A stretch of DNA of 53,903 nt from Candidatus Poribacteria bacterium (GTDB lineage Bacteria; Poribacteria; WGA-4E; PCPOR2b). The stretch covers positions 1-53,903 of the forward strand of contig JAJEAL010000016.1 in the NCBI GenBank assembly GCA_022822785.1, read 5' to 3'. The notes beneath the pieces are model-generated. The model was not told the origin of the DNA. It saw only the letters and a program-made list of their open reading frames with translations, and did no database searches. This document shows positions 1-53,903 of this stretch, in pieces. A program made the position numbers and the translations under genes. Each line of letters opens with the position of its first letter. The stretch's first letter is position 1.

Positions 1-162
1 TCAACTCTGTGAAACTGTCATCGGGTGGCTTGATAGATTACCTTTTTCACGATTCCAATCTTTGATGGGGATTCATGAATCAGAGCAGCTTCACCAGACC
101 CTTCTGTAAAAACTAAAAATTTATACTTAAACTTGCTTAGATGTCCAGAAATGGAGAGCAAA

Positions 163-1347
163 ATGGCGGAACAAATAATCGTAAACTACTTCTTGCCCCC
201 ATCGATCCAATTTGGTGCGGGAGCGATAAAACAGTTAGGAGAGCATGTCTGTGCTTTCGGAGGGAAAAAGCCGCTCATTGTTACGGACGAAGGGGTGACA
301 AATGCTGGCATTTTGTCAAGAACCGTTGCACCGTTGGAGAGCGCGCAAATCGACTACGCAATTTTCGACGCAGTTCAACCAAATCCGACAGATCTCAGCG
401 TTCTGGAGGGGTTAAAGGGTTATCGAACTGAAGGGTGCGACCTAGTGATTGCCGTCGGCGGCGGGAGCGTCATGGATGCCGCCAAAGCAATTCGCATCCT
501 GACGACACACGAGCCACCGTTGGAAAATTACTATGTTGATGTCGGCGGAATTGATCGAATCACTAACAATCTCCCTGCGCTAATATGTATACCAACCACA
601 GCAGGAACCGGCAGCGAGGTCTCACAGGGATCGATTATCACCGATACCTCTGGACGCACAACGGAAGGGCACCGGAAGCGCGCGATTAGCACACCGTATA
701 ATATGGCATCTCTTGCGTTACTTGATCCGGAATTGACGGTCGGGATGCCGCCCGGTTTAACGGCAGCGACAGGCATGGATGCGGTAACACACGGCGTGGA
801 GGCTTACGTCGCAACACGGTATCATCCCATTGCCGAGGGGGTGGCACTACAAGCCTTGAAGATACTCGGCAAAAACATCCGTCAAGCGTACCACCAGGGC
901 AACGACGTTGAGGCGCGGGGCGAAATGCTAATCGCTTCCGCAATGGCTGCGTTCTCGTTTCAGAAAGGACTGGGCGCCGTGCATTCGCTGGCGCATCAAC
1001 TTTCAACAGAAGCTAATATTCCACACGGCATCGCTAACGCCATCCTCCTACCTGAAGTAATGATTTTCAACTTGCCTCATGCTGTTGACGGCTACGCAGA
1101 CATCGCCGGTGCGTTAGGTATTGACACTTCAGGGATATCAAAGGCGGATGCCGCTGATGCCGCCATCGCTGAAATTCGATCGCTAAACGAAGAGTTTTCG
1201 ATACCGACGGGGTTGGGGGTCGCTGGATTAAAGCGGGAGCGTATCCCCAAAATCGCGAAGGACGCTATGCTTGACCACTGTTATAAATTTAATCCACGCC
1301 CGTGCACTAAAGCGGATATGCACAATCTATTCGAGGCGGCGTTTTAG
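163..1347 (+). CDS. Iron-containing alcohol dehydrogenase
   Basis: Group III (Fe-ADH) NAD(P)-dependent alcohol dehydrogenase, cytoplasmic, probably interconverting an alcohol and an aldehyde; substrate unknown. About 394 residues, normal for the family. The N-terminal half carries the dinucleotide-binding GGGSVMDAAKA motif and the GTGSE motif. The C-terminal half carries the four expected metal ligands: Asp and His in GMDAVTHGVEAY, and two His in the HSLAHQLSTEANIPHG stretch. I chose ATG 163 because GGAG lies 6 bases upstream; the frame stays open to a TTG at 133, but no ribosome site supports that start. It converges on the comM gene, with only 23 bases between the two stops. Family call is firm, substrate is not. 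Confidence 0.92.
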   Translation: MAEQIIVNYFLPPSIQFGAGAIKQLGEHVCAFGGKKPLIVTDEGVTNAGILSRTVAPLESAQIDYAIFDAVQPNPTDLSVLEGLKGYRTEGCDLVIAVGGGSVMDAAKAIRILTTHEPPLENYYVDVGGIDRITNNLPALICIPTTAGTGSEVSQGSIITDTSGRTTEGHRKRAISTPYNMASLALLDPELTVGMPPGLTAATGMDAVTHGVEAYVATRYHPIAEGVALQALKILGKNIRQAYHQGNDVEARGEMLIASAMAAFSFQKGLGAVHSLAHQLSTEANIPHGIANAILLPEVMIFNLPHAVDGYADIAGALGIDTSGISKADAADAAIAEIRSLNEEFSIPTGLGVAGLKRERIPKIAKDAMLDHCYKFNPRPCTKADMHNLFEAAF

Positions 1348-1370
1348 GGAGCTGGTTTCTCCGCCGCTTG

Positions 1371-2903
1371 TTAATTCCAAAAACTCCTGTCCAGACTCCG
1401 GTACTGAATAGCCTCTGAGACATGCTCCGCCTCAATGGTCTGGCTTTCTGCTAGGTCAGCGATTGTCCGTGCCACCTTCAAGATGCGGTCATAGGCACGA
1501 GCACTCAAACCTAGCTGCGTGATGGCGACACGCAGCAACTCCTGTGCAGCGTCTTCAACAGTGCAAAACTCGCGGAGATGACGGGATTCCATATTGGCGT
1601 TGGAGTAGATTTTCGTGTGAGTGAAACGTCCCTGCTGGATGTGTCGTGCCTGTTGTACCCGTTTGCGGATGCTTCTCGACGGTTCACCGGCGAAGTCACT
1701 AGCCAAATCTCTATACTTGACAGCGGGCACTTCTACCTGCAAATCTATCCGATCCAGCAAAGGTCCCGATATGCGGGAAATGTAATTTTGGATCTGCTGC
1801 GGCGAGCATCGGCAGTCGCGGCTGGAGTCACCGAAAAAACCGCACGGACACGGATTCATCGCTGCGACAAGCATAAAATTGGCGGGATAGGTGTAAGACG
1901 CAGCGGCACGGGCAATTGCCACCTGTCCATCTTCAAGCGGCTGCCGCATTACCTCCAATACGTTCTTCCGAAATTCAGGCAACTCGTCTAAAAATAAGAC
2001 GCCGTGATGGGAGAGGCTCACTTCGCCGGGACGCGGAAACTTGCCGCCGCCGATTAAGCCAGCATCGGAGATCGTATGGTGCGGAGATCGATACGGTCGT
2101 GTTGCTATCAACGGTACATCATTCCCTAGCATCCCCATGATGCTATGAATCTTCGTCGTTTCAAGTGCTTCCTCCAGCGTCATATCTGGCAGAATCGTCG
2201 GGATGCGTTTGGCAATCATGGTTTTGCCGGAGCCAGGAGGACCAATCATGATAAGATTATGTCCACCCGCCGCAGCGACTTCAATGGCTCGCTTGACGTG
2301 CTCTTGTCCCTTGACATCGACAAAATCAATAGGGTACTCCGAATGCTGGTCAAACGCTTCCCGAATATCGTACTGGAAAGGCGCGATGATTTCCTTACCG
2401 TTCAAGTGCTCAACCGCCTCTTGCAACGACTCTACCGGATAGACCTCCAAACCATCAATAACCGCTGCTTCCTTCGCATTTGCCTTCGGTAGAATCATGC
2501 CCGTGAGCTGATTCTCCTTTGCAACGGCTGCCATCGGTAAGCAGCCATGCACCGACCGGATGCTTCCATCTAAGGCTAATTCTCCTAAAATTAACAATTT
2601 CTCAAAACTATCAACCTGGATCTGTCCGGTCGCTGCCATCACACCTAACGCGATGGGTAAATCAAACGCAGACCCCTCTTTACGGACATCGGCAGGGGCA
2701 AGATTTGCGGTGATTCGACTGGTGGGAAAATAGAATCCCGAATTTTTGATTGCAGCGGTGACGCGTTCTCGACTCTCTTTGACAGCACTGTCTGGCAGAC
2801 CGACCGTTGCAAAAGAGGGCAATCCGTCGGAAATATCCAACTCAACCTCGACGATATAAGCGTCAATTCCCATTACAGCACTGCTCAAAACTCTCGCAAG
2901 CAT
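1371..2903 (-). CDS. comM: YifB/ComM family Mg-chelatase-like AAA+ ATPase
   Basis: Full-length (510 aa) ComM/YifB homologue. In naturally transformable bacteria ComM is a hexameric helicase that promotes branch migration of incoming DNA; in other bacteria its role is less clear. Visible are the N-terminal ChlI domain starting MLARVLSSAVMGIDA, with the family's SGLP-like stretch seen here as SDGLPSFATVGLPDSAVKES; Walker A GPPGSGKT at residues 221-228; a Walker B region with GVLFLDELPEF; and a C-terminal Mg-chelatase domain with the Cys-rich MNPCPCGFFGD segment. The start at 2903 is supported by AGGAGA about 10 bases upstream. It seems to be a stand-alone gene. Confidence 0.95.
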   Translation of the reverse strand: MLARVLSSAVMGIDAYIVEVELDISDGLPSFATVGLPDSAVKESRERVTAAIKNSGFYFPTSRITANLAPADVRKEGSAFDLPIALGVMAATGQIQVDSFEKLLILGELALDGSIRSVHGCLPMAAVAKENQLTGMILPKANAKEAAVIDGLEVYPVESLQEAVEHLNGKEIIAPFQYDIREAFDQHSEYPIDFVDVKGQEHVKRAIEVAAAGGHNLIMIGPPGSGKTMIAKRIPTILPDMTLEEALETTKIHSIMGMLGNDVPLIATRPYRSPHHTISDAGLIGGGKFPRPGEVSLSHHGVLFLDELPEFRKNVLEVMRQPLEDGQVAIARAAASYTYPANFMLVAAMNPCPCGFFGDSSRDCRCSPQQIQNYISRISGPLLDRIDLQVEVPAVKYRDLASDFAGEPSRSIRKRVQQARHIQQGRFTHTKIYSNANMESRHLREFCTVEDAAQELLRVAITQLGLSARAYDRILKVARTIADLAESQTIEAEHVSEAIQYRSLDRSFWN

Positions 2904-2976
2904 ATTTACTTTCTCCTGAATCTATTTTGGCCTGATGAGATTTGTTAACGTTAGTATCTAATCTAATTTCCGGTGC

Positions 2977-3894
2977 TTACGATAGATATTCCCGTGGACA
3001 TTTCGCAACCATCGTAAATTTCGGATCCACCATGTTACCTAACCGCATCTGTCCTACTTGTCCAAGGAAGTGATAAGCCTTCATCCGATCGAATCCATAA
3101 TCCGCGACCATCCAATCTATCAGCTCCACCCAAGCGATACGCGCTGCCGCGTCTAACGGTCTAGCACTTCCCGCTACCATAATGAAATCATCACTCACAA
3201 TCCGGGGCCACTCAATCGAATACCCCTTCTTCAGATCGAGAGTCACCGTCACTTTCGCTGGAATTTCAAGCGCGACGCCGGTAAGCTCCCCATCCCCTTG
3301 GCTTGCATGTGCATCGCCGGTAAAAAAGTGTGCCCCATCTACCAATACCGGAAACCAGACCTCGTTTCCTGGACAGGTATCAACACAATCCATGTTTCCA
3401 CCGTAATAATCGGGGGTCAAGGCATTAACAGCTTCAATCTCCGGCGCGACCCCCATCGTGCCCATAAAAGGGGCATAGGGGATGACCCGCTTTTCATCAA
3501 AACGGATGCCTTCCTCCTCAAAGGGCAGAAAAAGCCACTGTTCCTCTAGCGCATCCTGCAGCATCGGGTCCAAACGTGTGGAAGTCAACCCTCCAAAATA
3601 CGGTACTGTTCCAGTAACCGCATGGTCCCGCGTCGGTTCGATACTATGGATTTTCACGACAAGGGTATCGCCCGGTTCTGCACCTTCGACAAAAATGGGA
3701 CCTGTTTGTGGGTTCAGGAACGGATAAGTACAGACGTCCGCGAAGTGCTCCACTTCAGGTGTCAGCTTGTTTTCAAAGGCATCTACCGTATGGATACATA
3801 CTGTCTCGCCGGGTGTCACCTTTGCGATAGGTGGATGAAACGGGGAGTAGGTATAATAGTATGGTCCGGTTTGTTGAATCTCACGAATGGTCAT
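2977..3894 (-). CDS. Acetamidase/formamidase family protein
   Basis: FmdA/AmdA-type amidase that hydrolyses short amides (formamide, acetamide) to ammonia and the acid; cytoplasmic. 305 residues, typical of the family. Diagnostic motifs are GGNMDC near the middle and the metal/active-site stretch GDAHASQGDGE, followed by the VTVTLDL beta-rich region. I place the start at 3894 (MTIREIQQ): an upstream in-frame ATG at 3912 lies inside the sequence atGGAGG, which itself forms the ribosome site for 3894. It is followed, about 80 bases from the next gene's start, by a run of two isomerase-like genes and a ThDP enzyme on the same strand, so it may take part in that catabolic set. Substrate not determinable. 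Confidence 0.9.
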   Translation of the reverse strand: MTIREIQQTGPYYYTYSPFHPPIAKVTPGETVCIHTVDAFENKLTPEVEHFADVCTYPFLNPQTGPIFVEGAEPGDTLVVKIHSIEPTRDHAVTGTVPYFGGLTSTRLDPMLQDALEEQWLFLPFEEEGIRFDEKRVIPYAPFMGTMGVAPEIEAVNALTPDYYGGNMDCVDTCPGNEVWFPVLVDGAHFFTGDAHASQGDGELTGVALEIPAKVTVTLDLKKGYSIEWPRIVSDDFIMVAGSARPLDAAARIAWVELIDWMVADYGFDRMKAYHFLGQVGQMRLGNMVDPKFTMVAKCPREYLS

Positions 3895-3997
3895 TCTAAA
3901 TTTTTCCTCCATGGACTGCTGGAGATGTTAACTTGACTTACATAATAACGATGAAATGCGAAACAATCTATCCAATGCCTCTGTGTACATACAGGGC

Positions 3998-4831
3998 TCA
4001 AGCATATTCCAGGTACGCCTGTTTGATGTGTTCAAGAAGTTCTTTTTGGTCCCCCTCCCACAAGCGGCGCGAGAAAATCTCTACTTCGTGAAAACCGTTA
4101 AATCCGGCGGATTCTACCCAAGAACGAATCTCTCGAACCCTGATGATTCCCTCTCCCATCAACCCTCTGTCGTTGAGCATGTCTTCCATGTCTAGTTTCC
4201 AGTCACAAATGTGGAAAGCAAACAGGTTTCCATTTTCTCCACAACGTTTGCATTCAGCCGCTAAGTCGGGGTCCCACCAGAGATGAAAGACATCCACTAC
4301 GACACCGATATAGGGAGAATTAAACCTCTCGGCAAATTCATTGGCAGTCTTCATAGTACAGATAGCAGAACGAGAATCAGCATACATCGGGTGAAGGGGT
4401 TCAATGGCAAGTTTCACGTCGCTCTTTTCAGCATAAGGCAGCAGGGTTTCCAAGCCTGTGTGGATTTGAGAGAGAGATTGCTGAATGGATTGACCGGGCA
4501 CCGCACCACATACCAACACAAGCATTGGTGCCCCTATCCTGTTAGCTTCATCAATCGCCCGCCGGTTATCATCAAAAGATGCTTGGATTTCAGTTTCGGT
4601 TGTACCGGCAAAAAATCCGCCTCGAACGAGGGAGACGATCTCCATTCCGGCATCCCGAATCTTCTCGCCAATTTTTGCGACCTCCCGATTCTCCAAGAGG
4701 TCGCGCCAAACAGAAACTGCCTTCACCCCAGCTTGCGGATAGTTCTTGATAATTTCTTCGATTGACCACGGTTTCGTTGTCACGGTGTGAATGCAGAGGC
4801 GGTCGAAATTCGTCAGTTTTTCAGCATACAC
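3998..4831 (-). CDS. Sugar phosphate isomerase/epimerase family (TIM barrel)
   Basis: AP-endonuclease-2/xylose-isomerase-like TIM-barrel protein, 277 aa, probably a metal-dependent sugar or inositol-derivative isomerase/epimerase. The expected metal ligands are present: Glu in LAIEPLHP, Asp in VVVDVFHLWWD, His in FAFHICDW and Glu in HEVEIFS. It starts at GTG 4831 with GGGGGA upstream; the ATG at 4827 is in another frame. It lies 32 bases downstream of the neighbouring isomerase-like gene on the same strand and is probably co-transcribed with it. Unlike that neighbour it keeps its metal site, so it is the more likely active enzyme of the pair. Substrate unknown. Confidence 0.87.
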   Translation of the reverse strand: MYAEKLTNFDRLCIHTVTTKPWSIEEIIKNYPQAGVKAVSVWRDLLENREVAKIGEKIRDAGMEIVSLVRGGFFAGTTETEIQASFDDNRRAIDEANRIGAPMLVLVCGAVPGQSIQQSLSQIHTGLETLLPYAEKSDVKLAIEPLHPMYADSRSAICTMKTANEFAERFNSPYIGVVVDVFHLWWDPDLAAECKRCGENGNLFAFHICDWKLDMEDMLNDRGLMGEGIIRVREIRSWVESAGFNGFHEVEIFSRRLWEGDQKELLEHIKQAYLEYA

Positions 4832-4863
4832 TTACTATCCCCCGGTACGCGCTTCGCAATGCG

Positions 4864-5799
4864 TTACGCCGGTTCAGCTTCTACCTTGTGAATAAGTGTC
4901 TTGAGATTGGCGTAATTGATACGCATCGCTTCTTCGGCGGAGCCGCTAGGCGGCTGAAAATGCGTTGCGACCGATAGCACTGCATCACACTGATGATCAC
5001 GCAAGTTGCGTAACACCGTCAAATAGTCAACATCGCCTTCACCGATAGGACAGTACTCGAAATTGAGATGCAGCCCATCGATTACACGTAAATCCTTTAT
5101 ATGGAGTCCATACAGATACGGACGCACATTGTCGAAACCAGCGGTCGCCGTGTCTGATTCACCACAGTTCGTGTTATCTGCGGGCCCCCACATGACTTTA
5201 ATCCGCTGTGAACCGACAGCTTCGGCGACACGACGGAAGTTGCCCGTTGTATTGGTGTAATTCCAAGGCATCATACTCAAGGCTACATCAACGTCGTACT
5301 GTTCTGCCTCCGCCGCAACCATTGAGAATGCTTTCACGAGCTTATCCATGTCAATATCGGCAATGACACCACCTCGTGTTCGCCACCGCATCGGCCACGT
5401 GGGCTTACCCGCGCTATACTCGCCCGGCCATGCAAACGTGAAAATGTTCACCGCGCCTATCCCCAAACGGAGGGCGACCTGTAAGGAACGCTTGAAGTTA
5501 TCAAATTCCTTGCGAAATACTGGATGCGTTTGCATCGTGTCCACATCCAAATCAGTCAGATGAAGCCCCTTGAAAGGGTTGCTTGCACCTATCAGAAAAA
5601 TCTCTAGACCGTGCTGTGCAACGCGATTACCCATACGGTCTATCTCTGCATCACTCATTTCAGCGATTGGCGGCTCATCGGGCAAACTATTAAACCAAAT
5701 ATACTCCGCGCCGATATCTTTTGCCTTCGCCAGCGCCTGGTCAAAAGGCAGCCGTAATTCAGGTAGGTACATGCCAAGTTTGAAGCGATAATCGGTCAT
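4864..5799 (-). CDS. TIM-barrel isomerase-like protein with altered metal site
   Basis: 311-residue xylose-isomerase-like TIM barrel, related to sugar phosphate isomerases/epimerases. The barrel pattern is recognisable (LGIGAVNIFTF, YGLHIKDL, GEGDVDY). Two of the usual metal-binding glutamates appear replaced, however: the strand expected to read A(I/L)E reads VALSMMPW, and the last-strand glutamate region reads LSVATHF. The Asp region reads MWGPADN, where the Asp may come from PADN. It may therefore bind metal differently, or act as a non-catalytic or repurposed member. The start at 5799 has AGGGAA 6 bases upstream. It is the middle gene of a minus-strand run between the ThDP enzyme and the neighbouring isomerase. 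Confidence 0.82.
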   Translation of the reverse strand: MTDYRFKLGMYLPELRLPFDQALAKAKDIGAEYIWFNSLPDEPPIAEMSDAEIDRMGNRVAQHGLEIFLIGASNPFKGLHLTDLDVDTMQTHPVFRKEFDNFKRSLQVALRLGIGAVNIFTFAWPGEYSAGKPTWPMRWRTRGGVIADIDMDKLVKAFSMVAAEAEQYDVDVALSMMPWNYTNTTGNFRRVAEAVGSQRIKVMWGPADNTNCGESDTATAGFDNVRPYLYGLHIKDLRVIDGLHLNFEYCPIGEGDVDYLTVLRNLRDHQCDAVLSVATHFQPPSGSAEEAMRINYANLKTLIHKVEAEPA

Positions 5800-5880
5800 T
5801 TTTTATTCCCTATGTGGACAGTTTCACCGGTTCTTAACTTTTGGAACAAGTATCGTCAGTTGGGCTATGTGCCAAGCAGC

Positions 5881-7440
5881 CTAATACTGCCGCTCCATCC
5901 TACCCACAGGCACCTCAATAACTGTTAGTGTATCAGCCGCCATTGCCTCCCGTAAGGCAAGTTCCAGTTGTGCAGCATCGTGTGCACTAACACCTCGCAC
6001 ACCATACGCCTCAGCTAACTTCACGAAATCGGGGTTATACAGTTCCGTTCCTAACACATGGCCCTCAAATTGTTCGACCTGAGCCCGAAGCACGTTTCCG
6101 TAAGCGTTGTCATTGAACACAATCACCACTACGTTGATACCGTACTGAACAGCTGTCGCTAACTCTTGCGAATTGTAGAGAAAACCACCATCGCCGGAGG
6201 CAACCACGACCGCCTTATCCGGTTTCGCTACCTTCGCGCCAAGTGCTATAGGAAACGCAACACCGAGGTTGCCCGCCGAAATGAGGTAACTCCTCGGTTC
6301 ATACACGGGATAGTAGTTGCGGCTATAGTATCCCATCTGGTTCATGCCTTGCACAAAGATCCCGTCATCAGGAATTGCCGCTCGGATTGCTTGCATGAAC
6401 CCCCATTGGGGTTGGAGTTGAACCTGCGGATCGAACCGCTCCGTATTGAGGGCGCGTACCTCTTCTGCAAACCTTGGACGAGGAGAGGTCGTGGTTGAGA
6501 CAATACGATAAATTGCTTCTAAACAGTGCCGGGCATCCCCCAAAATACCAACGCAGTGCGCTGCGTCCCGCTCAATTTCTGCCTCATCTATATCAATACG
6601 AATGACCTGCTGCTGGTTAGCAGCTCCGATAGCCCGTGCCGTCGTTCCCACAGCGAGGATGACATCCCGTTGTGCAAGCCATTTTTGAAGAGGACCAAAA
6701 CGTAGTTCAGCCATGCCGAGCGAGAGGGGATGATGGTCAGATATCGCACCTTTGCCTTCACGACCGGTTACCACCGGCGCCTGAAGATGTTCTGCTAGCG
6801 CTTCGAGTACTTGTGAAGCTCCTGAACGCTGCACACCGGTCCCAGCCCAGATAGCGGGACGTTGTGCGCTCAAAAGGAGTTGTGCCGCCTGTGAAATCCG
6901 CCCCGGCTCACCAATGGGCGGCTCATAGGACGCTGGCTGAAGCAATTTTACCTCCCCCTCCGCTGCTAGGACCTCGTGTGGCACCTCAACGTAGACAGGA
7001 CGTGGGCGGCCGGTTTTTAGCTGACGGAACGCCTCATGCAGGACCACGGGAACATCAGCAGGACTTGTTGCCCGCGCAGTCCATTTGGTAATCTGTTGTA
7101 TTGAAGGCATGTCATCATCGGGACTTTGGTCATGCCTGCCGGTTACTACCAACATCGGTGAAGATACGGCGTAAGCAGTCGCGATACCGGTCGAAGCGTT
7201 CAACACGCCCGCCCCCGGAATCACCAACGCCGTGGCAATCTTTCCGCTAACTCGCGCGTATCCATCCGCCATGTGGGTGGTTGCTTGTTCATGCCGAGTA
7301 GTAAAATAGCGAATCTCCGGCTCCTCGTAGATGCCATCGATTGCTTCATACTGCCCCGCTCCGGGCAATCCAAATACGACCCGTACCCCTTCTCGATACA
7401 GCGATTGTGCTAGCGCCTGACCTCCAGTCATTTTGGTCAT
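5881..7440 (-). CDS. Thiamine diphosphate-dependent enzyme, acetolactate-synthase-like
   Basis: Large ThDP enzyme (519 aa) of the acetolactate synthase/benzoylformate decarboxylase superfamily. The N-terminal PYR domain has the activating glutamate Glu51 in TTRHEQATTHMADGYAR. A central domain follows (residues about 190-320). The C-terminal ThDP/Mg site starts GDGGF at residue 416 and ends in VFNDN. No small regulatory ilvN-like partner is adjacent and the context is catabolic, so a biosynthetic role in branched-chain amino acid synthesis is not supported. It is the first gene of a minus-strand run with two isomerase-like genes and an amidase. A TTGACA-containing promoter lies upstream at 7538-7566. 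A second, divergent family member occurs at 46371-48005. Confidence 0.88.
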   Translation of the reverse strand: MTKMTGGQALAQSLYREGVRVVFGLPGAGQYEAIDGIYEEPEIRYFTTRHEQATTHMADGYARVSGKIATALVIPGAGVLNASTGIATAYAVSSPMLVVTGRHDQSPDDDMPSIQQITKWTARATSPADVPVVLHEAFRQLKTGRPRPVYVEVPHEVLAAEGEVKLLQPASYEPPIGEPGRISQAAQLLLSAQRPAIWAGTGVQRSGASQVLEALAEHLQAPVVTGREGKGAISDHHPLSLGMAELRFGPLQKWLAQRDVILAVGTTARAIGAANQQQVIRIDIDEAEIERDAAHCVGILGDARHCLEAIYRIVSTTTSPRPRFAEEVRALNTERFDPQVQLQPQWGFMQAIRAAIPDDGIFVQGMNQMGYYSRNYYPVYEPRSYLISAGNLGVAFPIALGAKVAKPDKAVVVASGDGGFLYNSQELATAVQYGINVVVIVFNDNAYGNVLRAQVEQFEGHVLGTELYNPDFVKLAEAYGVRGVSAHDAAQLELALREAMAADTLTVIEVPVGRMERQY

Positions 7441-7537
7441 TATCTTTTACTCTCCTACCGTTCCAACCAAAGTTGTGTAGGTTTACTTTCTACGGTGCTC
7501 ACACGGCAAGCATAACTGTCGGTGAGTGATTTCAGAC

Positions 7538-7566
7538 ACTCTATCATATATCCTACCAGTTGTCAA
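7538..7566 (-). promoter_or_regulatory. Putative sigma-70 promoter for the 5881-7440 run
   Basis: On the minus strand a perfect -35 TTGACA (7561-7566) is followed after 17 bases by TAGAGT (7538-7543), which matches 4 of 6 consensus -10 positions. It sits about 100 bases upstream of the ThDP enzyme start and points at it. Sequence match only. Confidence 0.45.
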
Positions 7567-7581
7567 AGCCAATTCATCAAA

Positions 7582-7610
7582 AGTAGTAGGCACACTCCGT
7601 GTGCCGTAAC
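7582..7610 (+). repeat. REP-like palindromic repeat, copy 1
   Basis: 29-base element starting AGTAGTAGG and ending GCCGTAAC, with a perfect 7-bp stem GGCACAC-TCC-GTGTGCC. The same element recurs in inverted orientation at 25309-25337 with 27 of 29 bases identical; the two differences are paired, so the stem is kept. This suggests a dispersed structured repeat family. Confidence 0.7.
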
Positions 7611-7643
7611 TCGGCGAACCATTGGAGCTGATTCACAGTGTCT

Positions 7644-7766
7644 AATTATGGTGAATTATCAAAATATGTAGACAGGTATGTAGACAGGCTTGTAGGGGCA
7701 CCCCTTGTGGGTGCCCTCGAACTTACAGGTCACGATGTCCAAATAATTCTAACATCTACTATAATT
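7644..7766. mobile_element. MITE-like foldback element, copy 1
   Basis: 123-base element with imperfect terminal inverted repeats of about 30 bases. The left end begins AATTATGGTGAATTA and the right end, read in reverse, begins AATTATAGTAGATG; both arms run into ...GGAC or ...AGAC. Inside sits a separate palindrome, GGGCACCCCTTGTGGGTGCCC. Related elements with the same ends but different central palindromes occur at 23195-23342 and 25041-25146. No transposase is present, so it would be non-autonomous. Confidence 0.6.
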
Positions 7767-7984
7767 CTCCCGTAGGAGGAATCTCCGAATCCCGACTCTG
7801 ACTTAGATAGGAAGAAAACCGAAAAATAGCCGTAGACAAGTGTATCTTTCGCTCCAGCGGAGCGATATGTCTATAGAATGATGATGCTCTAATACCCGCG
7901 CTCTTGCCGCGCCATTTGCAGGAGCGCGTTCATCGCGCTTTCTTATACCGTTTATCCAGAGCCTAAATGAACTGAAGTCTCTCC

Positions 7985-8013
7985 TTGACACTCCCTTTCA
8001 CTGGTGATATGAT
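7985..8013 (+). promoter_or_regulatory. Putative sigma-70 promoter for the methyltransferase-HNH gene
   Basis: TTGACA (7985-7990), a 17-base spacer and TATGAT (8008-8013, 5 of 6). It points toward the methyltransferase-HNH gene, whose start is 185 bases further on. This would give a leader of about 175 bases that includes the hairpin at 8095-8111. Confidence 0.5.
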
Positions 8014-8197
8014 AACGCAAGTTGCTAGGGCGTGTTGACATTTCATCGCAACCAGACAATCAAGAATGTACACAGACGCCTGATGCTTCGTAGCGGTTGG
8101 GAGCCCCAACCCTTTGTTCATACATCAGTCCAATGAGCCCAAATTCTTCGAAACTCGTGACACTATCCAACAGACACTCCACCAAAACTAATATAGA

Positions 8198-9637
8198 ATG
8201 AATTTCCAAAACCGCACCCTTTTTGAAAACGACAACCTCCCCATCCTACGCGCCCTTGATGCTAACACCGTAGACCTAATCTACCTCGATCCGCCATTCA
8301 ACTCGAATCAGGATTATGCTGCACCGATAGGCAGTGAAGCGGCTGGTGCAGCGTTCAAAGATACGTGGACACTCAGCGATGTAAACGAGGCAGAGCACGG
8401 AGAATTGGCGGATAGAGAACCTGCTTTGTATGCAGCAATCCATGCAGCCGAGCTGACCCATGGGAAAAACATGAAGTCCTATCTAATCATGATGGGGCTC
8501 CGGCTGCTTGAGATGCGACGTGTTCTAAAGGAGACAGGGAGCATCTACCTTCACTGTGATTCGACCGCTTCCCATTATCTAAAGTTGTTGATGGATGCAG
8601 TATTTGGACGCGATAATTTTCGGAATGAGGTGATTTGGAAGCGGACATCAACGAAATCGTTAGCGAAACGCTACGCAATGAATACTGACAGGATTCTTTA
8701 CTATGTCAAGTCCGATGGCGCAACTTGGAATCAACAGTATACCCCTTATGACAATGAATACATACGGCAAACTTTTCGAGGTAGAGACAAACATGGTAGA
8801 TGGGGCACAGTTGATTTATCGGGTGGTAAAGCAGGCAGCGAGCGAGCATACATGTCATTGAAAGGCATTGAACCTCCTCCCGGTCGGGCATGGGCGCCAC
8901 CGGCTCGTAACAAATTTCCCGATTCCGTACAGGGGTTGCTGCCAGAAAATTACGAAACACTTGACCAATTGGCAAAATGTGAAGCTCTTGATGATGTAGG
9001 ACTGCTACACTGGCCAAAAGGTAAGAAAGGTAGACCACGGTGGAAGAAGTATCTATCTGCGATGCCAGGTGTTGTGGCAGGTGACTTGGTTCTTGATACA
9101 CCGCCTGTAAAAGGCAAAGAACGCACCGGCTATCCAACACAAAAGCCATTGAAACTGATTGAACGAATTGTCCAAGCCAGCAGCAACCCCGATGATGTCG
9201 TATTAGACCCATTCTGTGGCTGTGCGACAACGTGCATCGCGGCAGAGAAGCTCGGCAGACAGTGGGTAGGGATTGACATCTCACCGAGGGCAGTAGAGTT
9301 GGTTCGGTACAGGCTTGAGAGAGAACTCGGGCTTGATGAGCGTGAAGGGCTTTTAGGGACGGTCATTCATCGCACGGACATCCCGCGCCCCTCCGAAAGA
9401 CTCCCGAACTACCGAACGCATAAACATACCCTCTACGGGCAGCAAGAGGGGTTGTGCAACGGGTGTCGAACCCATTTCCCTTTTCGCAACATGACAGTCG
9501 ATCACATCGTTGCTCAGTCGCAGGGCGGTAGCGACCATCTTGAAAACCTCCAACTGTTGTGCAATTTCTGTAATTCCGTCAAGGGCACAAACTCACAGGC
9601 ATACCTCATAACGAGACTTCAAGAGATGGAGATTTGA
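8198..9637 (+). CDS. DNA methyltransferase fused to HNH endonuclease
   Basis: 479-residue fusion. Residues 1-390 are an N6-adenine/N4-cytosine DNA methyltransferase of beta-type motif order: catalytic DPPF at 31-34 comes before the SAM-binding DPFCGCATT at 337. A long middle region (about 130-320) probably contains the target-recognition part. Residues about 415-475 are an HNH nuclease with paired cysteines C420/C423, the DHI core at 435-437, the downstream asparagines, and a second CNFC cysteine pair. Modification and cleavage could therefore reside in one chain, like a minimal single-protein restriction-modification enzyme, though activity is inferred. The ATG at 8198 has no clear ribosome site. 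Repeat-rich gene-free DNA lies on both sides, fitting an acquired gene. Confidence 0.88.
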   Translation: MNFQNRTLFENDNLPILRALDANTVDLIYLDPPFNSNQDYAAPIGSEAAGAAFKDTWTLSDVNEAEHGELADREPALYAAIHAAELTHGKNMKSYLIMMGLRLLEMRRVLKETGSIYLHCDSTASHYLKLLMDAVFGRDNFRNEVIWKRTSTKSLAKRYAMNTDRILYYVKSDGATWNQQYTPYDNEYIRQTFRGRDKHGRWGTVDLSGGKAGSERAYMSLKGIEPPPGRAWAPPARNKFPDSVQGLLPENYETLDQLAKCEALDDVGLLHWPKGKKGRPRWKKYLSAMPGVVAGDLVLDTPPVKGKERTGYPTQKPLKLIERIVQASSNPDDVVLDPFCGCATTCIAAEKLGRQWVGIDISPRAVELVRYRLERELGLDEREGLLGTVIHRTDIPRPSERLPNYRTHKHTLYGQQEGLCNGCRTHFPFRNMTVDHIVAQSQGGSDHLENLQLLCNFCNSVKGTNSQAYLITRLQEMEI

Positions 9638-10198
9638 AAGGGGAGCAAGCGTATGAAACTTCCGAGGAGGTTCCGAGTACCCTGCTTGCACAAATCGTCC
9701 AGAGACCAGTCCCGGTGTGCGCTTTAAGCCTTTTTTGTTCCTGCCAAATTCATGCATTTACTCTGAAAACTCTGAAACTTTCTAACATTACTCAATGAAG
9801 TTTACCTTTTCCATCACGGTCTCCGCAATCTCTTTCGGAGACGGGGGGTAAATGAACGATTCGTCTATCCCTTTTTCTTATGGACAGTTGATGAACATGG
9901 TGATATAATTCTCATTGTACGAACGATTAACCGGACAGTTTTTTCGCCGGTGAAGGCGACCCACAAATGTCGTAGAAACTTCCCACGGAATTTATCGTTA
10001 AATAGTGGCAGATGCTCATCTTTGTTTGCCCGCGTTCGTATCGCCAATCAGTCAATTATATATTCCTATTTTGCTCCATTTCAACTTGCAAAATGTCAAT
10101 GGGTGTGCTACCATTTCCACGCTATCGCTGCTGCCCTATTTAATCAGCTTCGCAACGGGGAAATGATTGATTCAGACGTTGATTAAAAGGAGAAAACC
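9638..10198. other. Gene-poor stretch with a possible decayed small gene
   Basis: About 560 bases without a convincing gene. On the minus strand, 9865-10047 is open for 60 codons. Just beyond its stop a different frame continues with a protein-like end (PSPKEIAETVMEKVNFIE, about 9795-9850), as expected of a small frameshifted gene; I could not identify the family. The hairpin GTCTCCG/CGGAGAC (9819-9842) overlaps it. The last 110 bases carry the promoter and ribosome site of the CBS-domain gene. Confidence 0.35.
10086..10114 (+). promoter_or_regulatory. Putative promoter for the CBS-korAB operon
   Basis: TTGCAA (10086-10091), a 17-base spacer and TACCAT (10109-10114), 85 bases ahead of the first CBS gene. 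Both boxes match the sigma-70 consensus at four or five positions. Weak to moderate support. Confidence 0.35.
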
Positions 10199-10639
10199 AT
10201 GGACGCGCAAACCTTATCTTTACCAATTAGCATACTTAATCTCAATCAACCTTGCACTGTGGAAATGGGCACACCTATTTCTGAGGTGATCACTTTAATG
10301 CAGAAAGGGCGATTCGGGTGTGTGTTAGTTGTCGATGGACAGGAACGCCTCACTGGCATCGTCACGGAACGTGATTTACTCGTTCACATCGCGGAAGTAC
10401 GGGCAAATCCTGACACCGTCCGGGTAGATGATATCATGACGCCATCGCCAGAATCACTGCGCCCCACTGATTCAATGGCATTTGCCTTGAATCTTATGCA
10501 CTTGGGTCACTTTCGTCATATTCCGCTGCTCGTTGGAGAATCTGATGATGGTGAAGGGGTATATCCCGCTAGTGTTGTCTCAAGTAAGGATATTGCGAAC
10601 TATGTCGCCGCATTTCTAGAGGAAGATACGGAGGGATGA
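10199..10639 (+). CDS. CBS-domain pair protein (first of two)
   Basis: 146-residue stand-alone Bateman module made of two CBS motifs (about 18-75 and 80-140). The pattern GxVLVVDGQERLTGIVTERDLL is classic CBS. Such modules bind adenosine nucleotides or SAM and act as cytoplasmic energy sensors. AAAGGAG lies 6 bases before the ATG. Three bases after its stop begins a second CBS protein, and that gene overlaps korA, so all four appear to be one operon. The likely role is ligand-dependent control of the ferredoxin oxidoreductase; this is inferred from linkage only. Confidence 0.88.
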   Translation: MDAQTLSLPISILNLNQPCTVEMGTPISEVITLMQKGRFGCVLVVDGQERLTGIVTERDLLVHIAEVRANPDTVRVDDIMTPSPESLRPTDSMAFALNLMHLGHFRHIPLLVGESDDGEGVYPASVVSSKDIANYVAAFLEEDTEG

Positions 10640-10642
10640 ACC

Positions 10643-11185
10643 GTGCTGTACCAAGAAATCGTTGAAGAAGAACTGGCTATCATGGACGAGGAGACCCCTG
10701 ATGAGCCATCAAAAACCCTGAGCCCTCATGAGATTCATGTGCCCCTTCAGTCTATAATGAATCCCCCGGTCACTGTTGACAGTGGTGCAAGTACACAAGA
10801 GGCAATCGATCACATGCTCAGCAATCAAGTCGGTGCAGTCCTTATTGTATCTGATGGAGGGCTTAAAGGTATTTTCGGTGAACGGGATGTACTGCTAAAA
10901 ATACTAAACAAACCGGTGGGGGACTTAGCGGAAATTCCTATTGAACACTTTATGAAGGCCGATCCGCAGACCGCCCATGTGGAGGATTCCCTCGATACAG
11001 CAATAATGTACATGGCAAAGGGCGGATACCGACACATGCCCATCGTGGATAAGACAAACCAGCCGGTGGGGATGGTGTCAATTCGGAATATTATCTCTTA
11101 TCTAGTCGAGCATTTTCCACAAGAAGTATTAACCTTGCCACCGAAGCCGACTAATGAAGTGATGAAATCCCGTGAAGGAGCGTGA
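10643..11185 (+). CDS. CBS-domain pair protein (second of two)
   Basis: 180-residue protein with two CBS motifs preceded by an acidic N-terminal extension (VEEELAIMDEETPDEP). CBS1 includes GAVLIVSDGGLKGIFGERDVL, and CBS2 includes YRHMPIVDKTNQPVGMVSIRNI. It starts at GTG 10643 with GAGGG upstream, three bases after the previous stop. The CBS cores of the two neighbours differ, so a heteromeric sensor is possible. Its end is 48 bases from the preferred korA start, or overlaps korA if the alternative GTG at 11182 is used, so coupled translation is likely. Binding ligand unknown. Confidence 0.87.
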   Translation: MLYQEIVEEELAIMDEETPDEPSKTLSPHEIHVPLQSIMNPPVTVDSGASTQEAIDHMLSNQVGAVLIVSDGGLKGIFGERDVLLKILNKPVGDLAEIPIEHFMKADPQTAHVEDSLDTAIMYMAKGGYRHMPIVDKTNQPVGMVSIRNIISYLVEHFPQEVLTLPPKPTNEVMKSREGA

Positions 11186-11232
11186 GCCCGAATCTTGTGG
11201 AGACCGGAATAAAAAGAAAGAAGGATAGATGG

Positions 11233-13071
11233 ATGAAAAAACAGAGACAACCAATAAAGGAGGCAACGATTCTTTTTGCGAGCGATTCTGGCGATGGTTC
11301 GCAGACAATTGGTACGCAAATGACAGAAGCTTCCGCGATTGCGGGAAATGATGTTGCAACATTGCCAGATTATCCTGCGGAGATTCGTGCGCCTGCCGGC
11401 TCGTTGGCTGGAATTTCAGGGTTTCAACTCCGTTTTTCCAGCTCGACAATCCATACGCCCGGTGATATCTGTGATGTGCTTGTTGCCATGAATCCGGCGG
11501 CGTTGAGAGTCAACATTGATAAGCTCAAACCGAACGGTATCCTTATCGTCAATATTGATAATTTTGCCCCACGTAACCTCAGACTCGCTGGGTATAGTAG
11601 TAATCCGCTCGAAGATGGCGCATTGACGCAGTTTCAGGTTATTCCGGTCGAACTAACCCGGCTCACCAGAGAAGCGTTGAAAGATACGGGTCTCACGCAA
11701 CGCGAGATTGATCGATGTAAGAATTTCTACGCGCTTGGGATGGTCTGCTGGATGTATAATCGACCGATGGACTACGCGTTTCAGTGGCTCAAAGAAAAAT
11801 TCGCTACCAAACCACAATACATCGAAGCCAATACGCTCGCCTTAAAGGCGGGTAACATCTATAGCGAAGCCACAGAGCAGTTTGCTACCTCCTATGAAGT
11901 CAAACCTGCCAAGTTCGCACCGGGGAAATATCGCAATATCGAGGGAAATATGGCGACAGCGTTGGGATTGGTTGCAGCTTCTCAAAAATCAGGATTACAG
12001 CTGGTTTACGGAAGTTATCCAATCACACCCGCCAGTACTATCCTCCACGAACTGGCGCGATATAGGAACTTCGGTGTCAAAACAATGCAGATGGAAGACG
12101 AAATCGCAGCGGTCGGTGTTGCGATTGGCGCAGCATTTAGTGGCGCGCTAGGTGTTACTGGAAGCAGTGGTCCCGGTATCGCACTCAAAGCGGAAGCCAT
12201 CAACCTGGCCATGATTGCGGAATTGCCACTGGTTGTCTGCAACATTCAGAGAGCGGGCCCCTCAACGGGAATGCCCACAAAAACGGAGCAGGCAGATCTC
12301 CTTCAGATGTTTTACGGTCGAAATGGTGAGTCACCGCTCCCTATAATTGCAGCCTCGCGTCCATCTGATTGTTTTGAAACTGTCTACGAAGCGTGCCGAA
12401 TTGCTATCAAGTACATGACCCCCGTGATTTTTATGTCGGACCTTTACATTGGCTTTGGGGCCGAACCTTGGCTCATTCCAAAGGTCTCCGATCTGCCGAC
12501 GATAGACGTGGATTTTCCGACCGATACCAACGGATTTGAACCCTATCTGCGGGATAAAACTACATTAGCACGCCCTTGGGCGATACCGGGGACTCCCGGC
12601 CTAGAGCATCGGATTGGTGGTCTGGAGAAAGCAGATATCTCAGGGAATGTTAGCTACGATCCCGACAATCATGAAAATATGGTTCATCTGAGAGCAGAAA
12701 AAGTTGCACGTGTTGCAAACGACATCCCGCCCACCGAAATCTTCGGTGAATCAAATGGTGAACTTCTTGTGTTAAGCTGGGGTGGCACCTACGGTGCAGT
12801 GAGGACGGCCGTTGAAAATAAACAGACAGAAGGTGGATCGGTTTCGCATGTACATCTACGCTATCTCAACCCCCTTCCAAAAGATCTTGGCGAGGTAATG
12901 AACCATTTCAATAGGGTGCTCATCCCTGAGTTGAATATCGGGCAGCTACGTCTGCTGATTCGTTCAGAATATCTAGTAGATGCTGTCGGGCTCAATAAAA
13001 TCCAAGGGCAACCCTTCCATATATTTGAAGTTGAATCTAGAATTGATGAATTACTAAGAGGTGATGTATGA
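11233..13071 (+). CDS. korA: 2-oxoacid:ferredoxin oxidoreductase, fused gamma-alpha subunit
   Basis: About 612 residues. This is the alpha subunit of a 2-oxoacid:acceptor (ferredoxin) oxidoreductase carrying the gamma domain at its N-terminus, as in KorA of two-subunit enzymes. Residues 1-200 form the gamma domain (GDGSQTIGTQM near the start). GSYPITPAST at about 260 opens the ThDP-binding PYR domain, followed by MEDEIAAVGVAIGAAFSGA. With KorB it would oxidise 2-oxoglutarate or another 2-oxoacid to the acyl-CoA, reducing ferredoxin. I prefer ATG 11233 (AAGGAT upstream); GTG 11182 is an in-frame alternative overlapping the CBS gene. korB begins in an ATGA overlap. Substrate is not fixed by sequence. 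Confidence 0.92.
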   Translation: MKKQRQPIKEATILFASDSGDGSQTIGTQMTEASAIAGNDVATLPDYPAEIRAPAGSLAGISGFQLRFSSSTIHTPGDICDVLVAMNPAALRVNIDKLKPNGILIVNIDNFAPRNLRLAGYSSNPLEDGALTQFQVIPVELTRLTREALKDTGLTQREIDRCKNFYALGMVCWMYNRPMDYAFQWLKEKFATKPQYIEANTLALKAGNIYSEATEQFATSYEVKPAKFAPGKYRNIEGNMATALGLVAASQKSGLQLVYGSYPITPASTILHELARYRNFGVKTMQMEDEIAAVGVAIGAAFSGALGVTGSSGPGIALKAEAINLAMIAELPLVVCNIQRAGPSTGMPTKTEQADLLQMFYGRNGESPLPIIAASRPSDCFETVYEACRIAIKYMTPVIFMSDLYIGFGAEPWLIPKVSDLPTIDVDFPTDTNGFEPYLRDKTTLARPWAIPGTPGLEHRIGGLEKADISGNVSYDPDNHENMVHLRAEKVARVANDIPPTEIFGESNGELLVLSWGGTYGAVRTAVENKQTEGGSVSHVHLRYLNPLPKDLGEVMNHFNRVLIPELNIGQLRLLIRSEYLVDAVGLNKIQGQPFHIFEVESRIDELLRGDV

Positions 13072-14114
13072 GAACTAAAACCTCCATTCCAATACCGGGT
13101 GCCGTTCCGACGTTGACTAGGAAAGATTTTACCTCAGATCAGGATGTCCGTTGGTGCCCTGGGTGTGGGGATTACTCCATTCTTGCTCAAACCCAACGGA
13201 TTTTGCCGGATCTAGGCATCCCCAAGGAAGATTTTGTCTTTATTTCTGGGATTGGTTGCTCAAGCCGTTTTCCATATTATATGAATACTTACGGCTTTCA
13301 CACCATTCACGGACGGGCACCGACCATTGCTGCCGGCGTAAAAACTGCGAACCCGGATCTCTCCGTCTGGGTGATTACTGGTGATGGCGACGCATTGTCA
13401 ATCGGCGGGAACCACTTCATTCACTTGATGCGCCGTAATCTTGACATCAATGTACTGCTCTTCAACAACCGTATCTATGGATTGACGAAAGGGCAATATT
13501 CTCCAACATCTGAGCAGGGCAAGAAAACCTACTCAACACCGATGGGGTCAATCGATAATCCCTTTAATCCGATTAGTCTTGCACTCGCTTCCGGGGCGAC
13601 TTTTGTTGCCCGTTCGCTTGATAGAGATCCCGAGCATCTGCGAAATATCATCAAAGCCGCATTTGAACACCAAGGTACGTCGTTTGTCGAAATTTACCAA
13701 AACTGTAACGTATACAATGATGGCGCATTCTTCATGTATACTGAGAAGGCAACAAAGGCCGAGAATACGGTGTTTTTGGAACATGGTGAACCGCTAGTCT
13801 TTGGGAAAGATAACGACAAGGGAATTTGCTTAAACGGATTTAAGCCGGAGGTCGTGTCTTTAACGGGTGGGACTTACAGTAACGAAAATCTCATTACCCA
13901 CGATCAGTTTGCCGAGGATCGGACGTTGGCGTACTTCCTCAGCCGTATGACTGAAGTGCCAGGGCTGCCCCACCCGATTGGTATCTTTCGTAGCGTTGAA
14001 CATCCCTGTTACGAAGGTATGATGACAGAGCAGATTAATACGGCGAAGGAACAGATGGGAGAAGGCGACCTCGAAGCCTTACTCAATGCGGGTGATACGT
14101 GGGTTGTTGAGTAA
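13068..14114 (+). CDS. korB: 2-oxoacid:ferredoxin oxidoreductase, beta subunit
   Basis: 348-residue ThDP- and FeS-binding beta subunit. WCPGCGDY (Cys30, Cys33) and GIGCSSR (about residue 63) supply cysteines for a [4Fe-4S] cluster. GDGDALSIGGNH from residue 105, followed by NINVLLFNN-like sequence (here DINVLLFNNRIYG), is the ThDP/Mg motif. GLTKGQYSPTSEQG is typical of KorB/PorB. It overlaps the end of korA by four bases, so the subunits are translationally coupled. No separate delta ferredoxin subunit is nearby, matching the two-subunit Kor type. It ends the CBS-CBS-korA-korB operon; a 9-bp inverted repeat follows at 14163-14193. Confidence 0.94.
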   Translation: MRTKTSIPIPGAVPTLTRKDFTSDQDVRWCPGCGDYSILAQTQRILPDLGIPKEDFVFISGIGCSSRFPYYMNTYGFHTIHGRAPTIAAGVKTANPDLSVWVITGDGDALSIGGNHFIHLMRRNLDINVLLFNNRIYGLTKGQYSPTSEQGKKTYSTPMGSIDNPFNPISLALASGATFVARSLDRDPEHLRNIIKAAFEHQGTSFVEIYQNCNVYNDGAFFMYTEKATKAENTVFLEHGEPLVFGKDNDKGICLNGFKPEVVSLTGGTYSNENLITHDQFAEDRTLAYFLSRMTEVPGLPHPIGIFRSVEHPCYEGMMTEQINTAKEQMGEGDLEALLNAGDTWVVE

Positions 14115-14162
14115 GCTATAGTAAAATCCGCGCTGTTCCGAGACTCCGCTGCAAATTTGATA

Positions 14163-14193
14163 GGAGGGAAGATTGGAAATCCAGCTTCCCTCC
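14163..14193 (+). terminator. Possible terminator after korB
   Basis: Inverted repeat GGAGGGAAG / CTTCCCTCC (9 bp, with a smaller TGGA/TCCA hairpin in the loop), 48 bases after the korB stop. It is followed by C/T-rich DNA rather than a clean T-run, so efficiency is doubtful. Confidence 0.4.
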
Positions 14194-14247
14194 ACTGCAC
14201 CTTCCTAACTCTCTTTCCTCTCGATTCCACTGTCCTTTCTAATCTTG

Positions 14248-15366
14248 ATGCACATCAAGTCAACCCACATCCTTTTTCCAGTACTCATCACGCTCTTCGC
14301 TCTTTTCATCAACGCAGCAATTATGCTCGCCTGCGGCTACCAACCGGTAAAGGCGTTTGTCGCTATGTATCAAGGCGCGTTGGGCGGAACGCGGGAGATT
14401 ACAGAGACATTTGTAAAAACCTGTCCACTGCTATTGACAGGGTTGGCTGTCGCGTTCGCCTTTCGCTGCGGCGTTTGGAACATCGGCGCCGAAGGGCAAT
14501 ACCTCATCGGTACGCTAGTTACGGCTTGGATAGGTACATCAGCTATCAATCTATCGCCGTTTCTCTTTATTCCGCTGGTTTTTGGGCTTGGCGGGATTGC
14601 CGGGGGGCTCTGGGGGATAATCGCTGGCTTGCTCAAAGCCTATCGAGGTGTGCAGGAAGTCATCAGCACAATCATGCTGAATTTCATCGCACTTGAGCTG
14701 GTCCGCTACTCGATAGATGGAGGTCCCCTGCAGGAAGCAACAAAAGCCTATCAGCAGAGCGAACGTATCGCAGCGAACGCTATCCTACCCCGTTTAATTC
14801 CAAGAGAGTGGATTCCACACAACCGATTTCACTTGGGTATAATCCTTGCCCTTATACTTGCTGCTATCCTATATTGGATCCTATTTCGCACAATCCTTGG
14901 CTACCAAATACGTGCAGTTGGACAGAACCAAGTTGCTGCGCGCGTGGCAGGCATCAACGTTTCTCGAAATATCGTCATCGCTATGTTAATCAGTGGCGGA
15001 CTAGCAGGGCTGGCAGGTACAATCGAATTAATGGGGTTAAGTCCTCACCGGCTGTATCAAAACGCGCCCGGATACGGCTATACCGCAATCGCCGTTGCGC
15101 TGCTCGGACGCCTCCATCCGATTGGTGTAATCTTCTCGGCGCTGCTCTTTGGTATGCTCCAAGCAGGATCTGAGGAGATGCAGATAATCGCCCAGGTCCC
15201 CTCAAAATTAACATGGGTGACCCAAGCTACGGTTCTTCTACTTGTCTTAGGTTTTAGCATGTATGAAGCAGCCCAAGCTAGCAAGCAATTAAACCGAGAT
15301 AGTTCATTCTATACAAGAGTTAAATCTATGCTTTCTAACGGCTTAAAAATAGAGAAACACAGATGA
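14248..15366 (+). CDS. ABC transporter permease, BmpC/RbsC-like (nucleoside or sugar type)
   Basis: 372-residue inner-membrane permease of the branched-chain amino acid/ribose/nucleoside class (BPD_transp_2). It has about eight to ten hydrophobic segments, starting with LFPVLITLFALFINAAIML. The stretches FRCGVWNIGAEGQYLIG and RAVGQNQVAARVAGI are hallmarks of the guanosine/simple-sugar permeases. These work with an ATPase, a second permease and a BMP-type lipoprotein, but none of these lies within the neighbouring 10 kb, so this copy stands alone. The ATG at 14248 is preceded by an in-frame TTG; no strong ribosome site is seen. The next gene, an S9 peptidase, has its own ribosome site. Confidence 0.88.
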   Translation: MHIKSTHILFPVLITLFALFINAAIMLACGYQPVKAFVAMYQGALGGTREITETFVKTCPLLLTGLAVAFAFRCGVWNIGAEGQYLIGTLVTAWIGTSAINLSPFLFIPLVFGLGGIAGGLWGIIAGLLKAYRGVQEVISTIMLNFIALELVRYSIDGGPLQEATKAYQQSERIAANAILPRLIPREWIPHNRFHLGIILALILAAILYWILFRTILGYQIRAVGQNQVAARVAGINVSRNIVIAMLISGGLAGLAGTIELMGLSPHRLYQNAPGYGYTAIAVALLGRLHPIGVIFSALLFGMLQAGSEEMQIIAQVPSKLTWVTQATVLLLVLGFSMYEAAQASKQLNRDSSFYTRVKSMLSNGLKIEKHR

Positions 15367-15449
15367 ATTCTCTCTTTTTGTCTTAATCTATAGCTTGTAT
15401 GTCACTAATCTATCATTCAAATTAGGTGCTGTAACGCAAGGAGAAGCTG

Positions 15450-17384
15450 ATGACACAACTGAAAGAGGCACCCCACGGCTCATGGGAATCTCCAATCAGT
15501 GCAGAGCTGATTTCGACGGAAGGACGTCGAATCATAGAAGCTGTCGTCGATGGGGAAGATATCTATTGGACCGAGATGCGACCTGCGGAGAACGGGCGCT
15601 ATGTCATCGTTCGACGCTCACCGGATGGACAAACGACCGATGTGACCCCATCTCCATTCAATGCACGGACACGAGTCCATGAATACGGTGGAGCGGCATT
15701 CGTTGTCAGTAACGGTGCAATCTACTTCTCAAATTTTGACGATCAGCGTCTCTACCGTCACTCTCATGGGACGAATCCGCAACCGATTACTGCGGACGCG
15801 GAACTACGGTATGCAGATGCAATTATTGATGACAAACGGAAATGCCTCATCTGTGTGCGGGAAGACCATACCAATCCCAATAGGGAGGCTGTCAATACAC
15901 TGGTAGGTGTCGGATTGGATGGAAGGGATAGCGACCAGATTCTTGTCAGCGGAAACGATTTCTATTCGTCTCCTCGCTTGAATCCTGACGGCACACACTT
16001 AGCGTGGATGGCGTGGAACCATCCAAATATGCCTTGGGACGGCGCTGAACTTTGGGTCGGTGAAATCAGTCCCGACGGATCATTGAGCCACACTGAGTGC
16101 GTGGCAGGCGGAGTTGAGGAATCGATTTTTCAGCCGGAATGGTCACCCGATGGTATGCTATACTTTGTCTCAGATCGAACGAACTGGTGGAATCTCTATC
16201 GCTATCGAGAGGGAACAGTTGAGCCGCTATGCGATATGGAAGCGGAGTTTGGCAGGCCTCAGTGGATATTTGGTATGTCTACCTATCAATTCGTTGCTCC
16301 TAATCAGATTATCTGTGTCTACACGCAAGACGGTGCTTGGCATCTAGCAAGTCTGGACACTGTAACACGCAAGCTTGACCGGATTGAGATTCCTTATACA
16401 TCAATTGCCAACCTGCAAGCGGTGCCCGGAGGCATCCTTTTCAACGGCAGCTCATCAACAGAGTCAGCGTCGATCGTCCGCCTCGATCTTAGCACGAGAC
16501 AATGTGAGGTAGTGTGTCAATCGAGCGATATAGAGATTGATGCCGGATATTTGTCCACTCCACAAGCGATTGAGTTTCCAACTGAAGGGGGTTTAAGCGC
16601 TCATGCCTTTTTCTATGCTCCACAAAACCGTGACTACGCCGCACCCACCGACGATTTACCACCGCTTCTCGTTATTAGCCACGGTGGTCCTACTTCAGCA
16701 ACTTCCACTGCCCTTGACCTCGAAATCCAATACTGGACCAGCCGGGGCATCGCTGTCCTTGATGTGAATTACGGCGGCAGCAGCGGTTACGGGCGCGCTT
16801 ATCGACAGCGGCTTAACGACAAATGGGGCATCGTTGACGTTGACGATTGTGTGAACGGGGCCCGGTTCCTCGCTGAAAACGGATATGTGGATGGAGACCG
16901 GTTAGCGATTCGGGGTGGGAGCGCAGGCGGGTACACAACCCTCTCCGCCCTGACCTTCCGTGACGTTTTCAAAGCGGGCGCCAGCTATTACGGCATCAGC
17001 GACCTTGAGGCAATGACGAGGGACACGCACAAGTTTGAATCCCGCTATCTTGACAGCTTGATTGGACCCTATCCTCAGGAACGGAATCGCTACCGGGAGA
17101 GATCGCCGATCCACTTTACCGATCAGCTGTCATGTCCGTTGATTCTCTTTCAAGGACTTGAAGATAAGGTGGTTCCGCCGAACCAAGCGGAGATGATGGT
17201 TGATGCCTTGCGTGAAAAGGGATTGCCTGTCGCTTATGTCCCGTTTGAAGGTGAACAACACGGATTCCGACGGAGCGAAAATATCCGTCGTTCCCTCGAA
17301 GCGGAACTCTATTTTTACGCACGCGTCTTCGGTTTTGTGCCCGCGGATGTTATAGATCCCGTACCGATTGAGAACCTTTCGTAG
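15450..17384 (+). CDS. S9 family prolyl oligopeptidase-like peptidase
   Basis: 644-residue serine peptidase of the S9 (acylaminoacyl-peptidase/DPP) group. The N-terminal about 370 residues form a beta-propeller with repeated blade patterns (SPRLNPDGTHLAWMAW, FQPEWSPDGMLYFVSD). The C-terminal alpha/beta hydrolase domain holds the triad: Ser491 in GGSAGG, Asp572 in LEDKVVPP and His604 in GEQHGF. No signal peptide, so it is probably cytoplasmic and degrades short peptides. AAGGAG lies 7 bases before the ATG. It is probably monocistronic; the structured leader of thrC follows its stop. Confidence 0.93.
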   Translation: MTQLKEAPHGSWESPISAELISTEGRRIIEAVVDGEDIYWTEMRPAENGRYVIVRRSPDGQTTDVTPSPFNARTRVHEYGGAAFVVSNGAIYFSNFDDQRLYRHSHGTNPQPITADAELRYADAIIDDKRKCLICVREDHTNPNREAVNTLVGVGLDGRDSDQILVSGNDFYSSPRLNPDGTHLAWMAWNHPNMPWDGAELWVGEISPDGSLSHTECVAGGVEESIFQPEWSPDGMLYFVSDRTNWWNLYRYREGTVEPLCDMEAEFGRPQWIFGMSTYQFVAPNQIICVYTQDGAWHLASLDTVTRKLDRIEIPYTSIANLQAVPGGILFNGSSSTESASIVRLDLSTRQCEVVCQSSDIEIDAGYLSTPQAIEFPTEGGLSAHAFFYAPQNRDYAAPTDDLPPLLVISHGGPTSATSTALDLEIQYWTSRGIAVLDVNYGGSSGYGRAYRQRLNDKWGIVDVDDCVNGARFLAENGYVDGDRLAIRGGSAGGYTTLSALTFRDVFKAGASYYGISDLEAMTRDTHKFESRYLDSLIGPYPQERNRYRERSPIHFTDQLSCPLILFQGLEDKVVPPNQAEMMVDALREKGLPVAYVPFEGEQHGFRRSENIRRSLEAELYFYARVFGFVPADVIDPVPIENLS

Positions 17385-17472
17385 GAAGATCAATCGCTAA
17401 GCCTTAGTGATCTTCAATTTTCCCTTGCGTTTGTATGAGTGTGTATGCTAAAATTAAGCGGCTTTTTAATCA

Positions 17473-17478
17473 TATAAT
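17473..17478 (+). promoter_or_regulatory. Candidate -10 element for the thrC leader transcript
   Basis: A perfect TATAAT stands at 17473-17478 but has no good -35 partner. A second option is TTGCGT (17425-17430), 18 bases, then TAAAAT (17449-17454). Either would start a transcript 330-360 bases before thrC, covering all the leader stems described separately. Confidence 0.35.
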
Positions 17479-17488
17479 ACAGATAGTG

Positions 17489-17704
17489 AATTGAAAGATG
17501 CAACAATCTCGCTCCAATTTTTCTTCAATTATCCACTTTGCACACGTAACTATGTACATGCCGGGCATGGGCATTGCTGCTGCGGTGTCCATGCGCGCTA
17601 GGCAAAGTGAGAAATAGGCAACTTTAGATATGAATTGGGATTGTTTTTAATATATATGCTCTACCGAATTGCCTATTATCACAGCCGTGATAATAGGCTT
17701 TTTT
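17489..17704 (+). promoter_or_regulatory. Structured leader with terminator/antiterminator switch before thrC
   Basis: No gene fits in 17385-17822. Instead the transcribed strand offers nested stems. P1 is 17489-17498 with 17522-17530 (one bulge). P2, CACTTTGC/GCAAAGTG (17534-17541 with 17602-17609), encloses P3, a 13-bp hairpin (17565-17577 with 17582-17594, loop TGCT, three G-U pairs). Just after P2, AATAGGCAA (17613-17621) can pair with TTGCCTATT (17669-17677), which is the 5' part of the terminator stem. The two pairings exclude each other, the signature of transcriptional attenuation. I recognise no known riboswitch class, and the T-box core AGGGTGGNACCGCG is absent. Confidence 0.55.
17671..17704 (+). 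terminator. Rho-independent terminator upstream of thrC
   Basis: Perfect 12-bp stem GCCTATTATCAC (17671-17682) / GTGATAATAGGC (17687-17698), loop AGCC, followed by six T. It lies 287 bases after the S9 peptidase stop and 119 bases before thrC. That is far for simple termination of the peptidase transcript and well placed for a leader attenuator. Confidence 0.85.
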
Positions 17705-17822
17705 ATTGTCTACAATCTGAACGAAACAATCGGTCAAAATTAACATTTCGAGATATTCTCGGAAGATAGACCGACACTTTTCTACAGGGATTTTCCTATA
17801 TTCTGAATCAATGGAGACGAAC

Positions 17823-19055
17823 ATGCAAGAAAAAGTACTGGGATTGAAATGTCGTGAATGTGGAAGGCAGTATCCCAAAGAACCACTCCATGTGTGTGAA
17901 TTCTGTTTCGGTCCACTTGAGGTGGACTACAATTACGAGGTCATCCAGAAGTCAATATCGCGGGAATCTATTGAGCGTGGTCCCGAAAGCCTCTGGCGTT
18001 ACGCTGACCTATTGCCAATTGATGGTGAGCCTACTGATGGGTTCCATTCCGGGTTTACCCCTTTAATCCGTGCCAAAAATCTGGAGGCAGTGCTCGGTGT
18101 TGAAGCGCTTTATATAAAAGATGATTCGGTGTGCCATCCGACCCTGTCTTTCAAGGATCGGGTGGTTGCTGTCGCATTAAGTAAGGCAAAGGAGTTCGGG
18201 TTCGATACCGTTTCCTGCGCTTCGACAGGTAATCTGGCAAATTCGGTCGCAGCAAATGCAGCCATTGCAAACCTCAACTGCTTCATCTTTATTCCTGCGG
18301 ACCTTGAGATGGGAAAAGTAGTGGCTTCGCTTGTGTACGCACCGACAGTGGTTGGGATCGCAGGAAATTATGACGATGTCAACCGTTTATGCAGCGAGAT
18401 CGCCGGTGTCTATCCGTGGGCATTTGCTAACATCAATATTCGTCCGTTTTACGCGGAAGGGTCGAAGACCTTTACCTACGAAATTATTGAGCAGCTCGGT
18501 TGGGAAGCACCGGATCACATTGTCGTGCCCGCAGCGGGTGGGTCACTCATCACAAAGGCTGGGAAAGCGTTGAAAGAGTTCCATATGTTGGGCTTAATTG
18601 ACAAGCCGAACACGTGCATCCATGTCGCACAGGCTGAAGGTTGCGGGCCGATTGTTACAACGGTCAAGGAGAACAGCGATTTTGTCAAACCCGTGAAACC
18701 GGATACCATCGCCAAATCCCTCGCGATTGGCAACCCTGCTGACGGGATTTATGCTGCTGATACTGTGCGAAATTCGGGTGGATATGGAGAACACACAACT
18801 GATGATGAGATTGTCGAAGCTATTAAGCTGCTTGCAGCGACGGAGGGCATCTTCACTGAGACAGCAGGCGGTGTCACACTTGCAGCGGCGAAAAAACTCA
18901 TTGACAGTGGACGCATCAGTCGGGATGAGCGCATTGTTGTCAGTATCACCGGTAACGGGCTCAAGACTATCGAAGCCCTCGAGGGGCGAGTGCCTGAACC
19001 GCATGTAATTCAACCTCAACTTAACGCATTCCGAAAATTGATGACGATGCTCTAA
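17823..19055 (+). CDS. thrC: Threonine synthase
   Basis: About 410-residue PLP enzyme converting O-phosphohomoserine to threonine. The N-terminus has a small zinc-ribbon-like Cys cluster (CRECGRQYP...CEFCFGPLE), as in many bacterial and archaeal threonine synthases. The PLP lysine is Lys111 in PTLSFKDRV, and the phosphate-binding loop follows (CASTGNLANSVAANAA). The C-terminal part has TAGGVTLAA and the SITGNGLK motif. ATG 17823 is preferred because GGAG (17813-17816) lies inside an upstream in-frame ATG at 17811. The attenuator-like leader upstream suggests regulation by transcription termination. An aminotransferase follows 78 bases later. Confidence 0.94.
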   Translation: MQEKVLGLKCRECGRQYPKEPLHVCEFCFGPLEVDYNYEVIQKSISRESIERGPESLWRYADLLPIDGEPTDGFHSGFTPLIRAKNLEAVLGVEALYIKDDSVCHPTLSFKDRVVAVALSKAKEFGFDTVSCASTGNLANSVAANAAIANLNCFIFIPADLEMGKVVASLVYAPTVVGIAGNYDDVNRLCSEIAGVYPWAFANINIRPFYAEGSKTFTYEIIEQLGWEAPDHIVVPAAGGSLITKAGKALKEFHMLGLIDKPNTCIHVAQAEGCGPIVTTVKENSDFVKPVKPDTIAKSLAIGNPADGIYAADTVRNSGGYGEHTTDDEIVEAIKLLAATEGIFTETAGGVTLAAAKKLIDSGRISRDERIVVSITGNGLKTIEALEGRVPEPHVIQPQLNAFRKLMTML

Positions 19056-19068
19056 AGGATGCCATTCC

Positions 19069-19098
19069 GAAGTGTCGCCCTATTTTTTTAGGCACTTC
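19069..19098 (+). repeat. Inverted repeat between thrC and the aminotransferase gene
   Basis: GAAGTG / CACTTC arms around a loop that contains CCTA, seven T and TAGG. It resembles a weak terminator hairpin with the T-run in the loop, or a folded intercistronic spacer. Low confidence as a functional site. Confidence 0.3.
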
Positions 19099-19132
19099 AG
19101 TTAAAACCGCGAAAACGTAGGAGTATACGGTA

Positions 19133-20311
19133 ATGAAATTTTTTGAAACAGTAGAAATGGCACCCCCCGATCCTATTTTGGGACTCAACGCCGCTTTCAA
19201 AGCGGATCCGCGCTCAAACAAAGTGAACTTGAGTATTGGTGCCTACAAGACCGATGACCTCCAGCCACTTGTGCTTGCAGCGGTCAGGAAAGCAGAGGAA
19301 AAAGTCCTCACTGACGGAATGGATAAGGAGTACCTTTCTCAAGATGGTAACCCGGAATACGTGAACCGCTCTATCCAGTTGGTATTCAACGCCGAGCAAG
19401 ACAATATTTTCGGGGCGCAGGTGCCCGGTGGAACAGCCGGTGTCAGGCTCGCCGGCGATTTCCTCGCCCAACTCGGCAGCCAAGTCATCTACATCCCGGA
19501 TCCAACGTGGGCAAACCACAACCAAGTTTTCACAAAGGCCGGATTGCAGGTTGAATCCTATCCGTACTATGATGCAGACCGTAGGGCATTTACCAAGGCG
19601 CAGATGGTCGAAGCAATCCAATCCATCCCCACCGGAAGTCCTATCCTGCTCCATGCCTGTTGCCACAACCCAACCGGGCTTGATCCAACACCCGACGATT
19701 GGAAGGAAATCTCAACAGCTATCAAGGCGCAAGGGTTACTGCCAGTGTTCGACTTTGCCTATCAAGGGTTTGGACATGGCATTGACGAAGATGCAATGGC
19801 GGTCCGTCACTTCCTCGCCGATGGGCATCAGATGCTCCTCGCCAATTCCTATTCCAAGAACTTTGGGCTTTATGGAGAACGGGCAGGCGGATTTTATGTC
19901 GTCACACCTGACAGGGCAGCCGCGGAACGGGTTAAATCTCAAGTCATGCGAATTATCCGTGCTAACTACTCCAACCCGCCCCTGCATGGGGCACGCATTA
20001 TTGCAGCGGTGCTTGCCTCTGACACGCTCAGGCAAGAGTGGGAAGTCGAACTTGCCGCCATGCGAGAGCGAATCTCTGGTATGCGCAAGGCGTTGGCTGA
20101 GGGCTTAAACGCTGGGGGCAGTTCAGTCGATTTTAGCTTCATGTATAGGCAGAATGGGATGTTCTCTTATTCCGGGCTCTCCAAAGCTGCGGTAGATCAA
20201 TTGAGAGAAGAATATGCTATCTACATGCCGACGAATGGTCGATTGAATGTGGCAGGGCTTTCGCCAAAGAACTTGGATTATGTGGTAGAAGCAATCTTAG
20301 TGGTACTCTAA
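19133..20311 (+). CDS. Aspartate/aromatic aminotransferase, class I
   Basis: 392-residue PLP-dependent aminotransferase of the AspC/TyrB Ia type, transferring the amino group between aspartate or aromatic amino acids and 2-oxoglutarate. The N-terminal FFETVEMAPPDPILGL and NLSIGAYK are typical. HACCHNPTGLDPT and FDFAYQGFGHG lead to the PLP lysine Lys242 in SYSKNFGLYGERAGG. The C-terminal region includes GMFSYSGL and the substrate-binding Arg region NGRLNVAGL. TAGGAG precedes the ATG. It lies 16 bases before an M16 peptidase gene that has its own strong AAAGGAGG. Aspartate supply and threonine synthesis are one pathway, so linkage to thrC makes sense. Confidence 0.93.
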   Translation: MKFFETVEMAPPDPILGLNAAFKADPRSNKVNLSIGAYKTDDLQPLVLAAVRKAEEKVLTDGMDKEYLSQDGNPEYVNRSIQLVFNAEQDNIFGAQVPGGTAGVRLAGDFLAQLGSQVIYIPDPTWANHNQVFTKAGLQVESYPYYDADRRAFTKAQMVEAIQSIPTGSPILLHACCHNPTGLDPTPDDWKEISTAIKAQGLLPVFDFAYQGFGHGIDEDAMAVRHFLADGHQMLLANSYSKNFGLYGERAGGFYVVTPDRAAAERVKSQVMRIIRANYSNPPLHGARIIAAVLASDTLRQEWEVELAAMRERISGMRKALAEGLNAGGSSVDFSFMYRQNGMFSYSGLSKAAVDQLREEYAIYMPTNGRLNVAGLSPKNLDYVVEAILVVL

Positions 20312-20327
20312 GCGAAAGGAGGCTATT

Positions 20328-21682
20328 ATGACCAAAAAGAGGGTAACCCAGTCTGAAATCATCGAGCACCAACTGATTAACGGCTTAAAGGTATTAACCA
20401 AAGAGGTCCACGCTGCACCGGTTGCGAGTAGCTATATTTGGTACAAGGTTGGTTCTCGTAACGAACACCCCGGACTCACAGGTGTTTCACATTGGGTCGA
20501 ACATATGCTCTTCAAAGGCACGCCAAAGTTTTCTAAAGAGAAGCTCGGACGTTTTATTGAAGGCAACGGGGGTAGATGGAACGCCTTTACAAGCAACGAC
20601 TATACCGCTTACTACGAAACGCTACCCGCGGACAAAATTTCGGTCGCGCTAGACCTGGAATCGGATCGGATGCAGAACTGTGTCTTCGATCCAGCTGAGG
20701 TCGAAGCGGAACGCACAGTCATCCTCTCAGAACGCGAGTGTACGAGAATACCCCCCAATTCGTGTTGAGGGAGGAGGTGCAGGCCACCGCATATAAAGCG
20801 CACCCTTATCAATGGGGCATCATCGGTTGGCCCTCAGATCTTAAAACAATGACCCGCGATGACCTTTACAACTATTACCGCCAATGTTATGTCCCCAACA
20901 ATGCGACTCTCGTCTTGGTCGGAGACTTCGATACAGCGGATCTAATGAAGCAGGTTGAAACCCACTTCGGTCCACTGCCCCCCGGTGAACCCATTACGGA
21001 TCCATCGACGATTGAACCTGAACAGCGCGGCGAAAGACGAGTCACGGTTCGTAAGGAGGGAACGCTCGCGTACGTCGCCATCGTTTATCATATCCCTGCA
21101 GCTGGGCATCCCGACTTCTATCCACTGGAAGTGGTTAGCACCGTGCTTAGTATGGGCAAAACTTCACGCTTTTACCGCGCCTTGGTCGATAAACAGCTGG
21201 CGACCTCCGCCTATTTTTATCCAGATTTTGCTAAGGATGCCGGGCTCGCATGGGTCTTCGCCGAGGCACAGGTAGGGGTCGATCCAGCCACGCTCGAAAA
21301 TGCATTGCTAGAACAGGTGGACCGCATCCAAAATGACCTCCTCACGGAAACCGAGCTGGAAAAGGCGGTCAATCAAACAGAGGCGCAGTTCATCTTTTCC
21401 CTTGATAGCGTTTCAAACCAAGCCGCACAGATCGGTTACTACGAAACCGTCTACGATTACAAATACCTCGATACTTATCTTGACAATATTCGCGCTGTTT
21501 CGCGTGAGCAAATTCGCGAAGTCGCCCAGAAGTACCTCACTCAAGATAACCGGACGGTTGGATACTTCCAACCAATTTCACCGGGGCATGGCGGCACATC
21601 CGGTGAAGATGCTGCATCCACACTGCATCATATGAGACAGTCCGTTCTTTTCAGATCCAAGGAGGAATTGAAAGATGAGTAA
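20328..21682 (+). pseudogene. M16 zinc peptidase, split by a one-base frameshift
   Basis: Insulinase/PqqL-like M16B peptidase of about 451 residues if read across a frameshift near 20738. The first frame (20328-20768) gives the N-terminal third with the zinc site HWVEH (His55, Glu58, His59), then runs off after TVILSERE. The second frame, readable from 20738, continues without loss as YENTPQFVLREEVQATAYKAHPY, exactly where a family alignment would go on. One missing base around GAGTGTACGAG explains it. All catalytic residues survive, so the break may be a recent mutation, an assembly error or recoding. The downstream partner gene overlaps the end by eight bases. Start site AAAGGAGG is strong. 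Confidence 0.85.
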
Positions 21683-22949
21683 TAATCAACCGTTAGCCAC
21701 ACGTCACATACTTGATAATGGTTTGACGCTGCTCATCCAAGAGAACCATTTCAATCAAACCGTTGCAATCAGTGGGCGCCTGAAAGCCGGTAGTATGTAT
21801 GATAATGCAGGGCATTACGGACTATCGGATGCTGTCGCCAACCTGCTGACAAAAGGAACTGAAAGCCGGACGTGGGAAGAGATCGCCGAGGTGACCGAGT
21901 CCGTCGGTGCAAGTTTAGGTGCATCGGCAAGTACAGAGACCGTAAGCATTGAGGGACGCCTATTGTCAAGAGATTTCGATCGCGTGCTTGACGTGCTCAA
22001 CGACATCCTGCGTTCTCCCAATTTTCCGCAAGAGGAGATCGAAAAACACCGACATCAGGTGCATAGCTGGCTGAAAGGGTGGGAGGATGAAACAGATGAT
22101 GTTGCGGATCGACTGCTTCGACAAACTGTCTATCCTGATGTGCACCCTTATCATTGGCGCGTACAGGGGACCGAGGAATCAGTCCAACGTATCCAGAGAG
22201 ACGCGCTCGTTGACTTTCATGCGGCTTACTATCGGCCCGACTCGTTGATTCTAGCGATTGTCGGTGATGTGGAAACAGAGACAATCATTGAAAAAATTGA
22301 CGCCGCCATGGGGGATTGGGCGCCGAATGGTGAAAAACCACCTTTCGTCATACCAGCAGTAGAATATAGTGAAAAGCGAATTGTGGTAAAACCGATGATG
22401 GACAAATCACAAGTAAATATCGATCTAGGACACAAGGGAATTGCTCGAACAAATCCCGACTTTTACACTGTTAATCTGATGAACAGCGTTTTGGGCGGGA
22501 GTGCGGGGATTGCCCGCCTGTTTGGACGGGTGCGTGATGTACAAGGACTCGCATACAGCGTGTGGAGCTCATTCAGTCCATCAATGGGTGAAGGGCTTTT
22601 CCATGCGAGTGCAGGCGTCAACCCAGCCAACGTGGATAAAGCGGTTAAAAGCATCCTGCACGAAATCGAATTGATGAAATCTGATGGTATCACGGAGGAA
22701 GAATTCTCAGACGCTCAGAACTTAATTGTTGGAAATTTCGCGCTCGCGCTCGAAACAAACCGGGGGCTCGCTGCGGTACTCCTGACAGCAGAGTTATACG
22801 GTTTGGGGATTGACTATCCTGAGCGGCATGAATCCATTTACCGAAATATCACCCGTGCCCAGGTCAACGAAGCCGCCCAAAAGTATCTGCACCCAGAGCT
22901 ATGCAGTATCGCAATCGCGGGAGCGTATCACGAAAAGCAAGAGGTTTGA
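21675..22949 (+). CDS. M16 family peptidase, non-catalytic partner subunit
   Basis: 424-residue M16 protein lacking the HxxEH zinc site; the equivalent place reads YGLSDAVANLLTKG. It keeps the C-terminal Arg/Tyr region of the family (RLFGRVRDVQGLAYSVWSS). In bacterial M16B heterodimers, one subunit brings zinc and the other brings the R/Y motif that binds substrate, so this is most likely the partner of the frameshifted gene just upstream, with which it overlaps by eight bases. AAGGAGG precedes the ATG. No signal peptide is evident. If the upstream frameshift is real, this subunit would lack its catalytic mate. Confidence 0.9.
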   Translation: MSNNQPLATRHILDNGLTLLIQENHFNQTVAISGRLKAGSMYDNAGHYGLSDAVANLLTKGTESRTWEEIAEVTESVGASLGASASTETVSIEGRLLSRDFDRVLDVLNDILRSPNFPQEEIEKHRHQVHSWLKGWEDETDDVADRLLRQTVYPDVHPYHWRVQGTEESVQRIQRDALVDFHAAYYRPDSLILAIVGDVETETIIEKIDAAMGDWAPNGEKPPFVIPAVEYSEKRIVVKPMMDKSQVNIDLGHKGIARTNPDFYTVNLMNSVLGGSAGIARLFGRVRDVQGLAYSVWSSFSPSMGEGLFHASAGVNPANVDKAVKSILHEIELMKSDGITEEEFSDAQNLIVGNFALALETNRGLAAVLLTAELYGLGIDYPERHESIYRNITRAQVNEAAQKYLHPELCSIAIAGAYHEKQEV

Positions 22950-23019
22950 ACTTTTTCTGAATTTTTGCTTGAGCGCGAGGGTTAGATTTATTAAAATATA
23001 GGAGTTACGCAGTTCAGTT

Positions 23020-23073
23020 TGTAGTAGCGCAATTCATTGCGCGTCCGGACGGGCGATAAATCGCCCGACTACA
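23020..23073. repeat. Cloverleaf-like palindromic repeat, intact copy
   Basis: 54 bases: outer stem TGTAGT/ACTACA (23020-23025 with 23068-23073) around two 7-bp hairpins, GCGCAAT-TC-ATTGCGC (23027-23042) and GGGCGAT-AA-ATCGCCC (23051-23066). Single strands would fold as a three-way junction. Confidence 0.7.
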
Positions 23074-23089
23074 ACCCTTAAGACCTTAC

Positions 23090-23153
23090 TGTAGTAGCGC
23101 AATTCAGTGGGCGTTGGAAATGGTGTCCTACAGTGATGAATCGTCGAACTACA
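23090..23153. repeat. Cloverleaf-like palindromic repeat, decayed copy
   Basis: Second copy of the element at 23020-23073. It starts with the same TGTAGTAGCGCAATTCA and ends ...GAACTACA, but the two internal hairpins are broken by substitutions and an insertion. Confidence 0.6.
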
Positions 23154-23194
23154 AAGCTTTAAGTGTTCAAGTGCGTAAGTCCTGGTACTAATGA

Positions 23195-23342
23195 ACTATG
23201 GTGAATTAGACAAATAAGTGGACGTTTGCTAAAGTCCCCCTCTTCCCCTGACAAGGCGGACTAGCGTTGGTCGTAGGTACAGATTGCCTAATCTGTATCT
23301 ACGCATTGGAGGTGTCCAAGTCATTCTAAAATCTACCATAGT
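23195..23342. mobile_element. MITE-like foldback element, copy 2
   Basis: 148-base relative of the element at 7644-7766. The left end is ACTATGGTGAATTAGAC..., and the right end in reverse is ACTATGGTAGATTTTAG...; both arms end in GGAC. The first eight terminal bases match perfectly. The centre has a different palindrome, TAGGTACAGATT-GCCT-AATCTGTATCTA. Confidence 0.65.
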
Positions 23343-23373
23343 AATAGGATAACGCGAGCAAAGAGAAGAAGAA

Positions 23374-24309
23374 ATGGTGCTGAACAGTACTGATTTTGAT
23401 GATTTACCAGAGCAGGAGCAGGTTTACAGATTACGTAAACTTGCTGACGCCCCGCTAGAAAAGTTCGGTTTCAAACAATATCAGCTCACCTTTCTACAGC
23501 ATCTTGTGAATACAACGTTTCGTTTGGACTGTAATCGAGGGCAATTTCTCGTGCGGATCCACAGGGCAAAAACACGGTCTGCGGTAGCGTCAGAATTAAC
23601 TTGGCTCGATGCTCTAGCGCATGGTACAACAGTTTCTGTGCAAACACCACAGCGTTCCCCCGATGGAAAGATGATTGTGCTTGGGGAGCATATCGGCGTA
23701 TCGGAGCCTTATCCGGTAACGGTGCTCTCTTGGCTTGATGGACAGATACTCACTCAAGATCAGCGTTCACCCCATCACTTTTACAGGCTTGGCCAGCTTG
23801 TATCCAAACTCCACCATCACGCCCAACATTGGACACCTTCTGTTGAGCTGAATCGCCCCATTTACGATGCTGCCAGCGTACTAGAGTTTGATGTCGCATC
23901 GCGTAATCAACTCCCAGAGAATGTGCGGGGATATCTGCGAATGCTTCATGCACAGTTACAGGAAGTCGAACAACATTTGGGGAAAAGCCCCGAACGATTT
24001 GGACTGATACACTCGGATCTCAGTTTTGGTAATGTGCTCTTCACAGCTGATGAAGTTTCGCCTATTGATTTTGACGACTGTGGGTTTGGATACTATCTAT
24101 ACGATCTAGCTGTGATATTGGCGGGACCTTGGGAAAGATCGGGTTTTCAACAGCGAAGCGACGCACTTTTGCACGGGTATCGAGAAATCTGCGAGTTACC
24201 CCATGAGCATCTTGACTTAATTCCTGCTCTCATGGCTAGGCGTGCTTCATCGCTAGGACAGTGGGATCGAGTTAAAACCTTGTTACAGACCGTCTACGCC
24301 GACCTTTAA
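23374..24309 (+). CDS. Aminoglycoside phosphotransferase/RdoA-like kinase family protein
   Basis: 311-residue protein-kinase-like phosphotransferase (APH superfamily, which includes homoserine kinase II, choline kinase and YihE/RdoA). The Brenner motif HSDLSFGN has His213, Asp215 and Asn220; the Mg-binding Asp is in PIDFDDCGFGYYLYDLA. The N-terminal lobe includes NTTFRLDCNRGQFLVRIHR, with the likely ATP-binding arginine or lysine. It transfers phosphate from ATP to a small molecule or protein; the substrate cannot be told. The nearby thrC raises homoserine as a candidate, but 4 kb and repeats separate them. The ATG at 23374 has the A/G-rich run aagagaagaagaa upstream. Confidence 0.82.
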   Translation: MVLNSTDFDDLPEQEQVYRLRKLADAPLEKFGFKQYQLTFLQHLVNTTFRLDCNRGQFLVRIHRAKTRSAVASELTWLDALAHGTTVSVQTPQRSPDGKMIVLGEHIGVSEPYPVTVLSWLDGQILTQDQRSPHHFYRLGQLVSKLHHHAQHWTPSVELNRPIYDAASVLEFDVASRNQLPENVRGYLRMLHAQLQEVEQHLGKSPERFGLIHSDLSFGNVLFTADEVSPIDFDDCGFGYYLYDLAVILAGPWERSGFQQRSDALLHGYREICELPHEHLDLIPALMARRASSLGQWDRVKTLLQTVYADL

Positions 24310-24346
24310 CAGATCTACGGATATTTTCCTTTTTAAGCAATGAGAA

Positions 24347-25027
24347 TCAGCTGCGTCCAACCTCAATTAACAGATCCGGACGATTCGAGCCTATAGCATC
24401 AACCCCCAGATCGATAGCACGCTGTATCTCCTCAATTGTATCGGGGTTCCAGGCACGAATCTTAAGACCGTGTGCATGTGCTTTCCGGACAAGTTCGGGG
24501 TCGATGTTCAGGTGTTGGATGTGTATCGCCTCTGCTCCCATGTCGATCGCTTGTTCACAAGCATCAGGCGGCGGATTCGCCCACAATGCGCCTAGCCTCA
24601 AGTTTGGATTCAGTTGACGGGTTTCACGCAATCGGTCATGGACAAACGAGGTCACAAGGACCTCACTTTCCATGCGATTCTGTTCGACTGTTTGGACCAC
24701 CGGCTTGGCGGTGTTGGGCCCTTTCAGTTCAATCTGAAGAATCACCTTTCCGCGTACCAGATCTATCACTTCTTGTAGTGTTGGAATGCGTTCACCTTTG
24801 CCGGCGTCCAACTGCTTCACTTCTGCCAACGTGAAATCGGCGATTGCGCCCTGTCCGTCAGTTGTCCGATCTACAGTCGTATCGTGGATGACTACCAGGT
24901 GTTGATCGCTTGTGAGATGCACATCAATCTCGATCTGATCAACCTCAAGATCAATCGCCTTTTGGATGGATAACAGCGTGTTCTCCGGTTCAAGCTTTGC
25001 GGCACCCCGGTGCCCCGTTAAAATCAT
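24347..25027 (-). CDS. Glycerophosphodiester phosphodiesterase
   Basis: 226-residue GDPD enzyme splitting glycerophosphodiesters into glycerol-3-phosphate and an alcohol; no signal peptide, so cytoplasmic (UgpQ-like). Conserved residues: His6-Arg7 in TGHRGA, PENT, the metal pair in EIDVHLTSD, and HDTTVDRTT. The TIM barrel closes with DAIGSNRPDLLIE. I set the start at 25027 (MILTGHRG) because AGAGAGGA stands just upstream; a longer open frame to 25123 would begin inside the MITE-like repeat upstream and has no family similarity. It faces the kinase-like gene tail-to-tail, 37 bases apart. Confidence 0.93.
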   Translation of the reverse strand: MILTGHRGAAKLEPENTLLSIQKAIDLEVDQIEIDVHLTSDQHLVVIHDTTVDRTTDGQGAIADFTLAEVKQLDAGKGERIPTLQEVIDLVRGKVILQIELKGPNTAKPVVQTVEQNRMESEVLVTSFVHDRLRETRQLNPNLRLGALWANPPPDACEQAIDMGAEAIHIQHLNIDPELVRKAHAHGLKIRAWNPDTIEEIQRAIDLGVDAIGSNRPDLLIEVGRS

Positions 25028-25040
25028 CTGAGTCCTCTCT

Positions 25041-25146
25041 TTATGATGAATTCTAAAAATAAATAAACACTTTCGTCCCCCGGTAGGTGCGGTTTCTAAC
25101 CGCACCGGTTTGGAGTGTCTCATTAATTCTAAGATCCACTATTAAT
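25041..25146. mobile_element. MITE-like foldback element, copy 3 (diverged)
   Basis: About 106 bases. The left end TTATGATGAATTCTAAAAA and right end, in reverse ATTAATAGTGGATCTTAGAA, resemble the ends of the copies at 7644 and 23195. The centre is GGTGCGG-TTTCTAA-CCGCACC. It starts within the leader of the GDPD gene and so would form part of its 5' untranslated region. Confidence 0.5.
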
Positions 25147-25244
25147 AGAAAACCGATGGGCTTTCAATAACCAACTTCCCTTGACAACCAAGTGTCAAAA
25201 TGTAGATCTCGACCTACAGACTATCCGTCGGTATTGACTGGGCG

Positions 25245-25296
25245 GTAGGGTCGGGCAAGTCGCTTTGGATCCCGTAACCGGGGATGCCCGACCTAC
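25245..25296. repeat. Hairpin repeat GTAGG(G)TCGGGCA / TGCCCGACCTAC
   Basis: 12-bp arms with one bulged G and an inner ATCCC/GGGAT stem. It is located between the MITE-like copy and the REP-like element, downstream of the minus-strand gene that ends at 25354. Confidence 0.6.
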
Positions 25297-25308
25297 GGGT
25301 GTGTGCAA

Positions 25309-25337
25309 GTTACGGCATACGGAGTATGCCTACTACT
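25309..25337 (-). repeat. REP-like palindromic repeat, copy 2 (inverted)
   Basis: Reverse complement of the element at 7582-7610, 27 of 29 bases identical. The stem here is GGCATAC-TCC-GTATGCC when read in the copy-1 orientation. Both differences fall at paired stem positions (C-G changed to T-A). Confidence 0.75.
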
Positions 25338-25353
25338 CACAGCTTCGGTTATC

Positions 25354-27294
25354 TTATTGATACGGCACCGGTATCTTATCTCCATGCCAAGGAAAGGCGT
25401 AACTCGGCGAGTTCGCGAAACGGCGCAACCCAATCTCTAACCGAATCGTTCTGGAAGGAGGCAGTTCAACGGCGAAAAACTTCGCGTCAATCGGAACAAC
25501 CCGCTCCGATGAACTTTCCCCGTCCCTTTCCTGAAACTGCACCGTGGTAAATTGATGCTCCCCAAATGCGCCCGCTTGGACAACCACATTTCGGGTTTCG
25601 GTTCGATTAAGGTTCACCAATTGAACCCCTGCCACGTCCGATCCCAACTGGTCGACAAGCGCAGCGACATCCTCCGGGACACCGGGACGAGCGCGGTCTG
25701 GATCGAAGTAACGCACGGTCGCTCGCAGAAGCCCACCGGTATAAACCGTCTGCGGGGCACCCAACATCACCTGCGTTAACCCCTTGGTCAAAACAAACTG
25801 AGGGGGCTGCTGATTATCAGCGATTATTGTCTCAACATCGCGGGTATCGTTACGCGTCGTCTCAAACATCGCCAACGCCCCTTCATATTCAGCGTCCAGT
25901 ATTTTTTCGGGCCAATCAGGATTCTTCCCATCGTAGTATTGGAACCGTCCATACTCTGTGTTACCGTTATTCTTTTCCGCCTCAAACATGACGTGGTTCC
26001 AATCTCGCTCTACGTCACCGGCCCGCACTCTCGTAATCAACTCGTAATCCTGCGAATCCATCGAGGCGTGATACAGGTGTGCCAAGTCTTTCATCCGCAT
26101 CGGCTTATACGCTTCCCAACCGTCGGGACCGTATCGGGTCGGTACGACAAGCTGACCATCATCGCGCGTAACCGCGTTGTCCAACAGGAGTTTAATCTGA
26201 GAACGGAGGAGTTCGAGATAGCCAAAGTCTCCGGTGAGCAGGAGCGCGCACTCGGCACCGACGATCAGTGAGTTAAATGTGATATCGCCCGCCCAATAAC
26301 TGTGCCATCCGTAAAGGCCACCCCACCACTGCCCCTCACGGTGCTCGCCAATCTTTCCAGTGGGACCGACGTTGTCTGGGATAATGCCGTTGTTCGCTTT
26401 GATCCGATCCATCCAACCTTCCGTGTATTCGAGGACCCATCGTTTATACTTTTCGTCTCCGGTATACAGATAGGCATTGGTTACAAGTGCGGTGGCTCCC
26501 AGACTATGTGGCACGTCGCCCTTCAGGATAATCTGCTCAAACAGTTTCTCAATTTCGTCTCTCCGCTGTGGATCTTCGTACCAGTTCGCTTCCAACTCCT
26601 TGACGACTGGATAGAGCGTTGACCGCATCCCCATCGCCTTCTTAGTAGGGTCCTCCCCGATTCTCCCTGCCATCCAATCTTTCAGGTGTTGAAGATCAGC
26701 CTTGAAACAGGGGCCTCGGCTGGTTTGGACGGGAGATCTAAAGATTTTATGCTCCGGATCATAATTTGGGGCTTGTGAGTCTTCACCGATATACATCGCG
26801 GCGAACTGTTTGGCACGTCGCACATTCTCCGAAATGGTAGGGTTGGCGACGCCGAAGTCGTAGAAAGCCATGTTACCTTCGCCCAAATGATGCCACTCCG
26901 CCGCGCCGGGCTGCGCTAAATTGTAGTATTCCCTATGGACCTGCTGCGAGAAGCGAGGATGTGTCCGATGCACAATCTCGTCGCTAGTGATACGGGTCGA
27001 GGCGTTCCAACACAGAAGCGCCATTTCAAGTAAACGCTCATCCGCCCCCATGGCGTAGAAGAGCCCCCAGTTATAAATCCGTTCATAGAGGTCATCCAGA
27101 TCGTCCGCAAAATACAACGCGCCCCCCGGTTCGGCATACTTCTCAAGCAGCATCGGCGCTGCCTCCTCCATAAGGCTTATTAGATTGCGCTGCTTAAGCG
27201 CCCACGCCGGTGGTGCTGCGAGCTCCGCTGCTTTGACGCTGACCATATCGGGAATGGACACTGAATTTGCCGAACGTGTGTCGGTTTTCATCAT
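25354..27294 (-). CDS. Large conserved-looking protein of unknown function
   Basis: 646 residues, no family recognised with certainty. No signal peptide or membrane segment. Residues about 60-420 have the periodic hydrophobic and aromatic helices expected of an (alpha/alpha)6 barrel like those of glycoside hydrolases and heparinase-type lyases (LYERIYNWGLFYAMGADERLL, WWGGLYGWHSYWAGDI, LLLTGDFGYLELL). The last about 130 residues look beta-rich (GVQLVNLNRTETRNVVVQ), like a C-terminal beta-sandwich. A role in carbohydrate metabolism is therefore plausible but unproven. GGAGATAA lies just before the ATG pair at 27294. The gene ends next to a palindromic repeat. Confidence 0.75.
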   Translation of the reverse strand: MMKTDTRSANSVSIPDMVSVKAAELAAPPAWALKQRNLISLMEEAAPMLLEKYAEPGGALYFADDLDDLYERIYNWGLFYAMGADERLLEMALLCWNASTRITSDEIVHRTHPRFSQQVHREYYNLAQPGAAEWHHLGEGNMAFYDFGVANPTISENVRRAKQFAAMYIGEDSQAPNYDPEHKIFRSPVQTSRGPCFKADLQHLKDWMAGRIGEDPTKKAMGMRSTLYPVVKELEANWYEDPQRRDEIEKLFEQIILKGDVPHSLGATALVTNAYLYTGDEKYKRWVLEYTEGWMDRIKANNGIIPDNVGPTGKIGEHREGQWWGGLYGWHSYWAGDITFNSLIVGAECALLLTGDFGYLELLRSQIKLLLDNAVTRDDGQLVVPTRYGPDGWEAYKPMRMKDLAHLYHASMDSQDYELITRVRAGDVERDWNHVMFEAEKNNGNTEYGRFQYYDGKNPDWPEKILDAEYEGALAMFETTRNDTRDVETIIADNQQPPQFVLTKGLTQVMLGAPQTVYTGGLLRATVRYFDPDRARPGVPEDVAALVDQLGSDVAGVQLVNLNRTETRNVVVQAGAFGEHQFTTVQFQERDGESSSERVVPIDAKFFAVELPPSRTIRLEIGLRRFANSPSYAFPWHGDKIPVPYQ

Positions 27295-27371
27295 TTATCT
27301 CCAAGTAACTGATCTGACCTAAATTTTGGACGTTTCATACTACAATTTCCTATGAATCTGTCATTCAGCTG

Positions 27372-27599
27372 CTACACTTCTGTCAGTTCTGGAACGTGCT
27401 CATCTTCATATTTCTCAATCAGCACACCGATGACTTCCATCAATGAGGCTAAGGGATGATCTTCATTCTCACCCACTACATCGATCAAATTGTCTAACAT
27501 CTCCACAAGTTGTTGATATTCGCTCTCCTCGTGAGGGACAAATACAACGGGTGCTAACATCGGCCAGACATCTTGAGCGGTTTGTATTTCTGCTACCAT
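27372..27599 (-). CDS. Truncated HigA-type antitoxin-like small protein
   Basis: 75 residues resembling the N-terminal dimer region of COG5499/HigA-type antitoxins (acidic helices ending LIEKYEDEHVPEL), but it stops where the helix-turn-helix DNA-binding domain would begin. The following 77 bases contain no remnant of that domain in any frame. No HigB/RelE-like toxin gene is next to it. GGAG precedes the ATG. It may be a short stand-alone member or a decayed orphan. On its upstream side lies a long palindrome (27630-27684). Confidence 0.6.
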   Translation of the reverse strand: MVAEIQTAQDVWPMLAPVVFVPHEESEYQQLVEMLDNLIDVVGENEDHPLASLMEVIGVLIEKYEDEHVPELTEV

Positions 27600-27629
27600 A
27601 ATCTACTCCTTCGCTCATGTTAAGATTTA

Positions 27630-27684
27630 GTGCAAAGAAACCGAGTTTTTTCTTGAAAACTCGGTTTCTCTCCATGCTTTGCAC
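27630..27684. repeat. Long palindrome with AGAAACCGAGTTTT arms
   Basis: 14-bp perfect arms AGAAACCGAGTTTT (27636-27649) / AAAACTCGGTTTCT (27656-27669), enclosed by an outer GTGCAAAG/CTTTGCAC pair (27630-27637 with 27677-27684). It is placed between the aldo/keto reductase and the small antitoxin-like gene. It could end the upstream minus-strand transcript, or be another dispersed foldback repeat. Confidence 0.7.
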
Positions 27685-27788
27685 TTTCTTTTTATATGAG
27701 CCTACTCCTTCTATCTATTTCCTTGAGCATTTTTCATGTACAGCTCGTAGAAAATCGCCGTGGGGAGTCATCGTGTAGTCTGATCAAT

Positions 27789-28811
27789 TTACCAACTTCG
27801 ATACTCATCCCCGCAGTCACCGATTTGATTATACAAATCGCGGGATTGAGATTGGATAGCATCTATCCGGCCATAATCTTCCGGGTCCAAGGCAAAATCG
27901 AACACGCGGGCATTGACAGCACGGTGTTCGGTAATACCCAGCCGCACGCCGATGATAACGCCGGCAACCGTCGGACGTTCAAGAATCGCTCGAACTGCGA
28001 CGTTGGAGATGCTGGCATTATGTTTTTGAGCAATCTCCTCAAGCGTTGAAAGCAGTTTCTGAAACAGTTCCCAACCACCCCAAGCGTCGATCATCTGTTT
28101 GTACTTGTGCAAACTGGCGGTGTTCAATTCCCGTCCTCGCGGTTCGGGTTGCCCCAAGTATTTTTCAGTCAACAACCCACCGCAAAGGGTTCCATAGGTC
28201 AGCAACTGAATCTCGTGCGATTGGCAAAACGGAATCATCGCCACCTCCGGGCGACGGTCAATCAGTGAAAATTGCACCTGATTGGAGACGATGCGGATGC
28301 CCGCCTCCGTGATGCGCGAAAGGTGTTCGGTATCAAAGTTGGTCAAACCGAGATGCCTCAGTTTCCCTTCGTCCCGAAGTTCAGCGAGATAGGTGAGCGC
28401 CGAAAGATAGTTTTCCTCCTCGTAGTCCCACCAATGAAATTGCAACAGGTCGAGCTGATCAACGCCCATCCGGTTCCGCGATATGTCAATGTTGGATTCC
28501 ACCCACGGCTTTGCCATCCGTCCCGGTCGTGGCACCCACTTGGTAAACGCCTGAATCATAGAAAGAGAATCTGCACTGCGTTCAGCCTCAAGTCGTTGTC
28601 GAAATTCACCGATGAAATCCTCCGCGGGCCCGTAGTGGTCGGCGAGATCCCATGTGGTAAATCCCGCATCAACGAAGTCGAACATGGACCGTATTGCTGC
28701 TTCTGGATTGATGGATCCGTGGGCACCGGATACCTGCCACATCCCGTTGAGCAACCGACAGATGTGTAAATCTGGGGTGAATGCAATGGTGCTGGATTTT
28801 GGAAGTTTCAT
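27789..28811 (-). CDS. Aldo/keto reductase
   Basis: 340-residue NADP-dependent TIM-barrel oxidoreductase reducing aldehydes or ketones. The catalytic tetrad is visible: Asp and Tyr in FTTWDLADHYGPAEDFIGE, Lys in IQAFTKWVP, and His in LLQFHWWDY. The NADP-phosphate binding region near the end reads AGVIIGVRLG. The closest type by pattern is the AKR11/12-like group with an unusual WWDY. AAGGAAA precedes the ATG. Its start is only 25 bases from the end of the WD40-protease gene on the same strand, so the two may be co-transcribed. Substrate unknown. Confidence 0.9.
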   Translation of the reverse strand: MKLPKSSTIAFTPDLHICRLLNGMWQVSGAHGSINPEAAIRSMFDFVDAGFTTWDLADHYGPAEDFIGEFRQRLEAERSADSLSMIQAFTKWVPRPGRMAKPWVESNIDISRNRMGVDQLDLLQFHWWDYEEENYLSALTYLAELRDEGKLRHLGLTNFDTEHLSRITEAGIRIVSNQVQFSLIDRRPEVAMIPFCQSHEIQLLTYGTLCGGLLTEKYLGQPEPRGRELNTASLHKYKQMIDAWGGWELFQKLLSTLEEIAQKHNASISNVAVRAILERPTVAGVIIGVRLGITEHRAVNARVFDFALDPEDYGRIDAIQSQSRDLYNQIGDCGDEYRSW

Positions 28812-28836
28812 GAGCGTTTCCTTGTCGAAATAGTTT

Positions 28837-31158
28837 TTAGCGACGCGAGCCGGAATATCTCACATTCGATTCAGACAGCAACTGGTATATGTATCTTGCA
28901 GGAATCGCTGACGCATTCATGTGCCTATCGCTCCGTGCGATAATCCCTAGCAGGATGCCCTGCTTGTTCAGCACCGGTCCCCCGCTATTGCCACCAAAGA
29001 CATCGGATTGGATGTGCAGTGACTTTCCGTAGTCATTTTGGAATTGGCCCAACTTCCAGTGCCACAGATCGCGTCCACCCGGATTGCCAAGGATGTAAAC
29101 CAACTCGCCCGCATTTATCGTGGGAGTGGTGAAACCCCAATCAATCTGGCGGGCTGTTTCTGGCAACCCATCAAGCTTGATTATCGCGAGGTCAGTCTCT
29201 ACATTTTTCGCTACCACATGCCCTTTGGTGTAATAACCAAGTCGCTTTAATACGCTCCGACTCTTCAGGTAAAAATCCCGCTCTTTAATCAGCTTTCCAT
29301 TCTCGTCCGGCGCGGGGAAATATACGTCTACCGCCTGACTTGTATCTGTAACGTGTGCGTTGGTAACAGCGAGCTTAAACTGTTTGTCAAACAGCACCCC
29401 GCTCCCTTCACCGATACTTGGGTTCACTATCCACATTACCGCACGAATGGCATTGTCATAGACTTGGTTGGCATTTGTCTTAGGTGGTTTTGAAGAATCA
29501 GGCTGTACTGACCGCGTAGCTACGGACGGAGGATCAAATGCTGGACGGTAGGCAGATATTTTCCATAAGAGCACCGTGCCATCCGCACTTCCACTTGCCA
29601 GCGTCCGTCCATCCGGACTGAATGTAACACCACGGACCCCACCCATATGTCCACTGAATATCCGCCGGTGTTCGCCCGTGATAGCATCCCATAAACGGAC
29701 GGTGTTATCGCGACTCCCACTGGCTAACGTCCGTCCATCCGGACTGAATGCCACACTATTGACCACCTCCGTATGCCCGAAGAGGGTCCATTTGTGTTTA
29801 CCTGTCACAACGTTCCACAGACGGATGGTTCTGTCGTCACTCCCACTTGCTAATATTCTTCCATCCGGACTGAATGCCACACTATTGACCACCTCCGTAT
29901 GCCCGAAGAGGGTCCGCTTATGTCTGCCCGTCACGGCAGCCCATAGACGCACAGTCTTATCCCAACTCCCACTTGCTAACGTGCCTCCATCCGGACTAAG
30001 CACCACACTTTCGGCCGAAAACGCAGGTCCGGTAAGCGTTCGCTTGTGCATGCCTGTCATAACATCCCACAGACGGATGGTCTGGTCCCACCTCCCGCTA
30101 CTTACTAATGTCCGTCCATCCGGACTGAACGCAATGCTTCTGACGAAATCTGTATGCCCGGTGAGTGTCCATTTACGTCTACCCGTCATGGCATCCCACA
30201 GCCGCACAGTCTTGTCCCAACTCCCGCTTGCCAGCGTTCCTCCATCCGGACTGAACGCGACGCTTGTAATCAACTTCTTATGTCCGGTGAGCCTCCGCTT
30301 ATATTCACCTGTCCCGGTATCCCATAGACGGAGGACCTTGTCCCCACTTCCACTTACTAGTGTTTTCCCATTCGGGCTGAACGCAATGCTATTGACTAAA
30401 CCCATATGTCCGGTGAGACTTCGCTTATGTCTGTTTGTCACGGTATCCCACAGACGGATGGTCTTGTCCTGCCAGTTCCCACCACTTGCCAGCGTCCGTC
30501 CATCTGCACTGAACGCTACGCTACTGATCTTGCCCGTATGACCGGTGAGTGTCCGTTTGTGTTCACCAGTTACGGCATTCCACAGACGGACCGTACCGTT
30601 TGGACTCCCACCTGCCAACGTCTGCCCATCCGGACTGAACGCTACGCTTGTGACCGACTCCTTATGTCCGGTGAGCCTCCACTTCTGTTCACCTGTCACA
30701 GCAGTCCACAGACGGAGGGTATTATCCTGTCGGCCCCCGACACTAGCAAGCACCCGTCCACTTGAGCTGAAGGTGACACTATAGACAGTACCTGTATGTC
30801 CGATAAGCGTCTGCTTATGTTCACCCGTCATGGCATTCCACAGACGGATAGTATGGTCCCTACTTCCACTTGCCAATGTACTCCCATCCGGACTGAACGC
30901 AACGCTTTCAACCGAATTTGTATGCCCAGTGAATAAGGCAGCCTCTCGATAGGTTTGTGTATCATAGAGCCAAACACCAATGGAACCAGCAACAGCGAAA
31001 CGCGACCCATCGGGCGAATAGGTAATATTGCCTGTTATGCTGCCTTTGCCGAGGCGCGCTTTAGCACCTTCGGGCAAGCTCCATTGCGTGTAGTCTCGGG
31101 CAAAAGTGTTTAATGAAAACAGAGCGAAAAAGATAAGTAATGTTACAGTTGTTTTCAT
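28837..31158 (-). CDS. Secreted WD40-repeat protein with C-terminal trypsin-like protease
   Basis: 773 residues. The signal peptide MKTTVTLLIFFALFSLNTFA is followed by 12 WD40 units (about residues 30-545), probably one or two beta-propellers. A chymotrypsin/DegP-like protease domain follows with His602 (TNAHVT), Asp656 (ETDLAIIKLD) and Ser725 (GGNSGGPV). It is therefore a periplasmic or extracellular protease with a protein-binding propeller. There is no PDZ domain. Blades 9 and 10 share a 56-base identical DNA segment 126 bases apart, exactly one blade, indicating recent repeat copying. I start at 31158; an upstream in-frame start at 31209 would spoil the signal peptide. It lies 48 bases after the DUF2283 gene. 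Confidence 0.9.
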   Translation of the reverse strand: MKTTVTLLIFFALFSLNTFARDYTQWSLPEGAKARLGKGSITGNITYSPDGSRFAVAGSIGVWLYDTQTYREAALFTGHTNSVESVAFSPDGSTLASGSRDHTIRLWNAMTGEHKQTLIGHTGTVYSVTFSSSGRVLASVGGRQDNTLRLWTAVTGEQKWRLTGHKESVTSVAFSPDGQTLAGGSPNGTVRLWNAVTGEHKRTLTGHTGKISSVAFSADGRTLASGGNWQDKTIRLWDTVTNRHKRSLTGHMGLVNSIAFSPNGKTLVSGSGDKVLRLWDTGTGEYKRRLTGHKKLITSVAFSPDGGTLASGSWDKTVRLWDAMTGRRKWTLTGHTDFVRSIAFSPDGRTLVSSGRWDQTIRLWDVMTGMHKRTLTGPAFSAESVVLSPDGGTLASGSWDKTVRLWAAVTGRHKRTLFGHTEVVNSVAFSPDGRILASGSDDRTIRLWNVVTGKHKWTLFGHTEVVNSVAFSPDGRTLASGSRDNTVRLWDAITGEHRRIFSGHMGGVRGVTFSPDGRTLASGSADGTVLLWKISAYRPAFDPPSVATRSVQPDSSKPPKTNANQVYDNAIRAVMWIVNPSIGEGSGVLFDKQFKLAVTNAHVTDTSQAVDVYFPAPDENGKLIKERDFYLKSRSVLKRLGYYTKGHVVAKNVETDLAIIKLDGLPETARQIDWGFTTPTINAGELVYILGNPGGRDLWHWKLGQFQNDYGKSLHIQSDVFGGNSGGPVLNKQGILLGIIARSDRHMNASAIPARYIYQLLSESNVRYSGSRR

Positions 31159-31205
31159 GTAAAGCTCTCTTTTTTCGAGGTAATTGTCCTCCAATATGTA
31201 AGGTT

Positions 31206-31445
31206 TCACGATTCCGGGAAACGCTGGTTGGCGTTGAGGATTGTTAGACCGATGACTTCGCCCTGCTCGTAGCGGATGATCACGTCATCGTCGGTTAACT
31301 CGCTATCATCTGCATGACTCGGTTTTTTGAAGTTCACGTATAACACATCGGCTTCGGCATCGTACGAAGACCATAGATATTGCTTAGGTGAATGCTTCAC
31401 TGCGGGAATCAGTTGCATGTACCTATCTATAGTTACAGAGGCCAC
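31206..31445 (-). CDS. DUF2283 family protein
   Basis: 79-residue DUF2283 protein; the core YDAEADVLYVNFKKP...IIRYEQGEVIGLTILNA is diagnostic. Function unknown; members are often next to DUF4258 or other toxin-antitoxin-like genes, but no such partner is seen here. The start is GTG 31445 with AGGAG 9 bases upstream. A longer frame to 31544 exists, but an extended -10 element (31513-31521) lies inside it, so those codons would not be transcribed. It probably leads the transcript of the WD40-protease gene. Confidence 0.8.
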   Translation of the reverse strand: MASVTIDRYMQLIPAVKHSPKQYLWSSYDAEADVLYVNFKKPSHADDSELTDDDVIIRYEQGEVIGLTILNANQRFPES

Positions 31446-31512
31446 ACTTGCTTTCTCCTGTTTAGGGCATCTATCCGCCGGGTAAGAAGGGACATTGTTA
31501 GAAATTGCTTTC

Positions 31513-31521
31513 ATTATAGCA
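31513..31521 (-). promoter_or_regulatory. Extended -10 promoter for the DUF2283/WD40-protease genes
   Basis: Minus-strand TGCTATAAT matches the extended -10 consensus TGnTATAAT exactly; the -35 region is poor, as is usual for this class. Transcription would start about 60 bases before the GTG of the DUF2283 gene. Confidence 0.5.
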
Positions 31522-31657
31522 CACTTGCTTGTAGGGAAAAACAAAAAATCAGGCGATGGCAGTGTAGATTGACATAGGAGATAAACGATGTTAGACTAGT
31601 ACACCTTATAGGAAAACGTCAGAGAGCAGAGCTAGTCCCATTACAAAGGAGATAACA

Positions 31658-32260
31658 TTGGATGATATGGACAAAGATTTCTGGAACAATGCTTACAAGG
31701 AAGATCCCGATCAGGTGGAGGTGATGGATCTCATACTTGACGACGAAGTGGAGCAGCTTCCTGTGGGGACCGCGTTGGACCTCGGTTGTGGTACTGGTAC
31801 AAATTCCTTAAAGCTAGCAAGGCGAGGATGGTCAGTTATTGGTGTCGATTGGGCAGAACACGCCATCGCACTTGCAACAAGATCCGCTCAAGAGAAAGGG
31901 CTTGACGCGACTTTTTATGTCGGTGATATCACCAATTGGCAACCACCATCCAAGTTCGATCTGGTGATCAGCACTTATGCTCTCCCCGGTAAGAGTGGTA
32001 GCAAACAAGCTCTGCAAACAGCACTGAAAGCACTGTCTCAAAACGGAACATTATTAGTCGCTGAATGGGACAAGTCTATGAGCGAGGTTTGGAATTTTGC
32101 AGAAGACGAATTAATGTCACCTGAGCAGATCGTCGAACTGCTCCCTGGATTGAAGATTGAAAAGGCTGAAGTCAGGCGGCTTCCAGACGTTTTTTCAGAC
32201 CGACGCGCTGAAAAAGACTCGTCTGCAAATGTCGCGTTAGTGCGAGCGAGAAAACTGTAG
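31658..32260 (+). CDS. Class I SAM-dependent methyltransferase
   Basis: 200-residue Rossmann-fold methyltransferase, UbiE/TehB-like. Motif I is ALDLGCGTGTNSL, with an acidic residue after strand 2 in VIGVDWAEHAI, and DLVISTYALPG in place of the usual post-motif II. The acceptor is unknown. It probably starts at TTG 31658: AAAGGAG is 8 bases upstream, whereas the next ATG (31667) is too far from it. It is followed 137 bases later by a Gfo/Idh/MocA dehydrogenase. Nothing suggests membrane attachment. Confidence 0.86.
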   Translation: MDDMDKDFWNNAYKEDPDQVEVMDLILDDEVEQLPVGTALDLGCGTGTNSLKLARRGWSVIGVDWAEHAIALATRSAQEKGLDATFYVGDITNWQPPSKFDLVISTYALPGKSGSKQALQTALKALSQNGTLLVAEWDKSMSEVWNFAEDELMSPEQIVELLPGLKIEKAEVRRLPDVFSDRRAEKDSSANVALVRARKL

Positions 32261-32397
32261 GAGGAAGCATCTACTCTGCACGGTTGACAGTGGTAACATT
32301 GGTTTTTGAACATCAACTGGCAAATGGTGGGTTTTGGGTTGTCTTAGTTTTTTAACAATCCCTCGCTGCAATTGTTTTTTTTCGTTGGGAGGATTTT

Positions 32398-33435
32398 ATG
32401 AAAGCAGCTGTAATCGGTTGTGGTGCCCAAGGCAGGGGTGGGCATGTTGCAAACTACGCTAAGATGGAGAAGGTGTCGCTCGTCGCCGTTTGCGATGTTA
32501 ACTTTGAACGCGCCCAGGCAGTGGCAAAGGAGTTTAGTGTTCCCCACGTATACGCCGACTATCGAGAGATGCTAGAAAAACACGCCCTAGACCTTGTCAG
32601 CGTCTGCACACCGCACGCACTTCACAGAGATCAGACAGTCGATGCTTTTGACGCCGGCGCAAATGTGATCTGCGAAAAAGCACTCTGCGTGAGCAGCGCG
32701 GAAGCGCAAGAGATGATTGCCGCCTGCAAGCGGAATGGCAAAAAGATGAGCATGGGACTCCAGAATCGTGGACTGGCGTCAGGATATGCGCTGAAAAAGT
32801 TTATCGAAACCGGTGCCTTGGGACGGATATACTACACCCGCGTCTGGACAGGCCATGTGATGAACATCCCCGGCTACAGTGTTTTTCACAACAAAGCCCT
32901 TTCTGGCGGAGGCGTTCTCTACAGCACCGCTGTGCACACCCTCGATTTCGCAAATTGGATCATCGGCGATCCGACACCCGTCGCTGCAATGGGAACCACC
33001 TACCAGAAGGTGCGTCACATGAAGAATCCGGTTATTTCGTGGAAGGGGACGCTGGAAGATTTCGAGACGGAGGACTTCGCGGCGGGCTATATCCGATTTG
33101 CGGATGGTTCGGGATTATCGCTTGAAAGCAATTGGCTGACGCATCCGTGGAAAAACCGCCCGACTATTGAGGTTTTGGGAGACTTTGGCGCGGCGGAGAT
33201 CCCTCTGAAAATCTATCTCGATGACGGCGACCAAATCTTTGATAGAACGCCGGAGGTTGTCGAACCAGAGAACAGTTTCTTTGAGGTTCTTAAAGATTTC
33301 GTTGAAGCTGTCCGCGATGATAGAATACCAGTCGTCAGTTTCAGTGAGATGCTGCATGTACAACAGATGATGGAAGGGATCTATCGATCCGCAGAAACCG
33401 GCAAAGAGGTGCCTATCGAATCGGACGAAGATTAA
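32398..33435 (+). CDS. Gfo/Idh/MocA family oxidoreductase
   Basis: 345-residue NAD(P)-dependent dehydrogenase, probably acting on a sugar or inositol derivative. The N-terminal Rossmann motif is VIGCGAQGRGG, and the EKP-like lysine motif appears as CEKALCVS. The catalytic-side helix includes SGGGVLYSTAVHTLDFANWIIGD, with the conserved Asp and His. The C-terminal beta-sheet domain (GLSLESNWLTHPW) is complete. GGGAGG precedes the ATG. No transporter or partner enzyme is adjacent, so the substrate is open. Confidence 0.92.
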   Translation: MKAAVIGCGAQGRGGHVANYAKMEKVSLVAVCDVNFERAQAVAKEFSVPHVYADYREMLEKHALDLVSVCTPHALHRDQTVDAFDAGANVICEKALCVSSAEAQEMIAACKRNGKKMSMGLQNRGLASGYALKKFIETGALGRIYYTRVWTGHVMNIPGYSVFHNKALSGGGVLYSTAVHTLDFANWIIGDPTPVAAMGTTYQKVRHMKNPVISWKGTLEDFETEDFAAGYIRFADGSGLSLESNWLTHPWKNRPTIEVLGDFGAAEIPLKIYLDDGDQIFDRTPEVVEPENSFFEVLKDFVEAVRDDRIPVVSFSEMLHVQQMMEGIYRSAETGKEVPIESDED

Positions 33436-33505
33436 GATAGCGGATCTGGAAACCTTCAGTTGTTACCGTAAAAACTGCGCTCAAATGCTATATGATTGTA
33501 TCAAT

Positions 33506-34075
33506 TCACCAACTCATTGTATTTACACGTCGCACCCGACCGTCCCGTCCTCGAAACAGAAGGTGCCCATTTTGACGTGCATACTCATACAATCGCTTTG
33601 TAATTTCGACATCTTTGCGACAGTATGCCGCAACCAGATCGATCTTGCCCGCTTTCCACCATCGCAGGGACTGCAACCCATCCGCTGACTTGGTCTCTCT
33701 CAACGTCTCCTTCGCCAGTGCATCAAGACTAAGGCGAAATCCCAGTGCACGCTTAACATGTTCCAACATGTCGAAAGTCGGAAACTGCCATAGGTTGACC
33801 GGTGTATATGGACGGAGTACCACGTAATCAAAACTCTTGAGATTGAATCCAACGATGAGATCCGCTTGCGTGAGTTGATTTATCAGTCGCTCAACGTCTG
33901 CCTCTTGAAAGGTTGTATATTGCTGATCGGCGGTACTATACGTCACAGCGATCGCAAGTTTCATCCGGTCAATATATGACCAACCGCCGACCTCTTGAGC
34001 GGACTTTTGTGTTTCGAGATCGAAATAGACTATGTTTCCTTGCCCTTTGCTTCGTGTTTTATCAGTAGTGTGCAT
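33506..34075 (-). CDS. DnaQ-like (RNase H-fold) 3'-5' exonuclease
   Basis: 189-residue DEDD-type exonuclease resembling YprB/RNase_H_2 proteins. Exo I is YFDLET with Asp19 and Glu21; Exo II is in ADLIVGFNLKSFDYVVL with an Asp; Exo III is in YCRKDVEITKRLYEYA with an Asp. This domain is often part of a helicase or Cas4-linked enzyme, but here it stands alone. It probably acts on DNA or RNA ends in repair. No strong ribosome site before the ATG at 34075. Glycerate kinase is transcribed divergently, with a promoter between them. Confidence 0.8.
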   Translation of the reverse strand: MHTTDKTRSKGQGNIVYFDLETQKSAQEVGGWSYIDRMKLAIAVTYSTADQQYTTFQEADVERLINQLTQADLIVGFNLKSFDYVVLRPYTPVNLWQFPTFDMLEHVKRALGFRLSLDALAKETLRETKSADGLQSLRWWKAGKIDLVAAYCRKDVEITKRLYEYARQNGHLLFRGRDGRVRRVNTMSW

Positions 34076-34130
34076 GTTTTACCCATGAACAGCCTTAATT
34101 TGTAATACGTCAACCGCCGACAACTCATGC

Positions 34131-34159
34131 TTGACACACCACTTCTTCCGTGATAGGAT
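34131..34159 (+). promoter_or_regulatory. Putative sigma-70 promoter for glycerate kinase
   Basis: TTGACA (34131-34136), 17 bases, TAGGAT (34154-34159, 4 of 6), about 80 bases before the glycerate kinase ATG. Confidence 0.5.
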
Positions 34160-34240
34160 AAAGAATGAGTTTGTAGGTAAATCGGTCAATACGTATATTT
34201 GCCTATATTCTATTTTACGCATTATGCTCGGAGTTCAGCT

Positions 34241-35389
34241 ATGAAAATCGTTATTGCCCCTGATTCGTTCAAAGGGAGCCTGACCGCATTGCAGGTGGCA
34301 GAAGCAATCGAAGTTGGCTTGCGTCGTGTGTTTCCCGATGCAGTTATCGAAAAAATACCGATGGCAGATGGGGGTGAGGGCACGGTACAATCCCTTGTCG
34401 ATGCAACCGGCGGCAAAATTCTAACTGCACAGGTGATGGATCCGCTTGGCAACCGAATTGATGCCCAATACGGAGTGCTCGGCGATGGCATTACAGCGGT
34501 TATTGAAATGGCAGAAGCCTCCGGCTTAACACGTGTTCCTCCCGATAAACGCGATCCGCGCGTCACAACGACTTACGGCACCGGTGAACTCATCCGAGCT
34601 GCTTTAGAACACGGTTGCCGAAAACTGATTATCGGTATCGGGGGCAGTGCAACCAACGATGGCGGTGCCGGAATGGCACAAGCCCTTGGCGCGAAGCTGC
34701 TTACAGCAAACAGCGACCAGATCAAGCCGGGAGGTGGTGAGCTAGCGACACTCGATCTAATCGACCTTTCTGCGTTAGATCCGCGCATCGCTGAAACGGA
34801 AACTGTCGTTGCATGTGATGTAAATAATCCACTGACAGGCAAACAGGGCGCCTCTCACGTCTATGGACCTCAAAAAGGGGCAACCCCTGAAATGATTGAG
34901 ACGCTGGATGCAAACTTATCACATTTTGATAAGATATTACAGCGAGACCTTAGCAAATCTGTAGGACACGTCCCTGGCGCGGGTGCCGCCGGTGGGTTAG
35001 GTGCTGGGTTGATGGCTTTCCTGAATGCCTCCCTCAAATCGGGCATCGAAATTGTCACCGAGGCAGCCCAATTGAGCAAACGACTCGCTGGTGCAGATCT
35101 GGTTATCACCGGCGAAGGCCAGATTAATTTTCAGACGGTTTTCGGCAAAACACCTGTTGGTGTTGCAAAAGTTGCAAAGGCACATAATATCCCTGTAATT
35201 GCAATCGCCGGCAGTATTACCGATGATTCTAACGGTGTTTACGATGCAGGAATCGACGCGATGATTGACATCCTCCCGGAGCCGATGCCTCTAGAAAAGG
35301 CAATTGAAAATGCAACGACATTGACCGCAACCGCTGCGGAACGCGCCGGACGCATGGTCGCCGCCGGCATCAAAATCAAGCGCCATTGA
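34241..35389 (+). CDS. Glycerate kinase (GarK/GlxK type)
   Basis: 382-residue ATP-dependent glycerate 2-kinase of the type I bacterial family, forming 2-phosphoglycerate from glycerate and so feeding glycolysis. Signature stretches are KIVIAPDSFKGSL at the start, PMADGGEGT, GGSATNDGGAGMAQALGA, VPGAGAAGGLG and TGEGQINFQT with a conserved Asp/Glu. I start at ATG 34241 (GGAG 7 bases upstream); an upstream in-frame start at 34199 is without support. A strong terminator follows at 35503-35535, so it is probably a single-gene transcript. Confidence 0.95.
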   Translation: MKIVIAPDSFKGSLTALQVAEAIEVGLRRVFPDAVIEKIPMADGGEGTVQSLVDATGGKILTAQVMDPLGNRIDAQYGVLGDGITAVIEMAEASGLTRVPPDKRDPRVTTTYGTGELIRAALEHGCRKLIIGIGGSATNDGGAGMAQALGAKLLTANSDQIKPGGGELATLDLIDLSALDPRIAETETVVACDVNNPLTGKQGASHVYGPQKGATPEMIETLDANLSHFDKILQRDLSKSVGHVPGAGAAGGLGAGLMAFLNASLKSGIEIVTEAAQLSKRLAGADLVITGEGQINFQTVFGKTPVGVAKVAKAHNIPVIAIAGSITDDSNGVYDAGIDAMIDILPEPMPLEKAIENATTLTATAAERAGRMVAAGIKIKRH

Positions 35390-35502
35390 AGGTTTATTGT
35401 TCAATTTTCGATACATATCAAGAGAGCAAAAAACTTTAATCATAAACCGTCACCGTCATACACGCCTCGCTGTTTGAGTATTGAGCAGCCTTAAAATTTG
35501 AG

Positions 35503-35535
35503 GCAGGACATCCAAGCAGATGCCCTGCTTTTTTT
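35503..35535 (+). terminator. Rho-independent terminator after glycerate kinase
   Basis: 10-bp stem GCAGGACATC / GATGCCCTGC with one mismatch, loop CAAGCA, and seven T. It lies 113 bases after the kinase stop and about 100 bases before the PorV-like gene start, so it could also act as a leader terminator of that gene. Confidence 0.75.
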
Positions 35536-35632
35536 CTGGTAAAACGCTGCAGTGTCCGATGCAATCCAAATTTTCCATGAAGATGAAAAAAGCGAAGGAT
35601 TTGCCTCCATCCAGCAACGAAAAATCGCAGGG

Positions 35633-36604
35633 GTGAAGATAAAGGTGCGAATCGCCATCAGTGCCATTGGACTGCTGATTTTGTGTGTAGGAGGTGCTGC
35701 CGCCGCATTTGATGATATCGGTGTAGGCGCCCGACCGCTCGGCATGGGTGGCGCGTTCGTGGCAGTAGCTGACGATGGGAACGCAGCGAGTTACAACGCT
35801 GCTGGGCTCGGCCACATTAGGACTCCCCATCTGAGTTTAACGACCACACAACGGTTCAGGGGACTTATTAATTATAACCATATCGGTGGAATTTTGCCAC
35901 TTCAATCCGTAGGTTCGCTCGGCGCAAGTATCGGGATTTTGAACGAAGACTCAGAAGTTTATAAAGAACAAACTATTACCGTATCCTACGGAAAGACCTT
36001 CTTACAGAGATTAGCAGTCGGCGTGAACTTGAAATCCTTTACTGTCCGTTTCGATGAAAACAACGAATCCGTTAGCGCACATCTTAAAAATAACCGCCAA
36101 TTTTTTGCCCGTACCTCCGCCGCTGATTTCTCCTTTGATCTGGGTATGATGGTACAACCGGTAACAGGCTTAACCGTTGGGTTATCAGCAGAAAATCTTT
36201 TTCCTGCCAATGTCAGTGTTTCTGAAGCAAGTGAGGATCTGGTCCCGCGAAACATTCGTGTTGGTCTAGCGTATCGCCTTGCCACAATTGCTTCTAGCAC
36301 CAAGCAGGAAGCCTTGCGCGAAGTACTCAAGTCAGGGCTCGGCCTTTTTGAAATTGCCTCTCGACAGGGGGATCGACATCTCCATGCCGGTGCGGAATTA
36401 TGGCTCAATAGAGCGATCGGCGTCCGTGCCGGCTACTCACTTAGGGGGGGTGCCAGTCCTGCAACCAGTATTGCGCTTGGTGGCAGTGTGGCGGTGCCGA
36501 TTGCTGCAGCTCGACTTCAGCTGGATTACGCCTTTCAGCTGCTCACAGGCCCACTAGCAGACAATACGACCCAGCGGTTTTCGTTGAATCTTATGTTTGA
36601 ATGA
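35633..36604 (+). CDS. PorV/UPF0164-like outer-membrane beta-barrel protein
   Basis: 323 residues with signal peptide MKIKVRIAISAIGLLILCVGG and cleavage near AAA-F, followed by the family opener GVGARPLGMGGAFVAVADDGNAASYNAAGL and alternating strands to an aromatic C-terminal residue (FSLNLMFE, nearly terminal Phe). It belongs to the PorV/PorQ/UPF0164 FadL-related barrels. Family members in Bacteroidota serve type IX secretion. I start at GTG 35633 because the signal peptide begins there; the frame is open back to 35552, right behind a terminator. The next gene's product ends in a FlgD-like domain often found with this family. Confidence 0.82.
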   Translation: MKIKVRIAISAIGLLILCVGGAAAAFDDIGVGARPLGMGGAFVAVADDGNAASYNAAGLGHIRTPHLSLTTTQRFRGLINYNHIGGILPLQSVGSLGASIGILNEDSEVYKEQTITVSYGKTFLQRLAVGVNLKSFTVRFDENNESVSAHLKNNRQFFARTSAADFSFDLGMMVQPVTGLTVGLSAENLFPANVSVSEASEDLVPRNIRVGLAYRLATIASSTKQEALREVLKSGLGLFEIASRQGDRHLHAGAELWLNRAIGVRAGYSLRGGASPATSIALGGSVAVPIAAARLQLDYAFQLLTGPLADNTTQRFSLNLMFE

Positions 36605-36690
36605 ACGATTTTGCTCTTTGCCCAATCTGGATTGCCGAATATATGTCCACTCTCCAACCCGGACAGCTCGGTAGGAACCGTTGACACAAG

Positions 36691-38136
36691 ATGAACGCAA
36701 AAAGATACCTATATCTCCTCGTCGGATTGATTGCATTTTTTGTAGCATGGTTTGGAATCAGTGGGCACACAGCGGTGACATCAATAGGCGAAATCAACGT
36801 CAAAGACGATGACCAAGGACTCATTCCCGCAGGTTCAACCGTAACGCTGATTGTTACCCTAAGAATCGATCGCTCACTCGCCAAACCGGTCGATGAAGAT
36901 ATTAAAACGATTGAAATCATACTGCCAGCTGGATTCGCGGTAGCGCCTTCAAATTTTAGATCTTTTTCTCGTGACGGTCGTCAACTTGATGCGGTTCCAG
37001 AACCTGCAAGAAATCGTCTGCGGGTTGGTTTAGATAAGGCAATCGCAGATTTTGAGAACACTCTCAACGAGATTATCTTCGATACTAGAGCGCCGTACCC
37101 CACGCTCACGCCAGACACCATCGCCGAGGAGGTCACCTTTAGAGCCCGTCTCAGAAACATAGAAGATATACCGATTGGCGGATTTATCCAGCCCGGCAAT
37201 GCGGATGGCAGACCGAATAACGATGATTTTACGCTGCAAATTATCCCCAATATCCCTCCCGATGCTGTCGAAGGGTTCAGGGGCGCCAGGAACACCAATG
37301 GCGAAAACGATGTTAGCCTCAGCTGGCAGAAATCGGACAATCCGGATGTGGCTGGCTACTTTATCTATCGCGACGATGCACTAAGGATTGACCTCCAAGT
37401 CGAAATTGATTCAAGTCGGAATACAGAAATGTTCCTAGATGTGAATGTCGTGCCGGGAACCCACGATTACGCAATCGAAGCCTATAAGACGCCGCTACTG
37501 AGATCCAAGCGTTCGGACACCGTTACCATCGAAGTGCTACCGGATACCGCCCGTCCTCAACCCCCTGAAAGCTTTACCGTCGCCGAATCTGATGATATAA
37601 TCCATCTGAGTTGGGGAGATAGTCCAACCCCTGATGTCGTCAAATACAGACTCTTTTTTGGGAAATTGGGGGCGCCACTCACGCCGCTGAGAAATCAGGA
37701 CGGGGCAAATGTGGAAATGTCTAGAGGAGGTACCAATGAGTTCTTAGATGAACGTAGACTGGGGATAGGTGCTTTTGTCTATGCCGTTGAAGCTGTCGAT
37801 GAGGCGGGCAACCGCTCGGAGCAGATCGACCAAATCCTGCGCATCCTCGACAAACCGTTTCCGAATCCGTTCACACCGCTCTCAAACAATCCTAACTTTA
37901 ATCGTGTTGTGTTTCCAGCCCGCGCCATCGAAGGTGTTGACGGCGAATTTAGTGTACTCATTTTCAACATCTCTGGCGTTCTCATCCGGGAGTTAAAATC
38001 CACAGATCCGGGTGTGCGTGATTTGGAATGGGAGGGTAAGGATGAAGCTGGCGATGTCGTCGAAAGTGGCGTTTATATTTATCAGATTCAAGTAGGCGAA
38101 AGTTTCAATACCGGCACAGTCATTGTTGTAAAGTAG
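36691..38136 (+). CDS. Secreted protein with fibronectin-III-like and FlgD-like Ig domains
   Basis: 481 residues. An N-terminal hydrophobic signal (YLYLLVGLIAFFVAWFGI) is followed by a beta-sandwich (about 30-180), two fibronectin-III-like domains (about 185-280 and 285-385: SWQKSDNPDVAGYFIYRD; SWGDSPTPDVVKYRLFFG) and a C-terminal FlgD/type-IX-sorting-like Ig domain (FPNPFTP ... LEWEGKDEAGDVVESGVYIYQI). That last pattern is common in FCB-group secreted proteins. Position after the PorV-like gene suggests it is exported or anchored through that barrel; this is inference. The starting ATG has GTAGGAA upstream. Confidence 0.8.
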   Translation: MNAKRYLYLLVGLIAFFVAWFGISGHTAVTSIGEINVKDDDQGLIPAGSTVTLIVTLRIDRSLAKPVDEDIKTIEIILPAGFAVAPSNFRSFSRDGRQLDAVPEPARNRLRVGLDKAIADFENTLNEIIFDTRAPYPTLTPDTIAEEVTFRARLRNIEDIPIGGFIQPGNADGRPNNDDFTLQIIPNIPPDAVEGFRGARNTNGENDVSLSWQKSDNPDVAGYFIYRDDALRIDLQVEIDSSRNTEMFLDVNVVPGTHDYAIEAYKTPLLRSKRSDTVTIEVLPDTARPQPPESFTVAESDDIIHLSWGDSPTPDVVKYRLFFGKLGAPLTPLRNQDGANVEMSRGGTNEFLDERRLGIGAFVYAVEAVDEAGNRSEQIDQILRILDKPFPNPFTPLSNNPNFNRVVFPARAIEGVDGEFSVLIFNISGVLIRELKSTDPGVRDLEWEGKDEAGDVVESGVYIYQIQVGESFNTGTVIVVK

Positions 38137-38251
38137 CGGGCATATCTGACAGGAACAAGAACCACTTGTCAGCAACTATCAAAGGCAAATGCGTAGGCCA
38201 TCAGCAGTCGTATAGTGAATTGATTACAAGCAATACGGGAGATGATTCTTA

Positions 38252-40060
38252 ATGAATTTCAAAACAACACTGATTATTCTTGTCATATTTATCCTACTCG
38301 GTGGTGCATATTTCTTTTTTGGACGCCCATCTCCCGATGCAGAGCAGTCCAAAGCGGAGATGCAGACGATTCGAGAGGTGTACACACTCAATAAAGATAC
38401 AATTCGGCAGATTCGTGTATCGTTCAAGGACGAATCGTATCAGTCTCTGACACTAGCGAAAAATACCGATAGTGCATGGCAATTGACAGCTCCCCTTGTC
38501 GCTGACGCAGATGCACCCAAGATTGATGGGATACTGCAAGATCTGTTAGAAAAGAAGGTCAAACAAACGCTTGAAGTGGAGGATTTGGGACAATATGGAC
38601 TACGACCGCCTAATATCCAGGTGGAATTGTGGACGGTGGGAGAAAGTCCCGCCAAAACCTTTCTTATCGGTGATAAGACCGTCAACTATTCCGTCTACAC
38701 AAAGGAGCAATCTGAATCCCACATCTTTCTGATTGAATCAAGTGCACTTGATGATTTCACAAAATCGCCGTCAGATTTACGCGATAGAAGTGTATTCAAG
38801 TTTTCACCTGCTGAAGTTACAACAATTCGCCTTCAGGTTGTCGGACAACCAGAGATTCTTTGCGAGAAACAGATTCCTTTGAACACCGACATAACCGAAG
38901 CAACGAATGAATGGAAGATGACTCAACCTGTAGAGACAAAAGCCAATACCAGAGCAGTTGAAGATATTGTGTCAGCCCTTGATGGCTTGAAAGCTGTGGT
39001 CTTTGAAGCGGATGGTGATTACAAACCCGCCAGCTACGGACTTGTTCAACCTAGAATTACTGTCACCCTTCAAGAGAGTGCTAGCGATAGGATACAAAAA
39101 TTACGAATCGGCAGCGATGCAGAGACGCCCGGTCGGATATACGTTGCACGCCCCGAACATCACGCGGTTTATGCGGTAAACCGAGAGATTTATACGAAAT
39201 TAAATAGAACCGTTTTCGATCTCCGCGATAAGCGAGTTATCGACTTTCAGCGGACATCCACCCATCAGTTTACACTTCGTCAAGGAGATAACGAGATTGT
39301 GTGTCAGAAAAATGCGAATGGTGACTGGGAGATTACGGCGCCCCTTAAGCTGAAAGCAGATGAAAAGGCAGTTGATGACCTACTATTCGGCGTGGATGCG
39401 CTGCGGGCAGTTGCCTTCGTTGACGATAGACCGAGACATTTGCAGCCCTACGGTTTGGATTCACCTTCGATTGAGGCTTCATTCATGACACCCGGCACTG
39501 AACCTACTGTTCTACTTGTAGGAAGGATGAAAGGCGATAATATTTATGTCAAAGCCCAAAACGCTGAACCGGTCTTTTTGGTCAAGAAAACGCTCCTTAA
39601 TCTCGTTGACACGGGAGTCGCAGGACTGCGACACAAACAGATTCTCGACTTTGATAGCGACGATGCCACCAGAATTGTCTTGAAGCATGGGGCGGTCAAT
39701 CTGACCTGTCAAAAACAGGGGGTCAATTGGCGGCTTACGCGTCCAGTACAAGAACAGGCGAAAAATGGAGTAGTTCGCAGTCTCCTGCTTTCGGTAAACC
39801 AGTTGACAGTCGAAGCGTTTTTAGAGGTGCCGCCTCCGATAGCAACAACAGGATTTGATGCACAGGAAATTCAACTCGCCATCACACTGAAGGATCGAAC
39901 GGAGCACCAGTTGGAAATTGGGAAACCCGCTGATGATACGCACTATTACGGACGTTTACGGCACGCACCGGATACAGTTTTTCTCTTAAAGAAAGAAGTC
40001 GCTGCAAATCTCAAAAAAACGGTGGACGATTTGCGGGCAATGCCAGATACAAACGGATAG
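38252..40060 (+). CDS. DUF4340 protein, membrane-anchored, four internal repeats
   Basis: 602 residues. One N-terminal transmembrane helix (TLIILVIFILLGGAYFFFG) anchors a large extracytoplasmic part made of four about-140-residue DUF4340-like units. Each has a W-x-(L/I/M)-T-x-P core (AWQLTAPL, EWKMTQPV, DWEITAPL, NWRLTRPV) and closes with a DLR/LR signature (LRDRSVFKF, LRDKRVIDF, LRHKQILDF, VDDLRA). DUF4340 genes usually accompany a GldF/GldG-type ABC exporter, but no such gene is nearby. It might help the PorV-like surface system, yet that is speculative. GGGAGAT precedes the ATG. Confidence 0.86.
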   Translation: MNFKTTLIILVIFILLGGAYFFFGRPSPDAEQSKAEMQTIREVYTLNKDTIRQIRVSFKDESYQSLTLAKNTDSAWQLTAPLVADADAPKIDGILQDLLEKKVKQTLEVEDLGQYGLRPPNIQVELWTVGESPAKTFLIGDKTVNYSVYTKEQSESHIFLIESSALDDFTKSPSDLRDRSVFKFSPAEVTTIRLQVVGQPEILCEKQIPLNTDITEATNEWKMTQPVETKANTRAVEDIVSALDGLKAVVFEADGDYKPASYGLVQPRITVTLQESASDRIQKLRIGSDAETPGRIYVARPEHHAVYAVNREIYTKLNRTVFDLRDKRVIDFQRTSTHQFTLRQGDNEIVCQKNANGDWEITAPLKLKADEKAVDDLLFGVDALRAVAFVDDRPRHLQPYGLDSPSIEASFMTPGTEPTVLLVGRMKGDNIYVKAQNAEPVFLVKKTLLNLVDTGVAGLRHKQILDFDSDDATRIVLKHGAVNLTCQKQGVNWRLTRPVQEQAKNGVVRSLLLSVNQLTVEAFLEVPPPIATTGFDAQEIQLAITLKDRTEHQLEIGKPADDTHYYGRLRHAPDTVFLLKKEVAANLKKTVDDLRAMPDTNG

Positions 40061-40068
40061 TAATACAG

Positions 40069-40097
40069 TTGACTCTCCCTATTTTCTAGGGTATCAT
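40069..40097 (+). promoter_or_regulatory. Sigma-70 promoter for trxA
   Basis: TTGACT (40069-40074, 5 of 6), 17-base spacer, TATCAT (40092-40097, 5 of 6), 45 bases before the trxA start and just after the DUF4340 stop. Confidence 0.65.
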
Positions 40098-40141
40098 ATT
40101 AACAACGCTTTTTTAACTACATGTTCGCAAGGAGATAATTC

Positions 40142-40468
40142 ATGGCTGAGAATATTTTAGAGATTACCGATGATAACTTTGAAGAGGCTGTTCTGAATTC
40201 CGAAACACCAATTGTTGTTGATTTTTGGGCTGAATGGTGCGGTCCCTGCAAGATGATTGCCCCAACACTTGAACAACTTGCCGATGAACATGTTGGCACG
40301 TTCAAGGTGGGTAAGCTGAATGTGGATGACAACCGCGAGACTGCAATGAAATATGGCATTCGTAGCATTCCAACGCTGCTGGTCATTAAGGAAGGAGATG
40401 TTGCCGAACAGATTATCGGTGCACATCCAAAAGATACGCTCAAAAACAAAATCCTCTCTGCATTGTAG
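40142..40468 (+). CDS. trxA: Thioredoxin
   Basis: 108-residue thioredoxin, cytoplasmic disulfide reductase. The active site WCGPC is at residues 32-36, with the buried Asp27 in VVDFWAEW, and the cis-Pro loop reads RSIPTLLV. The length is exactly that of canonical TrxA. AAGGAG precedes the ATG by 7 bases and a good promoter lies 45 bases upstream. The Kdo transferase gene follows 18 bases after the stop, probably as the second gene of the transcript. Confidence 0.97.
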   Translation: MAENILEITDDNFEEAVLNSETPIVVDFWAEWCGPCKMIAPTLEQLADEHVGTFKVGKLNVDDNRETAMKYGIRSIPTLLVIKEGDVAEQIIGAHPKDTLKNKILSAL

Positions 40469-40485
40469 GCGCGCAGCGTGATACC

Positions 40486-41778
40486 ATGCTCTGGAAAACG
40501 CTCTATAACACGTTTGTAATCCCTGCATTGATTGTCGGGTTTTACATTGCCGCCCGGTTTAGTCCGAAGGTTCGTGAAGGGCTTATCGGGCGGCGAAACG
40601 TTTTTGACTCGATCGCAACGCAATTGAGATCGGCACGAGCGTTGAACCAAACAGCATGGTTTCATTTCACCTCTGTCGGCGAGTTTGAACAAGCTAAGCC
40701 GCTCATCGAATCGCTCAAAGATGATGTCCGTATCGTCTTAACCTATTTTTCTCCATCTGTCCACCCCAACGTTTCAAACTATCCCCACCACGACGCCGCT
40801 ATTTACCTTCCGCTAGATACTGCCCGAAACGCCGAACACTTGCTTCAAATTATCAAGCCATCTCTACTTGTCTTCTCCAAGTTTGATATTTGGCCCAACT
40901 TAGTTTGGTGCGCTGCTAAGCGTGGGGTACCGATTGCGCTCATCGCAGGAACGTTGCACCCCAAGTCCAAACGGTTAACCTCCTTGGCCCGTCCCTTTTT
41001 CAGAGATGTCTATCGGCATATTTCGGTGCATTGTGTGATTTCGGAGGGAGATGCACAACGGTTTCGTCTGATTTGTCCGGCGCACACACAAATTGAGGTA
41101 ACGGGAGATACACGCTTTGACCGCGTCTATCAACGGGCAATCGCCGTCGATGCGACGGGTGAGCTGTTCCCGGGACAATCGACCTTGCAACGTCTAATCT
41201 TGATTGCAGGGAGCACCTACCTGGAGGATGAGGGGGTAATGCTTGAAGCCTACCACCGCCTACGCGAGCGTACAGCCAATAACCTACCACATCTAATCCT
41301 CGTACCTCACGAACCGACAGTAGAACGAATTGACGAAATTCGGGAGCAGCTTGACAGACTGAATCTTTCACATATCTGTTTTTCAGAATTACAGGCAGGC
41401 GTGAATCTAAGCGAAATCGATGTCATTGTGATTGACACGGTCGGTTTGTTAGCACAGCTGTATCGGTTAGGGGATGTCGCATTCGTCGGGGGGAGTTTTC
41501 ACGGAAGCGTCCACAACGTGATGGAGCCAGCGGCAATGGCAAAACCGATTCTATTCGGTCCCACCATTTACAACGCTTATGAGGCCGGTATCTTGAAGAC
41601 ACGAGGGGCAGCGCAGCTCGTTCACAACGCCGAGGAGATGGTAGAAGCGGTTATAGCGCTGCTTTCGGATGCAGCCAAACGTACTCGAATGGGACAAATC
41701 GGAAAACAGGTCATTGAGGAAAATCTAGGGGCATCTGAACGAACACTCGCTCATATAAGATCCTATCTGACAAAGTAG
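40486..41778 (+). CDS. waaA: 3-deoxy-D-manno-octulosonic acid (Kdo) transferase
   Basis: 430-residue GT30 glycosyltransferase adding Kdo to lipid A precursor, thus a marker for lipopolysaccharide. An N-terminal membrane-associating helix (FVIPALIVGFYIAARF) is followed by GRRNVFDS. The catalytic-base region FTSVGEFEQAKPLI carries the conserved Glu. DIWPNLVWCAAKRGVPIAL and the C-terminal nucleotide-binding VGGSFHGSVHNVMEPAAMAKPILFGP are diagnostic. It may be mono- or bifunctional. No strong ribosome site precedes ATG 40486, so translation may depend on coupling with trxA. Confidence 0.94.
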   Translation: MLWKTLYNTFVIPALIVGFYIAARFSPKVREGLIGRRNVFDSIATQLRSARALNQTAWFHFTSVGEFEQAKPLIESLKDDVRIVLTYFSPSVHPNVSNYPHHDAAIYLPLDTARNAEHLLQIIKPSLLVFSKFDIWPNLVWCAAKRGVPIALIAGTLHPKSKRLTSLARPFFRDVYRHISVHCVISEGDAQRFRLICPAHTQIEVTGDTRFDRVYQRAIAVDATGELFPGQSTLQRLILIAGSTYLEDEGVMLEAYHRLRERTANNLPHLILVPHEPTVERIDEIREQLDRLNLSHICFSELQAGVNLSEIDVIVIDTVGLLAQLYRLGDVAFVGGSFHGSVHNVMEPAAMAKPILFGPTIYNAYEAGILKTRGAAQLVHNAEEMVEAVIALLSDAAKRTRMGQIGKQVIEENLGASERTLAHIRSYLTK

Positions 41779-41798
41779 CCGGGCTGTCGCCGAGCAGA

Positions 41799-42857
41799 TT
41801 ACTCATTATGTTCTACTCTTGTGTGATATCGGATCGTTAGGACAGGACGACGAGTTTCATCGGGATGCTCCTTGGAAGCGAAACGGACGGATGCCGTACC
41901 GTCTCGCAGCGCAAACAGGTAGCCGTAGCTATAATCGGGGTAAGTTAGCCAAAAACGCGCAGCGTCTGTTACCAACGTCCCTTTCCAGATATACCGCGTT
42001 TCAGCTGCTTCGATTTGTGTCAGACCATCAATCCGATGTGCGGTATCCTCCGAACCGTTGTAATCCGCTGGATCTTCGCCGTTAATACCTTCCAACATAG
42101 CTTGCGCCGGTGGTTTATTCCACGGAAAATTTTGGTGCATCGCACTGTTATAGGTGAGTTCATTTTCCTTCGCTGGCTGCGATTTCTGTACACCTTCATA
42201 CCAAGGGAGCAGCACACGCCGAATAATAATCTGCTGAGAGGAACTGTTTTCGACGGACTCCGCATAAAGACTAATTGATGCGTCCAAGATGTTTGTCTCC
42301 TCTACAACGCCGATCTCATCAAACGCATCCATGATATCAAAAGCGACAAAGAATACACTGCCAATAGGTGTGCACAGCAGAAAGTCTTCCCCGCCTGCGT
42401 TATAGTTTCTCTCCTGTTTTTGTGCAGAGACGATGAGCGTCGTATCCCGTATTACCCCTGAAAACGTTAACCCTTGACCGTCACCGAAGGTTATCTCCAT
42501 CGTCTCCGGCAGGGTCATAGAGACCCCTTCCTGCGCCCCAGTTATCCCTTCGCTTCTTAGGGTATATCTCTTGTCAATTTCGAGCGGACTGGTGTATAGC
42601 TGTACAATATTCCGCCGAGAATCGAGCATCGCGGATTCGATTTCAACGTCTGGCTCAATTCGGTAGTTTAGCACATTCCCCGCCGATTGTGGGTCCAGCG
42701 TTCGGTCAAAACGCAGCTGAACGGCGATCTGGGACAAGGGAGTTGCAGAGGTGAGGTGTGGTGTTCCCGCCGAAGTCGCAGCAGAAGTGCCAAGTTCAAA
42801 AAGACAAACAGAAAAGAGTATAAAGAGAGTTGGGAGCAATCGCCGTCGATTTGACAT
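41799..42857 (-). CDS. Secreted DNRLRE-domain protein
   Basis: About 352 residues. The signal peptide is near LLPTLFILFSVCLFELGTSAA; I start at MSNRRRLL (42857, AAGAGG upstream) because the longer GTG-type frame to 42890 overlaps the neighbouring gene. An N-terminal Ig-like/SbsA-type domain (LTSATPLSQIAVQLRFDRTLDP) is followed by a DNRLRE-like beta-sandwich ending SVRFASKEHPDETRRPVLTIRYH, typical of bacterial cell-wall or carbohydrate-associated proteins. It is the last gene of the 51.5-41.8 kb minus-strand run. Confidence 0.75.
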   Translation of the reverse strand: MSNRRRLLPTLFILFSVCLFELGTSAATSAGTPHLTSATPLSQIAVQLRFDRTLDPQSAGNVLNYRIEPDVEIESAMLDSRRNIVQLYTSPLEIDKRYTLRSEGITGAQEGVSMTLPETMEITFGDGQGLTFSGVIRDTTLIVSAQKQERNYNAGGEDFLLCTPIGSVFFVAFDIMDAFDEIGVVEETNILDASISLYAESVENSSSQQIIIRRVLLPWYEGVQKSQPAKENELTYNSAMHQNFPWNKPPAQAMLEGINGEDPADYNGSEDTAHRIDGLTQIEAAETRYIWKGTLVTDAARFWLTYPDYSYGYLFALRDGTASVRFASKEHPDETRRPVLTIRYHTRVEHNE

Positions 42858-42871
42858 TTGCCTCTTAGCCT

Positions 42872-43708
42872 TCACACGCGTCCTTGCCAAGAGCGGCCTC
42901 GCACCTGCTTGAAGGGAGGCATCTTCGGTGCATCGGTTACCGATTCATCTTTATGAGAGGTCGCACGCATGTAGTGCACGGCGTAGCCGCGGCGACGTTT
43001 GCTAGAGTTGTTAGGGCCGCTTTGGTGCAGCGTGAGGCTGTGGTGGAAGCTAATACTGCCCGGTCTTAACGGCACAGGAATAATGGGCCATTGATCGCTG
43101 CCCAAGTCCGCTATAAACGGTTTTAGCTGTTCACCCCGCATCATACCCCAGCGGTGTGTGCCGGGAACAAAATTCAGACAGCCGTTCTCCGTTGTTGCAT
43201 GGTCGATGGCTGTCCACGCCGTCACTAAATCTTTCGGGAAGATGTCCCGCCATGAAGCAGAGTCTTGGTGCCAACCTTGCGCTGTACCCACTCCCGCCGG
43301 TGCCTTCATAAACAGTTGATCGCCGTACATCTTGATGTCATCGGTGCCCAACAGCGCCGCGATAATGTTCACAATCTTGGGATTACAGACATGCGCCCAC
43401 ATCACCTCGTCGTAGACAGCCAGGTTGTATAGCTTGCGGACCGATAGTACTTGATTCTTAACGGGTTTTGAACCGTCCCGGAAAATCGCCTCAAGTTGGA
43501 TGCTAGTCTCCGGGATATTTTCTGCTTTACCAGCAGCGATTAAGTCGGTATGAGTAGCGAGGGTTTTAATCTCTTCCATAGACAAAACATCCTCAACTAC
43601 GAGGAAACCGTTGACTTTAAACTGTGTAATTTGGCACTCAGTTAAACCGAAGTCTTCGGATCGATTGGCGTCGCGTGACGCTGGTCTGGCCATGGACGAA
43701 ACCCCCAC
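42872..43708 (-). CDS. Phytanoyl-CoA dioxygenase family protein
   Basis: 278-residue non-heme Fe(II)/2-oxoglutarate-dependent oxygenase of the PhyH family. The iron-binding HxD is in GWHQDSASWRD. The distal His and 2-oxoglutarate-binding Arg lie in the SFHHSLTLHQSGPNNSSKRRRGYAVHYM region. The N-terminal half has typical FKVNGFLVVEDVLSMEEI. It hydroxylates an unknown organic acid or natural product. It starts at GTG 43708 with AAGGTGG upstream, or at ATG 43693. Fourteen bases separate it from the DNRLRE gene, consistent with one transcript. Confidence 0.9.
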   Translation of the reverse strand: MGVSSMARPASRDANRSEDFGLTECQITQFKVNGFLVVEDVLSMEEIKTLATHTDLIAAGKAENIPETSIQLEAIFRDGSKPVKNQVLSVRKLYNLAVYDEVMWAHVCNPKIVNIIAALLGTDDIKMYGDQLFMKAPAGVGTAQGWHQDSASWRDIFPKDLVTAWTAIDHATTENGCLNFVPGTHRWGMMRGEQLKPFIADLGSDQWPIIPVPLRPGSISFHHSLTLHQSGPNNSSKRRRGYAVHYMRATSHKDESVTDAPKMPPFKQVRGRSWQGRV

Positions 43709-43794
43709 TATTCCACCTTTTTAGCTCGCGTTAGGTTAAGTTCTCACAGATACAACGCTCATACAAGGAAAAACGTGTTATGCTCTACATTCTA

Positions 43795-46269
43795 TTAGTG
43801 CGGTATCCCTAGCTGATGCATTCGTCGATGAATCGCTGTACGCGCTTCAACAAAGGGACGCTCTAGGTAGGTGAGATGATCATCTTCACCGTGGTGGTGT
43901 GTCGCTGTGCCAGGCTCATGTCGAGGGGCAGTTTGACGGATATAGGTCAAGTTACCGTCAATGAGTGTGAGCATATACTGAGCGGCGTCCTTATCGAACA
44001 TCCACCACTCTCCACCGCAGGCGACATAAATCGGCGAGGTATGTGCAAATATACCTCTGCCCCAACCGTCGTGATGCGGGATGCTAGTATAGTTAGGCGC
44101 ACCACATCGGGCAGCAATCCAGGTGTGTCCATCCACTTTCACTTTTGCTTTCAATTCCAGTCGTCGGGTGCCCTTACTATCTTCCGTCGAAGCCACGACA
44201 CGACCAGCTTGAACAATTTCGAGCGTGTGAATTGGAAAGATGCTCTCCGCCCACGCTTCGACCTCCACCGTGCCAGCCCCTGACAACTGCATTGTATCAC
44301 CGATATTGTGCCCGTCTACGGTGAGGTTAATGATAGGACCGCCACTGTGAAATGTTCGTCCCTGCGATACACTTTTGCACCAATTGTCGTAGGTGAACTC
44401 TTGGTCAGGCATATAGGCGTAGGTACGGTAAATACCGACAGGCACATCGCTACTCATCTTGTCCGTTCCGCCGACCAGCGGCAAGCGGTAACCGCAGTTG
44501 AGGTAGCGGTAGTATTCAAGGTGATTGAACGGCGCATGACGCAGCATCTCTACACCATCTACACGCCCGGTAGCAATCAGCGCTGCAGGTTCACCATTCG
44601 GGCTAGGGAGATGCGGTATAATGACCGAGCCGCCTTGTGCATGGCACTGATCCGCCCAATCACTCATCGTGATTTCCAACGTTCCTCCGAGTTCCGATTC
44701 ACCAGGACCGTCACTGCACCACGGCATCACCGGCTCCTTTAAGCCCCAGAGGATCAGGTGCCCCAGAAAATGCTGCCGGTTTTCCTGACCGACATAAACA
44801 ATGTTATTCCCATCTTGCGAGATACTTGGCTTGCCTGTGAAGTCCTCCGTGTTAGTGAAAAGGTTACCCCACTGTGACGGCAGCAGATTTACGATATTCA
44901 GGTCTTCGCCTTGCGATTCCGTGTGACTGCCCTGTGTCGAGAGGAAGTGAACATGCGAATCGCCACTATACCAACCATCGGCGTTCATGTGAACCCATCG
45001 TTTGAGGCGCAAGGTCAGTTCGCGTTGCCCCGGCTCTATATTCACCCGTGCCCGTAGCGGCTCATACTCAAACCCCCGCGCAATATCCACGATGACCTCG
45101 CCACGCGGCAACCACCCCTGACAACGACCGTCAATATAGGCGTAGGTGATTTGTCCGAGTCGGAGATCGCCACCGATGTCAATATGCCAACTACCGAGGT
45201 TCGAGTTGACCTGATTGTGGTGTCCGTATGGCTGATAGGGTATACCTTCGGGCGACCGGAAGTGGACGCGGCAGGGAACGGGTTTGCCTGTGTCATCATC
45301 AAGGACAGTGGTATGCACCCAATTCCGTCCACGGTCTAGGAGCTCAACACGCAGGCGTGGCGTTTCGACTACCTTATTCTCTTCAACATCACCCCATTTG
45401 ACCTCACCGACCTTTTCGTCTCCTTGTTTCACTGTCACCGTTGCTGACGGAAGAGCAGCGACTTCGATATAGGCGGGACTTGACTTGGGATTCTGCGCTT
45501 CTCCCCAACCGGCAAAATCATCATTGACGAAATCATCCGCCGACGCTTCGGGCAACGGATACGTATAGGTCGCTATCCCCCGATCTACCTCCACGTCAAG
45601 GTCAAACGATTTTTCTGCGTCTTCAGGATCGGTCAGGATTAGCCGCGCTTCACGCTTGCCGTGCCGGACGAAAGGATGTTCCTCAAGATGCGATAAGGTG
45701 ACGCCGGCAACGATAAAACGCGGCCCGATCGGCACAATCTCCAGCGATTCGATCTCGCGATCGGGATGTGGATTCTGCCAACCCCACAGATAATAACCAC
45801 GCGCAGAGCCACGCGACACCTCGGTTTGACGGCGCCCTATCTCCTCCCATCGCCCTTCATAGCGAGGCATCAGTTGGTCGTTCTGGTCGGGGAGGGCGTG
45901 GAACGGCGATCCACCTGCGGACAGATGGGCAATTTCAAACCGCTCACGGATAGGAATACGAATTTCAGCACCACCTGCTAGGCGGAACACGTAATCCGCA
46001 ACAGGCTTGCCTAGCGCCCCACCCTCCATCAGGTCAGACTCTAACAAACGGTGTGCGATGATAATACCATGTGCGGATTGGTTGATGGGAATGGTAATAC
46101 TTCCCGACGCATCATTAAGTGCAATGAAACATTTAGCATCGTCTGCGTTTATCAAAAATGGAAGACCACGGAACGCTTGCTCCCCGATCGGTGCGCTTGC
46201 ATTTGCACCTAAAACTTCCAGTCCCGCGTTGCATGACGTCGACAAGTTGAGCGGTTGATAGTCTGCCAT
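43795..46269 (-). CDS. CehA/McbA family metallohydrolase
   Basis: 824 residues. The C-terminal half (about 430-720) is a PHP-like metal-dependent hydrolase domain: GDSHVHFLSTQG (metal-binding His pair), IPHLPSP and VGGTDKMSS. The N-terminal half is composed of beta-domains (Ig- or carbohydrate-binding-like) around DGRCQGWLPRGEVIVDIARGFEYEPLRA. CehA and McbA hydrolyse aryl carbamates, but large environmental relatives are diverse. No signal peptide is visible, so location is uncertain. AAAGGAG precedes the ATG. It lies between a ThDP enzyme and a dioxygenase on one strand. Confidence 0.85.
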   Translation of the reverse strand: MADYQPLNLSTSCNAGLEVLGANASAPIGEQAFRGLPFLINADDAKCFIALNDASGSITIPINQSAHGIIIAHRLLESDLMEGGALGKPVADYVFRLAGGAEIRIPIRERFEIAHLSAGGSPFHALPDQNDQLMPRYEGRWEEIGRRQTEVSRGSARGYYLWGWQNPHPDREIESLEIVPIGPRFIVAGVTLSHLEEHPFVRHGKREARLILTDPEDAEKSFDLDVEVDRGIATYTYPLPEASADDFVNDDFAGWGEAQNPKSSPAYIEVAALPSATVTVKQGDEKVGEVKWGDVEENKVVETPRLRVELLDRGRNWVHTTVLDDDTGKPVPCRVHFRSPEGIPYQPYGHHNQVNSNLGSWHIDIGGDLRLGQITYAYIDGRCQGWLPRGEVIVDIARGFEYEPLRARVNIEPGQRELTLRLKRWVHMNADGWYSGDSHVHFLSTQGSHTESQGEDLNIVNLLPSQWGNLFTNTEDFTGKPSISQDGNNIVYVGQENRQHFLGHLILWGLKEPVMPWCSDGPGESELGGTLEITMSDWADQCHAQGGSVIIPHLPSPNGEPAALIATGRVDGVEMLRHAPFNHLEYYRYLNCGYRLPLVGGTDKMSSDVPVGIYRTYAYMPDQEFTYDNWCKSVSQGRTFHSGGPIINLTVDGHNIGDTMQLSGAGTVEVEAWAESIFPIHTLEIVQAGRVVASTEDSKGTRRLELKAKVKVDGHTWIAARCGAPNYTSIPHHDGWGRGIFAHTSPIYVACGGEWWMFDKDAAQYMLTLIDGNLTYIRQTAPRHEPGTATHHHGEDDHLTYLERPFVEARTAIHRRMHQLGIPH

Positions 46270-46370
46270 GAGAGGTAGCTCCTTTCTATTGTGAATTTCT
46301 GTGACAGGACTTTCGGAGTGGGCGCTTAGATTTAATGGGTTATTTATCCGCCACTCCCCAGACTTTACGT

Positions 46371-48005
46371 CTAGATTCCCGTAGAAAAGTTAGGTTCCTC
46401 GCGTGTGATAATTTCAAGCAGTGCAGGTTTTCCCGCCTCCGTCTCTTTCTGGGCGCGTTGAATAGCAGGGATAATATCCGCCGGATCCTCGACCTTTTCG
46501 CTGTATCCACCCAATCCTTCTGCCACCTTTGCGTAATCACCGGTAAGAAACTTCGTACGGAAGCGTTCGGTTGCAACGGGCATGTGCTTTTCGTAACCAC
46601 CAAGCGCAGAGTTGTTGAACATGATCGTTAGGATGGGTATGCGCTCTCGTGCAGCGGTTTCAAAATCCATTCCCGCCATACCGAACGCAGCATCTCCCAT
46701 GATATTGATGGCGAGTTTTTCCGGCGCAGCCATTTTTGCCCCCATGATTAAGCCGAGCCCATATCCCAACTGAGTGGATTTCCCCCAACCGATATAGCCG
46801 TGCGGGGTAATCGCTTCATAGAAGGGGAGGACCTGATCGCGCGGATTCCCTGAATCGTGAGTCACAATCGTTTGCGTCCGATCAACTGCTTGATTCAGAT
46901 CCCAAACGACACGATACGGGTTAATGGGGGCTTCATCTGAAGTTAGTTTCGGCATCCACTCCGCTAACCATTGCTCCTTCACGGCTCTGATCTCTCCAAT
47001 AACTCCGCCACTGTCGCGTCCGCTTCCACCCAACTGCTTTTTCGCTTCATCGATCAGCTGTCCCAAGACAATTTTTGCGTCGCCAATAATCGCGTAATCG
47101 GCAGCGTAATCTTTATTGATGTCTAATTCATCGATCGAGTTGTGGACCAACACCTTCCCATCAGGAATCGGTGTGGACATAACCGACTGCGACAAGCTGC
47201 ATCCAAGCCCAAAAACAAGGTCCGCTTTCCCTAGAAAATGCTTCACCATTCCAGTGCCGGTATGTCCACTAGCACCGAGCGCCAGTGGATGGTTTTCAGG
47301 GAACGCACTTTTACCCGCCATCGTTGTCATTACGGGAACGCCCACCAATTCCGCAAATTCGACTAGTTCGTCCGTTCCATCGGCGTAGAGGACGCCCTGT
47401 CCCGCATGAAGAATTGGAGACTCAGCGTCAAGCAAGGCTTTGACAGATGCAGCGACATCGCTGGGGTTGCCGGCGGGTTTAACCTTCTGAGGTGGTTTGT
47501 AATCGAAACTGTCGTCAATATCTTCGCTAGCAACGTCGGTCGGGATTTCGAGCATAACGGGTGCAGGATGCCCTGTCCGCAGCAAGCTAAACGCGCGGCG
47601 CATCATGGCCGGAATTCGGTCGGCAAAGTTGACTTGAGCCACCCATTTCGTGACGCCAGGATAGTTTGGAACAGCCTCAAAATGGGTGGGAATGCCGTGA
47701 CTGCGGCGAGCGACCCCGCCCGGTAACATCAGAATTGGAACAGAATCCGAAAACGCTTGAGCAACCCCACCAAACGCATTTTCGCTACCCGGACCGGACT
47801 GAACACAGGCAACACCCAAACGGTCACCGTTAGAAATACGACTGAACCCGTCTGCCATGTTGATTAGGGTTCGTTCTGTTCGCGCCATAATCGGACGGAT
47901 GCCGACCCGCGCGCAAGCGTCAATAAGACTGTTCGCCGGGAAACAGAACAGGTTTTCAACGCCTTCAGTTTTCAAAATCTGTGCGACTGCATCAATACCT
48001 TGCAT
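46371..48005 (-). CDS. ThDP-dependent enzyme, acetolactate synthase-like
   Basis: 544-residue member of the ThDP enzyme superfamily, divergent from the 5881-7440 protein. The PYR-domain glutamate is Glu44 in ARTERTLINMADGFSR, and the ThDP-binding motif is GDAAFGMAGMDFETAARE ending in MFNNSALGGY. The loop before it, GWGKSTQLGYGLGLIMGAKM, is atypical of biosynthetic acetolactate synthase. It could be a decarboxylase, an oxalyl-CoA-type enzyme or a carboligase. AAGGAG precedes the ATG and a good promoter lies at 48130-48159. With the downstream CehA-like hydrolase and oxygenase it may form a degradation pathway. Confidence 0.87.
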   Translation of the reverse strand: MQGIDAVAQILKTEGVENLFCFPANSLIDACARVGIRPIMARTERTLINMADGFSRISNGDRLGVACVQSGPGSENAFGGVAQAFSDSVPILMLPGGVARRSHGIPTHFEAVPNYPGVTKWVAQVNFADRIPAMMRRAFSLLRTGHPAPVMLEIPTDVASEDIDDSFDYKPPQKVKPAGNPSDVAASVKALLDAESPILHAGQGVLYADGTDELVEFAELVGVPVMTTMAGKSAFPENHPLALGASGHTGTGMVKHFLGKADLVFGLGCSLSQSVMSTPIPDGKVLVHNSIDELDINKDYAADYAIIGDAKIVLGQLIDEAKKQLGGSGRDSGGVIGEIRAVKEQWLAEWMPKLTSDEAPINPYRVVWDLNQAVDRTQTIVTHDSGNPRDQVLPFYEAITPHGYIGWGKSTQLGYGLGLIMGAKMAAPEKLAINIMGDAAFGMAGMDFETAARERIPILTIMFNNSALGGYEKHMPVATERFRTKFLTGDYAKVAEGLGGYSEKVEDPADIIPAIQRAQKETEAGKPALLEIITREEPNFSTGI

Positions 48006-48129
48006 ATAATCTCCTTGTGTAACTAAAATCTATTGTGAGTTTCTCCATTGCATAGCTATAGAATTTTGGTAATCGGTTACGTCCCCTAGACAACAACAGT
48101 CTAAACCGGTATTGGTCATTTAACGGCGC

Positions 48130-48159
48130 ATTTTACGCCAAGGCGTGGTATCGCGTCAA
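48130..48159 (-). promoter_or_regulatory. Sigma-70 promoter for the 48005 to 41799 run
   Basis: Minus-strand TTGACG (48154-48159, 5 of 6), 18-base spacer, TAAAAT (48130-48135, 5 of 6). Transcription would start near 48123, giving a leader of about 118 bases before the ThDP enzyme. Confidence 0.55.
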
Positions 48160-48241
48160 GCCTAAATTCGTACCAACAATATATGTTTGCAACGAATGAG
48201 GCCCGGTTACTGAATGAATTGATAGATATGCTGCGACCTTT

Positions 48242-49309
48242 CTACTGATAAAACCAATCTATCAAGAAGATTTTCAGCATGACCGATTCCCCGTAGGTTG
48301 AGGTGGAGCCAGTGTAGTAGGTTACAAGGGCTTCATCATCAACGAAGGTTACCGCAGCATAGGCACTGTCGTATCCCACATGGTTTTCGATATCCTTGAT
48401 ATTTTCCCACGTTTGCCCCTCGTCTTTGGAAATAGATGCTGACAGCGGGTTTCGGTCGCCTTGGTGGTGATGATCGAGGTCGACGTTGTGATTCCATACC
48501 AGCAGCAGATCGCCCGTGCTAGGAATCGGCTTTACTAATGGCGGGGATGCCGGTGCCGCGAGCCCCGTTGATTCGGGCGGCGTCCAACTCTCCCCGCTAT
48601 CGTTGGAGTAAGATTTATAGACCGACCCAAGACTGTTCCGCATGACTGCGAGGAGAGAACCGTCTTGCAATTCCACAACCGAAGGTTCTTCAGCACCCCG
48701 CTTCGGTAGGTCCATTCTTACTTCACTCGGTTGCCACGTATGACCATCATCATCGGAATAGTAACAGAGCGCCTGATAGTGATCGCCCCTACCGTGAAAT
48801 GCGCCGTGATGTGCAGGAAGCAGAATTCTCCCAGAGCGGAGTTGAAGGATGTGGTCGCAGTTGGTGAAATTCATTCCCGATAGGGAAGAAATCTGACGGG
48901 AATCGCTCCACGTTTCGCACTCGTCGTTAGAGCGTTTCATGTAGATCCTTAAATCGCTGACGGAATTACGCACAGTATAGGTAAATAGTATCTCGCCTGA
49001 CGGGAGCCGGAGCAGGTTGGGATGTTTCACGTTCATTTTACCGATATTATCTTGCAGCATAAATGTATCGCTCCAACTCCGTCCAACATCCGTAGATATT
49101 TTAGCGGAAATACGACACGGCATGTTATCACCAACCCGGTGATGGGCGTCTGTTATATCCGTCACAAGTGAAGGGCTATCCGCATAGTATTCGCACCAGA
49201 CCAGCATCAGCCGATTATCCTTCAATGGGAAGATGAGTTGGTGGTCATTCCGCGGATGTCCGGGGCTCCATGGGCAGACGGTGAGTTCGTAAATTTCGTT
49301 CATTGGCAT
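48242..49309 (-). CDS. Sialidase/neuraminidase-like BNR-repeat protein
   Basis: 355-residue six-bladed propeller-type protein of the sialidase (GH33-like) superfamily. At least five Asp-box-like repeats: STDVGRSW, SNDECETW, SDDDGHTW, SNDSGESW and SKDEGQTW. The N-terminal region RNDHQLIFPLKDNRLMLVW replaces the classical RIP motif, so sialic-acid cleavage is not certain. No signal peptide. It begins 17 bases after the aldolase stop with no good ribosome site, so translation is probably coupled. The gap of 236 bases to the next gene holds the promoter of the ThDP enzyme. Confidence 0.85.
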   Translation of the reverse strand: MPMNEIYELTVCPWSPGHPRNDHQLIFPLKDNRLMLVWCEYYADSPSLVTDITDAHHRVGDNMPCRISAKISTDVGRSWSDTFMLQDNIGKMNVKHPNLLRLPSGEILFTYTVRNSVSDLRIYMKRSNDECETWSDSRQISSLSGMNFTNCDHILQLRSGRILLPAHHGAFHGRGDHYQALCYYSDDDGHTWQPSEVRMDLPKRGAEEPSVVELQDGSLLAVMRNSLGSVYKSYSNDSGESWTPPESTGLAAPASPPLVKPIPSTGDLLLVWNHNVDLDHHHQGDRNPLSASISKDEGQTWENIKDIENHVGYDSAYAAVTFVDDEALVTYYTGSTSTYGESVMLKIFLIDWFYQ

Positions 49310-49326
49310 GTGGAGAGCGAAAAGGA

Positions 49327-50457
49327 TTACAACCGACTACCGTCAAGGGCAGACCGGAAGGCATCAAACAGTGTCTCAACCTCCTGCTTCAATATACTGG
49401 TATTCACCCTGAGTGTGCCCCGTCTCGAATCCGGATCGCCCAGAGAAATGGACACGGATTGTTCTTGAAGTATCTTCACAAACTTATCCAAATCAAGATC
49501 GCGGGATAACTCTATTGGGAATATGTTGGATCCATTCTCAATATGTCCGACATGAATTCCCGCCAACGTATTGAGCTTGTCAAAGAGCATTGTCGCACGT
49601 TTCATAGCAGCATTGAACCGTTCTTCAAACCCTTCTGCGCCCTTCAATGCTAGTGCCGCCGCAAAATTAGCAGACGCAAGACCGCCGCCAAACATACGAC
49701 GGTCGTGGTAAAGTCCATCGCAGAATTGAGCGGTTCCTGCGAGCACGGATCCGAAAGGGGCCCCAAAATACTTGTAGAGGGATACATACACGGTATCGAA
49801 CATCAAAGCGTATGTCTTGGCTGAAATACCAGTTGCGCCTGACATCATGTAGAGGCGTGCCCCATCGAGATGGGTGCCAATCCCTCGTTCCCGGCAGTAA
49901 TCGGTTATCGCCTGCATTTCATCGAAAGGAACAACTTTTCCCTCCTGACGCCGAACAGGACTCTCGATCATGAGTGCACCGACCGGAGTCAGCACCCGTC
50001 CCAACTCGGAATCCTCGACCGTTCGCTTCAATTCTTCAACCGTGAAATGAGGGCGGCCCTTCGCTAACGGCAGGAGGTTGATATTGCTAAGGCGGGAGAC
50101 ACAGTCACCACTGTCTTGATACAGATGGCTCTGTTCCTGTACGATTGCACGTGGCTTGTCTCCACAGAGCATCCGAACCGCGAGATGGTTGGCGAGGGTG
50201 CCGGTCGGCATAAAAACGGCGGCTTCCTTGCCTAACAGCTCCGCCATTTTTTCCTCTATCTGTTGAACATTGCCACCCAGCGAATAACTGTCTGCTTCAA
50301 ACCCAAACTCCTCCTCGAATTCAACCAAGGTCTGAAGCATCGTGCGAGGCGATTTGGGCTCGCCATCGCCCCCGAAACTAACGAGTGTGTCCTGAAGAGG
50401 GTCCTCAACAGGAACGCGAGATGTTGATTGAGACGTATCTGTAGGAATTGTGCACAT
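49327..50457 (-). CDS. ltaE: Threonine aldolase/beta-eliminating lyase family
   Basis: 376-residue PLP enzyme of the low-specificity threonine aldolase family, splitting threonine to glycine and acetaldehyde (or a related beta-hydroxy amino acid). The PLP lysine is Lys229 in SLYKYFGAPFGSVL, Asp is in HLDGARLYM, and the phosphate-binding stretch is PTGTLANHLAVR. An extra about 30 N-terminal residues precede the usual VSFGGDGEPKSP start. AGAGGTG precedes the ATG. It lies 26 bases after the lactonase gene, so the two are co-transcribed. The symbol is by family; exact substrate specificity is uncertain. Confidence 0.88.
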   Translation of the reverse strand: MCTIPTDTSQSTSRVPVEDPLQDTLVSFGGDGEPKSPRTMLQTLVEFEEEFGFEADSYSLGGNVQQIEEKMAELLGKEAAVFMPTGTLANHLAVRMLCGDKPRAIVQEQSHLYQDSGDCVSRLSNINLLPLAKGRPHFTVEELKRTVEDSELGRVLTPVGALMIESPVRRQEGKVVPFDEMQAITDYCRERGIGTHLDGARLYMMSGATGISAKTYALMFDTVYVSLYKYFGAPFGSVLAGTAQFCDGLYHDRRMFGGGLASANFAAALALKGAEGFEERFNAAMKRATMLFDKLNTLAGIHVGHIENGSNIFPIELSRDLDLDKFVKILQEQSVSISLGDPDSRRGTLRVNTSILKQEVETLFDAFRSALDGSRL

Positions 50458-50483
50458 AGAATTTCACCTCTTATACTCAAAGA

Positions 50484-51545
50484 CTACCTCATTTTTATAC
50501 ACACAGGCATCGGCACGTCAGCCACGTGCCCTGTTGCTGTCAGCTTTCCTGTGTCTGAATCAATCCGGAATGTGACAATGGTATCCGTGCCTTGGTTCTC
50601 CGCAAAGAGGAAGGTACCCGTCGGATCAATGGCGAAGTTCCGCGGTGTTTCGCCCTGCGTTGACTCATGATCGACGTAGGCGAGGGTCCCCGTCTCTGAA
50701 TCGATAGCGAAAATCACGATGCTGTCATGGCCTCGATTGGAGCCGTAGAGGAACTTCCCCGACGGAGAAACGTGGATATCGGCGGTATGACTCGTATCCT
50801 CAAAATCGTCAGGTAGTGTTGGAATCGTCTGAATCTCCGCCAGCGATCCGTTTGTTTCATCATAAGTGAAGGCTGTCACGGTATTGCCTATTTCGTTGAT
50901 GACATAGGCATATTTATGGTCAGGATGAAAATCGAAATGACGCGGTCCCCCTCCCGGCGCGACTGCTACCCACGGCGGATCATTTGGGATGAGTTTCCCA
51001 CTTGTCAAATCAATCTTATAGATCAAAATTTTGTCAAGCCCCAGATCCGGCGTGAAGGCGTACCGATTGGTTGGATCAATAACGATTGAATGCGCGTGCG
51101 GTCCTTGCTGCCGCGCCGGATTGACGCTTGAGCCTTCGTGTTGAATGAAGTCGGTCGCCTCCCCTAACGTTCCATCCTCCTGTATGGGAAGCATACAAAC
51201 ACTTCCGCCACCATAGTTTGCCACAAGCGCGAATTTTCCTGTTGCATCAACGCTCAGATGGCAAGGTCCCGGACCGATTGTTGATTGTTGATTTAAGAGG
51301 GTTAGTGCTCCCGTTCCCTCATCGATGGAAAATGCGGTAATCGCTCCGCTAGACTCCCCACCAAAATCCGAAATCTCATTTACCGCGTAGAGATATGGTT
51401 TCTGGGGATGAAGCTCCAAAAAGGACGGATTGTCCACGCCTGCTGCCACACTGACGTATTCGAGAGCACCAGAAGATATGTCTAGACGGTAGACGTAAAT
51501 CCCTTCACTATCCCCTTGCGTGTAAGTTCCGATATAAACGAGCAT
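50484..51545 (-). CDS. Lactonase family protein (6-phosphogluconolactonase-like propeller)
   Basis: 353-residue seven-bladed beta-propeller of the Pgl/YbhE lactonase group, hydrolysing a sugar-acid lactone. Repeated blades read NPSFLELHPQKPYLYAVNE, GPCHLSVDATGKFALVANYGGG, GPRHFDFHPDHKYAYVINE and TPRNFAIDPTGTFLFAENQG. GPHAHSIVIDPTNRYAFTPDLG contains the conserved His. No signal peptide. AGGAGAA precedes the ATG. It is the first gene of the minus-strand run extending to 41.8 kb, facing away from the restriction-modification locus. Confidence 0.92.
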   Translation of the reverse strand: MLVYIGTYTQGDSEGIYVYRLDISSGALEYVSVAAGVDNPSFLELHPQKPYLYAVNEISDFGGESSGAITAFSIDEGTGALTLLNQQSTIGPGPCHLSVDATGKFALVANYGGGSVCMLPIQEDGTLGEATDFIQHEGSSVNPARQQGPHAHSIVIDPTNRYAFTPDLGLDKILIYKIDLTSGKLIPNDPPWVAVAPGGGPRHFDFHPDHKYAYVINEIGNTVTAFTYDETNGSLAEIQTIPTLPDDFEDTSHTADIHVSPSGKFLYGSNRGHDSIVIFAIDSETGTLAYVDHESTQGETPRNFAIDPTGTFLFAENQGTDTIVTFRIDSDTGKLTATGHVADVPMPVCIKMR

Positions 51546-51735
51546 TTTTTCTAATTCTCCTATGTCATAGTTTGTTGGCTATTAAGTATATAGATTTTAG
51601 TGATTTACGAGGTTAAAGAATAACAGATTTCGTATTAAAGAACAAGTCCATTAATTCCTAAATGCTAGTTCTGAGAACTTTAGAACAAAATTTACGATTT
51701 GATTCATCAAGATAGTGTATTCTGTAAAAACAGGC

Positions 51736-51764
51736 TTGACAAAAACCTTGAAATTCGCTATAAT
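51736..51764 (+). promoter_or_regulatory. Consensus sigma-70 promoter of the Phd-like gene
   Basis: Perfect TTGACA (51736-51741), 17-base spacer, perfect TATAAT (51759-51764), 40 bases before the ATG of the Phd-like gene. This is the best promoter match in the window. Confidence 0.9.
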
Positions 51765-51787
51765 ACCTATATTATCTAATATAGGTA
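51764..51787 (+). promoter_or_regulatory. Operator-like perfect palindrome at the transcription start
   Basis: Two perfect 11-base arms, TACCTATATTA (51764-51774) and TAATATAGGTA (51777-51787), separated by TC. The left arm begins at the last base of the -10 box and spans the expected start of transcription. A bound dimer would block RNA polymerase. The Phd/YefM-type protein encoded just downstream is the obvious candidate repressor, as such proteins autoregulate through palindromes. Confidence 0.8.
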
Positions 51788-51804
51788 CAAAAATAGGAGA
51801 AAAC

Positions 51805-52053
51805 ATGCCTACAAGAACAATCACTTCAACTGAAGCTCAGAATAACTTTGGTCAGATTATTGATGCTGTCGTTCAGGAGCACACCCGTTTTATTATTAAA
51901 CGCCGTAATGCACCACAGGCAATAATGATGAGTTTGTCAGACTTGCGGCAACTGTTATCAAACGCTACTGAAAGAAAAAAAATCGATAGTGTCATTCAAG
52001 AATTGGCACCGGTTTATAAGCTAGGGGAAGCAGTAAACACGCCAGGTGAATAA
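51805..52053 (+). CDS. Phd/YefM-type antitoxin-like regulator
   Basis: 82-residue Phd/YefM-family protein. The N-terminal DNA-binding half reads TSTEAQNNFGQIIDAVVQEHTRFIIKRRNAPQAIMMSLSDLRQLL. The C-terminal part (LAPVYKLGEAVNTPGE) would normally wrap a toxin of the Doc or YoeB type, but no toxin gene follows; the next gene is a DNA methyltransferase. TAGGAG lies 6 bases before ATG 51805. A longer open frame to 51715 crosses the promoter and palindrome and is not real. It probably represses its own promoter, and hence the methyltransferase gene, via the palindrome at 51764-51787. Confidence 0.88.
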   Translation: MPTRTITSTEAQNNFGQIIDAVVQEHTRFIIKRRNAPQAIMMSLSDLRQLLSNATERKKIDSVIQELAPVYKLGEAVNTPGE

Positions 52054-52105
52054 TCTATTAGATGGTAGGAATGGCTCCAGCGAGCATTCAGAAGGATGTG
52101 TTAAT

Positions 52106-53179
52106 ATGACAGATAAACGGATAATTTCTAGGGTCATGGAGGGGAATCAGAAATACGGGCTATTAACAGGGAACTGTGAAGACATCTTGGCTAGCATCCC
52201 CGAGAATAGTATTGACTGCGTTATTACTTCTCCGCCGTATTGGCAGATGCGGGAGTATAGCATAAGCGAAAAAGACTGTGATTCAGTAATTGGCACGGAA
52301 AAAACACCTGAAGAATATGTGATGAGGCTTACCCGAATTTTTACCCAGGTTCAAAGGGTACTGAAAGTAGGCGGGTCTGTATGGTTGAATCTAGGTGATA
52401 AATACCATAACAAGAATCTGATGGGGATGCCTTGGCGGGTTGCACTTGCCATGCAGGAGGATAAGTGGATTCTGAGAAATGATATAATTTGGCATCAGAT
52501 GAAGGGAACACAAAGTGCACAAGATAGGCTTAGGGGTGTACATGAACACATTTTTCACTTTGTAAAAAATAAGAAATACTATTATGATGCCGATAGTATC
52601 AGAATTAAACCGAGCAAACTCCCAATAATCAAGGGCAAGGAGATTATATCGGCCACAGGAGTAAGCGGAAAAAAATACCGCAGGCAGATTCTTACATCTA
52701 AAGAGCTCAATGAAGACGAACGAACTCAAGCGCTTAAAGCACTAGATGACACTTTGGAAAAAATAAGGATTGGGGAGTTAGTCGATTTTAGAATGACGAT
52801 CAGAGGCACCCAACGCACCTACCATAGCAATAACGCTAAAATCAGCGGGCGTGCCAAAGAATTAGAAACAAAAGGCTTTTTTATTTTGACTAGCAAAGCC
52901 AAAGGCTATTTGCCATCAGATGTATGGAATATTGTGCCAGAAGATGAATGGAGGAAGGATGTACATTATGCAGTGTTTCCTACTGAACTGCTTCAGGTGC
53001 CCATCAAGGCGACTTGTCCTATTGGAGGAATTGTTCTTGACCCGTTCATGGGGACAGGCAGCACTTTAATTGCAGCCAATCAACTGGACAGAATCGGACT
53101 TGGAATCGAAATCAGTGAAGAATATGTGAAAATTGCAGAACGTAGATTAGAGACACCTCAATTATGCTTGAGCATTTGA
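52106..53179 (+). CDS. Site-specific DNA methyltransferase (SPPY type)
   Basis: 357-residue DNA methyltransferase with beta-type order: catalytic SPPY (42-45, in CVITSPPYWQMREY) comes before the SAM-binding DPFMGTGST (Asp312). SPPY favours N4-cytosine as target, but N6-adenine is not excluded. The middle part (about 160-280) is charged and probably carries target recognition. I start at ATG 52106, with GAAGGA 9 bases upstream; an in-frame GTG at 52046 overlaps the Phd-like gene. It converges with the NotI-like gene, the coding ends overlapping by 18 bases. Together they form a restriction-modification pair. Confidence 0.9.
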   Translation: MTDKRIISRVMEGNQKYGLLTGNCEDILASIPENSIDCVITSPPYWQMREYSISEKDCDSVIGTEKTPEEYVMRLTRIFTQVQRVLKVGGSVWLNLGDKYHNKNLMGMPWRVALAMQEDKWILRNDIIWHQMKGTQSAQDRLRGVHEHIFHFVKNKKYYYDADSIRIKPSKLPIIKGKEIISATGVSGKKYRRQILTSKELNEDERTQALKALDDTLEKIRIGELVDFRMTIRGTQRTYHSNNAKISGRAKELETKGFFILTSKAKGYLPSDVWNIVPEDEWRKDVHYAVFPTELLQVPIKATCPIGGIVLDPFMGTGSTLIAANQLDRIGLGIEISEEYVKIAERRLETPQLCLSI

Positions 53180-53903
53180 GAGTCGTGCACTAATCTTATT
53201 TTGGAATTCAGTAATTGTTGGAAATCTATCTTCATGTGCGCCACCTAACATCTTTCTGACGCCTTCTGTATCTGTGCTGACTCTCCGGCTAAATTCTAAT
53301 TGCCAAGCATTGAGACTCTCATCCCATACTGTCTTAAATGTGCAAAAATGGATGGCGTCTTCATCTGTCGCAGCGCGTAAATCGCCGGCGTCCGTAGCGG
53401 ATTGTATGTAATCAAGTCCAACGTCTTGAATCACAAATACAATTTTCTTTTTCCAATATTCAACAACCATCCCTTTTTTATACACCTGTTGCATCATCGT
53501 TTTTAAAAATTCATTTGCCCAATTGATTCCATATTTATAGTTCTGCTGTTTAAATCGACCAGTCTGCTTGAAGTCTACAACTCCTGGCCAGGGCGTTCCA
53601 GTTGTACCCGCTGCTTGAAGTTCAACACATAGAAAGTCCTCTATTATACCTCTTTTCATCTTTGCTGCTACAAAGTCGATGCTGCCTGCTACACCACAAG
53701 ACACCTCAGATGCCCACTTTATCTGATGATCATCCGTTACAATGCCAAAATATAATTTCTCGATTGTGTTATAGACCACTTTTTCTTGTAGCCGATGGGG
53801 ACATACAATAATCGGAGTTATCTTTTCAAGGAAATTACCCTTGTAGCCTACAGTACATACTCCTACTTTGATTTCGGGCTCACTTTTCCTTGGCTTTCTA
53901 CAT
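53162..53903 (-). CDS. NotI-like type II restriction endonuclease (partial at window edge)
   Basis: Open from 53903 to the stop at 53162, at least 246 residues; the N-terminus lies outside the window. A start at GTG 53779 would remove the Cys-rich segment VGVCTVGYKG...PIIVCPHRLQ, which looks conserved, so the gene is longer. ELQAAGTTGTPWPGVVDF, with an acidic catalytic cluster just upstream (IEDFLCVE), strongly resembles the NotI/EagI endonuclease family; those enzymes also have a cysteine-bound iron site. Recognition sequence unknown. It is convergent with the methyltransferase and thus not under the same promoter. I base this on recalled motifs, so a profile search is needed for proof. Confidence 0.75.
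   Translation of the reverse strand, partial: CRKPRKSEPEIKVGVCTVGYKGNFLEKITPIIVCPHRLQEKVVYNTIEKLYFGIVTDDHQIKWASEVSCGVAGSIDFVAAKMKRGIIEDFLCVELQAAGTTGTPWPGVVDFKQTGRFKQQNYKYGINWANEFLKTMMQQVYKKGMVVEYWKKKIVFVIQDVGLDYIQSATDAGDLRAATDEDAIHFCTFKTVWDESLNAWQLEFSRRVSTDTEGVRKMLGGAHEDRFPTITEFQNKISARLSNAQA

Follow-up and report, generated by a model that had tools for sequence, protein, structure and literature searches.

Layout of the locus

The stretch of DNA analysed here, which we call the window, is the whole of contig C35 (53,903 nucleotides) of a 5.6-Mb Poribacteria MAG. Gene content at its right-hand end points to a type II restriction-modification (R-M) system with linked methyltransferase (MTase) and endonuclease genes, the products of which would methylate and cut the same target. 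Transcription of the forward-strand genes is predicted to begin at a sigma-70 promoter, TTGACA-17-TATAAT (51736-51764), which matches the consensus at 12 of 12 positions and is of the same type as the promoters preceding other phd genes; among 10 promoter-like sites in a scan of the 4.9-kb region (8.6 in shuffled sequences), this is the sole perfect one. The last base of its -10 element and the start point are overlapped by a 24-bp palindrome on the same strand, TACCTATATTA-TC-TAATATAGGTA (51764-51787; 11+2+11), with perfect 11-nt arms. A search of the window for a second copy with up to three mismatches found none, and shuffled sequences predict 0. A phd-like regulator gene of 82 codons follows (51805-52053, forward strand), and then a gene for a type II DNA MTase of 357 aa (52106-53179, forward strand; PF01555, 170 bits; PADLOC MTase_II, 5e-72), in which the catalytic motif SPPY lies before DPFMGTG. 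We place the MTase start at ATG 52106, after a likely ribosome-binding site, AGAAGGA (52090-52096, forward strand), that is kept in the relative L003; the alternative GTG at 52046 is not kept there. Upstream of phd is a divergent 353-aa ORF, presumably lactonase-like from a reading of its sequence. A toxin gene next to phd was looked for and rejected, the upstream neighbour being this ORF and the downstream neighbour the MTase gene.

The endonuclease ORF (53162-53903, reverse strand; C-terminal 246 aa) is convergent with the MTase gene, with a tail-to-tail overlap of 18 bp. It matches the NotI profile PF12183 at 25.4 bits against a cut-off of 22 (orthologues reach 38 bits) and PADLOC REase_II at 9e-7, is at most 74% identical to full-length orthologues in alignment, and is 25-34% identical to annotated NotI-family enzymes of plasmids. 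Its sequence matches in the PDB include no NotI chain, and the NotI assignment rests on the Pfam profile together with the annotated plasmid relatives. The ORF is truncated at 53903, where the contig ends. With a full-length orthologue as query, the missing N-terminus (MAEPEFSQHPTEIFGYAFTD...CPF, residues 1-36) was located on another contig, C39, at its very end (L061). Because these first residues lie on C39, the two contig ends join inside the CPF...C motif of the enzyme, and the C39 gene upstream of the endonuclease start corresponds to the one next after the MTase gene in L003, the endonuclease gene is probably intact and split over neighbouring contigs. Every feature that a first-pass annotation had read from the letters, namely the consensus promoter, the 11-base-arm palindrome at its start point, the Phd-like gene, the SPPY MTase and the convergent NotI-like endonuclease, was thus recovered, the last as an ORF cut by the contig end.

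The regulator gene product matches PF02604 at 51.9 bits, against a cut-off of 29.8. Its AlphaFold model, with a pLDDT of about 90 over the N-terminal half, adopts the Phd/YefM fold; the model is confident up to roughly residue 50, and less so for a helix at 54-67. Foldseek matched the model to YefM and Phd structures with a probability of 1.00, several of the matched structures being DNA-bound. The predicted fold is not the all-alpha fold of RptR, and searches of the protein gave neither an HTH match nor a PADLOC Control_protein match that would indicate an HTH_3/Xre-type fold. DNA binding by YefM requires R10 and R31 (PMC4803016); when the proteins are aligned, R31 corresponds to an invariant arginine, R33, and R10 to an invariant glutamine, Q12, which would fit a retained DNA-binding surface with altered specificity. 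Relatives of the protein share a conserved C-terminal tail, ER..I..VIREL.PVY.LGE; a match of this tail to VP35 was set aside as a chance coiled coil. Across pairs within this clade the dN/dS of phd is 0.05-0.13, tail included (0.13 between the window and L003), which is similar to that of the MTase genes and indicates purifying selection as strong as that on the MTase.

A Phd clade found next to methyltransferase genes

A search of 85 Poribacteria genomes with the Phd protein of the window identified a 62% identical protein in a genome that has no NotI-type system; its gene lies 9 nt upstream of a different MTase gene, which has a convergent ORF with an EVKAS motif. A profile built from four Phd sequences (A4) was run on nine genomes with earlier loci, 64 Latescibacterota genomes and 400 Chloroflexota genomes. 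Local rescoring, with the Poribacteria matches included, placed 18 loci at 69-167 bits, as against 23 rescored loci below 41. All 18 high scorers are directly upstream of a DNA MTase gene or its remnant (in L099 the MTase gene has decayed, and in L089 the contig ends within it). By contrast, none of the 23 low-scoring phd genes adjoins an MTase gene, and most precede PIN-like ORFs (DTN or VDAS motif), in a comparison set that is mostly from Chloroflexota and with PIN-like calls made by eye. Linkage to an MTase was not a selection criterion, since 14 clade members were found through Phd similarity alone. A nineteenth member, 1 nt upstream of an MTase gene, was found among 395 Desulfobacterota genomes; 396 genomes from the phylum of L022 (Acidobacteria by label) contained none. 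Phages and viral contigs gave no match, and plasmids a single weak one, to an ordinary Phd adjoining a YoeB toxin; the genomes that carry the clade all appear to be uncultured MAGs.

The 19 loci are spread over Poribacteria, Latescibacterota, Chloroflexota and Desulfobacterota, and none has a toxin gene beside phd: where a type II toxin-antitoxin system would have its cognate toxin, the next gene is an MTase gene in 19 of 19. A toxin adjacent to phd in all loci, together with a pairing with the MTase that did not recur, had been named beforehand as evidence against the first-pass reading; the loci gave neither. In a phylogenetic tree, 18 members fall on one side of a branch with support of 94/98 and are sorted largely by the type of their partner. 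Judged by gene neighbourhood, the Phd clade is dedicated to METHYLTRANSFERASES.

We distinguish three types of partner. Type A is the NotI-like system with its SPPY MTase, type B pairs a DPPY MTase of some 315 aa with a candidate endonuclease of 210 aa that is encoded convergently, and type C has an MTase of about 440 aa with reversed motif order, to which the MTase partnered in Desulfobacterota (467 aa) is distantly related (28%). PADLOC assigns all partner MTases to type II, the best-matching model differing between A, B and C. Because the MTases come from three or more families with little or no relationship to one another, the Phd-MTase pairing must have arisen more than once. For the endonucleases, sequence matches make the assignment look firm in type A and weak in type B (PADLOC REase_II, 4e-5 and 2e-5); type C offers a motif only. 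Three of five type C loci have a convergent ORF of 271 aa that bears a CEAKSKGND motif, and in G133 and G138 the convergent ORF has been lost, while phd and the MTase gene are kept and the Phd tail is intact. The 271-aa ORF (L122:2569-3384, L120 and L121), convergent with the reversed-order MTase gene, is a candidate for a new endonuclease family; it has no match in Pfam, NCBIfam or PADLOC, and plasmids yielded no relatives of this third endonuclease type. A type B core without Phd is present on the Acidiphilium plasmid pACMV5 (L132:742-1628; MTase 60% and endonuclease 62% identical), where a gene for an HTH control protein (PADLOC Control_protein, 7e-20) lies upstream of the endonuclease gene and overlaps its start. 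Thus one lineage would have this core controlled from the endonuclease side by a C protein, and another, by inference, from the MTase side by a Phd protein.

The palindrome of the window can also be written as TACCTA-TAT-TATCTA-ATA-TAGGTA, that is, as hexamers at 51764, 51773 and 51782 with 9-bp spacing, the outer two of which complement each other. Comparison with relatives, in which this form is kept, favours reading it as a set of three hexamers at 9-bp intervals. Promoters of the clade usually have a TTGACA-N16-18-TATAAT close to the consensus, with TAGCTA-like hexamers at 9-bp spacing directly after it, so that the array is placed between the -10 element and the start codon; TAGCTAATATAGCTAATATAGCTAATA, from L097, is an example. 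A hexamer pair at 9-bp spacing, with up to two mismatches, occurs in 12 of 16 non-redundant promoters (shuffle mean 0.24, maximum 2 in 500), and pairs at other spacings in 0-2 of the 16; four of the 16 have no clear pair. In the Desulfobacterota member we read TAGCCA/TGGCTA/TGGCTA by eye, outside the count of 12 in 16. The operator pattern occurs at a single site in the whole genome. We considered an operator at the endonuclease promoter and rejected it, having found no counterpart within 120 nt before 12 endonuclease genes, nor elsewhere in the genome of the window. On this pattern, the palindrome is one case of a putative operator that extends across the clade, and its position suggests repression.

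Orthologues of the NotI-type system

Orthologues of the MTase are found in Poribacteria, Latescibacterota, Chloroflexota, Bacteroidota, Ignavibacteriota and Desulfobacterales, usually with a convergent NotI-type endonuclease. A phd gene is directly upstream of the orthologous MTase gene in the window, L003, L010 and L011. In nine other loci the regulator slot directly upstream of the MTase gene is taken by an unrelated conserved small protein of 59-74 aa with a KR.QVSFT..Q motif (L012:4799-4978, L013:4766-4966, L014:170-394, L015:4781-4984, L017:4832-5017, L018:4814-4999, L020:4783-4971, L127 and L129), the genes for which have promoter motifs of their own. No Pfam family covers this protein, and its structure model is of low confidence (66.8) with no useful fold match; because it has weak sequence matches to ParG/CopG, we consider it a probable ribbon-helix-helix (RHH) protein, the fold not being firm. 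A relative of it precedes another MTase gene on a Methanothrix plasmid (L077:3001-3195). The orthologous MTase-endonuclease pair stands without either regulator in six loci of Poribacteria and one of Anaerolineales, and since these seven have neither, the core evidently works without a regulator. In two Poribacteria loci without Phd, L006 and L008, a similar short ORF of about 50 codons lies 14-169 nt upstream of the MTase gene; it may encode yet another, third regulator, or the similarity may be due to chance. In a tree of the MTases, the RHH loci are on one side of a branch (90/88), with the Phd and no-regulator loci mixed on the other.

L003 occupies the same site as the window locus, with the same neighbours and an MTase that is 88% identical. 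Its endonuclease gene is gone, phd breaks off at codon 56, and the palindrome has lost 11 bp (L003:4779-4946). The MTase gene is kept under purifying selection (dN/dS 0.11), and the sequence points to an R-M system decaying to an orphan MTase. Two other endonuclease genes have an in-frame stop (L010:4377) or a truncation (L007:5978-6556), from decay or assembly error.

Proposed control of the MTase operon and comparison with known systems

We propose that the locus is a type II R-M system in which a toxin-free Phd protein is the autorepressor of the phd-MTase operon and hence plays the part of an R-M control protein, a reading to which we give a probability of about 0.8. Computed evidence from MAGs and public records underlies it throughout. 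Counting against it are the seven orthologous loci with no regulator, the four of 16 promoters in which no clear hexamer pair is seen, and the invariant glutamine in place of YefM R10. DNA binding, repression and timing by Phd are predicted as follows. The strong promoter would express the MTase together with the Phd/YefM-fold repressor. When the system enters a cell whose DNA is unmethylated, no repressor would yet be there, and a burst of MTase could protect the chromosome; Phd made from the same mRNA would then dimerise, bind the 9-bp-spaced TAGCTA-like hexamers over the -10 element and start point, and lower the operon to a low steady level, which would spare incoming DNA from excessive methylation. 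The endonuclease gene, on the opposite strand and outside the operator, may be expressed from a weak promoter of its own or by read-through. In a doubtful extension of this proposal, the Phd clade would be a separate, mobile class of R-M control proteins with antitoxin-like instability, and protease removal of Phd under stress or infection would derepress the MTase operon; if this is true, unstable Phd would couple cell state to methylation and restriction alleviation.

An alternative possibility is that Phd activates the operon, or both activates and represses it, and possibly also acts on the endonuclease gene through an unrecognised site. Classical C proteins do both, according to passages of a recent review (PMC12707154). 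We nonetheless consider this quite improbable, given that the hexamers are downstream of the -10 element, where activators seldom bind, that the promoter already matches the consensus at every position, and that the 12 endonuclease genes lack a preceding site. A shade less probable again is an addiction module in which Phd binds and restrains the endonuclease as its toxin. The C-terminal part of Phd proteins normally neutralises the toxin, a tail is conserved in this clade, and L003 has lost the Phd tail together with the endonuclease. The same tail, however, accompanies NotI-type, EVKAS-type and other endonucleases, among which we detected no similarity, and it persists in G133 and G138 after loss of the endonuclease, which disfavours addiction. 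Moreover, R-M addiction already has the MTase as its antidote, and many orthologous MTase-endonuclease pairs have no Phd. Lastly, solitary antitoxins exist, and the absence of a toxin could mean that phd is an ordinary antitoxin gene that has outlived its toxin and lies beside an MTase gene by chance; the 19 MTase-adjoining members in four phyla, the conserved operator and the low dN/dS make this scarcely credible.

The first-pass annotation had offered two of these ideas, an antitoxin-type repressor in place of a C protein on the MTase, and an endonuclease acting as the toxin of an addiction module. The former is well supported on comparative grounds, by the recurrence of toxin-free loci with a conserved operator in four phyla and by the HTH control protein that accompanies one of the cores elsewhere; the latter is not supported, given a tail that different systems share and that outlasts the endonuclease.

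Autogenous control of R-M systems is textbook biology. The passages available to us of a 2025 review describe control by promoter methylation, MTase-fused repressors, antisense RNA and HTH C proteins, and make no mention of a Phd-fold regulator (PMC12707154); likewise, we found no description of a Phd-type R-M regulator in the open-access literature. If our proposal is confirmed, Phd antitoxins have been recruited as dedicated repressors of MTase operons and swapped among unrelated R-M systems, which turns the resemblance long noted between R-M and toxin-antitoxin systems into a literal one where the regulator is concerned. Annotations of "Phd/YefM antitoxin" next to MTase genes would then mislead, and the Phd tail together with 9-bp-spaced hexamers would be a signature with which to find more R-M systems.

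The window locus shares PF12183 with NotI-family enzymes and has an SPPY MTase of N4/N6 type in convergent orientation, whereas the MTase and endonuclease genes of several plasmid NotI-family loci are co-oriented, and the MTase of some is a cytosine MTase. The probable RHH proteins of orthologous loci occupy the same slot as Phd and differ in having unrelated sequences and their own promoter motifs. Classical C-R operons control the endonuclease, whereas control at the window locus is predicted to act on the MTase operon. The nearest working parallel, by analogy, is C.Kpn2I: in that system the promoter of the MTase gene is strong and is repressed by C.Kpn2I, and the endonuclease gene is read from a weak promoter that does not depend on the C protein (PMC6237814). 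In common with C proteins such as C.Kpn2I, the locus has a small, self-encoded regulator with predicted DNA binding, control on the MTase side and an endonuclease gene without an operator; it differs in the Phd/YefM rather than HTH fold, in co-transcription of regulator and MTase, and in the 9-bp-spaced hexamers over the -10 element and start point.

With P1 Phd-Doc and E. coli YefM-YoeB the locus shares the fold, a putative autoregulatory operator overlapping the promoter and the conserved equivalent of YefM R31; unlike those antitoxins, the clade has no toxin gene and a different conserved tail. The YefM operator has TGTACA cores 12 bp apart (PMC4803016), as compared with TAGCTA-like hexamers every 9 bp in our clade. 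RptR, which represses type I R-M defence islands, acts at three 9-bp direct repeats with TAGCTA that overlap the -10 element (PMC12255303), and TAGCTA hexamers at 9-bp spacing before phd in L010, L011 and L097 match that operator. Both regulators are encoded by the first gene of an R-M operon that they repress (as predicted for Phd), through almost the same operator; RptR, however, is all-helical, has no close structural relatives and belongs to type I systems. The likeness of the two operators is likely to reflect convergence, and cross-talk between the two regulators is possible.
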